This document shows, in pieces, positions 1 to 64,000 of a stretch of DNA of 64,000 nucleotides. The notes under the pieces are model-generated. The model did no database searches, had not been told where the DNA came from, and was given only the letters and a program-made list of their open reading frames with translations. Origin of the DNA: Chthoniobacterales bacterium (GTDB lineage Bacteria > Verrucomicrobiota > Verrucomicrobiia > Chthoniobacterales > UBA10450); the NCBI GenBank assembly GCA_003244145.1, contig QHBM01000156.1:1-64000 (forward strand), read 5' to 3'. Numbering within the stretch: the first letter of the stretch is position 1; each line of letters opens with the position of its first letter. Position numbers and translations under genes: made by a program.

Positions 1-2
1 AC

Positions 3-176
<174 letters not shown>

Positions 177-213
177 GTCATCCGGCTGCCCCCGAGCCCA
201 GGAGAGCCGCCGC

Positions 214-1152
214 ATGACCGGCCCGTCGCACCGTCTCCATCGCCACCTGATCTCGATCGAGGACCTAGATCGTGATGCGATCGAGCGGATCCTCGACCGC
301 GCCGAGTCCTTCGACGAGGTGCAGGGACGCGAGATCAAGAAGGTCCCGGCACTCCGCGGACGTACCGTCGTGAACCTGTTCTATGAGGCGAGCACGCGGA
401 CCAGCTCGTCGTTCGAGCTCGCCGCGAAGAGGCTGTCGGCCGATGTCGTGTCGATCCGCTCGACCGGATCTAGCGTCGAGAAGGGGGAGTCGCTGAAGGA
501 CACCGTGCAGACGCTGTCGGCCTACGATCCAGCCGCGATCGTGATCCGCTCCCCGCACGTCGGTGCGGCACAGCTGGTCGCCGGCTGGACGCCCGCGGCG
601 GTAATAAACGCCGGGGACGGCAAGCACGAGCATCCCACCCAGGCGCTGCTCGATCTCTACACCATCCGCTCGAAAAAAGGCGCGATCGCCGGGCTCCATG
701 TCGTCATCATTGGCGATGTTCTGTTCAGCCGCGTGGCCCGCTCGAATATTTTCGGCCTGCTCAAGCTCGGCGCGCGGGTTACGCTGGTGGGCCCGAGCAC
801 ACTCGTGCCGCGCGTATTTGAAAAACTCGGCGTCACCGTCTCGCACAAGCTCGATGAAGTCCTGCCCACGGCCGACGTGGTTAATTTGCTCCGCATTCAA
901 CACGAACGACAGCGGAAGGAATATTTTCCGGGAATCGGCGAATACATCCGCTTGTTCGGCCTGACGAAAGAGCGCGGCAAAAAGCTGAAACCGGATTGTC
1001 TCATCATGCATCCCGGCCCGATAAATCGCGGCGTCGAAATCGACAGCGACCTGGCCGACGGCGCGCAAAGCGTGATCCTCGATCAGGTCACCAACGGTCT
1101 CGCGATCCGAATGGCGGTTCTCTATCTCTGCGGAGGGATTGCCACGCCATGA
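214..1152 (+). CDS. pyrB: Aspartate carbamoyltransferase catalytic subunit
   Basis: FYEASTRTSSSFE, NAGDGKHEHPTQALLDLYT and MHPGPINRGVEI motifs; ATG at 214 preferred over the ORF-track start at 127. Confidence 0.93.
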   Translation: MTGPSHRLHRHLISIEDLDRDAIERILDRAESFDEVQGREIKKVPALRGRTVVNLFYEASTRTSSSFELAAKRLSADVVSIRSTGSSVEKGESLKDTVQTLSAYDPAAIVIRSPHVGAAQLVAGWTPAAVINAGDGKHEHPTQALLDLYTIRSKKGAIAGLHVVIIGDVLFSRVARSNIFGLLKLGARVTLVGPSTLVPRVFEKLGVTVSHKLDEVLPTADVVNLLRIQHERQRKEYFPGIGEYIRLFGLTKERGKKLKPDCLIMHPGPINRGVEIDSDLADGAQSVILDQVTNGLAIRMAVLYLCGGIATP

Positions 1153-2426
1153 ACATGGTCATCCGCAACGGCCGCATCATCGATCCCGCGAACAAACGCG
1201 ACGAAGTTGGCGATCTTTTTGTCGTCGATGGAAAAATCGCCGGCGATGTTAGAAACTCGAAACCAGAAGTCATCGATGCGAGCGGACTCATCGTCGCGCC
1301 CGGCTTGATCGATCTCCACGTTCATCTGCGGGAACCGGGCTTTGGCTGGAAGGAAACAATCGAGACCGGCGCGCGTGCCGCGGCGGCGGGAGGATTCACC
1401 ACCATCGTCTGCATGCCGAATACTTCGCCGGTTGCGGACAGTCCGAGCACCATCGCCTGGATCAAAGACCGCGCGGCGGAAGTCGCTTGCGTCAACGTTC
1501 TGCCGACGGGGGCGATCTCAAAAGGCCTGATGGGCGAAGAGCTGGCGCCGATCGGTTCGCTCGCGCAAGCCGGCGTGGTCGCGATCACCGACGACGGCCG
1601 CTGTGTCCAAAACAACGAGCTTATGCGCCGCGCCGTCGAATATGCGCGCATGGTCGGCGTGCCGGTGTTCGATCATTGTCAGGATTACAATCTCGTCGGC
1701 ACTGGCGTCGTGCATGAGGGTTATTGGAGTACGCTCCTTGGTCTGCCCGGCTGGCCCAGCGCCGGGGAGGAAGCGATCGTGATGCGCAATGTTCTCCTGG
1801 CGGAACTCTGCGATCATCACATCCATTGCCAGCACGTCAGCGCCGCGGGCAGCGTGCGGATTTTGCGCGAAGCCCGGGCGCGCGGCGTCAAAGTCAGCGG
1901 CGAAGTTTGTCCGCATCACCTCGCGCTGACCGATGAGGCGATTCAAAACTTCGATACGAACTGCAAGATGAATCCGCCGTTGCGCGCGCAGGAAGATGTC
2001 GCCGCATTGCTGGAGGGAATTGCAGACGGCACGATCTCGATTCTCGCGAGCGATCACGCACCGCACGCGAAGTTTGAGAAGGAAGTCGAGTTCGATGCCG
2101 CGCCCTTCGGCATCGTCGGACTCGAAACGGAATTGGGTTTGTTTCTCGATCTCCTCGTTCACAAAAACAAAACGATTTCGCTTCCGCGGCTGATCGAGAT
2201 GTTCACGGTGAATCCCGCGCAGCTCTTGCAGATCGACGCTGGTACCCTTTCCGTCGGCCAGGCAGCGGATGTCACCTTAATCGATCCCGATTTAGAATGG
2301 TCTTTCGACGCGAGCAAGTCTCAATCGATGTCGTGCAATACGCCCTTCGACGGATGGAAACTGAAAGGCCGGGCTGTCCGCACGATCGTGCGCGGCAAAA
2401 CGGTTTGGGCGAATCAACCGGTATAG
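1149..2426 (+). CDS. pyrC: Dihydroorotase
   Basis: DLHVHLREPGFGWKETIETG, CMPNTSPV and ASDHAPH motifs; ATGA overlap with the pyrB stop. Confidence 0.92.
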   Translation: MNMVIRNGRIIDPANKRDEVGDLFVVDGKIAGDVRNSKPEVIDASGLIVAPGLIDLHVHLREPGFGWKETIETGARAAAAGGFTTIVCMPNTSPVADSPSTIAWIKDRAAEVACVNVLPTGAISKGLMGEELAPIGSLAQAGVVAITDDGRCVQNNELMRRAVEYARMVGVPVFDHCQDYNLVGTGVVHEGYWSTLLGLPGWPSAGEEAIVMRNVLLAELCDHHIHCQHVSAAGSVRILREARARGVKVSGEVCPHHLALTDEAIQNFDTNCKMNPPLRAQEDVAALLEGIADGTISILASDHAPHAKFEKEVEFDAAPFGIVGLETELGLFLDLLVHKNKTISLPRLIEMFTVNPAQLLQIDAGTLSVGQAADVTLIDPDLEWSFDASKSQSMSCNTPFDGWKLKGRAVRTIVRGKTVWANQPV

Positions 2427-2863
2427 CCGCCCGAGATGTACATCTCGAGATGCGCGATCGCTGCGGATTGGGTGGCGATGACCCATTTTACCAGATCGCC
2501 AATCGAAATAATGCCGCGGATCATGTCGCCATCCATCACCGGCAGGTGCCGGATGCGTTTGTCGGTCATCATCCGCAAACAATTTTCCACCGGCTCGCGC
2601 GAGTGGACCACGGTCAGCTCGCTCGACATGATTTCGCGCACCTCGGTTTCTTTCGAGCGCTTCCCCCGCAGCATGACCTTCCGCGTGTAATCGCGTTCCG
2701 AAATCATGCCGACGAGCTGTCCGTCCTGAATAACGAGGAGCGCGCCGACGTTCTTGTTCGCCATCAACTCCACCGCCTCGAAGACGGTGGCGCCGGGTGA
2801 GACCGAGAAAATCTCTGTCCCTTTTTGAGCGAGAATCGCGTCAATTGTGCCGCTTACATCCAT
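2414..2863 (-). CDS. CBS-domain pair protein
   Basis: Two CBS motifs (VGALLVIQDGQLVGMISERDYTRKV; IRHLPVMDGDMIRGIISIGDLVKWVI). Confidence 0.88.
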   Translation of the reverse strand: MDVSGTIDAILAQKGTEIFSVSPGATVFEAVELMANKNVGALLVIQDGQLVGMISERDYTRKVMLRGKRSKETEVREIMSSELTVVHSREPVENCLRMMTDKRIRHLPVMDGDMIRGIISIGDLVKWVIATQSAAIAHLEMYISGGYTG

Positions 2864-3232
2864 GATCGAAAGGCGCTGCCTGCGCAGCAAATCCGCCGAG
2901 GTGAATGAAGGTAGCGACCCGCCCCGTGCGTTGCAATACTTTCTCTGCGCCGATCAGACCCGCTTCGGAAAGGCGAAGTCGAATTCCTTTTGCCGAGGAC
3001 GTTCGATTGGCTCAGCCGAGGCGGACAACGAAAGGCGCAGGGCGCGCAGAACACGCAGCCCGCGCTCAATCCGATCGGGCCGGTAGGAAGTGGGAATGAC
3101 GATCAAGCTGCGACGCGCGTAATGAGTTTTGTATCTTTTCATGGCGTCATCTTGAAACAGGGGGTAGGACATTGACTGTCCGAGGCTTAAATATTTTAAT
3201 TATTTTTTGCCCAGGCCGGACCCACCATTTCG

Positions 3233-4210
3233 ATGAGCGCTGAGAATTTTTCCCGCCCGCCGCTTCAACGCATGATGCGTTTGCACGCGGCCCTGAAATC
3301 ACATCACTTCCCGAACTGCCAGAAGATCGCGGCCGAGCTGGAGGTCTCCCCCAAGACAATTCAGCGCGACATCGAGTTCATGCGCGACCGGCTTGGGCTA
3401 CCGATCGATTATCACTCGGGCCGCTTCGGTTATTATTACAGCGAACCGGTCACGGCTTTTCCGAACATCGAAGTTTCAGAAGGCGAAATCACCGCGCTTT
3501 TCGTCGCTCAAAAAGCGCTGGCCCAATATAAGGGGACGCCGTTCGAACGGCCGTTGCAATCGGCCTTTCGAAAAATCACGGACGGATTGAAGGACCGCGT
3601 TTCGTTTTCCTGGACCGATCTGGAGGATGTCATCTCATTCCGGAGCGCCGGCGCCAGTCCGGCCGATCTCGAACTTTTTGAGGTCGTGAGCAAAGCGGTT
3701 CTGCGTTCGATCGAGCTGAACTTCGAGTACCGGAAATTGAAGAGCAGCGGATACGAAGCGCGCAGCGTCCGGCCGTATCACCTCGGGTGTCTCGAAAATC
3801 AATGGTACCTCTTCGCGCAGGATTTGGATCGAGGTCAGCTGCGCACCTTCGCGCTTCCGCGGATGCGAAAGGTTTCCCTAACGAGCAAGAGCTTTCGCCG
3901 TCCGGCGGACTTTTCCATCAGCAGAATTTTGAGCGGAAGCTTTGGCGTTTTCTCTTCGGGGAAGAAGCACCGGATCCGGCTGCAATTCGATTCCTTCGCC
4001 GCGCGTTTGGTTTCGGAACGCACCTGGCACGAATCGCAGCGGGTGCAGTCGCGCCCCGATGGTTCGATTATTCTGCGGTTGGAGCTCGGAGGCCTGGAAG
4101 AGATCGAGCGATGGATCCTGAGCTGGGGCAGCCATGTTCGCGTCCTGGAACCGGCCGCGCTGGCCGAACAAATTCGGAAAGAGGCGGCGGCAATTACGAA
4201 ACTGTACTGA
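3233..4210 (+). CDS. HTH (DeoR-like) + WYL-domain transcriptional regulator
   Basis: N-terminal HTH (CQKIAAELEVSPKTIQRDIEFMRDRLGLPI), WYL-like core VRPYHLGCLENQWYLFAQD. Confidence 0.85.
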   Translation: MSAENFSRPPLQRMMRLHAALKSHHFPNCQKIAAELEVSPKTIQRDIEFMRDRLGLPIDYHSGRFGYYYSEPVTAFPNIEVSEGEITALFVAQKALAQYKGTPFERPLQSAFRKITDGLKDRVSFSWTDLEDVISFRSAGASPADLELFEVVSKAVLRSIELNFEYRKLKSSGYEARSVRPYHLGCLENQWYLFAQDLDRGQLRTFALPRMRKVSLTSKSFRRPADFSISRILSGSFGVFSSGKKHRIRLQFDSFAARLVSERTWHESQRVQSRPDGSIILRLELGGLEEIERWILSWGSHVRVLEPAALAEQIRKEAAAITKLY

Positions 4211-4220
4211 ATTCGTGCCG

Positions 4221-5588
4221 CTACTCGCGCGAGCGGAGCTGGAACTTCGCTTCGATCAATCCGTGGATCAGGTCGGTGATGGCGGGATGCGACAGGCGAT
4301 CGACGACTTCATTCAGGAATCCGGCGACGAGCAATTGTTTGGCAATGGCCGCGGGGATCCCGCGCGAAAGGAGATAAAACATTTCGTCTTCGCTGAGCTG
4401 GCCGGAAGTCGCGCCGTGGCTGCACTTCACGTTGTCCGCGAGGATTTCGAGCCCGGGCATCGAGTTGGCTTCGGCGTCGTCGCTCAATAACAGATTCCGT
4501 ACGGTTTGGTAGGCGTCGGTGAAATGCGCGTGCGGCTCGACCCGGATCAGGCCGCCGAAAGTGCTTTTCGCGCTATCGGTCAGCGCATTTTTGTAAAGCA
4601 GATCGCTCGTGGTGTGCGGCGACGCGTGGTCCTGAAGGGTGCGCGCGTCGAATTCCTGCGCGCCGTGCGCGACCGAGACCGCGAGCAGATCACTCCTCGC
4701 GCCTTCGCCAATGAGACGGCTGAGGCTTTCGAAGCGCGAATAGTTTCCGCCGAGATGCACATTCAAACTCAAGGCTGAGGATTCGCGCGCGGCGGTGGTG
4801 GCGTTGATTTGGATGGCGAGTGTCTTCTCGTTCCAGTTTTGCGCGCAGATGTAATTCACTTTCGCGCCGCGACCGACCACGAGATCGTTTACTCCGCAGG
4901 CGAACCCCGCGCGGTTCGGATGGGCCGAGCGAAAATGTTCGAGCACTGTCACCTTGGATAATTCGTCGGCGATCAGAAGAGTGTGGGGAAAAACGGAAGC
5001 GTTCTCCCCGTGCAACCAATGAAAGATTTCGATCGGCAACTCCACTTCCACTCCGCGCGGCACATAGACGAACGTCCCAGAAGTCACGAACGCTTCGTGG
5101 AGCGCCGCGAATTTCGCCGAGCCGAGCGCGGCCGGCTGCGCCATGAAATGCCGGCGGAACAAATCTTCGTGTTCGATGATGGCGCGTTCGAGCGGTTTTA
5201 GGATCACGCCGCTCTTGAGAAGTTTTTCCGGAAGCGGATCGCGCCGCAGGAGTTGGTCGTCGGCGAAGATCAGGCGTCCCGCGACCTCCTTGAGGCCGGT
5301 GGAAAGATCAAGAATTTCTTCACGTTCCTTTTCACTGAGGCGAGTGCTGTGTACGAATGGAGAGAGATCGAGCGCGTTGACATTCGAAAAACGCCAGGGT
5401 TGATCCTTGCGGTTCGGAAACGGAAGCGACTCGAACTTCGCCCAGGCCGCGCTCTGTTGCTCGCGAAACCAGGCGGGAAGCCCGGCGGCGCGCGCTTCAG
5501 AAGGTCCGGAGAGAATCGCCGGCTCGGAGTATTCCTGCGGCGTCCCGGGTTCCATTACTTCATCAAGAACAGCGGTGTGGTTAGTCAT
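4221..5588 (-). CDS. sufD: Fe-S cluster assembly protein SufD
   Basis: SufBD core (KCSHGATSGQLSEDEMFYLLSRGIP); downstream of sufB. Confidence 0.92.
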   Translation of the reverse strand: MTNHTAVLDEVMEPGTPQEYSEPAILSGPSEARAAGLPAWFREQQSAAWAKFESLPFPNRKDQPWRFSNVNALDLSPFVHSTRLSEKEREEILDLSTGLKEVAGRLIFADDQLLRRDPLPEKLLKSGVILKPLERAIIEHEDLFRRHFMAQPAALGSAKFAALHEAFVTSGTFVYVPRGVEVELPIEIFHWLHGENASVFPHTLLIADELSKVTVLEHFRSAHPNRAGFACGVNDLVVGRGAKVNYICAQNWNEKTLAIQINATTAARESSALSLNVHLGGNYSRFESLSRLIGEGARSDLLAVSVAHGAQEFDARTLQDHASPHTTSDLLYKNALTDSAKSTFGGLIRVEPHAHFTDAYQTVRNLLLSDDAEANSMPGLEILADNVKCSHGATSGQLSEDEMFYLLSRGIPAAIAKQLLVAGFLNEVVDRLSHPAITDLIHGLIEAKFQLRSRE

Positions 5589-5659
5589 TGCCCGAAAAAT
5601 AAGACGCAAACGGCGGCCCGAAGACCGCCGTGGATCGCTCCTGTCTTGGGGGCGAAACC

Positions 5660-7069
5660 CTAGCCGACCGAGCCTTCCATCTCAAGCTCGATCAGGCGCT
5701 TGAGCTCGACGCTGTATTCCATGGGGAATTGGCGCACGAGATCGTTCACGAAGCCGTTCACGCTCAAACTCATGGCCTGCGCTTCGGTCAGGCCGCGCTG
5801 TTGCATGTAAAAAATCTGCTCGGCGCTGACCTGGCTGACGCTCGCTTCGTGCTGGACGGAATTGCCGGTGCCGCGAACAGTGATAGCCGGATAAGTGTCG
5901 GTCCGGCTGGTCGAGTTGATCAGGAGCGCGTCGCATTCCGTGTTGTTCTTGCAATTCTTGAGGTGCTTCGGGATTTGGACGAGGCCCCGATAAGTGGCGC
6001 GTCCCTGGCCGATGCTGATGCTTTTGGAAATGATGTTGCTGGTGGTTTCATCCGCCGCGTGCACCATTTTCGCGCCGGTATCCTGGTGTTGCCCGTCGCC
6101 CGCGAGCGCGATCGAAAGCACTTCGCCCCGCGCGCGCCGGCCCTTCATGATCACGCCCGGATACTTCATCGTGAGCCGCGAGCCGATGTTGCAGTCGATC
6201 CATTTCACTTCGGCATCTTCGTGGGCGATGCCGCGTTTGGTGACGAGGTTAAAAACATTCGACGACCAGTTTTGGACGGTGATGTATTGGAGCTTCGCGC
6301 CCTTCATCGCCACCAGCTCGACCACGGCGCTGTGCAAAGTGGCGGTGTTGAATTTCGGCGCGGTGCAGCCTTCCATGTAGGTCAGTTCCGAGCCTTCGTC
6401 GCAAATGATGAGGGTGCGCTCGAACTGGCCGAAGTTCTCGGCGTTGATCCGGAAATAAGCTTGGAGCGGATGTTTCACCTTCACTCCCGGCGGGACGTAG
6501 ATGAACGAGCCGCCGCTGAAGACGGCCGAATTGAGCGCGCTGAATTTATTGTCGCCGACCGGAATGACTTTGCCGAACCACTTCCGGAAAATCTCCGGAT
6601 GATTCTTCAAGCCTTCCGCGCTGCCGACGAAAATGACGCCCTGTTCGCCGACGGCTTTCTTGATGTTGGAGTAAACCGCCTCGCTGTCGAATTGCGCTTC
6701 GACGCCGGCCAGAAACTTGCGTTCCTGTTCCGGAATGCCGAGCCGCTCGAACGTGCGCTTGACGTCGTCCGGCACATCTTCCCAATTGCGTTTCGGCTGC
6801 GTCCCGCCGCTGAGATAATAGCGGATATTATCGAAAACGATCGCTTCCAGGTCCTTGCTCGCCCAGTGGGTCGGCATCGGTTTGCTCAGGAAAGTTTTGT
6901 AGGCCTTGAGGCGGAACTCGCGCACCCAATCGGGATCTTCCTTGATGTCGGAGATGAAGTGGATCGTTTTTTCGGTCAAGCCGACGCCGGCATCGTGCGT
7001 ATGCGTTTCGGGATAAGCGAAGTTCCCGACATTCCGTTCGATTTCCAAAGGTGATGCTTCTTTAACCAT
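5660..7069 (-). CDS. sufB: Fe-S cluster assembly protein SufB
   Basis: SufB signatures ([49 protein letters not shown]-like; [22 protein letters not shown]-like). Confidence 0.95.
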
Positions 7070-7082
7070 AAAAAATTCCTCG

Positions 7083-7856
7083 TTAGGCCAAGGCCGGTTC
7101 CCTGGCTGTGGTCTTCACTTCTTCGTAACTTTCGTAGCCTTTTTCTTCGAGTTCCAGAGCGAGTTCTTTCCCGCCGCTGCGCACAATCCGGCCCTGCACC
7201 ATAACGTGAACGTGGTCCGGGATAATGTAATCGAGCAGGCGCTGGTAATGGGTAATGACGAGAATGCCCCGGCCCGGCCCGCGCATGACGTTGACTCCGT
7301 GCGCCACCACTTTGAGCGCGTCGATATCGAGACCGCTGTCGGTTTCGTCGAGCACGGCGTATTTCGGTTCGAGCATGGCGAGTTGCAGGATTTCGTTCCG
7401 CTTCTTTTCGCCGCCGGAGAATCCTTCGTTCACGGAACGCGAAGTGAATGAGCGATCCATTTCTAACAAATCCATCTTCTCGTAAAGCCTCGCGTAATAA
7501 TCGGTCGCCTCGAGTTCTTCACCTTCAGGCATTCGGGCCTGGACCGCGGCGCGGAGAAAATTCGCGATCGTGACGCCGGGAATTTCGCTCGGATATTGGA
7601 AGGCAAGAAAGAGGCCTTTACGGGCGCGTTCGTCCGGCGCGAGCTCCATGATGTTCTCGCCATCCATCAGGATTTCGCCCGAGGTCACTTTGTAATCGGG
7701 ATGGCCGGCAAGCACCTTGGCCAGGGTGCTTTTGCCGGAACCGTTCGGCCCCATGATGGCGTGCACTTCGCCTTTCGGAATAGCCAGGGAAAGGCCACGG
7801 ATAATCTCCTGTTCGCCGATCGAAACCCGTAGATTGGTAATGGACAATTGACTCAT
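7083..7856 (-). CDS. sufC: Fe-S cluster assembly ATPase SufC
   Basis: Walker [12 protein letters not shown], signature [30 protein letters not shown]. Confidence 0.95.
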
Positions 7857-7923
7857 TTGCGGGACACAGAACATAGCCAGTTCCCGCGGGTTTGCGAGCA
7901 GTCAATCCGGGGCGGCGGATGGG

Positions 7924-9852
7924 CTAGAGAAGACCAGCCGCGCTCAGGCTGGCGGTTTGCGGTGCGATCGCTCCGCACACTTCAAAAATCTCCACCGGCT
8001 CCGGCACACCCTTGATCGTGGCCAGGCCCAGGGGCCGGAGTTCGAATTCCTCGATCACGAGGGCCATGACGTCTTTGCCCACGATCAGATCAGCGCCGAG
8101 ATCTTTGGTTAACTCCTGCAGTTTCCAGCTCACGTTCACGGCTTCGCCGATGACGGTGAATTCCATCCGCTGCGGCGAACCGATATTGCCCACGACGACC
8201 TCGCCATGATTCAGCGCGACGCCGATGCGCAATTGCGGCAGACCCTTGGCGGCCCAGCCTCGATTTAATCGCGCCAATTCCTGCTTCATGGCCAGTGCGG
8301 CGCGGACAGCATTGGTGGCGTCATTGCGAACCCCCTCGCTGTGGGTGTTACCCCAGACGGCCATGACCGCATCGCCAATAAATTTGTCGAGAGTGCCGCC
8401 GAAACGAAAAACGCATTCGACCATCGCCGTGAGGTATTCATTCAATTGCGCCACGAGCGCTTGCGGATCGCTCCTGGCGGTCACGAACGAATAACCGCGG
8501 ATATCCGAGAACAGGATGGTGGCGGGTTTGAGGACGCCGCCCAGTGACTGCGCGTAAAGCTTCGGCTGATCGAGCAGTTCGCGAACGACGTTTTTCGAAA
8601 CATATTTTTCGAGGGTGCGGCGGACGCGATTTTTTTCCACGCGTTCCAAGGTGAGATCGGAAACCAGGCCGAGCAGGATGGTGAAGTTGAGCTCCGCGCC
8701 GGGAGCGACGAGCGGCAAGAGAACGGAGGCGTGATTGAAGGCGAGCAACGCGCCCCAGGCAGCCGCGCAATTGACTGCGCCCAAGGCAAGCAGGCGCAGC
8801 CAGGGCGAGCGGATCAGGAGCGACAGGGCGATCGCGATCAAGCCGGCGCAGACGATCAGAGCCAGACCGAAATTAGGGGACAGCTCCCGGATGAACTCGC
8901 CGTGGAGGGCTGCGTTTATCGCGTTCAAATGAATTTCGGGGCCGGGCATCGAGCCGAGCGGCGTCGAATGCTCATCGTGCTGCCAGTTACCTTCCGCGCC
9001 CACGAGCACGATTTTGCCGCGAAAAAATTCACCGGATTGATAGTTATGCTGCCAATATTTCGGCACAAAGATTTCGAAAATGGAATGAGGAGGAAAACCT
9101 TCGCGCGGGGCGCTCGTGAAGCGGAACATTTGCTGTCCGGCCCCTGTCGGGACCGCTGCCTCGAAACCTGCCTTGATCAGGCCGCGCGCGGCCAGCGAGA
9201 GAAAAACTTCGGAGTCGCTTTGCGGATTATCGCCTTGCACTTGCTCAACCGTGACGCGGTATTGGGCCCGGCGGACCACCTCGTCTTCATCGGGCCAGAA
9301 GTTCGTGAAGCCAATGCGATCGTCGATGATTGTCTCCTGGGGCAGGAGAGTCTCGGCGGGGCGCGTGTGACTGGCGCGCAGCCCACTCGATTGGACGAAA
9401 TTGCTGCCAATTACGACATGATCGCGGAAACGATCCAGGGCCGACCGAAACGGTTCGTCTCCCTCCGTGGACGTGGGAAAGGTGAGGTCGAAAATGACCA
9501 CGCGCGCACCGGAATGAATCAGCCTTTCGAGAATAAGACCGTAGGTTTCGCGCGGCCACGGGAACTTTGAGCTCATCAACTGCAACGCGCGTCTCTCTTT
9601 TCCATCGTTAGGCCCGAGCTCGAACCCGCGTTCGATATCCAGTTCGCCGTCCACACCGACCGACTCCGATTCGATCGCCATGAAAACGAGGTCCGGATTG
9701 GCCGGCGTTTTTTTTCCCGCGCGCGCGAGCGCATCCGCATAGGAATTCTTCAGGCGCAGGAACGGATAGGGCGGGCGGAAATCGAGCGCGATCAAACAGG
9801 CCATGCCCGCAAGGGCGATGGCAAGAATGACGAGAGCGCGTCGGTTAAACAT
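7924..9852 (-). CDS. CHASE2-domain adenylate/guanylate cyclase
   Basis: N-terminal CHASE2-like extracellular region, TM segments, class III cyclase core (TILFSDIRGYSFVTARSDP, KFIGDAVMAVWG, IGVALNHGEVVVGNIGS). Confidence 0.88.
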   Translation of the reverse strand: MFNRRALVILAIALAGMACLIALDFRPPYPFLRLKNSYADALARAGKKTPANPDLVFMAIESESVGVDGELDIERGFELGPNDGKERRALQLMSSKFPWPRETYGLILERLIHSGARVVIFDLTFPTSTEGDEPFRSALDRFRDHVVIGSNFVQSSGLRASHTRPAETLLPQETIIDDRIGFTNFWPDEDEVVRRAQYRVTVEQVQGDNPQSDSEVFLSLAARGLIKAGFEAAVPTGAGQQMFRFTSAPREGFPPHSIFEIFVPKYWQHNYQSGEFFRGKIVLVGAEGNWQHDEHSTPLGSMPGPEIHLNAINAALHGEFIRELSPNFGLALIVCAGLIAIALSLLIRSPWLRLLALGAVNCAAAWGALLAFNHASVLLPLVAPGAELNFTILLGLVSDLTLERVEKNRVRRTLEKYVSKNVVRELLDQPKLYAQSLGGVLKPATILFSDIRGYSFVTARSDPQALVAQLNEYLTAMVECVFRFGGTLDKFIGDAVMAVWGNTHSEGVRNDATNAVRAALAMKQELARLNRGWAAKGLPQLRIGVALNHGEVVVGNIGSPQRMEFTVIGEAVNVSWKLQELTKDLGADLIVGKDVMALVIEEFELRPLGLATIKGVPEPVEIFEVCGAIAPQTASLSAAGLL

Positions 9853-9914
9853 CCGGCAAACGGGGAGCGGAAAGCATGCCGGACGGGCGTTGCGCCAGGC
9901 GACCTCCCGAAGGG

Positions 9915-9932
9915 GGCATGGACTTTGCTAAA
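9915..9932 (+). promoter_or_regulatory. Sigma54-like promoter motif GGCATG-GACT-TTGCTAAA
   Basis: GG-N10-GC geometry; near-identical motif upstream of the FecR gene. Confidence 0.45.
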
Positions 9933-9940
9933 CGTCTTGC

Positions 9941-10870
9941 GTGTTTAATCTCACCAAAGGTATCTCCTGCCTTCTTGTCTTCGCGATGCTCCACACTGCC
10001 GTTGCGCAGGACGCGGGCATCGTGGAGCGAGCACGGCTTCTCCAAAAACTTCCGGACTCCGCATCGCAAGATGTGAGCTCGGACGAAATTCCTTCCTCCT
10101 CGAGCCCATCCTCCGAGGACGACAGTTTCGGCCGGCAACTCATCCTCAAAAAAAAGGAACGGCCGCGCCCGTTTTCTCTGAGCGGAGACGCCGGGATTTT
10201 CTTTACGAATAACGCTGCTCTGACTCGCCACGATAAGCAGGATGACTTCCTGTTTTCGGCCAGTGCGGCTCTAAATTGGACCCGGCCACTCGGGAACGAT
10301 GTCACCCTCCAGCTCGGGGGGCAGACCTCGATATTTCGTTATGCCGAAATGTCGTCGCTCGATTTCGAGAGCCTCGGGGCTGGGGCTGGCATCTTATGGA
10401 CGCCAGCGCGTTTGAGCGGCGTCAGTTTTGCGGCACGCTACGATTTCGTCGAGCTCCTGAATCGCCACGGCCGGCAAGTGCTGAGCGATCACGAATTCAC
10501 TTTGGCCGCTCAGAAAACTTTCAGTCTCGGGGGCCCGCATTCCCTCACCTTGGGCGCTATCGGGATGGTTGGTCTCTCCGATCCGCGTTCGGCCCAGCGG
10601 GATCTGGCCGGCGGTTTCGTGCGCTATCAATGGCAGGTCAGCCGCCGCTTGGAAACGGACGTCAGCTATCGCCTTTCCCCGTATTTTTACAATTCGGGAG
10701 GGCGGACCGATGTGAATCATGTCGCATCCTGGAGCGTGCGATATCGATTCACTCCGGACGCCGAGGTGAACAGCTTCCTTTCCTTCGCCAGCAATCGATC
10801 GAATCGGCGCGCTTTCAATTATGACGCGGTCACGACCGGCCTGGGTGTCGGCTTCGTTATCCATTTCTAA
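9941..10870 (+). CDS. Predicted outer-membrane beta-barrel protein
   Basis: Signal peptide, alternating amphipathic strands, C-terminal aromatic residue (GVGFVIHF); GTG start. Confidence 0.6.
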   Translation: MFNLTKGISCLLVFAMLHTAVAQDAGIVERARLLQKLPDSASQDVSSDEIPSSSSPSSEDDSFGRQLILKKKERPRPFSLSGDAGIFFTNNAALTRHDKQDDFLFSASAALNWTRPLGNDVTLQLGGQTSIFRYAEMSSLDFESLGAGAGILWTPARLSGVSFAARYDFVELLNRHGRQVLSDHEFTLAAQKTFSLGGPHSLTLGAIGMVGLSDPRSAQRDLAGGFVRYQWQVSRRLETDVSYRLSPYFYNSGGRTDVNHVASWSVRYRFTPDAEVNSFLSFASNRSNRRAFNYDAVTTGLGVGFVIHF

Positions 10871-10897
10871 TTCTTTCTTCTGGAAATTATAAAGAAA

Positions 10898-10915
10898 GGC
10901 ATGACCCCTGCTAAA
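10898..10915 (+). promoter_or_regulatory. Sigma54-like promoter motif GGCATG-ACCC-CTGCTAAA
   Basis: GG-N10-GC geometry, shared with 9915-9932. Confidence 0.45.
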
Positions 10916-10928
10916 TCGAGGACCAACT

Positions 10929-12296
10929 ATGATTCGCCCTCTTTCGATTATCTTGCTTAGCGCCGCTTCGTGGCTGAGCGCGACTACGGTCGGTTTGGGT
11001 GGTCCGCTGCTCGAAGCGCGGGTCACGAACATCATCAATACGGTCAGCGTCGTGGAGCCGGTGCGGGGCGCGCATCTGGCGTCGCTCAACGAATTGATCA
11101 AGGATGAGCTGGCCCTGAAGACCGGCGTCAAATCTCGCTCCGAGCTTTTGTTCCAGGACAACACCCTCACCCGCATCGGGCCTGAGACCTATTTTAGTTT
11201 CAAGACTGGCACCCGCGACATGACCCTCAAGGAGGGGACAATGTTGCTTCAGGTGCCAAAAGGAATCGGCGGCGCCAGGATCAGGACCGCGGCGGTCACC
11301 GCTTCCATCACCGGCACGACGATCATGATGGAGTATCGGCCCGGACGCGACCTCAAGGTGCTCGTGCTCGAAGGGAGCATGCGGCTCTCGCTCAACGGCA
11401 GTTTGGACGAGCAGGTGTCGTTGCGACCGGGGCAGATGATCATGATGCCTCCGAATGCGACGAAAATTCCGCAGCCGGTTCACGTGGATTTGAAGCAGGT
11501 CATGAGCACGTCGTCTCTGGTTAAGATGTCGACGAAAGGCAAGGGAGCGCTGCCGAGCCTGTCTTTGATTGAGAAGGCGATCGATGAGCAAGCGATCGAA
11601 AAAAGCAACAACACGCTGGTCGCCACGAACCTCGCGATCAAGGGACCCGGCACGGATGTCGTAGTCGGTCCGGAGTCGACGCTGGCCGCGGTTAGCCGTC
11701 ATGAAGATGCGACCAGTGCGACAACAGTCGCGGCAAATCCGCAGTCGACACCAGTTCCTGCCGCCACCCCGCAACCCACTCCTGTGGTCGCGACAAATCC
11801 GTTGCCGACTCCCGCCCCCACGCCCGATCCGTCAGCCACGCCCCAGCCGAGTGCAACACCCGTGGCAACTGCGACTCCGCAATCGACGGCAACACCAAGG
11901 CCGACCGCAACGCCGCGTCCCACCCCTGACGACGACAACCATGATGGAGGGGATGACGGCAACAAGAAAGACAAAAAGAAGAAAAAGGATGAGCTCGCGC
12001 CCGCGTCTACTTCGCCAGCCAGAGGAGCGAAAAGCAATTCCGCTGTTCTAAAAAATTCCGTGCGCGACCGAATCATTCATCTCCAGAACAGCGACCAACT
12101 GGTCTCGCTCATGGAAACCTCCACCAATTCTTCGGACGGCCGCGTGCGTGTGCATACGCACGGCGACGCCGCCAATTCCAAAGGCTCCGCCGCGGCGGGA
12201 CCGGTAGTAGAGCCAACTCGACTTCCAGGAAAAAATTCTTCCACGGAAGCGTCACTCATCGCGCCCGAGCGCGTGCGCCCTGGTCTATCGCCGTAG
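10929..12296 (+). CDS. FecR-domain protein with Pro/Thr-rich linker
   Basis: FecR-like core (ELLFQDNTLTRIGPETYFSF...GTMLLQVPKG...TAAVTASITGTTIMMEY). Confidence 0.8.
   Translation: MIRPLSIILLSAASWLSATTVGLGGPLLEARVTNIINTVSVVEPVRGAHLASLNELIKDELALKTGVKSRSELLFQDNTLTRIGPETYFSFKTGTRDMTLKEGTMLLQVPKGIGGARIRTAAVTASITGTTIMMEYRPGRDLKVLVLEGSMRLSLNGSLDEQVSLRPGQMIMMPPNATKIPQPVHVDLKQVMSTSSLVKMSTKGKGALPSLSLIEKAIDEQAIEKSNNTLVATNLAIKGPGTDVVVGPESTLAAVSRHEDATSATTVAANPQSTPVPAATPQPTPVVATNPLPTPAPTPDPSATPQPSATPVATATPQSTATPRPTATPRPTPDDDNHDGGDDGNKKDKKKKKDELAPASTSPARGAKSNSAVLKNSVRDRIIHLQNSDQLVSLMETSTNSSDGRVRVHTHGDAANSKGSAAAGPVVEPTRLPGKNSSTEASLIAPERVRPGLSP
11727..11935 (+). repeat. Low-complexity Pro/Thr/Ala-coding region in the FecR protein
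   Basis: Reiterated (A)TPxPTP codons followed by Asp-rich and Lys-rich tracts. Confidence 0.75.
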
Positions 12297-12300
12297 CCGA

Positions 12301-13014
12301 ATGGAAAACCCAGCCGACGAATCCAAGCAATCGCAGGAGGCCGAAAAAAAAGCGGCGAGCGAGCTGAACAATTTACTGGAGATCATCTCCGGAACGAGTG
12401 CGGCCATCGAAAATATCTGGGCAGGAAATGACGGCTCGGAAAAATATTTCGGGATGCTGCGCACCAGCGTCGATCGCGCCGCGAAAGTGACGGCGCAACT
12501 AGTAGAGCACGCCGGCGGCACCGACAAGAAAGTCCTCTTTCATCCCGAGCTGGTCGAGCTGGCGCGCCCCCGAAAGGCCGCGCCACCGGCCCCCCAAAAG
12601 AAACGCCGGCTTCTGGTGGTCGATGACGAACCGATGGCTCTCGTCCTGGCCAAACGCATTCTTTCCGAGGAGGGATTCGAAGTCGCCACCGCCCAGTCCG
12701 GTTTCGAATGTCTGGATTTTGTCCGAAAACGGCCGCGTCATTTCGATCTCGTTCTGCTCGATCTGTCGATGCCTTTCATGGATGGCGAAGAGACCTTCGG
12801 CCGCCTTCGCGCCATTAACCCGGAGATCGTCGTGCTCCTCAGCACCGGCTTCATCGCGCAAGAACGGCTCGATCGGATGCTCGCGGCCGGCATGGCGGGA
12901 TTCCTCCGGAAACCGCACCGCCCCGACGAATTGGTGGCCCATCTGCGCTCCGTTCTGGCGAGCGTGAAAATGTCCCGTGCCGGTTGTCTCGTGAACACGC
13001 TTGCCACTTCCTGA
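12301..13014 (+). CDS. Response regulator (C-terminal receiver domain)
   Basis: RRLLVVDDEPMALVLAKRIL, VLLDLSMPFMDG, GFLRKPHRPDEL. Confidence 0.82.
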   Translation: MENPADESKQSQEAEKKAASELNNLLEIISGTSAAIENIWAGNDGSEKYFGMLRTSVDRAAKVTAQLVEHAGGTDKKVLFHPELVELARPRKAAPPAPQKKRRLLVVDDEPMALVLAKRILSEEGFEVATAQSGFECLDFVRKRPRHFDLVLLDLSMPFMDGEETFGRLRAINPEIVVLLSTGFIAQERLDRMLAAGMAGFLRKPHRPDELVAHLRSVLASVKMSRAGCLVNTLATS

Positions 13015-13025
13015 TCGCCCCCATC

Positions 13026-14153
13026 ATGAATAGTTCTCTCGCCCAGGCCTTCGACCAGCTCTCGCAGAACCGGCTCTTCGAAGGAATCGAATCCGATTTG
13101 CTGAACGAAATCGCGCCCGATGTGCACGCCGTGCAGTTGAACGCGGGCGACATTATTTTCCGCGAAGGGGATCCGGGAGACGTGATGTATCTCGTCGGGA
13201 AAGGTTCGGTTAAAATTTCCAAGTCCGGACGCGGCGGGCAACAGGAAACGCTGGGCTTCATTCAATCGGGAAACTTCTTCGGCGAAATGGCGTTGCTCGA
13301 TGGCGAGCCGCGCTCCGCCATGGCGACTGCGGCCGAACCAACGCTTCTCGGCACCGTGGACGAGCCGACCTTCCAGCACATTCTCGAGCTCGCGCCCAGC
13401 CGCTTGCACATGAACTTTTTGCGCTCGGTTTCGGAACGGCTGCGCAGCGTTAATTCCCATTTCATCTCTGAAGTCATGCGGACCGAACGGCTGAGCCTCG
13501 TCGGCGCGATGGCCAATTCCATTATTCATGATCTAAAAAATCCGATCTGCATCATCCGGTGCTGCACGGATTTGATCGCGGGTGAAAGCACTGATCCTCG
13601 CGTACGCGAGCTGACAACAATGGCCGACAAAGCGGTGAATGGAATGCTTTCGATGACGCAGGAACTGCTCGACTACGCGCGCGGCTCGACCTCGCTCACG
13701 TGCGAAACCGTTTCGATCTGGCGTTTGCTCGATGAATTAAACCAGCAATCGCTCCGCCTGCTCCCCGGCCACAATATTCAGTTTGCAAAAAATATTCGGT
13801 ACGACGGGAGCCTGACGGTCGATCTGCCCCGGTTCATTCGGGTCTTGGCCAACCTGATCAAAAACGCGCGGGAAGCGATGCCGAGCGGCGGTATCCTGAC
13901 CATCAGCACCGACCTGGTGAACGAAGAGGTCGTCATCCGCATCTCGGATACCGGCGTCGGAATTCCCGCGGATATTTTGCCCAAACTTTTCGAACCTTTC
14001 GTGACGCACGGCAAATCGCACGGCACTGGTCTCGGCATGGCGATCGCGAAGTCCGTCATCATCGCGCACCAGGGAAAAATCTCTGTCTCGAGCGTGGAAG
14101 GAAGCGGGACCACGGTCGATATTCGACTGCCCGCGCCGGCCGCGGCCAGCTAG
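13026..14153 (+). CDS. Cyclic-nucleotide-binding-domain histidine kinase
   Basis: cNMP-binding core (GDIIFREGDPGDVMYLVGKGSVKI, FFGEMALLDGEPRSA), HisKA (SIIHDLKNPI) and HATPase (NLIKNAREAM, DTGVGIP, GTGLGMAIAK). Confidence 0.85.
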   Translation: MNSSLAQAFDQLSQNRLFEGIESDLLNEIAPDVHAVQLNAGDIIFREGDPGDVMYLVGKGSVKISKSGRGGQQETLGFIQSGNFFGEMALLDGEPRSAMATAAEPTLLGTVDEPTFQHILELAPSRLHMNFLRSVSERLRSVNSHFISEVMRTERLSLVGAMANSIIHDLKNPICIIRCCTDLIAGESTDPRVRELTTMADKAVNGMLSMTQELLDYARGSTSLTCETVSIWRLLDELNQQSLRLLPGHNIQFAKNIRYDGSLTVDLPRFIRVLANLIKNAREAMPSGGILTISTDLVNEEVVIRISDTGVGIPADILPKLFEPFVTHGKSHGTGLGMAIAKSVIIAHQGKISVSSVEGSGTTVDIRLPAPAAAS

Positions 14154-14255
14154 TTCGCGCCAAAAAATCATCGCTTCGCGTGGTGAAAACGTTGCCGCTT
14201 TGACAACCGGCGCGCGCGTCTGCAAGCTCGTCGCGGAAAGATTCGCCGCTTCGCT

Positions 14256-14942
14256 ATGTCGAGCACGAAAATTCTTATTATCGAGGACGAGCAGGACATG
14301 ATCGATCTGCTCACACTCCATCTGCGCAAGGCTGGTTTTGCCTTGAGCACGGCGACAGATGGCGCCTCTGGATTGCGTTGCGCCCGCGAAGAACTGCCCG
14401 CGCTGATCGTTCTGGATCTGATGTTGCCGAAAATGCCCGGACTCGAAATCTGCCGGCTCTTGAAAACCGATATCACGACGCGGCAAATCCCGGTCATCAT
14501 GCTTACCGCGAAGGCGGAGGAGATCGATCGCATTGTCGGATTGGAATTCGGCGCCGACGATTACGTCACCAAACCATTCAGCCCGCGCGAGCTGGTGCTG
14601 CGGATTAACGCGATCTTGCGGCGCGGCAAAGGCGAGGTCGCCGAGGAAAAGAAATTATCGTTCGGTCAGATCACGGTGGATCCAGCGCGGCACCATGTCG
14701 CGGTGGGCGGCAAATCGGTGCGCCTAACGAGCGTCGAATTCAAACTCCTGAGCATGCTCATGCAACGGCAGGGGCGCGTCCAGGCGCGCGACCGCTTGCT
14801 CAACGAAGTCTGGGGTTACGAGAGCGTCATCGACACCCGCACCGTCGACACCCACGTCCGCCGGCTCCGCAAGAAACTGGGGAAAGCGTCCGCCGCGATC
14901 GAAACGGTCCGCGGTTTCGGTTACCGCATTCGGGAAAGCTAG
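14256..14942 (+). CDS. phoB: PhoB-like OmpR-family response regulator
   Basis: Receiver (IIEDEQDMIDLL, LDLMLPKMPG, MLTAKAEEID) + winged helix (EVWGYESVIDTRTVDTHVRRLRKKLG); upstream of phoR/pst. Confidence 0.87.
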   Translation: MSSTKILIIEDEQDMIDLLTLHLRKAGFALSTATDGASGLRCAREELPALIVLDLMLPKMPGLEICRLLKTDITTRQIPVIMLTAKAEEIDRIVGLEFGADDYVTKPFSPRELVLRINAILRRGKGEVAEEKKLSFGQITVDPARHHVAVGGKSVRLTSVEFKLLSMLMQRQGRVQARDRLLNEVWGYESVIDTRTVDTHVRRLRKKLGKASAAIETVRGFGYRIRES

Positions 14943-14948
14943 ACGCCG

Positions 14949-16220
14949 ATGGGCTGGCTTGCGTTTTGCGGGCTTATCGCGGTCGTGTTGCTGGTGGCGC
15001 TCGCGGTTTGGCGGAAATGGATCGCGCCTTGGAAAGATGCGGCCGAGATCGCGGATGATATCGTCAATCACCGCGCTCCGCGAAGATTTTTGATCAGCGG
15101 TAATCCGCAGGCGCGGCGTGTCGGACTCGCGCTGGAAAATCTGGCCGATCGCCGGCGCGAGTTGGAAGAGCGAGTGCGCGAAGGTGAGCTAAGCGTCCAG
15201 GCCGTTTTCGGCGCGATGCTCGATGGGCTCGTGGTCGTGGACAATCGGCGCCACATCCGCCTGATGAATCGCGAATTCCGGCGTGTCTTCGGTCTGGAGG
15301 AAAATATTTCCGGAGGAACGCTGCTGGAGTTGATTCACAACGCTTCGGTCGATCGCCTCGCCGTCGAAGCGATTCGCAGCCGGCAAGCGCAGCGGGAATC
15401 GATTCCGATTTCCCGCGGGGGCGGTGAAGCTCGAGAGATGGAAGTGAGCGCGGTGCCGCTCGGCGAAAATTCGGCGGAGATGGAAGGCGCGGTGGTTTTG
15501 TTCCGCGACGTCACCCATCTGCGAAAGGTGGAGGAAATGCGGCGTGATTTCGTGGCAAATGTTTCGCATGAGCTGCGGACACCGTTGTCGATCTTCCGCG
15601 GGTATCTCGAGACCTTGCTCGACGATCCGCAGCAGCCGCCCGGCGAATTGCTTCGCATCCTCGAGATCATGGAACGTCATTCGGATCGCTTGAATGCGCT
15701 CGTTGAAGATGTCCTGATCCTGGCCCGGCTCGAATCGCCCGGAACGCAGCTTGATTTATCGGAGGTTGATCTCCCGGAACTATTGCACGCGATCATGCGC
15801 GACTGGGAAAAGCGATTCGCGGCCAAACAGCTGAAGTCACATCTCAATTTCGGAAGCCTGCCGCTTCTCGTTGCCGACGAGGCGCGGCTTCAGGAAGTCA
15901 TCTATAATCTGCTCGATAACGCGGTGAAATATTCTCAACCGGGCGGGACGGTTTTCTTGCGAGCTGAAGTGAACGGCGATCGCGTACGCATCAACGTGAC
16001 CGATCAAGGCGTCGGCATTCGCGAAGCCGATCTGCCGCGGATCTTCGAGCGGTTCTATCGCGCGGATAAGTCGCGCAGCAACGAGCACATTGGGACAGGG
16101 CTGGGCCTCTCCATTGTGAAACATATCGTGCAACTTCACGGCGGCACCGTCGACGCCGGAAGCGATCTTGGTAAAGGAACGACTATTAGCGTCCTTCTTC
16201 CCGCTTCGCGCGGTCTCTGA
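14949..16220 (+). CDS. phoR: PhoR-like sensor histidine kinase
   Basis: PAS-like region, HisKA FVANVSHELRTPLSIFRGYLETLL, HATPase DNAVKYSQPGG, GTGLGLSIVKHIVQLHGG. Confidence 0.87.
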   Translation: MGWLAFCGLIAVVLLVALAVWRKWIAPWKDAAEIADDIVNHRAPRRFLISGNPQARRVGLALENLADRRRELEERVREGELSVQAVFGAMLDGLVVVDNRRHIRLMNREFRRVFGLEENISGGTLLELIHNASVDRLAVEAIRSRQAQRESIPISRGGGEAREMEVSAVPLGENSAEMEGAVVLFRDVTHLRKVEEMRRDFVANVSHELRTPLSIFRGYLETLLDDPQQPPGELLRILEIMERHSDRLNALVEDVLILARLESPGTQLDLSEVDLPELLHAIMRDWEKRFAAKQLKSHLNFGSLPLLVADEARLQEVIYNLLDNAVKYSQPGGTVFLRAEVNGDRVRINVTDQGVGIREADLPRIFERFYRADKSRSNEHIGTGLGLSIVKHIVQLHGGTVDAGSDLGKGTTISVLLPASRGL

Positions 16221-16223
16221 AGC

Positions 16224-16245
16224 TCGTCACACAAACGTCACACTA
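16224..16245 (+). promoter_or_regulatory. Candidate Pho box upstream of pstC (TCGTCAC-ACAA-ACGTCAC-ACTA)
   Basis: Two 7-mers at an 11-bp period between phoR and pstC. Confidence 0.55.
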
Positions 16246-16293
16246 AACCAATTGCCGGAGGGCTGACGCTTCCGCGAAAGTGGCTCCCGCATT

Positions 16294-17886
16294 ATGGAAG
16301 GCGTCGCTGATCCCCGCATTCTCATTCCGGCGCGAAGCACATCGCGCCGCACCCAGGTCGTAGTCGAACAAGGCATCAAAGCGTTCTTCGGCGGCAACGC
16401 GCTCGTTGCTGTCGTCGTGCTCGCACTGATCACCATTTTCCTTTTCCGCGAAGGCTTCGGATTTTTCGGACAAAACTTGGCGAACCTTCGGCTTTATCGG
16501 CAGGCCGGTCTCGAATACGTCGATATCATTCGCGGCGTTTCCATGGAGCACGAATCGCTCTCGCGAAAATTGAGTGAGATCCGGTTGCGCGAGGTGCGGA
16601 CGATGGAAAAGCGGAACGTTCCGCTCGAGGAAATCAACGCCAAACTCGCGCCCTTCGATCAGTTCGCGTCTAGTTTCAGCGATACCGCGGAGACTTTACA
16701 CAGCCTCGTTTCCGACCTGACCGAGAAGGCCAGCGCCTTGAAAGAAAAACTTTTCGCGCAGGCGGAATTGCTCGCGCAACGCTCCCAGCTCGAGCGGGCG
16801 GGCGCTCAGGCCGAAGCGGCCAGGATCGTCGTGCCCGAGGTTGATCGTACCGCGGCCCTCGCGAGCCTCCATCAAGGCGCCGCCACGTATGAATCCGTCA
16901 GCGCCGACATGACGGCGAAGCTTTACAGTCTTTTCGCGGCGGCGCCGCCGCTGCCCGATCCGGCCGCGCAAAAAAACTTCGAGCAGTGGAAAACGCGGAC
17001 GCGCGAATATCTCGCCGCCTTGCCCGCGGCTTCCGAGAAGCTCCGGACCTGGTCGTCTGAAGCAGAAATTCCGTGGTATCGCTCGCTTAGTTCATTTCTC
17101 TTTGGCCGCGAATGGATCACGGCCAGTTTCTGGCAGGATTGGTATGGGATCATCCCTTTGCTGGTTGGATCGATCATGGTCTCGATTGTCGCGCTGGTGA
17201 TCGCCGTGCCCTTGGGCGTCTCGTCCGCCATCTACGTCAGCGAAATCGCGTCGCGTCATGAGAAGCGGCTGATCAAGCCCTACATCGAATTCATCTCGGC
17301 GATTCCATCGGTCGTGCTCGGATTTTTCGGAATCGCGGTGGTCGGCCAAGCGGTCCGTGCCGCCTCGCAATCACATTTTTTTAAGTGGGTCTCGTTTTTC
17401 CCGATCAGCGAGCGGTTGAATATTTTTACCGCCGGCTGCCTGCTCGCCCTTATGGCGGTGCCGACAATTTTCACCCTCTCGGAAGATGCGTTGCGCAATG
17501 TGCCGCGCGGATTCAAGGAAGCATCCTACGCACTCGGCGCGAACCGCCTCCAAACCATCGGCCGCGTTCTGGTGCCGGCGTCGCTCTCGGGAATTGTCTC
17601 GGCTATTCTTCTGGGCCTCGGCCGCGTCATCGGCGAGACGATGGTGGTGCTGCTTTGCGCGGGAAACCGGATCGCGATTCCAGATTTCACGCAGGGCCTT
17701 GGCGCGATCTTCCAGCCCGTGCACACGATGACGGGAATTATCGCGCAGGAGATGGGCGAGGTGGTGCGCGGCAGCACCCATTACCGCGCGCTATTCATGG
17801 TGGGCCTCGTGCTTTTCACGATCACGCTCGGGATCAATTATCTCGCGCAGAAATTGGTGACGCGTTTTCGGATGAGCATCGGGTGA
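16294..17886 (+). CDS. pstC: Phosphate ABC transporter permease PstC with long coiled-coil-like insert
   Basis: Permease core ([52 protein letters not shown]). Confidence 0.9.
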
Positions 17887-17896
17887 AGGAAAAAAC

Positions 17897-17977
17897 GAGG
17901 ATGGAGGATAGAGGATTGAGAATAGAAGAGCATCGCGGCGGGTCGCCATCCGCCATCCTCCACTCTCCATCCTTGAG
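17897..17977 (+). repeat. Heptamer tandem repeats arranged as an imperfect inverted repeat
   Basis: Left arm GAGGATG GAGGATA GAGGATT GAGAATA; right arm on the complement GGATGGA GAGTGGA GGATGGC GGATGG. Confidence 0.75.
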
Positions 17978-18980
17978 GCGGCGCGGCCGGCTGCTCGAAA
18001 AAACGCTCTTCTGGCTCTTTCGCCTCGCCACTTACTTCGTGCTCGCGTGCGCGACTTACATCTTTCTCGACATCGGCATCAAGGGCGGCCGCACGGTTTT
18101 CACCAGCAAAGCGCCCTTCATCAATGTCCCTTTCCTGACCGAGCCGCCCCAGACTCTTTACGTTTTCGATTTCGAAGGGAAAAAGCAGACCTTAAGCGAC
18201 CGGCAATTTCGCGAATGGAAAGTCACGCATCCTGGCGTCTCCGTCGAGGCAAGCAGCATCGCGTATTCAGCCGGCGGCATCTGGCCCTGCATCGTCGGCA
18301 CGGCGCTGCTGGTCGTCGGCTCGATGATCCTCGCGCTCGGCATTGGCGTGAGCAGCGCGATTTACCTCAGCGAATATAGCCGCAACGGCCGGTGGATCCG
18401 GCTCGTCCGAATCGCCATTCTGAATTTGGCCGGGGTGCCGTCGATCGTCTTCGGGCTTTTCGGTTTTGGATTGTTCGTCATTTTCTTCGGCTGGAATGTT
18501 TCGTTGATCGCCGGGTGGTTCACGCTCGGCTTGATGGTGCTGCCGGCGATCATCACCGCGAGCGAAGAATCATTGCGCGCCGTGCCGCAGGGTTTGCGCG
18601 AGGGCTCACTCGCGCTCGGCGCCAGCAAATGGCAGACGATTCGCAAAAACGTTCTGCCTTACGCGATGCCCGGAATTCTGACTTCGTCGATTCTCGGCAT
18701 CGCTCGCGTGGCCGGCGAAACGGCGCCGATCATGTTCACCGCGGCTTACGCGATGAAAGATGAAATGCCCTGGCAGGTGCAGCGCATGACCGATTTCTTT
18801 TTCCAGGGCGTAATGGCCCTGCCGTATCATATTTACGTCGTTAGCTCGAAGATTCCGCAGAATGAATACACCGCGCGGGTCCAGTACGGCAGCGCGTTCG
18901 TCTTTCTTTTTCTCGTGATGCTGATCGCGCTAACGTCAATTGTGTTGCGAGAGCGAAGTAGGAGTCGTCTATCATGGTAA
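17901..18980 (+). CDS. pstA: Phosphate ABC transporter permease PstA (start uncertain; TTG at 17973 is an alternative)
   Basis: Permease core ([59 protein letters not shown]). Confidence 0.88.
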
Positions 18981-19813
18981 CCGTCCTCGATATGCCGGAA
19001 ACAACTTCACCGATTACCCTCAACCAGCCGGCGCCAGCGCCGGAGCCGGAAGTCGAACGCGGTATGATCGAGATCGACCGGCTCGGTTTCGCCTACGGCA
19101 ATCACCAGGTTTTGCACGATGTGAGCCTGAGCATTCCCGCTCGCGCGGTGACCGCGTTCATTGGGCCGTCGGGTTGCGGCAAGACCACGCTCTTGCGTTG
19201 TCTCAACCGCATGAACGATCTCATCGATAGCGCGCGGATCACGGGAGGCGCGATCCGCATCGAAGGCGTGGACATCAATGCGCCGAGCGTGGACGTGGTC
19301 GATCTGCGGCGGCGTGTCGGCATGGTCTTCCAAAAATCCAATCCATTTCCGAAATCGATTTACGATAACGTCGCTTACGGGTTGCGCATTGCGGGAGTCA
19401 CCAAGCGCGCGTTGATCGACGAGGCGGTCGAAAGAAGTCTGCGCTCCGCCGCTCTCTGGGATGAGGTGAAAGACCGGCTGCACGTGAGCGGCTATGGTCT
19501 TTCGGGTGGTCAGCAGCAGCGTCTCTGCATTGCGCGCGCCCTCGCAGTCGAGCCGGAGATTGTCTTAATGGACGAGCCTTGTTCCGCTCTCGATCCGATC
19601 GCCACCGCGAAAGTGGAAGAGTTGATCCGGCAATTAAAGCAGCAGTACACCATCGTCATCGTCACTCACAACATGCAACAGGCTGGCCGCTGCTCGGACC
19701 ACACGGCCTTCTTCTATCTCGGCCGCTTGATTGAATTCGATCTCACCACGAAAATCTTTTCCAACCCAGGCCAGCGCCAAACCGAGGAATATATCACCGG
19801 CCGTTTCGGTTAA
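18974..19813 (+). CDS. pstB: Phosphate ABC transporter ATP-binding protein PstB
   Basis: Walker [49 protein letters not shown]. Confidence 0.95.
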
Positions 19814-19829
19814 TGGACCTCAACACCCC

Positions 19830-20522
19830 ATGATCGCACCCAATCACATCCTCGCCACTTTTGACGAAGCGCTCTCGTCCCTGCGCAACAGCGTCCTCAT
19901 GATGTCGAGCCTGACCGAACGCAGCCTCGACCGCGCGATCACGGGCCTGCTCCAGCGCGATGACGAACTTTGCGCGATCGCGATCGCGGACGACGAAGAA
20001 ATCGATCAACTGGAAAAGCAGGTCGATAAAGACGGCATCGATTTACTCCTCCGGTTTCAACCCGTCGCGTCCGATCTGCGCCGCGTCGTCTCCGCGATGA
20101 AACTTTCCTCAAATCTCGAGCGGATGGCCGACCAGGGGACGAACATCGCGAGGCGGGCGCGCAAGCTGAATCAACATCCCGCGTTGCCGGAGGCGGAATT
20201 GATCAAGCCGATGTACACGCACGCGATGGCGATGTTCAAGGACGCGATCGATGCCTACGTGCGCGAGGATGTGCAGCTCGCCCGCGCCGTCGTTCCGCGC
20301 GACCAGGCCTTGGACGATATGAACAGTGCGGCAGGCCGCCGGCTGATCGATCGAATGGCGGAAGACCCGGGGCAGCTTCGCGGCTACCTGAATTTAATTT
20401 TTGTTTCGCGCTGTCTCGAACGCGTCGGCGATCACGCCACCAACATGGCGGAAGACGCCGTTTACGCGGCGGCGGCCGAAGACATCCGGCATCAGCATTC
20501 CGCCTACGCGGAAAGCAAATAG
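19830..20522 (+). CDS. phoU: Phosphate-specific transport regulator PhoU
   Basis: PhoU repeats (DEEIDQLEKQVDKDGIDLLLRFQPVASDLRRVVSAMKLSSNLERMAD; LERVGDHATNMAEDAV). Confidence 0.93.
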   Translation: MIAPNHILATFDEALSSLRNSVLMMSSLTERSLDRAITGLLQRDDELCAIAIADDEEIDQLEKQVDKDGIDLLLRFQPVASDLRRVVSAMKLSSNLERMADQGTNIARRARKLNQHPALPEAELIKPMYTHAMAMFKDAIDAYVREDVQLARAVVPRDQALDDMNSAAGRRLIDRMAEDPGQLRGYLNLIFVSRCLERVGDHATNMAEDAVYAAAAEDIRHQHSAYAESK

Positions 20523-20573
20523 TTCGCGGCGGGAAGTGTGGCAGAATCTGTCTGGCGCCAGGCGGCGCCTTTT

Positions 20574-20595
20574 AGTTCACCTGATTGTCACTTGG
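20574..20595 (+). promoter_or_regulatory. Candidate degenerate Pho box upstream of pstS (AGTTCAC-CTGA-TTGTCAC-TTGG)
   Basis: Two 7-mers at an 11-bp period, about 50 bp upstream of the pstS ATG. Confidence 0.4.
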
Positions 20596-20644
20596 CCGCC
20601 GCGGGATCATGAGGGATTAGGCGTTACACCTAACAACCCAACCT

Positions 20645-21463
20645 ATGAAAACGAAATTCGTCGCTCTCCTCTCCGCTTTCGGTCTGATCTGCTCTTCCAC
20701 CGCGGTGCACGCCGAGCGCCTCGTCATCAAGGGGTCGGATACGCTCGGGGCAAAGCTGGTCCCGCAATTAGCCGAGCAATTCAAAACGCAACAGCCCGAT
20801 GCCACGTTCGATATCGCAGCGGAGGGATCGACCACCGGTTTTGCGGCGTTGATCGACAGCACCGCGCAGATCGGCATGGCCAGCAGGCCCGCGAAGCCTG
20901 AAGAGATCGCGGCGGCAAAAGCGAAAAACGTGACGTTGAAAGTGACGATCGTTGCTTATGACGGCGTGGCCGTGATCGTGAACGCGGCGAACCCGATCAA
21001 GAATCTGACCAAGAAACAGGTCGAACAAATCTTCACCGGCGAAGTCGCTGATTGGAGCGCGGTGGGCGGTTCCGGCGGTGCGATCTCGATCTACACCCGC
21101 AACACTTCTTCCGGGACCTACTCGGAGTTCAAAGAGCTCGCGATGAAAAAACGCGATTACGCGCCTTCCGCGCAGAAGATGGCCGGCAACGAACAAATCG
21201 CAGCGGAAGTAGGAAAGAATCCGAACGGGGTCGGCTACGTCGGGCTCGCTTACACCAAGGCGCAAGGCATCAAGATTGTCTCGATCGATGGCGCGATGCC
21301 ATCAGTCGATAGCGTGCAAAAGAAAAGCTATCCCTATGCGCGGCCGACTTTTTTTTATACGAATGGCGAACCGGCCGGCCTGGTGAAAGCATTCGTTGAT
21401 TTCACCGTGGGCCCGGTGGGCCAGAAGATTGTGGGCGAGGCGGGGTTTGTTCCGATTAAGTAA
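20645..21463 (+). CDS. pstS: Phosphate-binding protein PstS (copy 1)
   Basis: Signal peptide, SDTLGAKLVPQLAEQF, FTGEVADWSAVGGSGG, NTSSGTYSEFKE. Confidence 0.92.
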   Translation: MKTKFVALLSAFGLICSSTAVHAERLVIKGSDTLGAKLVPQLAEQFKTQQPDATFDIAAEGSTTGFAALIDSTAQIGMASRPAKPEEIAAAKAKNVTLKVTIVAYDGVAVIVNAANPIKNLTKKQVEQIFTGEVADWSAVGGSGGAISIYTRNTSSGTYSEFKELAMKKRDYAPSAQKMAGNEQIAAEVGKNPNGVGYVGLAYTKAQGIKIVSIDGAMPSVDSVQKKSYPYARPTFFYTNGEPAGLVKAFVDFTVGPVGQKIVGEAGFVPIK

Positions 21464-21487
21464 GCGATCGAGGCATCGAACTCCTCA

Positions 21488-21613
21488 GTGAAATCCAACG
21501 TACTTTTCATCTGCGTTCATAACAACGCCCGCAGCCAGATGGCGGAAGCGTGGCTCAATCACATCTGCGGCGATATCCGCGCGAAAATCGAGCAGAGGTG
21601 CGCCGAGGTTTGA
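21488..21613 (+). pseudogene. Internally deleted arsenate reductase (arsC) relic, 41 codons
   Basis: [48 protein letters not shown]-terminus matches [20 protein letters not shown] and C-terminus matches [16 protein letters not shown] of the intact ArsC at 26511-26966; middle absent. Confidence 0.75.
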
Positions 21614-22383
21614 ACGCCACACCAGATCGCTCTTCGTCAGACATTGCCACGGTCGCTGCCATCGGCGCGCTGTGCTATATCGTCGCCGATGTCGTTCATG
21701 AAGCCATCGGACACGGTGGCGCCTGTCTCGCCACGGGCGGCAGGATCATTCTCCTTACGTCCGTCTTTTTCCGCAGCGATCCCGGTTCACGTCTAGTCGA
21801 CGCGGCGGGACCAGGTGCGAATCTCGTCGCCGGACTTTTCCTGCTCGGCTTATCCAAGCGCGCGCGGCCCGGCGCGACAGGTTTTTTCCTTCTCCTCGCC
21901 GCCGCTTTCAATCTTTTCTGGTGCGCGGGTTACTTTCTTTATTCCGGCGCGAGCAACCAAGGCGATTGGGCGCTGGTCATCCGCGATTGGCCGCCGCCCA
22001 TCCTCTGGAGAACCATCTTGTTCCTGCTTGGCCTTGTGCTTTACACCTTCTCGATTCGGCAAACCATTCGCGGCCTCGCGCGCCTTGGTGATCAGCCAGG
22101 CACTCGGGCGAATACGACGCGTCTGTTCTTCATTCCGTACTTTGCCGCCGGACTTACCGCCTGTGCCGTCGCCTTGTTCGATCGATTCCAGACCGGCGAA
22201 GCTTTGGTTGGAGCATTCCGAGAAGCGTTTCTCGCTAACGTGGTCCTCTCGATGATGCCACGTTGGCTTTCGAGAACATCGAACATCGCGCCTCTTATCT
22301 CGCGCCAGCCGCGCTGGATCGTCGCCGCTGTTATCGCGCTTGTCCTTTTCTCCCTAACGATGGGCCGCGGCTACCGATTGTAA
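21610..22383 (+). CDS. Integral membrane protein with HExxH motif (M50-metallopeptidase-like)
   Basis: [15 protein letters not shown] near the N-terminus, multiple hydrophobic segments; TTG start inferred. Confidence 0.5.
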
Positions 22384-22408
22384 TGCCGGCAACCTGTTCC
22401 AAAGGAAA

Positions 22409-23335
22409 CTAGCTGACCAGCGCTTCCGCGACTGAGGGCGATGTGCCGCTCGCCCAATCGTCCAGCCATGTCGCTACCCGCGCGCCGAAATCTCGCGGGC
22501 GCTCCGCGAAAAAGCGCTCGCCCAGTTCAGCCGCGCCGCGTTGCAGATCGCCGGCGCTGACCTCGATCACCGCCAAAATTTTGTGGCCTTCCCGTTGCCA
22601 CTCCGCCTTGCCGTTCTCGTCCCGCAGCCTCTGATCGAGGAAACTCAGGTCGTGCGCGCGCCCGAGCAAATCGCCTAACGAACGCAGCTCGCCGCTCAGA
22701 GTCTTCAACACGACGGGATTGACCGGGCGCAGAATGCGCAGTTGATACCCAAGCGTTTTCGCTTCTGTGCGGAATTCATGGAACTTCGCGGCGGAGGAGG
22801 ACGCTCTGGCCTCAGCGAGTGCGTCGCAGCCGCGTTTGTAGGTGACCTGAACGGCCCGGCGCAGTTGTTTGCAACTGAGTTGATTGACCGCCCATCCGTC
22901 GATCGCGGCCTTCGTTTCCTCCAGCATCGGGACCGCCTGCGTCTGCCATTCCGCGAAGGCCATGATGAAATTTTCCAATTCCAACATCAGCATTTTCTCC
23001 AGTTCGCGGTAGAGGCCACGGCCGCGCCGCTGGGTGATGTTCTGAAGTTGTCGCACCGTTTGCAGTCGCACTTCAGCGTCGCGAATGTCGGAGATCAGCC
23101 GGCCGGCATCGCGCAGGGAATGGTCCTGCCGTTCAAACAGGCCGTGCCCAATCTCCTTGCGCACGAGCCGCAAGGCCGCGCGCGCTTTCTTGAGATGTTT
23201 GCGCGTTTGATGAACGGGCGTTTCATCGGTTTCCTTTTGGCCTTTGGCGATGGCGATGGCGTTCTCGATTTGTTTGCGGCAAATCCGGCGAAGTCCTTCG
23301 CCCAGTTTTTCGTCGTGTCGCAGTTCGTAGCTCAT
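22409..23335 (-). CDS. CHAD-domain protein
   Basis: VHQTRKHLKKARAALRLVRKEIG and KFHEFRTEAKTLGYQLRIL; adjacent CYTH gene. Confidence 0.9.
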   Translation of the reverse strand: MSYELRHDEKLGEGLRRICRKQIENAIAIAKGQKETDETPVHQTRKHLKKARAALRLVRKEIGHGLFERQDHSLRDAGRLISDIRDAEVRLQTVRQLQNITQRRGRGLYRELEKMLMLELENFIMAFAEWQTQAVPMLEETKAAIDGWAVNQLSCKQLRRAVQVTYKRGCDALAEARASSSAAKFHEFRTEAKTLGYQLRILRPVNPVVLKTLSGELRSLGDLLGRAHDLSFLDQRLRDENGKAEWQREGHKILAVIEVSAGDLQRGAAELGERFFAERPRDFGARVATWLDDWASGTSPSVAEALVS

Positions 23336-23343
23336 GATTCGAT

Positions 23344-23820
23344 CTATTCGCGTGCGAGTCTCACGTTGCTATAGCGTTTCCCCCCGGTGATTTCACGACT
23401 GAACCAAGCGGGCGGCTTAAACTTGCGGCACAGCGCAAGGCTCGGGAATTCCACCTCGGCAACGATCAAACCTTGATTCTGTCCGGAATAAATGTCGACC
23501 TCGATTATGAGATTTCTCCACGGAATTTCGTAGCGCATTTTGCGCAATCGTCTCCCGGCCGTGGCTGGCCAGAGGGTGGCGAACTGCTGCGGGCTCAAAC
23601 GGATTTCGCGTTCTTCCCGCGCGGCGCCGCGACCCACCTTGAAGGTCAGCGACGTGATTTTACCCTTCCTGCGCAGCCGAACGTGTCTCCCGCCGGGCTG
23701 GTTCGCGAGATAGCCCTGCGCGATTCTAAAATGCCGTGCCCGAAGAATCTCGACCGGCAGATGTTTGATCAGAAATTTTCGCTCGATCTCGCGCGACGAG
23801 ACGTGATGGAGACGAGGCAT
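23344..23820 (-). CDS. CYTH-domain protein (inorganic triphosphatase-like)
   Basis: EIERKFLI signature, LRRKG, EIPWRNLIIEVDIYSG, VAEVEFPS. Confidence 0.9.
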   Translation of the reverse strand: MPRLHHVSSREIERKFLIKHLPVEILRARHFRIAQGYLANQPGGRHVRLRRKGKITSLTFKVGRGAAREEREIRLSPQQFATLWPATAGRRLRKMRYEIPWRNLIIEVDIYSGQNQGLIVAEVEFPSLALCRKFKPPAWFSREITGGKRYSNVRLARE

Positions 23821-24024
23821 CCCGTCGACTCAATCTTCTCTCGGGCGAATCGCCAAGCTGTTTTGTCCCAACGCCACCGGTTTTTTCAATCCGCGCGCGC
23901 GAGCAGACTGGGCTCTTCGGGCGGGAGGAAATCGCGGAGCGCAGATCGGGGGAAGGGCGCTACAATTTTAGGATCGCTTCGCGTGCAGACGTTTTCTGGA
24001 GCATCGTGCGCGAGAATAGTCCGC

Positions 24025-24915
24025 ATGCTTGCTCCTCGCCTCTTTGCCGTCGCTGCCGTTCTCCTCGCTTTCGTCGCGCAGCCGATCGTCGCGCAGGATG
24101 TGTCCGCTCTCTTCACCCAGGCCCAGGAGTTGATGCGTCGGCAGCAATTCGCCGCGGCGGTCCCGTTGCTCGAGAAATGCGTGGCCGCGCAACCGGCCAG
24201 CTCAAAATTTCACCAATGGCTTGGCCGCGCGCTTGGACTTCAGGCCGCGCAAAATGGCATCACTAGCAGCCTCATGAGCATCCGAAAGGTGAAGGCGGAA
24301 CTCGAGAAAGCCATCGCGCTCGATCCCAAGAATCTCCAGGCGCGCAACGATCTAGCCATTCTGTATCGCGCCCTGCCGGGGCTTTTCGGTGGGAGCAATG
24401 CGAAGGCCGCGGAGCAGGTTGCCATTATTCGAAAGGACGACCCCGCGCTGGCGTCGCAGATCGACGGCGATTTTCTCGCGGGCGACAAGAAGTACGATGC
24501 GGCCCTCGCAGCTTACAACGAGTCGCTCCGCTTGAATGGCGCCAATCCGATGACCCACGTCCGGATTTCGCTCGTTCACCAACAGAAAAAAGATTGGGAG
24601 AAAGCTTTTGCCGCGCTCGATCGCGGCCTGGCCATCGACGCGAACCATCCGCTACTGCTGTATCAGGTCGGCCGGGCCGCCGCCCTGAGTGGCCTGCAAC
24701 TCGGCCGCGGCGAAAAATGCCTGCGCACTTACATCGCCATGCCGGTCCGCGAAGATTTGGAGAACCCGCCGATTGCGGCCGCGCATTTCCGGCTCGGTAA
24801 TATCCTGGAAAAGAAAAGCGATCCGGCCGGCGCGCGCGCCGAATATGAAACGTCGCTCCAGATCGATCCGAAACAGAAACAGGCTCGCGAAGCGTTGGCG
24901 AAACTGAAGCGTTGA
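24025..24915 (+). CDS. Secreted TPR-repeat protein
   Basis: Signal peptide then TPR-like repeats (LEKAIALDPKNLQARNDLAILYRA...). Confidence 0.8.
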   Translation: MLAPRLFAVAAVLLAFVAQPIVAQDVSALFTQAQELMRRQQFAAAVPLLEKCVAAQPASSKFHQWLGRALGLQAAQNGITSSLMSIRKVKAELEKAIALDPKNLQARNDLAILYRALPGLFGGSNAKAAEQVAIIRKDDPALASQIDGDFLAGDKKYDAALAAYNESLRLNGANPMTHVRISLVHQQKKDWEKAFAALDRGLAIDANHPLLLYQVGRAAALSGLQLGRGEKCLRTYIAMPVREDLENPPIAAAHFRLGNILEKKSDPAGARAEYETSLQIDPKQKQAREALAKLKR

Positions 24916-24920
24916 CTTTG

Positions 24921-24966
24921 GAAAAACGAAAACCCCCGCCGGATTTTATCCAGCGGGGGCTCGTTT
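24921..24966 (-). terminator. Strong intrinsic terminator, probably bidirectional
   Basis: CCCCCGC-C-GGAT/TTT/ATCC-A-GCGGGGG stem-loop followed on the minus strand by TTTTCGTTTTT. Confidence 0.85.
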
Positions 24967-24981
24967 AACTATCAGCCGCGC

Positions 24982-25110
24982 TTACTTCGCGCAGCAGGGT
25001 AATTTGACCAGGCAGCAACCGCCACCGCCGCAGCAATCAGCCGAACGCGAAGTCGCGTTCGCTGTGCCGACCAGCGCGAGAGCTGCCACGATCATCAATA
25101 GGTATTTCAT
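24982..25110 (-). CDS. 42-aa Cys-rich secreted peptide, not in the ORF track
   Basis: MKYLLMIVAALALVGTANATSRSADCCGGGGCCLVKLPCCAK*; AGGAGG Shine-Dalgarno just upstream; signal-peptide-like N-terminus; ends just before the terminator. Confidence 0.75.
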   Translation of the reverse strand: MKYLLMIVAALALVGTANATSRSADCCGGGGCCLVKLPCCAK

Positions 25111-25137
25111 AGAATCCTCCTGTTGAATTTCCTTCTC

Positions 25138-25159
25138 CTCGTTCGCCGCGGCGAACGAG
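25138..25159. repeat. Perfect 22-bp palindrome CTCGTTCGCCGCGGCGAACGAG
   Basis: Exact self-complementarity over 22 nt in a 67-bp intergenic gap. Confidence 0.8.
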
Positions 25160-25177
25160 CCAGCGCTACCCTAAGTC

Positions 25178-25594
25178 TCAGGCGCGCGGCGGTGGAACAG
25201 GAGGCTGATCCAGACGCGAAGAGAGATCAGCCGAAGCGATTGAAAAAGTTTCGCCATGGCCGGATGGAAAAAGCCAGGGTGCCTTAGGCGTAAGGAACAG
25301 AGCTAATGCGAGAGCGCAGGCCTGGCAACATTGGCGGTCTTGTGTTTTTCCCAGCGGCGCGCGGTCATCGTGTTTCGGGCCGTGCTGAGATTCCTTCACG
25401 CAGCAACTCATCTCTTCTCTTGTCTGCGACGCTACGCCTTGCGCCGGCAGCGTGATCGAGACGATCGAACACGAAAGGGCGATCACGAAGAGTACGCGCG
25501 AGAATGCCGTAACCACGAAAGGATCATAGTGGTTTGGTTGGAAGACATCAAGGCTTGTGGCCCCGTTCAGTTCACATCTTTCACGCAACGCCAA
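25178..25594 (-). CDS. Small membrane/secreted Cys- and His-containing protein
   Basis: Hydrophobic N-terminal region then SCCVKESQHGPKHDD...QCCQACALALALFL; collinear with ars genes; start uncertain. Confidence 0.55.
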   Translation of the reverse strand: MALRERCELNGATSLDVFQPNHYDPFVVTAFSRVLFVIALSCSIVSITLPAQGVASQTREEMSCCVKESQHGPKHDDRAPLGKTQDRQCCQACALALALFLTPKAPWLFPSGHGETFSIASADLSSRLDQPPVPPPRA

Positions 25595-25641
25595 AGTAAA
25601 ACGGACGCGGTTTTAACGCTGCCACCAGCGTTGCAATTCGA

Positions 25642-26514
25642 TTATGTAGAGATCTCCGCAGTCTCCCTCGCCGAGCAACAGCCTGACTCTCGCACGCACC
25701 TGCAACCGATGACGCCGACCGCTGCGCCAACGATCGGTCCAGCAAGATAAATCCAGAGACTGGCGAGCTGGCCCGAAACAAGCGCAGGCCCGAGCGAACG
25801 AGCAGGATTCATGGACGCGCCGCAGATTGGGCCGGCGAACATGGCTTCGAGTGCGATAACCGAACCTACCACGATGCCCGCGGTGATTCCCTTCTCGCGG
25901 GCGCCGGTCGATACGCCAAGAATGACGAACATTAACAGGGCCGCAAGCAGCAACTCGAGGATGAATGACTGCAGCTCCGTTCCCGCGGGTCGAGTCGCGC
26001 CGAGCAGACGGCTTTCCGGAAAGAGAAGGCGCATGACGCCACTTGCGGCCAGCGCGCCGGCGCATTGGCTCGCGATGTAAGGCAACACTTCGCGGCCATC
26101 CATTCGCCGCGAGAGCCAAAAGCCGATCGTGATCGCGGGGTTGATGTGCGCGCCGGAGATATCGCCGAGCGTGTAAATCATCACCAGGACGACGAGTCCG
26201 AAAGTCATCGCGATGCCGACATGCGTGATCGCACCGCGGCTCACTTCATTGATAACGATGGCTCCCGTCCCCGCAAACACGAGAGCGAAGGTGCCGATGA
26301 ATTCAGCAGCGTATTTTTTCCGGTTCATATTCGGGTTCCTGCCTGTTTGGAAGGTCAGCCGGCTACCGGCCACCAGCAGCATCGTGATTACGAGTGAGCC
26401 GATGCTCCAGTAATTCACTCCGGTGTTGAAGTACAAGCCGAGGGTAACCAGCGCCATCGTCATCTGCGCGATTCCAACGACCATGCGGAAACCCGCGTGA
26501 AGCTCCGCTTTCAT
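25642..26514 (-). CDS. MIP-family aquaporin/aquaglyceroporin with N-terminal 2-TM extension and Cys-rich tail (arsenite channel candidate)
   Basis: Two NPA motifs ([25 protein letters not shown]); ATGA overlap with the arsC stop; C-terminus [20 protein letters not shown]. Confidence 0.85.
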
Positions 26515-26966
26515 TCTGGCATCAAGGAAGTTTGAGGAACGCAAACCGCCTCGCACCACTCTTGGACCTTTTGTCGTATCTCATCGCGAATTTTCCTCAC
26601 TTCCTGAAGCTTTTCCTCATGGGTGCCGGTCACCTGCGAAGGATCGGGAAAAGGCCAGTGGAGCCGCGTGGTTATACCAGCAAAGATCGGGCAGCCTTTC
26701 GCCTCCCCTTCACTGCAGACGGTGATCACATATTGGAACAGCTTCCCCGTCCTCCAGACATCGAAGACTGCCTGGGTCTTATTCTGCGAGAGATCGATGC
26801 CCACTTCCTTCATTATCTCAACGACCAGCGGATTGATCGTCCCCGGTTCCAAGCCCGCACTGTGCGCCTCGAAATCATCCGGACACGAATAGTTGAGCCA
26901 GGCCTCGGCCATCTGGCTTCGCGCGCTGTTATGAACGCAGATGAACAAGACTCTTTGCTTTGCCAT
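26511..26966 (-). CDS. arsC: Arsenate reductase, LMW-PTP-like ArsC family
   Basis: [16 protein letters not shown] (CX5R loop), [24 protein letters not shown]. Confidence 0.92.
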
Positions 26967-27339
26967 ATCGTCTCCGGTCGCGAGCGGATTTGTGAAAAGC
27001 TGTCCTCGGCTCGCAACAATTTTTCTGGATCGTAGCCAACTTTTTAAGGTCGCGGGCGAAGACCGTGTCCGATTGCACGCAATCCTGAAGACATTTCAGA
27101 TTCATTTCGAGCTCAGGCGCGCGCTTCCGCGACAGCGAATAAGTCATCCAGTTTTGATCGCGCTCCACGTTCACCATCCCCCGCTCGCGAAGGTAAGCGA
27201 GATGCTTCGAAATTTTTACCTGCGGCTCGCCCAGGATCGTCTGGAAATGGCAGACGCACAGAGGCGATTGCGCAAGCAGGTTGAGAATCCGCAACCGTGT
27301 CCGGTCGCAGAAGCATTGGTAGATTTGAACCAGATCCAT
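26929..27339 (-). CDS. arsR: ArsR-family transcriptional repressor
   Basis: [45 protein letters not shown]; CxC metalloid-binding motif LCVC. Confidence 0.92.
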
Positions 27340-27344
27340 CGGCG

Positions 27345-27800
27345 TCAGCAGCAGGCAGTCTCACTTGTACAACAAGCGCCCGCGCTTGCCGTTTTCCGCC
27401 GCTCGTTCGCGAGGCATTGGGTCCGCCTCTTGCCCAGAGCCACGTCGAGATGTTCGCCAGACGCCTGCACTGCCGCGATCGGATATTGCGCCACGACGCA
27501 GCAATCATACTCCACTTCCACCTCGAGCTGATCGTGCGGCAGGACGCGTTCGCCCAGCTGAAGGATTTTCGCGAAGCGGTCGGAGCGCAGGCGATGGTCC
27601 GTATCCCCGCCCACGTGGGTTTGAAGTAAGACCGTTTCACTCCTTCCCGTGACGCCACCGCAATCGATGAAATTGTTCGCGACGTGACCGACTTCCGTAA
27701 CGTGCGCGTGTGCCGGGATGTAATCACCATCCGGTAAGATAAAACGGGGAAAAGTGTTCGGATGTTTTTCAAGAACCGCGCGAAGATCAAAGAGTTTCAT
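27345..27800 (-). CDS. DUF6428-like protein with C-terminal Cys pairs
   Basis: MKLFDLRAVLEKHP...HVTEVGHVANNFIDCGG...DHRLRSDRFAKIL...EVEYDCCVVAQYPI; tail ACCTSETACC; DUF assignment from memory. Confidence 0.7.
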   Translation of the reverse strand: MKLFDLRAVLEKHPNTFPRFILPDGDYIPAHAHVTEVGHVANNFIDCGGVTGRSETVLLQTHVGGDTDHRLRSDRFAKILQLGERVLPHDQLEVEVEYDCCVVAQYPIAAVQASGEHLDVALGKRRTQCLANERRKTASAGACCTSETACC

Positions 27801-27807
27801 GTCGATT

Positions 27808-27831
27808 CTATATTCCTATTTAGGAATATAG
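27808..27831. promoter_or_regulatory. Candidate ArsR operator: perfect 11-2-11 inverted repeat CTATATTCCTA-TT-TAGGAATATAG
   Basis: 8-31 nt upstream of the first gene of the ars cluster; AT-rich in otherwise GC-rich DNA. Confidence 0.8.
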
Positions 27832-28030
27832 TCAACGGCAGCTCACAGATTTTCCATGGCCCCTTTCTCTAAAACGTACAAGTGATTAAGGAGCAAGAGC
27901 TCCAGCGTCTGGCTGTGAAAGCCATGTCCTAACTCGCGGCGTGCTCGAGGATTTCGATACGCCCCATATGCGCTGGTAAAAAAGGAGCCTCTTGCAGCCC
28001 TGCATCGCGTTAAAGGCACGATCTCGGCTT

Positions 28031-28049
28031 GGCAAGCGATGAGCTTGCC
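28031..28049. repeat. Short hairpin element GGCAAGC-GATGA-GCTTGCC
   Basis: 7-bp perfect stem, 5-nt loop in a non-coding gap. Confidence 0.6.
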
Positions 28050-28101
28050 CTACAAATGTTGGCAAAGAACGGAAGTAAAGATTCGTTCGAACCGCGAAAC
28101 G

Positions 28102-28134
28102 GAAAGCCCGCCGGGGAGAAGCCGGCGGGCTTTC
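28102..28134 (-). terminator. Hairpin terminator of the porin-pstS2 unit
   Basis: GAAAGCCCGCCGG / GGAGAAG loop / CCGGCGGGCTTTC, 13-bp perfect stem. Confidence 0.75.
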
Positions 28135-28162
28135 ACTTGGCACCTAACTGGCTTGTCTCGTC

Positions 28163-28975
28163 TTACGGAATTGGAACGAAGCCGACTTGCGCGGCGATCT
28201 TCTGGCCGGCGGCGCTGATGGTGAAATCGAGGAATTGTTTCGCGAGTCCGGTCGGCTCGCCGTTGGTGTAGTAGAAGGTCGGACGCGCATAAGGATAGGT
28301 CTTGGCGTGCACGGTTTGGACGGAAGGCAGACCGCCGTCGATCGACATTACCTTGATCCCGCCAGCCTTGGTATAAGCGAGACCGACGTAACCAACTCCA
28401 TTAGGATTTTTTCCTACTTCGGACGCGATCTGCTCGTTGCCGGCCATCTTCTGCGAGCCGCCCGCGTAATCGCGCTTCTTCATCGCCAACTCCTTGAAAT
28501 CGGAGTAGGTGCCGGAGGAAGTGTTACGGGTGTAGATCGAAATCTTTCCGCCCGACCCGCCGACCGCGCTCCAATCCGAGACCTCGCCGGTGAAGATTTG
28601 TTCGACCTGCTTCTTGGTCAGGCTCTTGATCGGATTCGCGGAGTTAAAGATGACCGCGATGCCGTCGTAAGCGACGATCGTCGGTTTCATGTGCACGCCT
28701 TTGGCGGAAGCCGCGCCGACTTCCGCCGGTTTGGCCCGCCGGCTCGACATACCGATTTGCGCTGTGCCATCGATAATGGCGGCGATGCCGGTGGTGGAAC
28801 CTTCGGCCGCGATGTCGAAGGTGGTGCCGGGATGCTGCGCTTTAAATTGCTCCGCGAGCTGCGGCACGAGTTTCGCGCCGAGCGTGTCGGAGCCTTTGAT
28901 GACCAGTTTTTCGGCGCGCGCCTGTGTGCTGACCAGAGCGAGTCCGAGTGCTAATGCGAGATGAGTGATTTTCAT
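28163..28975 (-). CDS. pstS: Phosphate-binding protein PstS (copy 2)
   Basis: Close paralogue of 20645-21463 along its whole length. Confidence 0.92.
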   Translation of the reverse strand: MKITHLALALGLALVSTQARAEKLVIKGSDTLGAKLVPQLAEQFKAQHPGTTFDIAAEGSTTGIAAIIDGTAQIGMSSRRAKPAEVGAASAKGVHMKPTIVAYDGIAVIFNSANPIKSLTKKQVEQIFTGEVSDWSAVGGSGGKISIYTRNTSSGTYSDFKELAMKKRDYAGGSQKMAGNEQIASEVGKNPNGVGYVGLAYTKAGGIKVMSIDGGLPSVQTVHAKTYPYARPTFYYTNGEPTGLAKQFLDFTISAAGQKIAAQVGFVPIP

Positions 28976-28989
28976 ATTTTTGTTTGTGT

Positions 28990-30471
28990 TTAGAACTTCA
29001 CGTTCAGGTCGGCCTGGAAGATCTGATATTTTCTGAGCGGATTGATAGTGAAGGCGTCGCCGACGCCGCCGGTCCCGAGATCGTGATCGATCTGGCTGCC
29101 GTAGCCATAGGTTAGGTTGAATGTGACCGCGTCGGTGATCGCATAGCCGCCTCGGAGGACGAAGCCTTCCATGTTCACCCGGCTATCAAAGATATCGGAA
29201 TCCACCAGGTTTGGATCGAGCGCATATTGCTCGACGTGCTGATAGAAGCCCTCGAGCGACCAATCGTGCTTCTTCTTAAGTTTGCCGATACCGAGACCGA
29301 TCTGATAGGCATAACGCTGGTCCCCCTTGGTGGGATGGCCGGCAGCGATGGCGCGGTCGTCGCCGTTCAGGTTTACGGCGAAGTCAGCGAAAGCGCGCAT
29401 CGGGATCTCACCAAATTTCCAGTCGAATTCCGCCGGCATATCAAAAATCATCAGGCTGTTTATGCCGGTCTGGTTAGTCGAGACCGTCGTCGCGCCCACT
29501 CTGAAATTCGGATCGCCCACGAAGCGGACGTTAAAGGAGTCTCCGTTGCCGGTGTAGTTGTAAACCGTCGGCGCGAACTGAAGAAAAATGTCCTTGGTGA
29601 AGTTGATCTTCGCCCCGACCTGCCAGGCCAGGAGGAAGGCGTCCGTGCGTGGAACAAGCCTGCCTCCACTGACGGCACGCGGACCGACCGGATCTTCCGG
29701 GTTCGAATCGTCGTAGAGGAACTGGGCGAAGTTCGCAAAAATATCGATCGTGATTTTCGTCGGCTCGGAGGTGACTCCCGCCACAGCCTTTCCGTCCTTG
29801 TCATAAGTAGCCGCCGAGGTCTGGCCGCCGCCTAACGAGAGGTTGAAGGTGTGTTTCCATTGTTCGGCGAGACCTTCCGGGTTGATGTCCGCGTCCCAAA
29901 CCATCGAGGTGTTAATGAGCGGATTCGGCATTCGGCCGACGGTGAAAGTAAAATCGCGGAGTCCTTTGTAGCCCAGGTAAGCCTGGCCAACGCTGATGCC
30001 GTCACTTCCCTTCGAGAAAGGACCGCCGCTGGCTTCGTCGGCGAACGTGACATTGGTCGAACGCGGGTTCGAGCTCGTCTCGAGGCGCAGGCCAAAGAAC
30101 CAGTCATCCGTCAGCGTGCCGCGTAGGCCGAGCCGCAAACGGTAACGGGCGCGGTTGCGTTGAGTGTTTTCGTTGGCCGGCGTGATCGTGTCGGGCAAAC
30201 CGGCCTGACCGGTGCGGACTTCGTAACGCACCCGCATATCGCCGTAGAGCTCGATCTCAGTGATGGGCGACGAAAGCTTCAACTTCCCGGCGGAGGTGTT
30301 GGCGACATCCCTGGTCAACTCGCCACGGACTTCTTCGGCTTCCTGGTCGGTGATGAGGCGCTTCTTCACGAGCAGGTCGAGCAGCGCGCCGGCGTCCTGC
30401 GCCCGCGCGACACCCCCGCCGAGGACGAGGCTGGCGGCCACTGCGATTACCACGAAATAATTCCGTAACAT
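28990..30471 (-). CDS. Putative outer-membrane porin
   Basis: Signal peptide, N-terminal coiled-coil-like region, barrel strands (YGDMRVRYEVR, RARYRLRLGLRG), terminal aromatic QADLNVKF; collinear with pstS2. Confidence 0.8.
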   Translation of the reverse strand: MLRNYFVVIAVAASLVLGGGVARAQDAGALLDLLVKKRLITDQEAEEVRGELTRDVANTSAGKLKLSSPITEIELYGDMRVRYEVRTGQAGLPDTITPANENTQRNRARYRLRLGLRGTLTDDWFFGLRLETSSNPRSTNVTFADEASGGPFSKGSDGISVGQAYLGYKGLRDFTFTVGRMPNPLINTSMVWDADINPEGLAEQWKHTFNLSLGGGQTSAATYDKDGKAVAGVTSEPTKITIDIFANFAQFLYDDSNPEDPVGPRAVSGGRLVPRTDAFLLAWQVGAKINFTKDIFLQFAPTVYNYTGNGDSFNVRFVGDPNFRVGATTVSTNQTGINSLMIFDMPAEFDWKFGEIPMRAFADFAVNLNGDDRAIAAGHPTKGDQRYAYQIGLGIGKLKKKHDWSLEGFYQHVEQYALDPNLVDSDIFDSRVNMEGFVLRGGYAITDAVTFNLTYGYGSQIDHDLGTGGVGDAFTINPLRKYQIFQADLNVKF

Positions 30472-30562
30472 TTGTTCTCCTTGTTTCTGCAGTTGGGTTA
30501 AGGCCGAAGGGCGTTGCGCCCAGCGGCTTTTATTTGCACGCCGCCGAAGCTAGAGAGCGATT

Positions 30563-30602
30563 GTGACGGACTGATGACGGCCGCGTGACAGTTGCGTGAA
30601 TT
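30563..30602 (-). promoter_or_regulatory. Candidate Pho box array upstream of porin-pstS2
   Basis: On the minus strand CTGTCAC-GCGG-CCGTCAT-CAGT-CCGTCAC with a degenerate further unit; 11-bp period. Confidence 0.7.
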
Positions 30603-30670
30603 CGCAAAAGGACTCAACGAAGTGCACGCTTGAGTGGCGGCGTTGAAACGAGGAAGATGCGCGTTTGGCA

Positions 30671-33661
30671 ATGCCGGACTCCAGCTCTTCTGTCCCACCG
30701 GCTTCGCTCGAGCCCGGCACCGATCGAGTCATTGGCGGTTACGAAATCAAAGGCGAACTCGGCCGCGGCGGGATGGGCGTCGTTTATCGCGCCCGGCAAA
30801 AACAGCCGAACCGCGTGGTCGCGCTCAAGATGCTGACCGGCCATTACGGTCCGGATGAGTTGGCGCGTTTCCTGGCGGAAGCTGAAACCGCGGCCGGCCT
30901 CCATCACACCAACATCATCCAGATTTACGAAGTGGGTGAAATAGACGGCGCGCCGTTTTTCTCGATGGAATTTGTGGAGAGCGGCTCGCTGGCCGACCGG
31001 CTCCGCGGCGGAACCATGGAAGCGCGAGAGGCGGCGCAGTTGCTCATCAGTGTCGCGCGTGCTCTGCATTTCGCCCACCAGAACGGCGTGGTCCATCGCG
31101 ACATGAAGCCCGCCAATATTCTGCTCGACCCGGAAGGCGTGCCGAAGGTCGCGGACTTTGGGATCGCGAAACGCCTCACGGCCAACGCCGCCCTCACGCT
31201 TTCCGGCGCGGTCATCGGCACGCCGACGTACATGGCGCCCGAGCAGGCGAAGGGAACGAGCCGGGAGGTCGGCGCGACCGCCGACGTCTATTCGTTAGGT
31301 GCGATCCTTTACGAAATGCTCGCCGGCCGCCCGCCGTTTTTGCCGGAAGAGAGCGAGACCGCCCTGACCGTGCGCGTGATCACCGAGGATCCGGTTTCGC
31401 CTGCGTGGCATAACCCCGGGATTCCGCGCGAGCTGGAAACTATTTGCCTGAAATGTCTCGAGAAAGAACCGCGCGACCGCTACGCGAGCGCGGCCGCGTT
31501 CGCGGAAGATCTGCGCCGATTTCTCGACGACGAATCGATTCTGGCGCGGCCGCCGAACACAGCGGTGCGCACGTTAAAATGGGTGCGGCGCAACCCATGG
31601 AAATTTGTGAGCCGCGCTTTCGTAGCCTTTGCCATCGCCGCGGGTCTCATCCGGATCGGGCAATGGGAGCTTTATCAACGCCCGCGCTTCGAATACGCGG
31701 AGAGGGTTGAATACGTTCATGGCGGCCTGGAGGCGCTAGGGTCGCTGACGCAAGACGAGACCTCTCATCGTCCGGCCCACTTGCGCTTGACGCGGCGCGG
31801 CAGGTTCGGACCGATCACGCTGGTCGAAGTTCTTAATCCGCGCGGACAGCCCGCCGTTCTGCGCAGGATCGGCAACGACGAGATGATCCCAATCTACCTG
31901 GAGTCGCTCAGCCAGGCCCAGCCGAATGCCGAACGGGCGCCGGAGAGCACCTCGGTCGAGTTCTTGTTCGAGGGCAGGAACGCGCTCGAAGCGATCGCGC
32001 GCGATCGGAATGGAAGCGTACTCTGGCGGCTGATCTACGATCGCCTCAGCGGCGCCGATTCGCGGATGGCCCGTGCGCGCTATGTGAATGTGCGCGGATT
32101 CGCGACCGCGCAACGCAGCGGCGCTTCGCATCTGGAGTTCGAACGCGATGCGTTGGGCCGCGATCTGAAAGTGACTTTCTTCAACGGCGCCGGCGAACCG
32201 ACGCCGAATGGCGAAGGCGTTTATGGATACAAGATCGACCGCGATGGCGCCGGCCGGGTGGTTCAGCTCGCGCATCTCGATCGCGAGGGAAAGCCGATGG
32301 CGAACCGCGCCGGCGTGATTGCTCGCGCTTTTGTTTGGGGCCGGAATCGGATCGAGCGCGTAGAGTTGCGCGACGGCGATGGGAAACCAACGGCCCTGAA
32401 TGGCGTCGCCGCCGTGGTTCAGGAATATGACGCCAGCGGCAATGTCTCGCGCCTCAAGTTCCTCGGCCCGGACGGACAGATTTCTCGAAATAACGGCGAT
32501 TGGGTAGTGCAGGAAATATCGCACAACGCCGCGGGCGAAGTAGTGGGGCGCAAGTATTTTCGGTTGGGCGCCGATGAGAAGCTGGCCCTGGCTTCGGAAA
32601 TGACGGTGTCATACGATCAGTTCGGTCAGCCGGCGGAAATTCGATTTGGCGGGAACACGAATTACCGCACTCGGCTCGGTCATGACGAACGAGGAAATCT
32701 GACGGAAGAGACGTCGCTCGATGCCGAAGGACATCCGGTGGTGAACGACCGAGGATACGCGACCAAGCGAGTCGCGTACAAATTCAGTCCGCAGGCGACA
32801 CGATGGGAGGAATCCTACTTCGACGTGGCCGGCGGGATCACCTACTGCTCGGCCGGATATCACCGGTTCACTGTCGAATTTAGCGCGACCGGCGTTTTGA
32901 AGCGCCAGACGACGGAGGAGCTCGACCCAACGCGATTCAAATATTACCGGGACGTGAGCGAGCCCGAATACGATGCCCTGGGGCGGATGCGGCGGAGTGT
33001 GGTGCGTTATGAAAACGAAGCCGGCCAGCTCGCGCTCGACGCCGGTCTTCCCTTTGCCGCGACCGAAGAAAGCTATGACGAAAACGGCCGGCCGTTCCTG
33101 CTTTGGAAGCTCGGTTGTGCGGAAAGCGTTAGGGCGCCTTCCTTGAGTTACGATTACGAGTGGCACAAGACCGGCGCGAGAAAGCGCCAGGTTCTCCAAG
33201 CTTGCGACGCTAATCGCAAACCGCTGCCTTTGCTCTCCAACGGAAACCCCGCCCACGCCGAAGAGGAGTTCGATCAGCTCGATCGCCGGGAACGGATTTA
33301 TGAGACGGGCTTCGACGAGAAGCTGGTTGGGTTCAGCACGCGCGAAGCGAAATTCTCCGGCGGCAATTTGCAAAGCGTTACGCACCAGCGCAGTGACGGC
33401 ACGGCGGTCGAATCGGTGCGCGTCATCATCAAGGCGGTCGTGCCGCAACAACCGAAAGCAGCCGAGTTACGTGCGGGCGATCAAATCCTCAGCGCAAACG
33501 ACCGACCGGTGACCAGCGCGTACGACTGGGTCTTCGCCGCGAATTTTTCCGGCGGCTGGATCGAAGTGCTGCGCGACGGCGCGAAGCTCCGCATCGATGG
33601 TTTAGAACCAGGAACGCTCGGGATCGTGCTGGAAGATCGCGCGCCCGCCGCGAAGCCGTAG
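30671..33661 (+). CDS. Ser/Thr protein kinase with TM segment, YD/RHS-like repeats and PDZ-like C-terminus
   Basis: LGRGGMGVVYRAR, VALKM, HRDMKPANILLDPEG, DFGIAK, APEQ; later D.xGr/Y-rich repeat region; LRAGDQILSANDRPV. Confidence 0.85.
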   Translation: MPDSSSSVPPASLEPGTDRVIGGYEIKGELGRGGMGVVYRARQKQPNRVVALKMLTGHYGPDELARFLAEAETAAGLHHTNIIQIYEVGEIDGAPFFSMEFVESGSLADRLRGGTMEAREAAQLLISVARALHFAHQNGVVHRDMKPANILLDPEGVPKVADFGIAKRLTANAALTLSGAVIGTPTYMAPEQAKGTSREVGATADVYSLGAILYEMLAGRPPFLPEESETALTVRVITEDPVSPAWHNPGIPRELETICLKCLEKEPRDRYASAAAFAEDLRRFLDDESILARPPNTAVRTLKWVRRNPWKFVSRAFVAFAIAAGLIRIGQWELYQRPRFEYAERVEYVHGGLEALGSLTQDETSHRPAHLRLTRRGRFGPITLVEVLNPRGQPAVLRRIGNDEMIPIYLESLSQAQPNAERAPESTSVEFLFEGRNALEAIARDRNGSVLWRLIYDRLSGADSRMARARYVNVRGFATAQRSGASHLEFERDALGRDLKVTFFNGAGEPTPNGEGVYGYKIDRDGAGRVVQLAHLDREGKPMANRAGVIARAFVWGRNRIERVELRDGDGKPTALNGVAAVVQEYDASGNVSRLKFLGPDGQISRNNGDWVVQEISHNAAGEVVGRKYFRLGADEKLALASEMTVSYDQFGQPAEIRFGGNTNYRTRLGHDERGNLTEETSLDAEGHPVVNDRGYATKRVAYKFSPQATRWEESYFDVAGGITYCSAGYHRFTVEFSATGVLKRQTTEELDPTRFKYYRDVSEPEYDALGRMRRSVVRYENEAGQLALDAGLPFAATEESYDENGRPFLLWKLGCAESVRAPSLSYDYEWHKTGARKRQVLQACDANRKPLPLLSNGNPAHAEEEFDQLDRRERIYETGFDEKLVGFSTREAKFSGGNLQSVTHQRSDGTAVESVRVIIKAVVPQQPKAAELRAGDQILSANDRPVTSAYDWVFAANFSGGWIEVLRDGAKLRIDGLEPGTLGIVLEDRAPAAKP

Positions 33662-33715
33662 CGCTTGACGCTTTCCCGGCGATTTGCCACTCATGGTCGA
33701 AGCGAACCGCTTCGT

Positions 33716-34345
33716 ATGCCTGAATCATCTTCTCGCGCTCCCGGCAGCGTTTCCTCGGCGAAAGACGAGATCGGGTTGCTGGAAATCCTGCGGCTTCTGA
33801 TTGAAACGAAAAAAGCGCGGACGACGGCAGATCTTTTGAAATACGCTTCGCAGTACGGCGCGCCCGAAGCGGAGGATCGACTTCGGACGCTGGAGGCGGA
33901 GAACGTTCCGCTCGATCTGGCGTTCGATGCAATCAGCGTACAGTTGCGCCTCGTTGCCCATAAACGAAGCAACGCCCTTCTCGCCGAGTGCCGCGGGCAA
34001 AAAGTCGGTTTGATCCTTCCGCTTCCTCCTGATTTCTCCAAACTGTTTGCGCCCGTCGCCGAGGTGACTTTCCTCCTGCCGGACGAAGCGCATGGATCAA
34101 GGCATGGATATTCCAGCGCGCCGGTGAAAGGCGCGCGTGCCTGTCGCGCGGCCGTGCAGGAAATGCAGGCGCTCGTTTTCGATGCGTTCCGCGAGGGCGA
34201 CAATTTTTTCCTGGATCCCTCCGCGGCTGATCTCCTTGAGCCGAAGTTGCTGCCCGCAGGCATTCATCTCATCGCGCACCTGCGCCCGCATCGTGATCCG
34301 CACGACGTTCCCTTCCAACCAGGCAGCGCGGTTTCATGTCTCTAA
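33716..34345 (+). CDS. Hypothetical protein
   Basis: Uninterrupted ORF overlapping the start of the downstream transporter. Confidence 0.6.
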   Translation: MPESSSRAPGSVSSAKDEIGLLEILRLLIETKKARTTADLLKYASQYGAPEAEDRLRTLEAENVPLDLAFDAISVQLRLVAHKRSNALLAECRGQKVGLILPLPPDFSKLFAPVAEVTFLLPDEAHGSRHGYSSAPVKGARACRAAVQEMQALVFDAFREGDNFFLDPSAADLLEPKLLPAGIHLIAHLRPHRDPHDVPFQPGSAVSCL

Positions 34346-35769
34346 GACTTCTCGTGCGTTTCCGCTTTTCCCTTTTCTTTTTCTTCTTCCTCGCCAGCAG
34401 CACGCATGGCTTCGCGTCCGCGGCGACACCACCGCTGGAACTGTCTCTCGACGCCACCTCCTGGCAGGCCAGTTGGAGCGCCGGTGCGTTGATGCTCCTG
34501 CTTCTCTTCACGGCGTATTGCGCCATGAAGCGCTACGAGGTTCCGCTGGCGCTCGCGCTGACCCTGGTGAGCCTGTCGTTCCTCATCATTCAGTGGGGCA
34601 GCGCGGAAGGAATACTTCGCGCGAGCTTTCTTCAATACGCGAACATCACGGTGCTGTTCACCGCCATCGCGATCCCGGCCCACATGATCGAGCGCTCGCA
34701 AGGCTTCAAGGTGATCGCGGCCTGGCTCGGCTATCAGCTGGGCAAGGTGCGTTTGCGTCATCCGCGGATAACAACTCCGTTGCTCGTCATCATCCTATTG
34801 ACCGCGACCTACCTCACGAGCGCGCTCATGCACACCGTGCCATCGATCCTCCTTATGACGCCGATTATCATCCGGCTTTGCGCTTCTTATAAGGTACCCT
34901 CACGATGGATCCTGAGCGCGGCCATTATTGCCAGTAATCTGGGCGACACACCGAACATCGTCGAAAGCGACGCGTGGGGAATTCAGGCGAGCGATTTCGT
35001 TCGCGAAGTGCTGCCGGCAAATCTGATTGTGCTCGCCGCGCTGATTTTCTTAGCGACGGTCCTGACCCAGCGCGGAATCACGAGCCGGAGCCGCGCCGCC
35101 GGTGCGACGCAGGTTCCCTTCTACACTCTTCAGGTCGCGCAGACTGCGGCCGATTGGAAGAAAGCAAAATCCGATGTCGCCATCGACAGGCGGCTCCTCG
35201 GCGCCGGTCTTGCCCTCCTATTTTTGTTCCTGCTGTTTCGGGTGTTGTATCCGCCGTTTGCCATCGCCATCGGAGCCGCGACCATCGTGGTCGCGATCCT
35301 GCTCGAGAGAAAACAGGAGCGATACCATTCTCTCACCTCGCTGGGGTTCGACGTTTATCTCGCCTTCGCGGCGATCTTCGTCCTGGCCGGTTGCGTCGAA
35401 CATTCGTGGATTGGTCTGGTTCTGCACCAACAACTGGCGGCGGCGCATGGTGCGGCCTGGGCCATCGCCGCCACTGGTTATCTCGGGACGACTTTCACCG
35501 CAGATTCTTCGTTGACGACCGCCGTTTCCCATACCATCCAGCAAATGGATCCGTCACGGGCGGGGATCTGGGCGCTCGCGGGTGGAATTTGCGCGGGCGG
35601 CAGCTCCCTCATCACCGCATCTTCCGCCGGAATTATTTTGGCGGAGGAAAGCCAGCGCTTCAACGATCCCGAGCACGCCATTAATTTCCAGCGCTACCTC
35701 GCCTTCGGGCTCCCGTTCTCCTTTTTCATGCTGATCTTTTACGGCATCTACTACACGTTTGTCCGCTGA
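34336..35769 (+). CDS. Ion-transporter superfamily permease (CitMHS/NhaD-like)
   Basis: About 12 hydrophobic segments; TYLTSALMHTVPSILLMTPIIIRL, SNLGDTPNIVES, TADSSLTTAV. Confidence 0.65.
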   Translation: MSLRLLVRFRFSLFFFFFLASSTHGFASAATPPLELSLDATSWQASWSAGALMLLLLFTAYCAMKRYEVPLALALTLVSLSFLIIQWGSAEGILRASFLQYANITVLFTAIAIPAHMIERSQGFKVIAAWLGYQLGKVRLRHPRITTPLLVIILLTATYLTSALMHTVPSILLMTPIIIRLCASYKVPSRWILSAAIIASNLGDTPNIVESDAWGIQASDFVREVLPANLIVLAALIFLATVLTQRGITSRSRAAGATQVPFYTLQVAQTAADWKKAKSDVAIDRRLLGAGLALLFLFLLFRVLYPPFAIAIGAATIVVAILLERKQERYHSLTSLGFDVYLAFAAIFVLAGCVEHSWIGLVLHQQLAAAHGAAWAIAATGYLGTTFTADSSLTTAVSHTIQQMDPSRAGIWALAGGICAGGSSLITASSAGIILAEESQRFNDPEHAINFQRYLAFGLPFSFFMLIFYGIYYTFVR

Positions 35770-35822
35770 CGTTTCGTCGATCCTGTCGTGCGCGAGACAA
35801 AATTCTGCTGAACCAATTCCTT

Positions 35823-36767
35823 ATGGACGAACCGCCGCCACTCCCGCCGAATCGCCTCTTTCAGATTTTCCTCGGCCTGCTTGTCGCCAACGCGATTGGG
35901 GGCGCGCTCCTCTTCGGCGTGACCCAATTGCTCGCGTTCTACAAGGGGCGGGCCGAAAGCATCATCGCCTATCCCAGCTTCGTCCTTATTCCAGTGGTCG
36001 TCGGTCTCATCGCCGCGTGGTTTTGGCGCCGGCTGAATCGCAGCATCGCCTGGAGCGCGCTCGATGCCCTCTGGCTCTCGCTGGTCGGATTGGCCGCGGC
36101 GGCCCTGGTGTTGCGCGAAGGCGTCGTTTGTCTCGTGATCGTTTTTCCGGCCCTCTACGTCTTTATCTACGCCGGTTTGTTGCTGGGCCGGCTTTGGTTC
36201 CGGCCTAACGATAACAAACTGCGGCTCACCATTTTTCCGCTGCTCGCGCTCCTCGCCCTCGGCGAGGCCGCTTATCATCCGGAAAAACAAGCGGTCGTGA
36301 TCGACGAAATTCTGGTTCACGCGCCGCCCGAAAAAATCTGGCCGCACGTCCTCGCCTTTTCCGAGATCCCGGACCCGCCGGCTTACTGGATTTTTCGGCT
36401 AGGTCTTCCTTATCCGACGCAGACGACCAACGGCGGCGACTTCGTCGGCGCGGACCGGCAATGCAAATTCAGCAACGGCGTCATCATAAAAGAAAAGGTG
36501 GCGGAGTTCGTACCGCGCGAAAAACTCACCTTCGACGTCGCCGAGCAGCCGGCCGATCCGGAAGCGTACGGGCACCTCACCCTGCATCGCGGCCAGTTCG
36601 TCTTGCGCGACAATGGCGACGGCACCACGACCTTGATCGGCTCGAGCTGGTACACGCTCCACGTCCGCCCGCGCTGGTATTTCGATCTCTGGACGCACGA
36701 CATGACCCGCGCCGTGCATCTCCGCGTCATGAATCACATCCGGCGGTTGGCCGAAGCGGAGAAGTGA
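35823..36767 (+). CDS. Membrane protein with SRPBCC-like domain
   Basis: N-terminal TM helices then VIDEILVHAPPEKIWPHVLAFSEIPD... Confidence 0.65.
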   Translation: MDEPPPLPPNRLFQIFLGLLVANAIGGALLFGVTQLLAFYKGRAESIIAYPSFVLIPVVVGLIAAWFWRRLNRSIAWSALDALWLSLVGLAAAALVLREGVVCLVIVFPALYVFIYAGLLLGRLWFRPNDNKLRLTIFPLLALLALGEAAYHPEKQAVVIDEILVHAPPEKIWPHVLAFSEIPDPPAYWIFRLGLPYPTQTTNGGDFVGADRQCKFSNGVIIKEKVAEFVPREKLTFDVAEQPADPEAYGHLTLHRGQFVLRDNGDGTTTLIGSSWYTLHVRPRWYFDLWTHDMTRAVHLRVMNHIRRLAEAEK

Positions 36768-36781
36768 TGGCTGCGCGAAGC

Positions 36782-36855
36782 TGGCTACCCCGCATGGATT
36801 CGAACCATGAATAACGCCTCCAAAGGGCGCTGTGTTACCGTTACACCACGGGGTA
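36782..36855 (-). tRNA. tRNA-Gln (UUG), CCA encoded
   Basis: Acceptor TACCCCG/CGGGGTA-G-CCA; anticodon arm GCGCC-CTTTGGA-GGCGT; T-arm GGTTCGAATCC. Confidence 0.88.
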
Positions 36856-36899
36856 TTTGATTTGGAATTCGCCGATCCTCAATCGCTCCCAATCCTTAG

Positions 36900-36923
36900 A
36901 TCGCAAATCGCAATTCGCAAATC
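36900..36923 (+). repeat. Heptamer tandem repeat ATCGCAA x3 (one mismatch)
   Basis: ATCGCAA ATCGCAA TTCGCAA ATC. Confidence 0.7.
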
Positions 36924-36927
36924 CTCC

Positions 36928-37836
36928 ATGGTCCATGTTCTCGATACGATGCCTCTCGGCCGGCCGGGCATCATTGCCGCGACGCTCCTCGAGACTGATG
37001 AGGGGCCGGTCCTTTTCGACACGGGTCCCGAATCAACGTTCGAGCACCTCGCGACGGAATTATCGAAGATCGGGGTCCGGCCTAACGACGTCCGCCACGT
37101 TTTTCTCAGCCACATTCATTTCGATCACTCCGGCGCGGCCTGGCGCTTCGCCGACTTCGGCGCGACGATTTACGTTCACCCCCGCGGCGCTCCACATTTG
37201 ATCGATCCCACCAAACTCATCGCATCCGCCACGCGTCTCTACGGTGACGAAATGAATAGACTCTGGGGCCGATTCGCGCCGATCGCGGCGGAACGCGTCC
37301 GTATCTTGCAGGACAACGATGTCGTCCGCGTCGCCCCATTTGAAATACGCGCCATCGCCACCCCCGGACACGCCAGCCATCATCACATCTATCATTGGAA
37401 TGAGAACGTCTTCGGTGGGGATGTTGCCGGCGTGCGACTAGGCGACGGTCCGCCCACTCCGCCTTTTGTCCCACCCGAGCTCGACATCGAGTCGTGGCTG
37501 GAATCAATCGCGAAGATCCGCGCGCTTGACCCGGCTAAACTTTATTTGCCGCATTTCGGTCTGGTGGAAAACTCCATCTCATCGCATCTCGATGCGCTGG
37601 AGGAACGCGTCCGCCGCTGGTCGATCTGGTTCGGCGACCGCCTGCGCGCCGGCACCGGCGAACCAGCATTGATTCCAGAATTTGCCGCCTACGCCGCCGA
37701 CGAATTGCGAACCGCCGGCGCAAATGACGAACAAGTGCTCGATTACGAACAGGCCGACCCCAGCTTCATGGCCGTGAGCGCGGCCCTGCGTTACTGGCGC
37801 AAGCATCACCCCGAGCAAATCGCCAGCGCAGTTTGA
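36928..37836 (+). CDS. MBL-fold metallo-hydrolase
   Basis: HIHFDHSGAA (HxHxDH), ATPGHASHH, FGGDVAG. Confidence 0.9.
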   Translation: MVHVLDTMPLGRPGIIAATLLETDEGPVLFDTGPESTFEHLATELSKIGVRPNDVRHVFLSHIHFDHSGAAWRFADFGATIYVHPRGAPHLIDPTKLIASATRLYGDEMNRLWGRFAPIAAERVRILQDNDVVRVAPFEIRAIATPGHASHHHIYHWNENVFGGDVAGVRLGDGPPTPPFVPPELDIESWLESIAKIRALDPAKLYLPHFGLVENSISSHLDALEERVRRWSIWFGDRLRAGTGEPALIPEFAAYAADELRTAGANDEQVLDYEQADPSFMAVSAALRYWRKHHPEQIASAV

Positions 37837-37944
37837 GCTGACCTTTGGCCGGGGGCGACTCACTCGCCCTTTAGCTCGGCCACCCATCCGGCGCTTTCAG
37901 CTGAATTCTTCTGGCTACCGGGTTTCAAGATTGAATTCCGCCGG

Positions 37945-38481
37945 CTACGCCTTGGGCGCGGCGGTCTTGGCCGCTTCCGAAACCATTTTCTTGAAGGCGT
38001 CGGTCGACGCTTTCACGGTCGCGATCGGTCCAGTCATTTTGATGAAGACGTTTCCATCCGCGTTCTCGAGGATCGCGCCGCAAAGCGCGTAACCGGGCAT
38101 CGGCGTAGTCGGACCGCCGGGCATGCCGCTGCTGAAAGTGCCGTCGGTCATGACGAAAGTGATCTTCACCGAACCAACCTGAACGTTTTCGGTGATCCGG
38201 TTTTGTTCGCTCCCGGGGAATTGGGCATACCACCGGGCGACGTTGTCGGCCGCCGTCCCGCCCTGGCCGGTGCCGAATTGGAAGAACGTCACTTCCGCCT
38301 TCGCTCCGTCTGGCCCGACTTCGAGCTGCGCTTTTCGCATCGGCGAAGAGGGCGTCGCGGCTTTCCATGCATCGGGCACGGTAAAGGTAAATGCGCCGAT
38401 CTTGATTGGGGGCGCGGGCTCAGCCTGGGACGTCACAACGCCGAGCAGGAAAATCGCGGCGAGCAAAAATAGTGTTCTCAT
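37945..38481 (-). CDS. Secreted hypothetical protein
   Basis: Signal peptide MRTLFLLAAIFLLGVVTSQA; ordinary codon usage. Confidence 0.65.
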   Translation of the reverse strand: MRTLFLLAAIFLLGVVTSQAEPAPPIKIGAFTFTVPDAWKAATPSSPMRKAQLEVGPDGAKAEVTFFQFGTGQGGTAADNVARWYAQFPGSEQNRITENVQVGSVKITFVMTDGTFSSGMPGGPTTPMPGYALCGAILENADGNVFIKMTGPIATVKASTDAFKKMVSEAAKTAAPKA

Positions 38482-38587
38482 GAAGAAGAATAATCGAGAA
38501 CCGCCGGAATGGAATTCCTCCGAGGCGGAGCGGGAAGGCCACGCTCGACAGTAGGCGCAACGAGGCACACATTATCACTCTTTCCTT

Positions 38588-40303
38588 ATGCGTTTCCGAT
38601 TTTTCCTTTCCGCGATGAGCCTGCTTCTATGCGGGATCTGTTTCGCTCAGACGGCCGACATGCCGGCGGCGGATTCGAGCTCGCTCGATTTCAAGCAGTT
38701 CGGTTTGCTCGCGATCCAGGATGGCGGGCGCCGCAAGCCGATCGACACCTTCGCGCGCGAGACCCTGATCAAGATCACGGGCCGCTCGAGTTACACCTCG
38801 GACGCCAAGACCTGGGAGGCGAACGATTTCGTCCTTTCCATGCTGCTCGACACTCACAAATGGCAGGAAGAGCCGATGATCCTGGTGTCGCTAGGTCAGT
38901 TGATTGAACAGCTCGGCCTCGACAAAACGAAGAAACGTTTTTCGTTCGCGCAATTGACGGCGCTGCCGGAGTTGAACCGGCTCGCGGGCGAAGCGCACGC
39001 CCTCCGCAAAGCGGAAAAGCCGCTTTCGCGCGTGCAAAGTGAAGTCATGAACGTGAGCGAACGGCTCGCACTCTTCGCGCACGTCATGGATGGGAGCGCG
39101 TTTCTCCTCGTGCCGGCGCCCGCGAAAACGACCGACCCGTGGATCGTGCCGCCGGCTTTTGCGGAACATTATCAGGAGGCGCAGTTCGCCCCGGTGCAGA
39201 CGCAATTGCAGACGATGGCGAACTCCTATGTGCGCGGCGACGGCTTCGCCTTCGGCCGCGCGGCGAACCAGCTTCGCGATGGCTTGCGCGGCTTGAGCCC
39301 GAAGATTTACCCCGAGGAATCGCAGTTGCGGCTCGAATATTTTTACAATCACTGGGACGGCTTTTACCGCGCCGCCTGGTCGTATGGGGTTGCGCTTCTC
39401 CTGCTGGGGATTGCCTACGCGAGGTCGCGCGACGGCGCCTCGATCCTGAAAAAGATCGGCGTTTCGCTCGCGATCGTCGGCCTGCTCTTTCACGCCAGCG
39501 GCATCGCGATGCGCTGCCTGATCGCGGGCCGGCCGCCGGTGACAAACATGTATGAGTCGATCATTTGGGTTTCGTTCGCCGTTTCGTTTTTCGGGATGAT
39601 CTTTTTCGCGCGATACCGGACGCCGGTCTATCTGCTCGCCGCCTTGCCGGTCTCGCTGGTCGCGCTGTTGCTCGTGCATCAAATGCCGATCGCGATGCCG
39701 TCGAGTATCGATCCGCTCGTGCCGGTTTTGCGCGATAATTTCTGGCTCACGATTCACGTCCTCACCATCACGTTGAGCTACGCGGCCTTCGCCCTTGCGA
39801 TGGGATTCGGCCACATTTTGCTTTATCGCTATGCGCGCAATCCCGTTTCCGCGCGCGGGGACCAGCCGATGCATTTCTGGCTTTACCGGGTGCTTCAGCT
39901 CGGCGTGATTTTGCTGGCGGCGGGAACAATCCTCGGTGGCGTCTGGGCGAATTATTCATGGGGCCGCTTTTGGGGCTGGGATCCGAAGGAAACCTGGGCG
40001 CTGATTGCGCTGCTTTGTTATATCCTCACGCTCCACGGCCGGCTCGCGGGCTGGTGGACGCAATTCGGTTTGGTGGTGGCGAGCGTGGTTTGTTTTCTCG
40101 CGGTCCTGATGGCGTGGTATGGCGTGAACTTCGTTCTCGGCAAAGGCTTGCACAGTTATGGCTTCGGCATTGGCGGCGAAACCTACGTCGCGAGTTTCGT
40201 CATCGCGGACCTGTTGTTCGTCGGTTTCGCCACTTGGCGTTATCGGAGCAGCAAGAAAACTGTGGCGAATCGAAGCGTCGAGAGGGAATCGGTCGCGGTT
40301 TAG
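38588..40303 (+). CDS. ccsA: Cytochrome c biogenesis protein CcsA-like
   Basis: WWD-type motif GGVWANYSWGRFWGWDPKETWALI; multiple TM helices. Confidence 0.85.
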   Translation: MRFRFFLSAMSLLLCGICFAQTADMPAADSSSLDFKQFGLLAIQDGGRRKPIDTFARETLIKITGRSSYTSDAKTWEANDFVLSMLLDTHKWQEEPMILVSLGQLIEQLGLDKTKKRFSFAQLTALPELNRLAGEAHALRKAEKPLSRVQSEVMNVSERLALFAHVMDGSAFLLVPAPAKTTDPWIVPPAFAEHYQEAQFAPVQTQLQTMANSYVRGDGFAFGRAANQLRDGLRGLSPKIYPEESQLRLEYFYNHWDGFYRAAWSYGVALLLLGIAYARSRDGASILKKIGVSLAIVGLLFHASGIAMRCLIAGRPPVTNMYESIIWVSFAVSFFGMIFFARYRTPVYLLAALPVSLVALLLVHQMPIAMPSSIDPLVPVLRDNFWLTIHVLTITLSYAAFALAMGFGHILLYRYARNPVSARGDQPMHFWLYRVLQLGVILLAAGTILGGVWANYSWGRFWGWDPKETWALIALLCYILTLHGRLAGWWTQFGLVVASVVCFLAVLMAWYGVNFVLGKGLHSYGFGIGGETYVASFVIADLLFVGFATWRYRSSKKTVANRSVERESVAV

Positions 40304-41424
40304 CTCTCGCGCGCTGAATCCAGTTTGCGGAGCGCAAAAGCATAGGCGCCGATCGCGACGGCTTCGCTCGTGCCCGGACGCGATAGACCAACGCCAATCC
40401 GCGGAGAAGCATCGTAGGTTGCCATTCTAATGCTGCCCGGCACCGCAATCTCGTGCGTGGTGGTTCGAAGAAATTCTTGCATCTGTGCGGCATCTTCCAG
40501 GTTGAACGCCTCCGGAATCAAGCGACGCACACTCTCCTCGTTCGCGCTCGCGGCGTAGGCGCTGTTTAACTCGGCCATGAGGGCGGGCGAGAAGAGACGC
40601 CACGCGCCAGCCAATCCGCCTCCGACTACCGCCAGCCCGTCCACGATGGTCAAGGCTTGTCCCATGGCGTCGCCCACGACTTCACCCATCTGGTGAAATG
40701 CTTCACGCGCCGCCCACTCGTCACCCGGATATTCGCCTATCCCGATGGCGTAGATGAGTTTCGGGTCCGGTGTTTCCGCAAACGGGATGCCCGCCTTCTC
40801 CGCATAGATGCGCCGGACAGCGCGGATGCCGGCCGCTTCTTCAACTCTGGTTTGCGGGTTTAGCTTGTTGCGCAGCAGCCAGATCTCGGAGCCTAACGAG
40901 TTGTCGCCCAGGAAGAGCTTGCCATTTCGGACAATGCCGCCGCCAAAGCCAGTACCTAGGGTCACGCCGAAAAGGTTTCGGTATCGTTTGGGATTGCCGG
41001 CCTTTTCCAGGAGGCCGTTCACGTACGGAAGAAAACCGGCGATCGCTTCCCCATAGACAAAGAGGTCGCCGTCGTTGTTGATGAAAACCGGAAGGCCAAA
41101 GCGCTCTTCCAGCATCGGACCAAGGGCCACGCCGCCACGAAAGCCCGGCAGATGTTGTAAGTCGCCGATGACGCCGTTCGGGTAATCGGCCGGCCCGGGA
41201 AAGGCGAAGCTGATCGCAACCGGCGGTTGCGGACATTGCTCCATCGTCCAGCGAAAGCCCTCGACAATGTTGCCCAGACAGCGCTCCAGGTTATCGCCGC
41301 TGGAAGGAAGAGTAACCGTGCTTGTAATCAGTCGATTACCCTGCGTGGCGAAAAAGCGAAAGTTAGTTCCGCCCCCATCGAGGCTTAGGACCACACGCGG
41401 GTCGGTCGAGTAATCAGCCGTCAC
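40300..41424 (-). CDS. ROK-family sugar kinase
   Basis: LSLDGGGTNFRFF, FINNDGDLFVYGEA, GVTLGTGFGGGIV. Confidence 0.85.
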   Translation of the reverse strand: MTADYSTDPRVVLSLDGGGTNFRFFATQGNRLITSTVTLPSSGDNLERCLGNIVEGFRWTMEQCPQPPVAISFAFPGPADYPNGVIGDLQHLPGFRGGVALGPMLEERFGLPVFINNDGDLFVYGEAIAGFLPYVNGLLEKAGNPKRYRNLFGVTLGTGFGGGIVRNGKLFLGDNSLGSEIWLLRNKLNPQTRVEEAAGIRAVRRIYAEKAGIPFAETPDPKLIYAIGIGEYPGDEWAAREAFHQMGEVVGDAMGQALTIVDGLAVVGGGLAGAWRLFSPALMAELNSAYAASANEESVRRLIPEAFNLEDAAQMQEFLRTTTHEIAVPGSIRMATYDASPRIGVGLSRPGTSEAVAIGAYAFALRKLDSARES

Positions 41425-42805
41425 AAGTTACTCGTCCAACCCTGTGTCCCTTCCAGCCGTAGAAAGCCACATAGGCATAAGCAATCACCGGCACGATATA
41501 GGAGATCGGCAGGTTCCAATGATCGGCCACATATCCCTGAAGGGGAGGAAGGATAGCGCCGCCCAGGATTGCCATGACCAGAAGCGAGGAGGCCTGGCTC
41601 TTGTAAATGCCCGTGCCTTCAATCGCGAGCGAGAACGTGTTAGACCAACCAATCGAAGTAAACAGGCCAGCGCCAACCACGCACCACATCGCGAGCGTAC
41701 CTCCAGCCAAAATCGCCGTCACGAGCAGCGCAACCACCGCCAGGGAAAAAATCATCAGCGTCCGGCCCGCGAGCGATTTGCCCAACTGAAACAGGAGCCA
41801 GCAAAGGACGAGGAAAGGAAGATACATGCGGACCACGGTCCAACCGCGAATTGCTCCAAGAATAACAAAGGCCCCTATCGGAATGGCGCCGAGCAATAAC
41901 TGCTTCGTTCCCTTTGACAGGTCGCTCAACTCCACCGAGCCCATGAAACGCCCGATAAGCATGCCTCCCCAGAACAATGAAACGTAGCCGCTCGCTTGCA
42001 GTTGGGTCAGGCCGGCGACATGCGGCTGCCCGAGAAAGTTAATAATCGAACTGCCGACCGCCACCTCCCCGCCGACATAAAGAAAGATCGCGAGTGACCC
42101 CAGAGCTACATGTGGAAATTTGAGCGCGGCAAATCCGGGTTCGATCTTTCCCTGTCCGACATGGGGGAGGTTTACGAAGAAGAAAATTACCGCGAGAGCC
42201 GCGAAGACAACGCAAAAGGCCAGGTAAGGAACCTTGACTGACTCCGTGCCATGCGCGCCGGTGCGAGCGAAGTATTGGAAGATCAGATAACCGCCTACCA
42301 GCGGCCCCAGTGTCGTGCCGAGCGAGTTGAAGGCCTGAGCAAGGTTAAGCCTGCTAGAAGCGGTGCGTTCCGGCCCGAGAATGGTGACATAAGGATTTGC
42401 CGCGATCTGCAACATGGCGAAACCCAGACCCACCACGAACAGCGCCGCCAGGAAAAGCGGGTAGGAGAGAGAAGTGGCAGCGGGCCAGAAGAGAGCGCTG
42501 CCTGCGGCTGAAATCACCAGTCCAATAACCACGCCGTTTTTGTATCCGATTCGGGCAATGGGATCGCCGATCGCCACAGAGATGGCGAAGTAAAGCAACG
42601 AGCCGATAAAGTAAGCACCGAAGAAAGCGAACTGCACCAGCATGGCGTGGAAGTAATCCAGCGTGAAGGCGTCCTTGAAGCGCGGGATAAGAATGTCGTT
42701 GAAAACAGTCATGAATCCCCACATGAAGAAAAGGACGGTCATGATCGCGAACGGCCCCCGATAGGTCCGTCCGTGGTTCACTCCTGTGGTAGATTCTACC
42801 GTCAT
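41414..42805 (-). CDS. FucP-like MFS sugar transporter
   Basis: LFFMWGFMTVFNDILIPRFKDAFTL...QFAFFGAYFIGSL signature. Confidence 0.9.
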   Translation of the reverse strand: MTVESTTGVNHGRTYRGPFAIMTVLFFMWGFMTVFNDILIPRFKDAFTLDYFHAMLVQFAFFGAYFIGSLLYFAISVAIGDPIARIGYKNGVVIGLVISAAGSALFWPAATSLSYPLFLAALFVVGLGFAMLQIAANPYVTILGPERTASSRLNLAQAFNSLGTTLGPLVGGYLIFQYFARTGAHGTESVKVPYLAFCVVFAALAVIFFFVNLPHVGQGKIEPGFAALKFPHVALGSLAIFLYVGGEVAVGSSIINFLGQPHVAGLTQLQASGYVSLFWGGMLIGRFMGSVELSDLSKGTKQLLLGAIPIGAFVILGAIRGWTVVRMYLPFLVLCWLLFQLGKSLAGRTLMIFSLAVVALLVTAILAGGTLAMWCVVGAGLFTSIGWSNTFSLAIEGTGIYKSQASSLLVMAILGGAILPPLQGYVADHWNLPISYIVPVIAYAYVAFYGWKGHRVGRVTCDG

Positions 42806-42807
42806 GG

Positions 42808-45096
42808 CTACTCTGGGATCTTCGGTTGCGTGCCCCACTGACTTGGTCTGGGTCCCATGTTAAAGATCAGGGTCCCGCCGTTCTTTACTTCTCCGAAGGA
42901 TAGGAAGGGGTTATCCAACCTCTTCCCGTTCACCTCGACCGATTGCACATAAATGTTCTCGGCGGAAAGATTGTTTGCGATCGTGGTGAACTTCTTCCCG
43001 TTCGAAAGGTTTAGCTTGGCCTTCCTGAGTTGCGGCGCGCCGATCGCGTAGTAGTCGCTCCCCGGACAGACCGGATAAAAGCCGAGACAGGTAAACATAT
43101 ACCAGGCGGACATCTGGCCGCAGTCGTCATTGCCGCTGAGCGAATTTGGCTTGTTACCATACTGCGTTGTCACGATTTCGTGGAGACGCTCCGCCGCTTT
43201 CCAAGGCTGGCCCGCGTAGGAGTAGAGATAGATCACGTGATGGCTCGGCTCGTTGCCATGCCAGTATTCTCCGATTCGCCCCTGGATGTCGGACACACCT
43301 TTACTCTTATCGGCTTCCTTAAAAGTAAACAGGTCGTCGAGTTTCTTCGCGAACGCTTCCCGGCCTCCCATAAGCGCCATCAAACCGGGCACGTCGTGCG
43401 GAACGTACCAGGAATACTGCCAACTGGTTCCTTCGGTGAAATCGTTGACGCCGGCAGTCTCATCATAGAAATGCGGATTGAAAGGCGTATGCCACTTGCC
43501 TTGCGAATCCTTTCCGCGCATCAGGCCTACGGATGGATCGAAGAGATTTTTGTAACTGGCAGCTCGTTTGGAAAAAACGGCGAAGTCGTCCCGTTTGCCG
43601 AGCGCCTTTGCCATCCGGGCGATGCAGTAATCGTCGTAGGCGTATTCCAGCGTCTTCGAGACTGACTCGTTCTCTTTGTCGAACGGAACCCAACCAAGCT
43701 TCGCGTAGGTCGCGACATTGTCGTATCTTGGATTCGTCGCGGTCGTCTTGATGGCGTCATATGCCCGGTCCCGATTAATTCCGGGCACACCTTTAAGGTA
43801 AGCATCCACGATGACCGGGACCGCGTGATAACCGACCATGCACCAGGTCTCATTGGCCTGAAGCGACCAGATGGGGAGCATGTGCTCCACGCTTTGATCA
43901 TAGTGCGCGAGCATGGAGTTGATCATGTCGGCGTCGCGGGGCGCCTGGATCAAGGCGAAGAGCGGATGGGTGGCGCGGTAGGTGTCCCAGAGCGAAAAAA
44001 TCGTGTAGTTCGTGAAGCCCTTGGCCTGGTGGATATTTTGGTCCAGTCCGCGATACTCGCCGGTCACGTCCTGGTAAAGGCTCGGGGCGAGAAAGGCATG
44101 GTAGAGCGAAGTGTAGAAAGTTTCCTTTTCTTCCCGCGAACCTTCGATCTCGATGCGAGCCAGTTCCTTGTCCCATTTAGTTCGCGTCTGTTCCCGCACT
44201 TTCTCGAAATTCCAGTCGTGAATCTCAGTATCGAGGTTCTTGAGGGCGTTCTCGGCGCTGATGGCAGAGACAGCTACCTTGATGACGATGGTTTGTCGGT
44301 CGCCGGTTTTGTAGTGGGCGAGGAATTGAAGGTTGGTGCCCGTGGCTTCCTTCTCGCTCCGAAACCGGTAGGTATTATAGACGACCGGTTTTCCGTCACT
44401 GAGGATTTCGGCTTTATCGAATGGCTTTGAATAGCGGGCCGCAAAATAGAGAGCCCGCTCTTTGGCCCAGCCATTCACGAGATGAAAACCGGTGATGGTC
44501 GAGTTGTCCTCCACGCGAAGATGCGACCAAATAACCTTCCACTTCTTGCCATTCAATACATGGGTCAGGTCGGTCAGGATCGAGGCATCGTCGCTCGCCG
44601 GGAAAGTCATTCGCATCATCCCCGCGCGTTCGCCTGCCGTCAGTTCGACCGTTACGCCGGACTTTTGCAGCTTCACTTTGTAGTAACCGGCCGAAGCAGT
44701 TTCTTCGTCATGGGAATAGCGCGACTGATACCCTGAGTCGGGATCGGTCTTGGTTCCCGAAACAAATTTCGGTTCGCCTACCTGCGGCACGAAAAGAAAG
44801 TCGCCCAGATCGGGAATTCCCGTTCCGCTCAAATGCGTCAGGCTAAACCCCATGATCGTGGGATCGGAGTATTCGTACCCCGAAGCGGTTTCCCAAAGCT
44901 CCTTCTCCGTGTCCGGCCCCAACTGAACCATGCCGAATGGCGCCGACGGCCCCGGGTAGGTATTGCCTTCTCCCTGGGTCCCGACGAAGGGACGCACGAA
45001 ATCAGAAAGTCGATTTGAATCCGTTGCGGGCGATCCGCCAAACACCGCTGGTGCAAGCAAGAGCAGGCAGCAAAAGCGAAGGAAGAAAATTTTCAC
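42808..45096 (-). CDS. GH92-family alpha-mannosidase, secreted
   Basis: VRPFVGTQGEGNTYPGPSAPFGMVQLGPDT, LTHLSGTGIPDLGD, GNDDCGQMSAWYMFTCLGFYPVCPG. Confidence 0.93.
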   Translation of the reverse strand: MKIFFLRFCCLLLLAPAVFGGSPATDSNRLSDFVRPFVGTQGEGNTYPGPSAPFGMVQLGPDTEKELWETASGYEYSDPTIMGFSLTHLSGTGIPDLGDFLFVPQVGEPKFVSGTKTDPDSGYQSRYSHDEETASAGYYKVKLQKSGVTVELTAGERAGMMRMTFPASDDASILTDLTHVLNGKKWKVIWSHLRVEDNSTITGFHLVNGWAKERALYFAARYSKPFDKAEILSDGKPVVYNTYRFRSEKEATGTNLQFLAHYKTGDRQTIVIKVAVSAISAENALKNLDTEIHDWNFEKVREQTRTKWDKELARIEIEGSREEKETFYTSLYHAFLAPSLYQDVTGEYRGLDQNIHQAKGFTNYTIFSLWDTYRATHPLFALIQAPRDADMINSMLAHYDQSVEHMLPIWSLQANETWCMVGYHAVPVIVDAYLKGVPGINRDRAYDAIKTTATNPRYDNVATYAKLGWVPFDKENESVSKTLEYAYDDYCIARMAKALGKRDDFAVFSKRAASYKNLFDPSVGLMRGKDSQGKWHTPFNPHFYDETAGVNDFTEGTSWQYSWYVPHDVPGLMALMGGREAFAKKLDDLFTFKEADKSKGVSDIQGRIGEYWHGNEPSHHVIYLYSYAGQPWKAAERLHEIVTTQYGNKPNSLSGNDDCGQMSAWYMFTCLGFYPVCPGSDYYAIGAPQLRKAKLNLSNGKKFTTIANNLSAENIYVQSVEVNGKRLDNPFLSFGEVKNGGTLIFNMGPRPSQWGTQPKIPE

Positions 45097-46466
45097 CAGG
45101 TGCGGCGAAACGGGTGTGCTTCGGTGTTAAAAACAACCTTGTCGAACTCCAAAGCGCTGGGAGCCGCGAAGAGGAGATAGAAATATTTGAATGTCTCGGC
45201 GAGGGCGAAGCTCTCCATCTCGTCGCGTTGTTGTTTGGTGACGATGTCGGAAAGTGCAGCGTAACCGGCTTCGGTGCGACAATACTTAACGAAGTCGTTG
45301 AAGATCGTCTCGCCCATCTGCCGATACTGCTGATCCTTCGTGTAGTGATAAAGGTAGTAGGTCGATTCCACGATCTCCGGACGCAGGTGATAGGTCTTTG
45401 CTTTAACCTCCATCGTTTTGTAATCGATGACTTCCGGTTCGATGCCGTGCAAATTCCACATCTTGAAGGAGGAGGATTGGAGCCGGCGGGCACGCGGCAC
45501 GTCGCCGGAAAGGGCAAGCACGGCCGGGAAGAAGGCATCGAGCGCTCCGTAGGTGGTCTCGGTGCGCTTGCCCGTGACCATGTCCGCGTGGCCGTACCAT
45601 AGTTCGCCGCCGACCTCATCGGCAAGGTATTGATTGATCGCGGGAATACTCGCGTTCCACATCTCGAGGCACTCTTTGTCCCCAAACAAAAGCCAGCACT
45701 TCCAAAGGTATTCGTAGTAGGAATCGATCCCCCCGCTGATGTGACTGTCGTTATCGGTCCACGCGCCGGTTTCGACATTAATGGTGGACCCGACCAGACC
45801 GATCGGCGAACGGCGTTTGTAGGTCTCAACCAGGGCTCGTTTCGCTGTGTCGTAGAAGATCGGCTTGCCCGTCAGTTTACTTAACGCGCCGAATTCGAGG
45901 AGGAGCGTGCCGGTTTCCGCGGGATTCGACATGGGATCGCGGACCTGGCCGGTGCGAAGGTTAACATAGACGTAAGGAAGCCCAGTTGGTGAATTGAAGG
46001 CGGGAAGAAGTCTATTTCCCAAATCTTCGGCCAGGTCCAGCAGGCGTTTGTCGCCGGTGAGTTGGTAGCTCGAAAGCAATCCGCCCAGCAGCCGGATCGT
46101 TATCTCGAAATTCTTGACATAGATGTCGCGATCAAAAGAGAGATCCTTAACGATGAGCGCCTGCGCTTTCGCGGCTTCGGCGTCGAGCTTCATCAAGATC
46201 AAAGTGTCGAGCGCATCGACCGGCGTCATCAAAAGCGATTGCCCATACCAATCGTGCGCGGTCTTGCTCAAAGGCCGCAAGGCGTCATGACCCCACGCAT
46301 AACGTTCGTAATTCGCCCAAGCGTGCAGGAATTCGGCCTTCACGCGTTCGGCGACTGCGCGCGCGTGAGTTTGTTCCCGCGACCGCTGGCATCCCGGCAT
46401 GGCGAACAGCGTCAGGACTGTGAGCAACGACACGGCTTTGGCTCGCGCGGATTTTTTCACGACCAC
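45093..46466 (-). CDS. GH47-family (class I) alpha-mannosidase, secreted
   Basis: YAWGHDALRPLSKTAHDWYG...DALDTLILM; GGIDSYYEYLWK; LRPEIVESTYYLY; C-terminal FNTEAHPF. Confidence 0.9.
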   Translation of the reverse strand: MVVKKSARAKAVSLLTVLTLFAMPGCQRSREQTHARAVAERVKAEFLHAWANYERYAWGHDALRPLSKTAHDWYGQSLLMTPVDALDTLILMKLDAEAAKAQALIVKDLSFDRDIYVKNFEITIRLLGGLLSSYQLTGDKRLLDLAEDLGNRLLPAFNSPTGLPYVYVNLRTGQVRDPMSNPAETGTLLLEFGALSKLTGKPIFYDTAKRALVETYKRRSPIGLVGSTINVETGAWTDNDSHISGGIDSYYEYLWKCWLLFGDKECLEMWNASIPAINQYLADEVGGELWYGHADMVTGKRTETTYGALDAFFPAVLALSGDVPRARRLQSSSFKMWNLHGIEPEVIDYKTMEVKAKTYHLRPEIVESTYYLYHYTKDQQYRQMGETIFNDFVKYCRTEAGYAALSDIVTKQQRDEMESFALAETFKYFYLLFAAPSALEFDKVVFNTEAHPFRRTW

Positions 46467-46535
46467 ACAGGTAGGGTCAAACGCCCGGCAGGATGGTGTC
46501 GAGAAGATTTTAGAAAACAGCGCCCGACTTAGAGA

Positions 46536-46610
<75 letters not shown>

Positions 46611-46718
46611 GTCGGAAATGAGGTTCGAGATTATGGACTGCCGCCATTTGGTTGGCAAGTTGATCAAGGAGAATGGACACGCAGCGTCTCCATTCCAAAA
46701 TGCGCGGCGCGCGCGAAG

Positions 46719-47270
46719 TCAGGCCGCGAGCTTGGCGGCGTCTTTGTGCCCGAGAATGCGGACCGTCTGCTGAAGCTGCTCCACTTTGAGCGGCTTTTTC
46801 AGGACAGTGATAGGACCCTTCGACAGAATGCGATCGAGCATTTCGCTGTCGGGATAACCGGTGATAACCACGATGGGCAATTCCGGATCGGCCTTTTTCG
46901 CGGCATCATAGACATCGTCAGCCGGGCCGTCGGGCAATTTCAAATCGAGGAAAAGAAGGTCGAATTTCTGTTTCGCGAGCGCCGCAATTGCTTCCTTCAC
47001 CGTGCCGACCACGACACGGCTGAACCCGATTTTCTTCAGGAAAATCTTGAACAAGCTTTGAAGGCTCTCGTCGTCATCGACCACAAGCACAGTTGGTTGC
47101 CCCGACTTGTCTTCCTTCAAAATGTCCTTGTCGAGCGACGCTTTTTTGATGCGCCAACGGCCACCGATCTGGATGGCCGGGAGCTGGCCGCGCTGCACCA
47201 GATAGTAAACGGTCGGCAACGGAATCCGGAGGTATTTGGCCGTTTCCTTGACCGTTAAGAGGTTATGCAT
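46719..47270 (-). CDS. Excisionase-type HTH + C-terminal receiver domain
   Basis: LTVKETAKYLRIPLPTVYYLVQRGQLPAIQIGGRWRI then VLVVDDDESLQSLF, LLFLDLKLPDG, VLKKPLK. Confidence 0.85.
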   Translation of the reverse strand: MHNLLTVKETAKYLRIPLPTVYYLVQRGQLPAIQIGGRWRIKKASLDKDILKEDKSGQPTVLVVDDDESLQSLFKIFLKKIGFSRVVVGTVKEAIAALAKQKFDLLFLDLKLPDGPADDVYDAAKKADPELPIVVITGYPDSEMLDRILSKGPITVLKKPLKVEQLQQTVRILGHKDAAKLAA

Positions 47271-47509
47271 TGGAGAAAAACAGCAACTTGCGCTCCGATG
47301 GGCAAGCCTTTTCGCTATCAGAGCATTATAACATTTATAGTCCGTGTCAATCCTTCATTCCGGTTTTCTCGTTGGAACGGCCTGGGAACGGCCTCGGCGC
47401 ACGACCCAAAAACCGCGGATTGCCCCGCAAATGTCGCGAAACAGGCCGGGGCTCTGGCCTACTTCATCGCTGGACAAGGGGGGAAGCGAGGTGGACTATT
47501 CCCACCTTC

Positions 47510-48133
47510 ATGAGCGCTCTCTTCTTCAAGCGGTTTCTGCAACGTCCCTTTCAAATCGCTTCGATCATGCCGAGCTCAAAGGCGCTGGTGAAACGAGTGG
47601 CGCGGAAGATGGATTTCAGCCAACCGCGCGTGATCGCGGAGTATGGACCGGGCGAGGGCGTTCACTCCCGCGAGATCGCGCGCCGGATGTCGGCTGATTC
47701 AAAATTGCTCCTGTTCGAGCTGGACCCGGCCTTTTGCCGTGACCTCAAGCGCCAGTTCGCCGGCGACCCTCGCGTCCATGTCGTGAATGGGGACGCGGCC
47801 CGTTTGCCGGAGGAACTGGAGCACCGCGGCATTCCTCATTGTGACTACATTCTTTCCGGGATCCCCTTCAGTATTCTCGAGATTAAAAAGAAACGCGCCT
47901 TGCTCGAGAAAACCTACGAAGCGCTGGCGGATGGCGGCAGCTTCATTATCTACCAGGTCACGAACGAACTCCGGCAGCACGCTACCTTGTTCCATCGCGC
48001 GGACTCGGAGTATTTCCTGCAAAATATTCCACCGATGTTCATCACCGTTTTCCAAAAAACGAACCGGCTGAATGGCCATCGGCGCCCTCTGCGGCGGACG
48101 GCGGAACTCTCCACAAACCATCGCTCGGCATGA
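47510..48133 (+). CDS. SAM-dependent methyltransferase (phospholipid N-methyltransferase/RsmA-like)
   Basis: VIAEYGPGEGVHSREIARRM, LLLFELDPAF, DYILSGIPFSIL. Confidence 0.75.
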   Translation: MSALFFKRFLQRPFQIASIMPSSKALVKRVARKMDFSQPRVIAEYGPGEGVHSREIARRMSADSKLLLFELDPAFCRDLKRQFAGDPRVHVVNGDAARLPEELEHRGIPHCDYILSGIPFSILEIKKKRALLEKTYEALADGGSFIIYQVTNELRQHATLFHRADSEYFLQNIPPMFITVFQKTNRLNGHRRPLRRTAELSTNHRSA

Positions 48134-49548
48134 CGTCCCGATCGACCCGAGTCGAGAAGGATTCCATGGGCGAAATGTCCGTGCCGGAATCCGCGCTCTA
48201 CGGCGCCTCCACTCAGCGCGCGGTCCTCAATTTTCCGATCAGTGGCTACCGATTCCCGCGTCCTTTCATTCGCGCGCTCGGCCTGATCAAGTGGGCCGCG
48301 GCCCAGGCCAATGCCGATCTTGGCTTGCTCGATTCGCATCGGAGCGCATTCATCGTCCAGGCGGCGGAAGAAGTAGTGGAAGGCAAGCTCGACGAGCATT
48401 TTCCGCTCGACATTTTCCAGACCGGCTCGGGCACGAGCACGAACACTAACGCGAACGAGGTCATCGCGAACCGGTCCTGCCAGCTTGCTGGAAAGCCGAT
48501 CGGCGCGAAAGATCCGGTCCATCCGAACGATCACGTCAACATGGGCCAATCCAGTAACGACGTGATCCCATCAGCTATTCACGTTAGCGCGGCCGAACAA
48601 CTTCAGGACTGCCTCATGCCGGCGCTGGAAAAGTTGAATGACGCGCTCGACGCGAAGGCGAAGGAGTTCTGGGAGATCATCAAGATTGGCCGGACCCATT
48701 TGATGGATGCGACTCCGGTGCGGCTCGGTCAGGAGTTCGGCGGTTACGCCCAGCAAATTTCTTACGCGCGCGAACGCGTGCAACGGGCGATCGCGGTTCT
48801 GCAGGAACTTCCTCTCGGCGGGACGGCGGTCGGTACCGGCCTGAACCGGCACCTGGAATTTCCCGCGAAAGTAATGCGGCATCTCGAGCAGCGCACCGGG
48901 ATCAAATTCCGCGAAGCGAAAAACCATTTCGAAGCGCAAGGCTCAAAGGACGCCGTGGTGGAAGCCAGCGGCCATTTGAAGACAGTCGCCGTCAGTCTTT
49001 TTAAAATCGCGAACGACATTCGGTGGCTCGGGAGCGGACCGCGTTGCGGCATCGGCGAAATCCGCTTGCCCTCCACCCAACCAGGTAGCTCGATTATGCC
49101 GGGCAAGGTGAACCCGGTCATGTGCGAAGCGCTGATGATGGTTTGCGCGCAGGTGATCGGCAACGACAGCTGCATCACCTGGTCGGGCGCGAACGGAAAC
49201 TTCGAGCTCAACGTCATGATGCCGGTCATGGCTTACAACCTTCTCGAAAGCATCCGGCTTCTCGGCAACGCCTGCGATGCGTTCTGCGAGAAATGTGTGA
49301 TTGGGATCGAGGCGAACGAAGAGCGTTGCCGCGAATTGGTCGAGCTTTCCATGGCGATGGTTACGAGCCTGGCCCCGAAAATCGGCTACGATCGCGCGGC
49401 CGAGATCGCGAAGGAAAGCGCGAAAACCGGAAAGACGGTGCGTGAAATTTGCCTCGAGAAAAAAGTGCTGCCGCCGGCTGAGCTCGCGCACGCGCTCGAT
49501 CCGATCGCAATGACGGAACCGGGCGGCGAAGGCGCCGCGGGCGGATAA
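48130..49548 (+). CDS. fumC: Class II fumarate hydratase
   Basis: FQTGSGTSTNTNANEVIANR, HVNMGQSSNDVIPSAIHVSA, GSSIMPGKVNPVM. Confidence 0.95.
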   Translation: MTSRSTRVEKDSMGEMSVPESALYGASTQRAVLNFPISGYRFPRPFIRALGLIKWAAAQANADLGLLDSHRSAFIVQAAEEVVEGKLDEHFPLDIFQTGSGTSTNTNANEVIANRSCQLAGKPIGAKDPVHPNDHVNMGQSSNDVIPSAIHVSAAEQLQDCLMPALEKLNDALDAKAKEFWEIIKIGRTHLMDATPVRLGQEFGGYAQQISYARERVQRAIAVLQELPLGGTAVGTGLNRHLEFPAKVMRHLEQRTGIKFREAKNHFEAQGSKDAVVEASGHLKTVAVSLFKIANDIRWLGSGPRCGIGEIRLPSTQPGSSIMPGKVNPVMCEALMMVCAQVIGNDSCITWSGANGNFELNVMMPVMAYNLLESIRLLGNACDAFCEKCVIGIEANEERCRELVELSMAMVTSLAPKIGYDRAAEIAKESAKTGKTVREICLEKKVLPPAELAHALDPIAMTEPGGEGAAGG

Positions 49549-49553
49549 GCGTC

Positions 49554-50048
49554 ATGCGCAGGATCACCGCCGCGGCGGCTGTCATGGCGATTGCCTGCAC
49601 GCTGACAAATCTTCGAGGCGCGGAACAAAAACGGATCGATGTGTCGGCCGTTATCACCAGAGCGGACGCCGAAGCCGCACTCGGCGAACCGGTCAAGGAA
49701 CCGCAGCCGCGCAATGGCGAGGGAGCGGATGGCTATTACTCGCGCTGCAATTATTACAGCCAGAATCCAGGCAAGTCGCTGGTTCTGCGCGTGCGCCAGG
49801 CCGCGGCGGGCCAGCTCGAGCCGAAACAGCAACTCGACGCCTTGAGCGCGGGGAACCCGAGGATCAAACCGCTCTCCGGTTTTGGGGACAAGGCCAGTCT
49901 GCTGAGCGGGGGCGGTTCGCGCGAGTTCATGCTTTACGTCGTGAAAGGCAACGCCTTCATCACCGTCGGGATCGGCGGGATCGATGACGAAAAAGCAGCG
50001 CTCGAGAAAACAAAAACGCTCGCGCGAAAGATTCTGAAACAACTCTAA
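49554..50048 (+). CDS. Secreted hypothetical protein
   Basis: Signal-peptide-like N-terminus; uninterrupted ORF. Confidence 0.65.
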   Translation: MRRITAAAAVMAIACTLTNLRGAEQKRIDVSAVITRADAEAALGEPVKEPQPRNGEGADGYYSRCNYYSQNPGKSLVLRVRQAAAGQLEPKQQLDALSAGNPRIKPLSGFGDKASLLSGGGSREFMLYVVKGNAFITVGIGGIDDEKAALEKTKTLARKILKQL

Positions 50049-50069
50049 ACCGCGCTCTCTCTTTCTCTC

Positions 50070-50444
50070 ATGGTCGCAAACGTCAATGGTCCACAATTCT
50101 CCGGCGGCGCGAACATCGCCATCAAATGCCCGAGCCACACTTACGAACAGACGCTCGCTTTTTATCGCGACACTCTCGGGCTGCCGGTGATCGAGGAAGA
50201 GGCGGATGGCTGCATTTTTCAATTCGGTCCGAATCGGCTCTGGCTCGATCGCGTGCCGAATCTGAGCCATCCCGATATCTGGCTCGAGCTGGAAACGAAC
50301 GACACCGAAGCCGCCGCCTCCTACTTGAAGATCAACGGCGTCCCGCGCCGGGACGAAGTGGAACAATTGCGCGAAGACTTCGACGGCTTCTGGATTTCCG
50401 ATCCGGCCGGAGTGATCCATCTCGTCGTCGGCGACGAAGAATAG
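50070..50444 (+). CDS. VOC (glyoxalase)-family protein
   Basis: YEQTLAFYRDTLGLPVIEEE...FWISDPAGVIHLVVGDEE. Confidence 0.85.
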   Translation: MVANVNGPQFSGGANIAIKCPSHTYEQTLAFYRDTLGLPVIEEEADGCIFQFGPNRLWLDRVPNLSHPDIWLELETNDTEAAASYLKINGVPRRDEVEQLREDFDGFWISDPAGVIHLVVGDEE

Positions 50445-50447
50445 AGA

Positions 50448-51326
50448 TCAGTATTCTTCTGATCTCGGCGACAAACTCGGCTTCGGATTTTTCAGCGCGA
50501 GCCCGCGCGGCGTGCGCGGCTCGAACTTATCGGCGATGAGCCAATGCCGTTGCCGGACCGCGTAGAACGGAAATGAGACGACCGTTCTTGCCGTCGCTTT
50601 GCAGCCGCGAAGAAACCGTGGACTGCTCCGAGCCGGCTCCAGATCATAAGTAAACTGGAAGACGGTCACCCGGGCGATGATCCAGAAAAGTTGGCAGGGA
50701 GATTGGAGCGCCGCCTCGGCTTTCAGAATGGAGAAATCGTTTCGGCTCACCCACATTCGCCCGGCGAGCAGGCCAAAGAAGCGCTCTTCGCGCGACTTCG
50801 TGTTTTGCCGCGGCTTGGGTTCGAAGGCCAGCACGTAGGCGCTCTCACCGGCCGCGCTTTCATCCGGCAGCCGTTTCCAATTGTAGCGATCGCGCAGGGT
50901 GTATTTCCGGACCGCTTCCACGGCGGATTCGGCCTGGTTTTTTTCTTTCGACTCTTCGGTGGCTTTCGATTTTTGCGCCGGTGCAGCGGCCGCCGCGCCC
51001 TCGCTGCTTTCTCCCGCTTTGAAAAACGAAAGCTTACCCTCCATTCGTTCGGCGGTGTACTCCAAAGGCCTCGGATCTCCGGGGCGCACGATCGATTGCC
51101 AGGTCCCGCGCGCCAAGACTTTGCCGCTGCCGTCGAATTGGTGCGTGGTGAGGGTTTGATGGTATTGCCATTCGCGCAGCGCGAGGCGCTGGTTTTCGAA
51201 CGCGGCCAGGGCGCGGTCGAAAATCTCGAGCGCCGTCAGTTCCTTTTCCTGCGCGGCTGCTCGGGGCGGAGCCAGCAACGCGAGCAACGCGACAGAGAAA
51301 CCAATCGTCCACGGAAATCGGCGCAT
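50448..51326 (-). CDS. Secreted hypothetical protein
   Basis: Signal peptide; uninterrupted ORF. Confidence 0.65.
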   Translation of the reverse strand: MRRFPWTIGFSVALLALLAPPRAAAQEKELTALEIFDRALAAFENQRLALREWQYHQTLTTHQFDGSGKVLARGTWQSIVRPGDPRPLEYTAERMEGKLSFFKAGESSEGAAAAAPAQKSKATEESKEKNQAESAVEAVRKYTLRDRYNWKRLPDESAAGESAYVLAFEPKPRQNTKSREERFFGLLAGRMWVSRNDFSILKAEAALQSPCQLFWIIARVTVFQFTYDLEPARSSPRFLRGCKATARTVVSFPFYAVRQRHWLIADKFEPRTPRGLALKNPKPSLSPRSEEY

Positions 51327-51344
51327 CGGGTGGGTGGAGAATGT

Positions 51345-52448
51345 TTACTTCGAGTTGCCGGGCGAAAGGCCGCGCTGCGTGACAAGGTAAACGGCAAAAC
51401 TTCCCAGCCAATGTCCGCCTTCATAGTGCGCGCCGGTTACCGCCGCCAAACCAGCCCGGCGGTGCGCTGCCGTGGTCGCCGCGAGCGCGGGCCGACGTGG
51501 ATCGTCAGCGGTTAATCCGGAGATGATGCCTTCCAGCATCCAGGCGCGGCTCAGGTTTAAGCCATCGAGATGTGCGAGCTTCGGATCGCTCGGATCGGGC
51601 GAGACCGTGACCGGCAGCCAATCGGTCTTGGTTTCGGTCGGGATCCGCGGGAGGAATTCGCGCAGCCATTTTGCGAACTCATTCGGCAGAAGCACGCGGC
51701 GCATCGCGTCCGCTTCACCGAGACAGGGCGAAAGAAAATCCTCGCCGGACGGCTCGTAGCTCATCGCACAATCCTTATCCGCGAGATAGAACGCGCGCGC
51801 CTTTGCAGTCAGCAATTTGGTGAAGTCTTCATTCTTGGTGGCTCGCGCGTAGTCGAGCATCAGGCCGAGTGCGAACGCAGTCTGGTTATGCTCGCCGATG
51901 CGGACCGGATGCGAGAGCTTCGGCAGCCAGATCTTGAGTCGCTCAAGGATCGCCTCTTCGAGCGGACGCAAGTTTGCCACCATCTCGCGCGCCTGCGGAT
52001 CGTCCCATTCGCGCAGCTCCACGATCAACTGAAGCAGCCAGGCCATTCCGTAGGGCCGTTCGAAACTGGCCCGGCCATCGCCGCGCAGATAAGCCGCTTC
52101 CTGTTTCAAATTGTCGGCCGTAAGACTTTTTCGCAGCGCCTCGCGAGCCGGTTTCGCAAACGGCGCTTCCGGGAAAGTTTTCGCCAGGCGCACGAGCAGC
52201 CAATGCCCGTGCACGGACGAATGCCAGTCGTAGCAGCCGTAGAAAGCGGGCGTCAATTTTCTCGGCGGCGCGACGTCGGCATCGCTGTTTAAAGTATGGC
52301 TGATCTTGTTCGGATATTCCTTGCCCACGCAGGCCAGAGCGAGGTTCGCGAAACGTTCCGCGGCCGCGGCGTCGAACTTAGGCGCACCCTCCTCCGCGAG
52401 AACACTCATCGGCAGAAGGAGCAGAATAACGCGGACCAGAATCTTCAT
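51345..52448 (-). CDS. DUF2891-like secreted protein
   Basis: FYGCYDWHSSVHGHWLLVRL, GEHNQTAFALGLMLDYAR, AHYEGGHWLGSFAVYL; start moved to the signal-peptide ATG. Confidence 0.85.
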   Translation of the reverse strand: MKILVRVILLLLPMSVLAEEGAPKFDAAAAERFANLALACVGKEYPNKISHTLNSDADVAPPRKLTPAFYGCYDWHSSVHGHWLLVRLAKTFPEAPFAKPAREALRKSLTADNLKQEAAYLRGDGRASFERPYGMAWLLQLIVELREWDDPQAREMVANLRPLEEAILERLKIWLPKLSHPVRIGEHNQTAFALGLMLDYARATKNEDFTKLLTAKARAFYLADKDCAMSYEPSGEDFLSPCLGEADAMRRVLLPNEFAKWLREFLPRIPTETKTDWLPVTVSPDPSDPKLAHLDGLNLSRAWMLEGIISGLTADDPRRPALAATTAAHRRAGLAAVTGAHYEGGHWLGSFAVYLVTQRGLSPGNSK

Positions 52449-52563
52449 TGTGACCGCGAATGTAGCCCAAACACGCCGCTCTGCGATACCGGGCCCAAAC
52501 AAGAACTGCTTGACGCCGCCGGATGCGTCTGGCGATTCTCGAAACCAGAAAGTCCTAAACAAT

Positions 52564-53085
52564 ATGAAACAACTCACTTCTTTCGTGTTATTCGGCGCCG
52601 CCCTGGCGCTTGGTTCGCTTGCATTCGCCGCAGAAGAAAAAACAAAAACGAAAGAGCCGGAGAAATCGACCAGCGTCGCCACGGCCGGACATGTGATGTT
52701 GAATCCGGCAGACCTGAAATGGGCGGACGCTCCTCCCTCGCTTCCAGCCGGCGCCAAGATGGCGGTCCTGGAAGGTGATCCCGGGAAAGCGGGACCGTTT
52801 ACGGTGCGGCTCCAAACACCGGCCGGATACAAAATCCCGCCGCACACCCACCCGACCGCGGAAGCAGTGACGGTCATCTCGGGAACTTTTCATCTCGGGC
52901 ACGGTCCCAAGTTCGATGAAGCCAACCTCACGGAGATGAAGGCCGGCGGCTTCGCGGTGATGCCCGCGGGCATGCAGCATTTCGTCTCGAGCAAGGGCGA
53001 ATGCATCGTCCAGGTTCACGCCATGGGTCCATTCGAGATCAATTACGTAAATCCGGCGGACGATCCGCGGCAGACGAAAAAGTAA
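52564..53085 (+). CDS. Cupin-domain secreted protein
   Basis: KIPPHTHPTAEAVTVISGTFHLGHG, FAVMPAGMQHFVSSKGE; start moved to MKQLTSF. Confidence 0.85.
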   Translation: MKQLTSFVLFGAALALGSLAFAAEEKTKTKEPEKSTSVATAGHVMLNPADLKWADAPPSLPAGAKMAVLEGDPGKAGPFTVRLQTPAGYKIPPHTHPTAEAVTVISGTFHLGHGPKFDEANLTEMKAGGFAVMPAGMQHFVSSKGECIVQVHAMGPFEINYVNPADDPRQTKK

Positions 53086-53143
53086 GAGCTTTGCCGTTGG
53101 ATCGAAAAGGATCCGCGGCGAATACAGAAAGTCCCCCTGATAG

Positions 53144-56035
53144 ATGCTCGCACAATCAAGGCGCTGGTTACTGGCGATCGCGGTGAGCGGCGTCGTAGCA
53201 GTGTGCTTCCTTCTTTTCTCCAGGGTGATATGTTCAGGACCCGAGAAGGTCGCAAGTAAGAACTCAAATCTGCCGCTGCCTAGCACGTTCCTTCCGGACC
53301 GGCTGCCGGAATTCCAAAAGATCCTGACCGGTTTTCTTCAGCACGGCGATTACCAGCTCCTCGGTTGGAGCGAAGACAAAGGCCTGCGCGATACCGGTCC
53401 TTTCATCAACAGGATTTCCTACGGCGTGCATCCGACAGTGAAGATTTATTACTCGCCGGAAATCATGACCTGGCTCATCGAAGGCCGGACCGGGACGATC
53501 CCCGATGGCGCCATGATCATCAAAGAGCAGTATTCCGCGCCGGCCGCTCAATATCAGCTCCAGGCGCCGCCGCCGGTGACGGACTGGACGGTCATGATCA
53601 AGGATTCCAAAGGCTCGAAGGACGGTTGGTATTGGGCCGAGATCTGGAAGGACCAGACGATCGATGACAATAGTAAGCCTCCCTACTCCGTCCCTAACTC
53701 CGGTTTCGGATTGTATTGCGCCAGGTGTCACACCTCCGCGGAGAAAGAGTTTACCTTTGCTTCTCTAAGTAACATCAAAGGTCACCCCGGCCAGCCCTTG
53801 ACTTATTTCGTGGACCTTTCCTGGGCAACGCCGCCTTCGCCAACGCCGGCAGCACCCTCAACGACAGTAAACCAGGGGAAGCCACCGCCTGAAGGCGCGA
53901 CGACTCCTTCCGAAATTCATCAGGGAAAACAATCCATGAGTCATCACGACGACATGGCACTAATGCCACCGGCAAAAGAAGCGACCGGGCCCCACATCTC
54001 GTCGAGTCTCAACCCAGCTTTCGTGAAGTTCTATAACTCAATTTCTCCGGTGCCGTTGAATGAGGTGAAGAAGATCCCGCCAGAGACCTACGATCACATC
54101 GTCGCGGACCACAAAGGTCCACAGCAGTTCCTTACTTCGGATTCATGCATGGGTTGTCACGGAGCGCTGGCCAAGGTCAACACCATGGTCTACACGGGCC
54201 CAACTCAGGCCGACGGCAAGACGCCTTTGATGAATGTCTCGCCCTTTGGCGAGTGGCGCTGGTCGCCCATGGGCTTGGCGGGGCGCGACCCGATCTTCTA
54301 TTCCCAACTCGACAGTGAGCTGGCTTACCTGAAGACCTTCAAGAATAAGGCCGAGGGAGAGAAACTGGCCCGCGAAGTAGTTAATACCTGCTTCCGCTGT
54401 CATGGAGTGATGGGCAAACGCCAGTTCGACTTGGACCATGGCGGAGAGGCGGACTTCGATCGCGAAGTGGTTTACCAAACGCAGATGAAAGACCCGAACT
54501 TCAAGTATGGGGCTCTCGCGCGTGACGGAGTAAGCTGCATGGCTTGCCATCACATTGTGGAGGACAAGACTCCGCCGGGCGTGCCGCCCTTAAAATACTT
54601 TCTCGAGCATTCGATCACGGGCCAGTTTCACACCGGCAAGGCCGACGAGTTAGCCGGACCCTTCGAAAACAAGCTCATCGTAACCGATCCGATGAACAAT
54701 GCGCTTGGGATCAAACCGAAGCACGATCGCTTTATCAAGACCTCGCGGATGTGCGCAAGTTGTCATTCGATCAACTTGCCGGTTGTCGACCAGAAGCCAA
54801 TGGGCCACAACCTGGAGCAACTGACTTATCTGGAGTGGCTCAATAGCAGCTACCAGGATGAGTTCGGCCAGAACCCCAAGGCGCAAACGTGCCAGGATTG
54901 TCACATGCGTTCGAGCTACAGTAACTCTACCGGCACAATTAACGTGCCGCTCATTAAGCAACCGATAGCCACAATCGAGGACGACCAGTATCCCGCGGCG
55001 GAACATCGCCTGCCCGCAGACAAGATTCAGGTGCGGTTCCGGGACAAGGGATTCGTGCGGCATCAGTTGCAGGGTCTGAATGTGCCGCTGCTCGAAATGT
55101 TTTCCCAGTTCATGACCGACTTCAAGCCGAACCCAGACAAGAGCCTTCCCTTTAACGAGGTGCTCGGCGTCCGGCAGAATGACTACATGCTGGAGGTGAA
55201 CGCGGACCTTCCGAACGCGATCGATGCCTTCGTCGAGCAAGCTCAGAGTACTACGGCCTCAGTCACAGTTACTTCGGTCTCGGTCAGTAAGGAGAAGCTG
55301 GTGGCGAATGTAACCGTGACCAATAAGACCGGACATCGCTTTCCCAGTGGCGTGGGGTTCCGCCGCGCCTTCATCGAGTTTCAGGTCGTCGATAAAGGCA
55401 CCAACGAAACGGTGTGGGCTTCCGGCCGCACGAATGAGCTCGGGATTATCGTCGATGAAAAGAACCAGCCGCTGCCGTCTGAATTTTTCGAGCCTTACCA
55501 GGACGAGTCGGCCAAACCCAGTCAGCATTACCAGCCTCATTATTACGACCAGCCGGGGCATACCATCACGCGCCAGGATCAGGTCCAGATTTTTGAGGAA
55601 TTAATGCAGGATGCCGATGGGAAATTCACCACCAGCTTTATCCGGCGCGATACGCCGGTGAAAGATAACCGGCTTCTGCCGCTGGGCTGGTCCGCGAAAG
55701 GACCCGATCCTTCGCTCTCCGGCGCCTTTCTGCATGCGACCTATCCGGAAGCCGTGGGCGACGACACTCATTACCAGGATGGCAGCGGGACAAGCACGGT
55801 GACCTATGAAGTGCCGCTGAATGGATTGAACCCGGAGTCCCTGACCTTGAGTGCCACGATCTACTACCAAAGCATCCCGCCTTACTACTTGAAGATGCGT
55901 TTTGACGAGGCACCTGATTATCCGGCCACGAAACGTCTTTACTATTTGACCTCCAACCTGAAGACACCGGGCACGCCGATGGAAAACTGGAAATTCAAAA
56001 TCGTTTCCAGCAACACGCCGGTTTCAACTCGTTAG
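53144..56035 (+). CDS. Cytochrome P460-like domain fused to multiheme cytochrome c
   Basis: Six CxxCH motifs: CARCH, CMGCH, CFRCH, CMACH, CASCH, CQDCH; P460-like N-terminus (GWYWAEIWKDQ...GFGLYCARCHTSAEKEFTFASL). Confidence 0.8.
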   Translation: MLAQSRRWLLAIAVSGVVAVCFLLFSRVICSGPEKVASKNSNLPLPSTFLPDRLPEFQKILTGFLQHGDYQLLGWSEDKGLRDTGPFINRISYGVHPTVKIYYSPEIMTWLIEGRTGTIPDGAMIIKEQYSAPAAQYQLQAPPPVTDWTVMIKDSKGSKDGWYWAEIWKDQTIDDNSKPPYSVPNSGFGLYCARCHTSAEKEFTFASLSNIKGHPGQPLTYFVDLSWATPPSPTPAAPSTTVNQGKPPPEGATTPSEIHQGKQSMSHHDDMALMPPAKEATGPHISSSLNPAFVKFYNSISPVPLNEVKKIPPETYDHIVADHKGPQQFLTSDSCMGCHGALAKVNTMVYTGPTQADGKTPLMNVSPFGEWRWSPMGLAGRDPIFYSQLDSELAYLKTFKNKAEGEKLAREVVNTCFRCHGVMGKRQFDLDHGGEADFDREVVYQTQMKDPNFKYGALARDGVSCMACHHIVEDKTPPGVPPLKYFLEHSITGQFHTGKADELAGPFENKLIVTDPMNNALGIKPKHDRFIKTSRMCASCHSINLPVVDQKPMGHNLEQLTYLEWLNSSYQDEFGQNPKAQTCQDCHMRSSYSNSTGTINVPLIKQPIATIEDDQYPAAEHRLPADKIQVRFRDKGFVRHQLQGLNVPLLEMFSQFMTDFKPNPDKSLPFNEVLGVRQNDYMLEVNADLPNAIDAFVEQAQSTTASVTVTSVSVSKEKLVANVTVTNKTGHRFPSGVGFRRAFIEFQVVDKGTNETVWASGRTNELGIIVDEKNQPLPSEFFEPYQDESAKPSQHYQPHYYDQPGHTITRQDQVQIFEELMQDADGKFTTSFIRRDTPVKDNRLLPLGWSAKGPDPSLSGAFLHATYPEAVGDDTHYQDGSGTSTVTYEVPLNGLNPESLTLSATIYYQSIPPYYLKMRFDEAPDYPATKRLYYLTSNLKTPGTPMENWKFKIVSSNTPVSTR

Positions 56036-56066
56036 GGGCGTGCGATCGACTGGCTGGAGAAGAGCA

Positions 56067-58616
56067 CTATTCGGTGCGAAGCGCGGCCATCGGACTGATC
56101 CGCGTGGCGCGCCGCGCGGGCAGCCAGGTCGCGAGTAACGCCGCGGCCGCGAGCACTACCGGCGCGATCGTGAACGCGAGCGGATCGAGCGCGCCGATGT
56201 CATAGAGCATTCCGCTGATGAGTTTGCCGGTGGCCGCTGCCAGCAGCAATCCGAGCACAAGCCCGCATGCCAGCATGATCGAGCCTTCGCGCAGGAACAT
56301 TTTCAAAACGGCGCTGCGCTGCGCGCCCAGCGCCATCCGGATTCCAATTTCTCTAGTGCGACGCGCGACCGAGTAGGCCTTCACCCCATACACGCCCACT
56401 GTCGCCAGCGCCAAAGCCAGACCACCAAAGACGCTGAACAACGCCGCGCCCGCGCGCACGATCCAGAGTTCGAAATTGCTATCGAGATGTTGCGTGAAAG
56501 TTTTCAGACTCAAGATCGGAACGGCCGCATCGACCTCGCGCGTGGTGCGCCGAATAAGATCTATGGTCGCACCGGTATCGCGGCCGGCGCCCGGCGCGAA
56601 TTTGAGATGAAAGAAAACGTTGCTCTGAAAACCGCCGGCGAAGGGGAGGTAAAGCGTGCCGCCCGGATCTTTCTCAAACAAACTCTCGTGCGTGTAAGGC
56701 ACAATGCCGACGATCTCGATCTGCGCTCTCGTCTCGGCGCCCTCTTTCGCATGCGACGCGTCCTTTTCCGCAAATTGAATCCGCTGGCCGAGTGCATCGC
56801 CATCGGGCCACAACTTCTTCGCCAGCACTTCATCGATGATGGCGACCGTCGGCGACGTTTGATGCATCGCTTCCGCTGCGTTGAAGGCGCGACCGCGCAA
56901 CAACGGCAGTCCCACCGTTTTGAAATAATCCGCACCCACGCTGTTCAAGCGCGCATCGAAGGTCCGACCTTCCGCCGCATTGGCCGGCTTCGCATCCGGC
57001 GCCGGATTGGCTCCGCCTCGTTGCACCTTTTTGTCGAGCGACATCAGCCCAAACGGGACGGAGGAAGAGATGCTGGTGCTTTCGACGCCGGGCAAGGCCG
57101 CGAAGCGCTCCTCCATGGTGCGATACAGATTCAGCGCGCGCGTCTGATCGTAAGTCGCGAGACTTGCGTCAGTTTCCAAAAGGTAATTCGACTTCGTCTG
57201 CAAGCCGGTCTCGACCGAAGCTGCTTTGCCCGCGCCGCGAATGAAGAGCGCGGCCGCCGTTAGCAGCGCAAGCGAAAAGGCGATCTGCACCACCACCAGC
57301 GGATTGCGCGGCAGAAATTTCCAGCGCCTGAGGACTGCATCTTCCCCCGCGTGTTCCTTCAAGTCGCCAATGACCGCGGACTTCGACAACTTCAGCGCCG
57401 GCCCGAGCGCAAAGGCCAGCGTCCCGAGAAGACAAAATGTAAACGTCGCCACCAGCACCGGCGCGCTCAGTCCAGTCGACCAGACCATATCGATCGGCAG
57501 CGCTTTACCTAACGACGCCACCAGAAAATCGGACGACCAAAGACCCAGCAGCATCCCGCAAAATCCGCCGGTCACGGCCAGGACAAGACCTTCGATGAGC
57601 AACTGGCGCACGATCCGCCAGCGACTCGCGCCCAGCGCCAGCCGGATCGCAATTTCTTTTCGCCGCGCCGTGCCGCGCGCGAGCAACATGTTGGCCAGGT
57701 TCAGGCAGGCGACCAGCAGCACCACGCCGGACATTCCGAAGAGAAGAGGTGCCACGCGTTTGATGTTATTACCGCTGGTGGGACTCGTGCTCAGGGAAAA
57801 ACGAGAGAGCTGTTCGATCATGAACGTCTGGTCCTTCTGCTCGACCAGGTAGGCTTGCTCGAGACTCGCGGCTAAAGTCTTCAATGACGAGGTCGCCGCG
57901 GCGGCTGTCGTACCCGGTTTCAACCGGCCGACGATCATGAACTGTCTGCCACCGCGATTATCGAGCTTGTCCTTGGCGCCCGTCTCGAAATCGTTCGCGA
58001 CCTGATCGTAAACCCCGAGCGGCAACCAAATCTCCGGCGCGAAGATTTGCGTCGTGCCCGTGAACCCTTTCGGCAAAATTCCGATCACGGTAAAAGGGCG
58101 GCTGTCGATCGTGATGATCGAGCCCAGCATCGCGGGGTTGAGCCCTTCCTTCTTCCAATAGTTGTAACTCACGATCGCCACCGCCGCGTCGCGGCCGGGT
58201 GTTTCCTCTTCCGCCGTGAATGCCCGGCCCTGCACTGGCATCACGCCCATGACTGCGAAGTAATTTGAGCTCACCACGTCGGTAAACGCGCGACGCGTGT
58301 TGCCTTTATCGCCCACGCCGACCATAGCAAGGTTGTGCGCCATTACTCCGGAGAAGACGCTGTTCTGCTCGCGGATATCGACATAGGTCGGGTAGGAAAA
58401 CCCGCGAAACGTCTTCGGGTTTTTCTTGTCCTGGGAAAAGACCTGCACCACCTCGCTCGCGTTTGCGTAGTGCGGCGGCTGGAACAGCATCGTATTCACG
58501 AGGCTGAAGATGGCCGTGTTCGCCCCAATCCCGAGCGCAAGCACAGTGACCGCCGCCGCCGTGAAAGCCCGCGCCTTCAGTAACTGCCGAAATGCAAATC
58601 TGAAGTCGTGGAGCAT
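56067..58616 (-). CDS. ADOP/MacB-type ABC transporter permease
   Basis: FRQLLKARAFTAAAVTVLALGIGANTAIFSLVNTML; two FtsX-like blocks with RKEIAIRLALGASRWRIVRQLL and TREIGIRMALGAQRSAVLKM. Confidence 0.9.
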   Translation of the reverse strand: MLHDFRFAFRQLLKARAFTAAAVTVLALGIGANTAIFSLVNTMLFQPPHYANASEVVQVFSQDKKNPKTFRGFSYPTYVDIREQNSVFSGVMAHNLAMVGVGDKGNTRRAFTDVVSSNYFAVMGVMPVQGRAFTAEEETPGRDAAVAIVSYNYWKKEGLNPAMLGSIITIDSRPFTVIGILPKGFTGTTQIFAPEIWLPLGVYDQVANDFETGAKDKLDNRGGRQFMIVGRLKPGTTAAAATSSLKTLAASLEQAYLVEQKDQTFMIEQLSRFSLSTSPTSGNNIKRVAPLLFGMSGVVLLVACLNLANMLLARGTARRKEIAIRLALGASRWRIVRQLLIEGLVLAVTGGFCGMLLGLWSSDFLVASLGKALPIDMVWSTGLSAPVLVATFTFCLLGTLAFALGPALKLSKSAVIGDLKEHAGEDAVLRRWKFLPRNPLVVVQIAFSLALLTAAALFIRGAGKAASVETGLQTKSNYLLETDASLATYDQTRALNLYRTMEERFAALPGVESTSISSSVPFGLMSLDKKVQRGGANPAPDAKPANAAEGRTFDARLNSVGADYFKTVGLPLLRGRAFNAAEAMHQTSPTVAIIDEVLAKKLWPDGDALGQRIQFAEKDASHAKEGAETRAQIEIVGIVPYTHESLFEKDPGGTLYLPFAGGFQSNVFFHLKFAPGAGRDTGATIDLIRRTTREVDAAVPILSLKTFTQHLDSNFELWIVRAGAALFSVFGGLALALATVGVYGVKAYSVARRTREIGIRMALGAQRSAVLKMFLREGSIMLACGLVLGLLLAAATGKLISGMLYDIGALDPLAFTIAPVVLAAAALLATWLPARRATRISPMAALRTE

Positions 58617-58715
58617 ATCAGTATGATGCCACGAGAGCGGCGTTTGGATTCAAACCGAGGAAGCACTACGGCAAACAATCTTGTAGTCGAGCGCCAAGCA
58701 AGTTAATCAGAGCAG

Positions 58716-58913
58716 ATGCGAAACGCGTATCCGCTCGTCTCCGGGATTGTGTTTGGAATCGTGGCCTTGCTCCAGGTAACAAGAGCCGTCAACCAATGGC
58801 CGATCCGGATTCAGTCGTTCGACGTTCCGGTTTGGGGATCCTGGGTTGCTGCCGTGATCACAGGTGGCCTTTGTCTCTGGGCTTTTCGATCTCGTAATAC
58901 GCGCCATTCATAA
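58716..58913 (+). CDS. Small integral membrane protein
   Basis: 65 aa with two hydrophobic segments in a free intergenic slot. Confidence 0.5.
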   Translation: MRNAYPLVSGIVFGIVALLQVTRAVNQWPIRIQSFDVPVWGSWVAAVITGGLCLWAFRSRNTRHS

Positions 58914-59036
58914 CCGCCTTTCCGCGCCAAACGCGGGCGGTTCGTTTGCTCTAGAAAAGGATCGGTTTCCGCTTTCCGGACCGCCCCGCACAACCGGGCT
59001 CGCCAATTCGAGTCGCCGCCTGTAAAATTTCAGGCG

Positions 59037-59876
59037 ATGCACGGCCTCGGAAGCGACATCACCATCAATGTGATCGCGTCGGTCATTGCCTCGGGCATTC
59101 TGCTCAGCGCCGGCTTTCTCTGGGGGAAATACAAGGAGCGCCGCCGCTTCGGCCGCCGGCTCGAGGAATACGACTTCTATCCCTACACGATCAACCGCGA
59201 CAACTTCCCTGAGTTCAACCTGAATAACTTCCGGCTGGGCACGCACTATTTCCTCCGCAACAACGACCCGACTGCGGCGCGCCAGCTCATCTTCATCGGC
59301 GAACAAAACAACGTCCGCACCCAGCTCGAACCGGCCGAGCAGAAGGTTTACGTCCGGCTTTTCGAAAAATACAACGGCAAGAAGATCGCCGACGACACCA
59401 GTGAGTATCTCGAAAACTTCGCCCGCCTAGTCAGGTTGATTGGCAAATCATTCCCGAATCTCGGCATCGAGATCCTGCTCCACGACTTATCGAACCCGTC
59501 CCATTCCCTCGTCGTCCTGGAAAACAACGTCACCGGCCGGAATCTGCGCGACGGCACTACTAACCTCGTCATCGACCTAAAGAAACGGCAGCTCTTGCAC
59601 GAGGAGAAACTCAACTACGAGCTCAACATCGGCGCGCGGAAATTCAAATGCACCACCATCCCGATCATCCGCCCGGAATACGGAGTCGTCGGCGCGGTCT
59701 GCATCAACGTCGATGCCAACTACCTCACCGAAGAAGTGACCCGCGACACGCAAAAGATGACGGAGTTTTTTGAGACCTTCTGCCGCACCGACATGCAGCT
59801 CGACGAAAACATCCTTAGCCGCGACGAGTACGCCAAAGCGCTCAAAGGCAAACGGCACTTCAAGGACGGGAGCTAA
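59037..59876 (+). CDS. Membrane-anchored YheO/PAS-like sensor protein
   Basis: N-terminal TM; FPNLGIEILLHDLSNPSHSLVVLENNVTGRNLRDG...YGVVGAVCINVDANYL. Confidence 0.7.
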   Translation: MHGLGSDITINVIASVIASGILLSAGFLWGKYKERRRFGRRLEEYDFYPYTINRDNFPEFNLNNFRLGTHYFLRNNDPTAARQLIFIGEQNNVRTQLEPAEQKVYVRLFEKYNGKKIADDTSEYLENFARLVRLIGKSFPNLGIEILLHDLSNPSHSLVVLENNVTGRNLRDGTTNLVIDLKKRQLLHEEKLNYELNIGARKFKCTTIPIIRPEYGVVGAVCINVDANYLTEEVTRDTQKMTEFFETFCRTDMQLDENILSRDEYAKALKGKRHFKDGS

Positions 59877-60106
59877 CGGAAAGAATGTGAGCGCTGAGAA
59901 AGTCCGGCGAGAACTCGCAAATTTCGAAACCTTTCTTCATATCGGGAAAATGGAGTTCGACAGGTATGGGCCTCAATGCCCGCCTGAACCTGACATGATC
60001 GCGCGGAGAGGTGGTCAGCCGTTTGGGAATGCGGTGATGCGGGGCTTCGGAGATTCGAGGTTGCTGCTGGTTAGTTTGCGCGGTTCCCGGTAGCCTCCCC
60101 GGTTCG

Positions 60107-60901
60107 ATGCGCGTTCGGCCTCTTCTTACCGCTCTCGGGCTGAATGCCGTGCCGGCGCTGGGCTGGTTCGTCGGGGATTGGTCCGCGGGCACGACCTTAG
60201 TGCTTTATTGGCTGGAAACGCTGATCGGCACTGTTCTTGTCGCGGCCCGCATTGTTATCCATCGCCGACTTCAGCCGAGCAAAGGGCATTGGGATTATCG
60301 AGCGCCGCAAGGTCAGCAAAATCAGCAGCCATCCACTAGCGGTCGCTCGACTTACTTATCAGCGTTCCTGGTTCCGGCTCTGGCTTTCACTTTCGTCCAT
60401 GGAGTTTTTCTCGTCGCGCTCGGCGCAATGATGATTTCCAATCAACACAGCCTTGAAGCGCGCATCGAGATTCAGCCGCTCTTGGCCGGACTCCTGGCTA
60501 TCACGGTCTTCCAAGTCGTCGATTTCGGGTTTGATCTTCTTTGTCTGCGGACCCAACCGTTCGCCTGGATCGAAAAGCTCGGCCAGCTTACTCTCAGCCG
60601 CGTGATTGTGATTCACCTCACCATCATCGGCGGCATGGCGGCCGTCATGTTCACCGGAGCTAACCGGAATTTTTTCGGTGTTTTCATTTTCCTCAAAACT
60701 CTGCTCAATCTCAGCCTCGTCCTTCCCCAATACCAACCCAAGACTCCGCCTCACTGGCTTTCTTCTCTGATGGATCGAGTGCCATCGAAATTGCACAAAG
60801 GGGAAAACTTCGCCGAGTTCTGGAAGCAGGAGGACGATCAGGAAGCAGCGCGGATCGCGCGCAACGAAGAGCCGCTGGCAGCTCAGACGAAGAAGAGTTA
60901 G
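60107..60901 (+). CDS. DUF6498-like membrane protein
   Basis: LNAVPALGWFVGDWSAGTTLVLYWLETLIGTVLVAARI; multiple TM helices. Confidence 0.65.
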   Translation: MRVRPLLTALGLNAVPALGWFVGDWSAGTTLVLYWLETLIGTVLVAARIVIHRRLQPSKGHWDYRAPQGQQNQQPSTSGRSTYLSAFLVPALAFTFVHGVFLVALGAMMISNQHSLEARIEIQPLLAGLLAITVFQVVDFGFDLLCLRTQPFAWIEKLGQLTLSRVIVIHLTIIGGMAAVMFTGANRNFFGVFIFLKTLLNLSLVLPQYQPKTPPHWLSSLMDRVPSKLHKGENFAEFWKQEDDQEAARIARNEEPLAAQTKKS

Positions 60902-60928
60902 ACAGGATTTACTGGATTAACAGGATTG
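60902..60928 (+). repeat. Nonamer tandem repeat ACAGGATTT-ACTGGATTA-ACAGGATTG
   Basis: Three 9-nt units, intergenic. Confidence 0.75.
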
Positions 60929-60997
60929 GGTTTTGTGACCACCTGAACCGAACGAACGTCCTCGATTTTTCTAACCGGCGTTGTTTAGTCTGACGCG

Positions 60998-63451
60998 GTG
61001 AGAAATTTTCTGGCCGATCTCCGATTTGGTCTGCGCATGTTGCGCAAATCGCCGGGCTTCGCGCTCACCGTTATTGCCGTTCTCGCTTTGGGTATTGGGG
61101 CGAACGCGGCGGTCTTCAGCGTGGTCGACGCGGTCCTGCTCCGCTCGTTGCCCCTGCGCGATCCGGAACGCGTGGCCATGATTTGGGAAAAAAATCCGAC
61201 GCTCGGCGCGCCGATCGGCGACCGGGTGCCGGTCGCCTACACCAATTTTCTGGAATGGACGCGGCAGGCGACACAGTTCGAGGCGATCGGTGGTTTCGAG
61301 GACGCGAACTTCAATCTCACCAGTGGACCCGAGCCGGAACGCATCGAAGGCGCGCGCGCGTCGCCGAATATTTTCGCGCTCTTCGGCGTGAAGCCCGCGC
61401 TCGGAACGAGCTTCGATAATGCCGCGACCGATCCGGCCAAGAGCCGCGTGGCCCTGCTGACCGATGCCTTTTTCCAAAGCCACTTCGGCGGCCAACGTTA
61501 TGCGCTCGGTCAAACCCTCACGCTCAACGACATCGTTTACACTGTCGTCGGCGTGCTCCCGCCGGAATTTCATTTGCCGGCCGCGCGCGAAGGGCAGGAC
61601 CAGCATTCGCCGAAACTGTGGGTCCCGTACGATTCCTCCGCGACGCAGAATCCGGTCGAAGCGAACCGCCGCAAAATGCAGGTTTACGGCCGGCTGCGTG
61701 ACGGCGTTTCTCTTGAGCAGGCGCGCGCGGAAATGGATGCGATCGCCAAACATCTAGCCGAAAAAGATCCCACCCAGAACGCCGGCTTCGGCGCAAACGT
61801 CTTTCCCGTCTCGCTCGAAAATCTTGGACAGGATCTCCGGCGCAATTTGCTCGTCATGCTCGCGGCGGTCGGTTTCGTTTTGCTAATCGGCTGCGCGAAC
61901 ATCGCCAACCTGATGCTGACCCGCGCCGCCGCGCGCCAAAAGGAAATGGCGATCCGGAAAGCGCTCGGCGCGGGTCGCGGCCGGCTCATCTCGCAACTCC
62001 TGTCGGAAAGTTTGTTGCTCAGCGGTGCGGGCGCGGCGCTCGGTCTTGGGCTGGCCCATTTCGGGATCAAAGCCGTCGTCGCCTTGAAACCGGCCGGCAT
62101 CGTCCGCCCGGAAGAGATTCATCTTAATCTGGCCGTGCTTATTTTTACGACGGCTCTCTCGGTTCTCGCCGGAGTTTTGTTTGGAATTGTGCCCGCGCTT
62201 CAGGCGGCGCGCACGGACGTGAATGCGCTGCTCAATCAAACCCGCGGCGCGCACGCCGCCAGCTCTTCCCGCCGGATGCGGCGCATTCTCGTGGTCGCGG
62301 AAGTCGCGCTCGCGTGTCTCCTGTTGGTCGGCGCCGGATTTATGATGAAAAGTTTGCTCGCGGTCTTGAGCGTCGATCCTGGTTTTCGGGCCGATCATTT
62401 GCTGACCATGAAATTCAGCCTGCCTGCCTCGCGTTACGCGAACGACGCGCAGATCGCCGCGTTCTGCCGCCAGGTTCAGGAAAAAGTTTCGGCCATGGCC
62501 GGGGTCAGGAGCGCCAGTTTTTCCGACGGTTTGCCGATGACGCGTCTACGCCTGACGAAGTTTGTCGTGGAAGGCCGGACGCCGCCCGCCCGCGGGAGCG
62601 AACCGACCGCCGACATGCGCGGCATTTTTTCATCGACCTATTTCGACACCGTCGGGATACGGCTCATCGCCGGCCGGAACTTCACGGCGGAAGAACTGGC
62701 GAACAAGGCGCCGGTTCTGGTGATCAACCAAACCATGGCCAAACGTCTTTGGCCTAACGAGGACGCGGTCGGGCAGCATTTGCGCAGCGTGCCCTCGCGG
62801 CCCGAGACGCCGCCGGTTGTCTCGACCGTGATTGGGATCGTCGCCGATACCCATCAGCAATCGTTGGAGAGCGGGGCGCGCCCGGAAATTACCAAACCGA
62901 TGGTGGACTACACGCAACTTACCCTGGCCGTCCGCGGGGACGCCGAGCCGGAGTCGCTCATCAACAGCGTGAAAAGCCAGGTCTGGTCGGTGGACAAAAA
63001 TCTGCCGGTCTTCGAAGTGCGCACGATGGAGCAGGTGCTCGATGAAGACACGAGCCAGCGCCGGTTTGAATCGTTCGTCATGAGCATTTTCGCCAGCCTC
63101 GCCCTGGTGCTGGCGTCGATCGGACTTTTCGGTGTGCTGGCCTCACTCGTGAGCCAGCGCACGCAGGAGATCGGCATTCGCATGGCGCTCGGCGCGCAAT
63201 CGCGGGACGTCATCGGCATGGTGGTGGGCGAGGGATTCCGCATGGTGTTGCTCGGAGTCGTCATCGGCGTGGCCGCGGCCGTCGCGCTGAGTCGCTATCT
63301 GGCCAGCTTGTTTTTCGGCGTGAGTCCGGCGAATCCCGCCACATATTTGCAGGTCGCGCTGGTCATGATCGCGATCGCGTTCGTGGCGTGTCTCCTCCCG
63401 GCGTGGCGCGCCCTGCGCGTGAATCCGATGGTGGCGTTGCGCTATGAATGA
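60998..63451 (+). CDS. ADOP/MacB-type ABC transporter permease
   Basis: RFGLRMLRKSPGFALTVIAVLALGIGANAAVFSVVDAVLLRSLPL; QKEMAIRKALGAGRGRLISQLL; TQEIGIRMALGAQSRDVIGMVV. Confidence 0.92.
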   Translation: MRNFLADLRFGLRMLRKSPGFALTVIAVLALGIGANAAVFSVVDAVLLRSLPLRDPERVAMIWEKNPTLGAPIGDRVPVAYTNFLEWTRQATQFEAIGGFEDANFNLTSGPEPERIEGARASPNIFALFGVKPALGTSFDNAATDPAKSRVALLTDAFFQSHFGGQRYALGQTLTLNDIVYTVVGVLPPEFHLPAAREGQDQHSPKLWVPYDSSATQNPVEANRRKMQVYGRLRDGVSLEQARAEMDAIAKHLAEKDPTQNAGFGANVFPVSLENLGQDLRRNLLVMLAAVGFVLLIGCANIANLMLTRAAARQKEMAIRKALGAGRGRLISQLLSESLLLSGAGAALGLGLAHFGIKAVVALKPAGIVRPEEIHLNLAVLIFTTALSVLAGVLFGIVPALQAARTDVNALLNQTRGAHAASSSRRMRRILVVAEVALACLLLVGAGFMMKSLLAVLSVDPGFRADHLLTMKFSLPASRYANDAQIAAFCRQVQEKVSAMAGVRSASFSDGLPMTRLRLTKFVVEGRTPPARGSEPTADMRGIFSSTYFDTVGIRLIAGRNFTAEELANKAPVLVINQTMAKRLWPNEDAVGQHLRSVPSRPETPPVVSTVIGIVADTHQQSLESGARPEITKPMVDYTQLTLAVRGDAEPESLINSVKSQVWSVDKNLPVFEVRTMEQVLDEDTSQRRFESFVMSIFASLALVLASIGLFGVLASLVSQRTQEIGIRMALGAQSRDVIGMVVGEGFRMVLLGVVIGVAAAVALSRYLASLFFGVSPANPATYLQVALVMIAIAFVACLLPAWRALRVNPMVALRYE

Positions 63452-63469
63452 TCTTACAAGGAGAACGCC

Positions 63470-63826
63470 ATGACTTCCGATTCCCGGATCGAGCAAGCGT
63501 CGCGGGCCGCCGCGGAAGAGATTCTGCGCATCATTTATGGAGACGACTTGAAGGGATGCACGGTCAGTCTCGATCGGATTGCGGAGGTGATCTCCGGAGC
63601 AATGGTGGTGCAGGCGAACGAGAGTCTGGCCATCGCGGAACTGCACGAGAAAGGGTATGAGGCGATCCGGTTGCTTTCCACGCCGCCGCCGAACGGTCCG
63701 TCGCTTGGCCCGGATGAGTTGCGCACGCTGTTGGGTCAACGTCTCGACACGATCAAAGGTCTTACGACGAAAGTAATCGCCGCGATCCAGACTCAGAAAA
63801 CCCAGGAGCCTTCGATTTCCGGCTAA
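63470..63826 (+). CDS. Hypothetical protein
   Basis: Uninterrupted ORF after AGGAGAA ribosome-binding-like sequence. Confidence 0.65.
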   Translation: MTSDSRIEQASRAAAEEILRIIYGDDLKGCTVSLDRIAEVISGAMVVQANESLAIAELHEKGYEAIRLLSTPPPNGPSLGPDELRTLLGQRLDTIKGLTTKVIAAIQTQKTQEPSISG

Positions 63827-63861
63827 TCCACCGACCCTGTTTCAACCTAACGAATCATTTT

Positions 63862-64000
63862 ATGAAAACGATCCTGGCCTTTATCCTCAGCCTCCTGTGC
63901 GCAACCAGCGCCTTCTCCGGGCAGCAGTTCGACGCGGCGACCTGGCGCGCCGTTCATACCTACGACATCGCCGCGCTGCTGAAACTGGAGGCGTCGCTGG
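63862..64000 (+). CDS. Secreted protein, 3' truncated by window edge
   Basis: MKTILAFILSLLCATSAFSGQQFDAATWRAVHTYDIAALLKLEASL... Confidence 0.6.
   Translation, partial: MKTILAFILSLLCATSAFSGQQFDAATWRAVHTYDIAALLKLEASL

Follow-up and report, generated by a model that had tools for sequence, protein, structure and literature searches.

Does the very short open reading frame on the minus strand at positions 24982–25110 of the DNA analyzed here (the window, a stretch of 64,000 nucleotides that sits in a 3.6-Mb MAG) encode a protein, and if so, what would a secreted peptide of 42 residues with six cysteines do and how would its synthesis be controlled? A preliminary description had regarded it as a free-standing gene for a secreted micropeptide that might bind a metal or metalloid.

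Conservation, selection and anatomy of the micropeptide

The 42-codon frame is a real gene that selection maintains within a family of Verrucomicrobia from soil. It had been placed at the right coordinates, its translation is MKYLLMIVAALALVGTANATSRSADCCGGGGCCLVKLPCCAK followed by a stop codon, and it is kept in relatives: an intact paralog (77% identity) is located on contig C2 of the window's own genome, and each of the other seven members of the genus has a copy with 76–93% identity (eight of eight genomes with that of the window). The profile search of related MAGs that the preliminary description had suggested detected the peptide in 37 of the 83 family genomes and in 20 of the 30 that are of good quality; among 385 sampled genomes of the class, matches were confined to the family. 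Named relatives are MAGs of Spartobacteria, Chthoniobacterales and Verrucomicrobia, several of them with 'palsa' isolate names. Scans of Pfam and NCBIfam with the peptide gave no match, PDB searches returned chance matches only and no relative, and nothing in Rfam came close to the gathering score.

Selection was assessed on nine copies from the genus, one of which is the paralog. Over the whole peptide, pooled pN was 0.15 and pS 0.38. At the six cysteine columns pN dropped to 0.03 (pS 0.22), compared with a pN of 0.28 for the other mature residues and 0.09 for the signal region; purifying selection on the cysteine codons is strong. Frameshifts or stops in close relatives and a lack of selection on these codons had been named beforehand as signs against a functional peptide, and this check did not refute the gene; a single decayed copy (L128) belongs to another genus.

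The consensus of the family is MKYLLMIxAALALVGTAxATSRSADCCxGGxCCxxxxxCCAK. In the window, the predicted signal peptide MKYLLMIVAALALVGTANA (25054–25110) would be cleaved after ANA, as had been proposed, and the site fits the A-x-A found at positions 17–19 of most copies, A-x-A being a normal signal peptidase site. The remaining mature region TSRSADCCGGGGCCLVKLPCCAK (24985–25053) of about 23 residues holds the six cysteines as three vicinal pairs. The AGGAGG noted previously is located 5 nt before the peptide ATG, within a ribosome-binding site, AACAGGAGG (25116–25124), that is conserved in the alignment of the spacer. On the other side, the strong intrinsic terminator is confirmed as a 15-pair stem-loop (24930–24962), with a similar stem behind other copies, although its distance from the stop codon is about 19 nt, not 16. 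The product is thus probably an exported, cysteine-paired peptide and a candidate for metal or metalloid binding. This reading fits because of the selection on cysteines, the A-x-A motif and the metal-related neighbors described below; of the original proposal, the predicted export and the cysteine pairs of the peptide stand, metal binding itself we infer, and the free-standing character of the gene does not hold.

A CutF-like leader precedes the peptide gene

Immediately upstream, the preliminary description had missed a leader ORF related in design to CutF, along with a covarying hairpin and an inverted repeat formed by the Shine-Dalgarno (SD) sequence and an anti-SD; together these elements carry the best clue to function. 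In the window the leader (25178–25516, minus strand; profile E 9.7e-35) comprises 112 amino acids, ends with QPPVPPPRA 67 nt upstream of the peptide, and presumably starts at a GTG, as judged from the alignment. In 32 of 35 distinct copies, the peptide is preceded on the same strand, at a distance of 56–96 nt, by an ORF of about 110 codons. A C-terminal PPPR-type motif was required for calling these 32 leaders, and a leader profile search performed without this rule recovered the same loci. As to the other three, L040 is cut by a contig end, L050 has no such ORF, and L132 possesses a degenerate leader. Within the family, profile searches with leader and with peptide matched largely the same genomes, and each of the two intact copies that the window's genome carries is preceded by a leader.

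The leaders have a hydrophobic N-terminus (by inspection), a CC pair early in the mature part followed by CCxxC, and a C-terminal RPPVPPPR with one or four more residues behind it. The CCxxC, which contains CxxC as well as CxxxC, is found in most of them; in a few, only CxxC is left or the motif is altered. With respect to the rules for CutF-like leaders given in PMC9973294, to which we added a spacing criterion of our own derived from PMC8456105, the deduced proteins appear to fit in most points. Their length is about 95–120 amino acids, varying with the start chosen (the rule asks for fewer than 150 and an N-terminal Sec signal); a PP motif lies at most 15 residues from the C-terminus in 32 of 32, the PPPR-type motif being the calling criterion; and a same-strand gene follows within 1000 nt, the gaps being those 56–96 nt. 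The last cysteine is separated from PPPR by 40 residues (37 to PPV and three more to PPPR) in 24 of the 29 measurable copies, by 39 in two and by 58–59 in three. In CutF, residues C69XXH72C73 and P109EPEGPPPRL118 likewise leave 40 residues between the last cysteine and PPPR (PMC8456105). Thirteen of 22 leaders match DUF2946 (PF11162) weakly; the window leader scores 18.6 bits (E 0.0032) and falls outside formal membership because this is below the Pfam gathering score of 23.7 bits, a score that was exceeded in none of 39 genomes.

A promoter-like site, TTGATG-17-TATGAT (25523–25551, minus strand), recognized by its match to the consensus only, precedes the leader. It ends 6 nt before the presumed GTG, so that a near-leaderless mRNA would result. 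Some copies of the locus are altered. At L132 (1818–1940) the peptide is kept next to ArsR, ArsC-like and ArsP genes and its leader has lost the cysteines and PPPR, as if control had been handed over to the ars system. Locus L128 (G100:C92, about 12958–13450), from another genus in which the pair is mostly absent, is a decaying copy with leader and peptide both apparently frameshifted. A 5'-truncated relic consisting of GGGCLVKLPCCAK and the terminator is present in the window's own genome (G000 C168:18336–18374; L003, L035).

RNA elements linking leader and peptide

The spacer between the two genes contains a hairpin, CTCGTTCGCCGCGGCGAACGAG (25138–25159, minus strand; inverted repeat I2), which is supported by covariation. 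Across the alignment 83.8% of the cells are paired, and 38 of them are compensatory compared with 11.6 ± 4.5 in shuffles, none of 500 of which reached this value; slid versions of the hairpin pair in only 41–48%. Masking of the SD by the hairpin itself was considered and rejected, as the hairpin lies upstream and the SD outside it.

A second element is embedded in the leader. Its PPV codons, which form part of the arrest motif, read CCTCCTGTT (25196–25204, minus strand; a synonymous recoding of this anti-SD would be CCGCCGGTG) and are in the window the exact complement of AACAGGAGG, yielding a perfect inverted repeat of 9 nt. Both the minimum-energy and the centroid fold of the window pair SD and anti-SD around the hairpin (z −2.8), and none of 300 synonymous recodings gave a duplex as good. 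For the family, the duplex between leader end and ribosome-binding site has a mean of −10.1 kcal/mol versus −8.4 kcal/mol for synonymous recodings (z −4.7). Taken one by one, only 6 of 32 copies show significant pairing, and shuffled SD/anti-SD partners attained the mean of the true partners in 11 of 300 cases, p-values for pairing and covariation alike being optimistic because the tests ignore phylogeny. Codon choice is biased at the same place: the valine of the motif is encoded by GTT in 20 of 28 cases versus 67 of 214 at other valines of the same leaders, and the first two prolines by CCT in 18 of 61 versus 18 of 246 at other prolines. One genus includes members in which the complement resides instead in a C-terminal extension, ATTCTCCT. 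In a simple folding model, removal of the leader end did not raise the mean openness of the SD (0.24 to 0.25). Taken together, the anti-SD is well supported in the window and suggestive across the family; its action as a switch is unproved.

Genomic neighborhood

The leader–peptide pair is located at differing genomic sites. A mobile element had been considered as an explanation and was dropped: wider synteny is common to several loci (L038 and L043; L044, L045, L047, L051, L053 and L054, with L034 sharing flanks further out), and therefore ordinary rearrangement can explain the scatter. In the window, the pair is preceded on the same strand by a MIP aquaporin-like gene (25642–26559; PF00230 in the tally of near ORFs), a gene for a low-molecular-weight phosphatase or ArsC-like protein (26511–26966; PF01451) and an ArsR-like regulator gene (26929–27339; named from its sequence). 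ArsR and MIP genes are likewise close to the cassettes at L052 and L132, and an ArsC-like gene is found at two of these three loci. ArsP is encoded at L132; at L058 and L129, genes for ArsP-like permeases lie no more than about 3.5 kb away. Other neighbors are a CDF efflux protein (L038, L043, L052), CopA- and Cus-like genes (L036) and an RND pump (L037), those of the last two loci being named from sequence alone. A protein of about 500 amino acids with a heavy-metal binding domain (HMBD) is encoded directly downstream in nine loci, which are not independent because several of them fall into a single syntenic group. Among near ORFs, HMBD ranks first of all families, and it is absent among the far-ORF families listed; the far-ORF control also includes two E1-E2 ATPases. 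This distribution points to arsenic as one among several metal contexts, and the type of leader would favor copper more.

Several further observations concern these regions. In the HMBD proteins (L045:7798–9315 and eight homologs) the domain is N-terminal and no other Pfam domain is present. A neighbor at L127 and L131 turned out to be the gamma/tau subunit of DNA polymerase III, which is unrelated to metals. The ars-type cluster of the window is flanked by genes for PstS-like phosphate-binding proteins (20645–21463, plus strand; 28163–28975, minus strand), and a truncated second arsenate-reductase-like ORF (21488–21613, plus strand) overlaps an ORF of 277 amino acids.

A model for metal-responsive translation

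CutF of Rhodobacter capsulatus, encoded by the first gene of cutFOG, acts as a nascent copper sensor, and copper raises the amount of the downstream product (PMC9973294). We consider it rather probable that leader and peptide form a two-gene cassette for metal response, with the peptide as its effector, and that an arrest leader of this type controls translation of a secreted, metallothionein-like micropeptide. According to this model, the nascent chain of the leader would be exported by Sec, and its CCxxC would sense a thiophilic metal, most likely Cu(I). The C-terminal PPVPPPR would slow or stall the ribosome, and metal would delay export of the nascent chain. As long as the mRNA is at rest, the PPV codons would pair with the ribosome-binding site of the peptide across the hairpin and keep translation of the peptide poor. 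A ribosome held at PPPR would cover the anti-SD, the ribosome-binding site would be freed, and the peptide would be made and exported; its three cysteine pairs could then chelate metal outside the cytoplasm. These bacteria may thus possess a very small sponge for metal, with metal itself directly controlling its translation. Both genes, their linkage, the covariation of the hairpin, the codon bias at the anti-SD and the selection on cysteines are established here; stalling, the identity of the metal, its binding and the direction of control we infer. Points that speak against the model are the unchanged SD openness in the folding model, the small number of copies with significant pairing, the DUF2946 scores below the gathering score, the degenerate leader at L132 and the E1-E2 ATPases among far ORFs.

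Leaders of this kind are known, and the present one represents a new branch of them. It shares with CutF a small, presumably exported ORF, CxxxC, the C-terminal PPPR, the 40-residue spacing, a short intergenic region with a stem-loop, and a product downstream that is probably exported and metal-related. It differs from CutF in its extra cysteine pairs and its verrucomicrobial host, in preceding a cysteine peptide of 42 residues where CutF precedes a multicopper oxidase, and in carrying the anti-SD in its own PPV codons and not in an intergenic stem-loop. The open-access papers searched contained no earlier description of this peptide, of a cysteine micropeptide behind a CutF-like leader or of an anti-SD placed in arrest codons, and this class of effector behind a CutF-type leader appears to be new.

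The main rival is a model with opposite logic, modeled on CruR (bp2923; DUF2946) of Bordetella pertussis, a leader with an RAPP motif, a spacing of 45 residues and a rut region, whose downstream product is lowered by copper (PMC9426467). The leader would stall when metal is absent and thereby block Rho-dependent termination, metal would switch the peptide off, and the peptide would serve to scavenge or carry metal and be produced when metal is short. Like CruR, the leader is encoded by the first gene of a putative metal operon, is presumably exported and ends with a proline-rich arrest motif, and its CCxxC contains the CxxC of CruR. Near the leader end C exceeds G (mean +0.12 in the 30 nt before the stop, below zero in the 30 nt after it), which resembles the rut region of CruR (PMC9426467) but may merely mirror the proline codons. 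CruR is nevertheless the less close model because of its RAPP and its 45 residues between the motifs, as compared with RPPVPPPR and 37–40 here; the PPPR ending and spacing match CutF. A short spacer with covarying hairpin and anti-SD replaces the 162 nt of CruR, the downstream gene is another one, and the neighbors look like functions in efflux and detoxification. We regard the opposite logic as unlikely.

Less probable still, at roughly one chance in ten, is that the leader protein is itself the working product, for instance a metal chaperone with the peptide as partner or substrate, and that the hairpin only stabilizes or punctuates the mRNA. The cysteine motif and the C-terminal motif of the leader are indeed both conserved, and a hairpin devoid of an SD is a usual intercistronic element. 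Against it, PPPR at the C-terminus at a fixed distance from the cysteines is a hallmark of arrest leaders (PMC9973294, PMC8456105), a bias at the level of PPV codons is unneeded for protein function, and CutF itself was undetected in cells (PMC9973294).

The peptide might also be a disulfide-bonded secreted effector with an antimicrobial or signaling role in place of a metal ligand. Its small size, export and cysteine content, and the variable residues between conserved cysteines would suit this role, which we nonetheless judge improbable in view of the vicinal arrangement of the cysteines, the metal-related neighbors, the leader of a metal-sensor type in front and the fact that no immunity or export genes were recognized nearby. 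With bacterial metallothioneins (SmtA/BmtA/PmtA, MymT) the peptide shares very small size, richness in cysteine and presumed metal binding; it differs from them by a signal peptide, a mature part of only about 23 residues in CC pairs and a translational leader, and did not match the described metallothionein families in Pfam and NCBIfam.

Bufferins and methanobactin precursors are exported, cysteine-containing small peptides linked to copper. An MNIO-modified metallophore (RiPP) of this kind would accord with an exported cysteine peptide behind a copper-type leader, but it is very improbable and was rejected, as no family match was obtained and the MNIO enzyme (PF05114) is absent from the window's genome and from four other peptide-carrying members of the genus.

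Recurrence of leaders in front of dissimilar peptides

In other families of the order, more distant leaders precede other secreted cysteine-rich micropeptides, with lengths of 47 (L120) and 43 amino acids (L126) or longer (L119). At L125 and L139 the leader is followed by a peptide with 8–9 cysteines that is dissimilar to that of the window. Of the 15 genomes of one genus, 12 carry this second family, and a CutF-like leader is located ahead of it in 12 of 12 copies (L156 being read by eye). Four or more types of peptide were thus seen behind such leaders in the order. It is tempting to speculate, and we see about even chances for it, that secreted cysteine-rich micropeptides form a class of several dissimilar families below the usual ORF cut-offs, placed under CutF-type sensors whose arrest codons include an anti-SD, for the branch of the window at least, and that they constitute self-contained sensor-to-chelator cassettes in this order and perhaps in other bacteria that have CutF-like leaders.

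Thousands of CutF-like leaders are known through the named proteins encoded after them, and surveys of annotated genes would tend to overlook tiny chelators in that position. One candidate chelator that is conserved, selected and linked to a leader, together with the recurrence of dissimilar peptides behind leaders of this kind, suggests that minimal metallothionein-like peptides are made by bacteria for secretion and that metal controls them directly at the ribosome. Uncultured soil Verrucomicrobia would thereby gain an additional function. The cassette lends itself to constructs in which the cysteines, PPPR and the anti-SD can be tested.

Products of another size also occur behind such leaders. 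In family f6, the leader is followed by a protein of about 316–370 amino acids that resembles outer membrane proteins; at L121–L124, leaders of the form HPCAMCK ... RPPLLPPRVA precede an exported protein of this length which starts with CDxCxCD.
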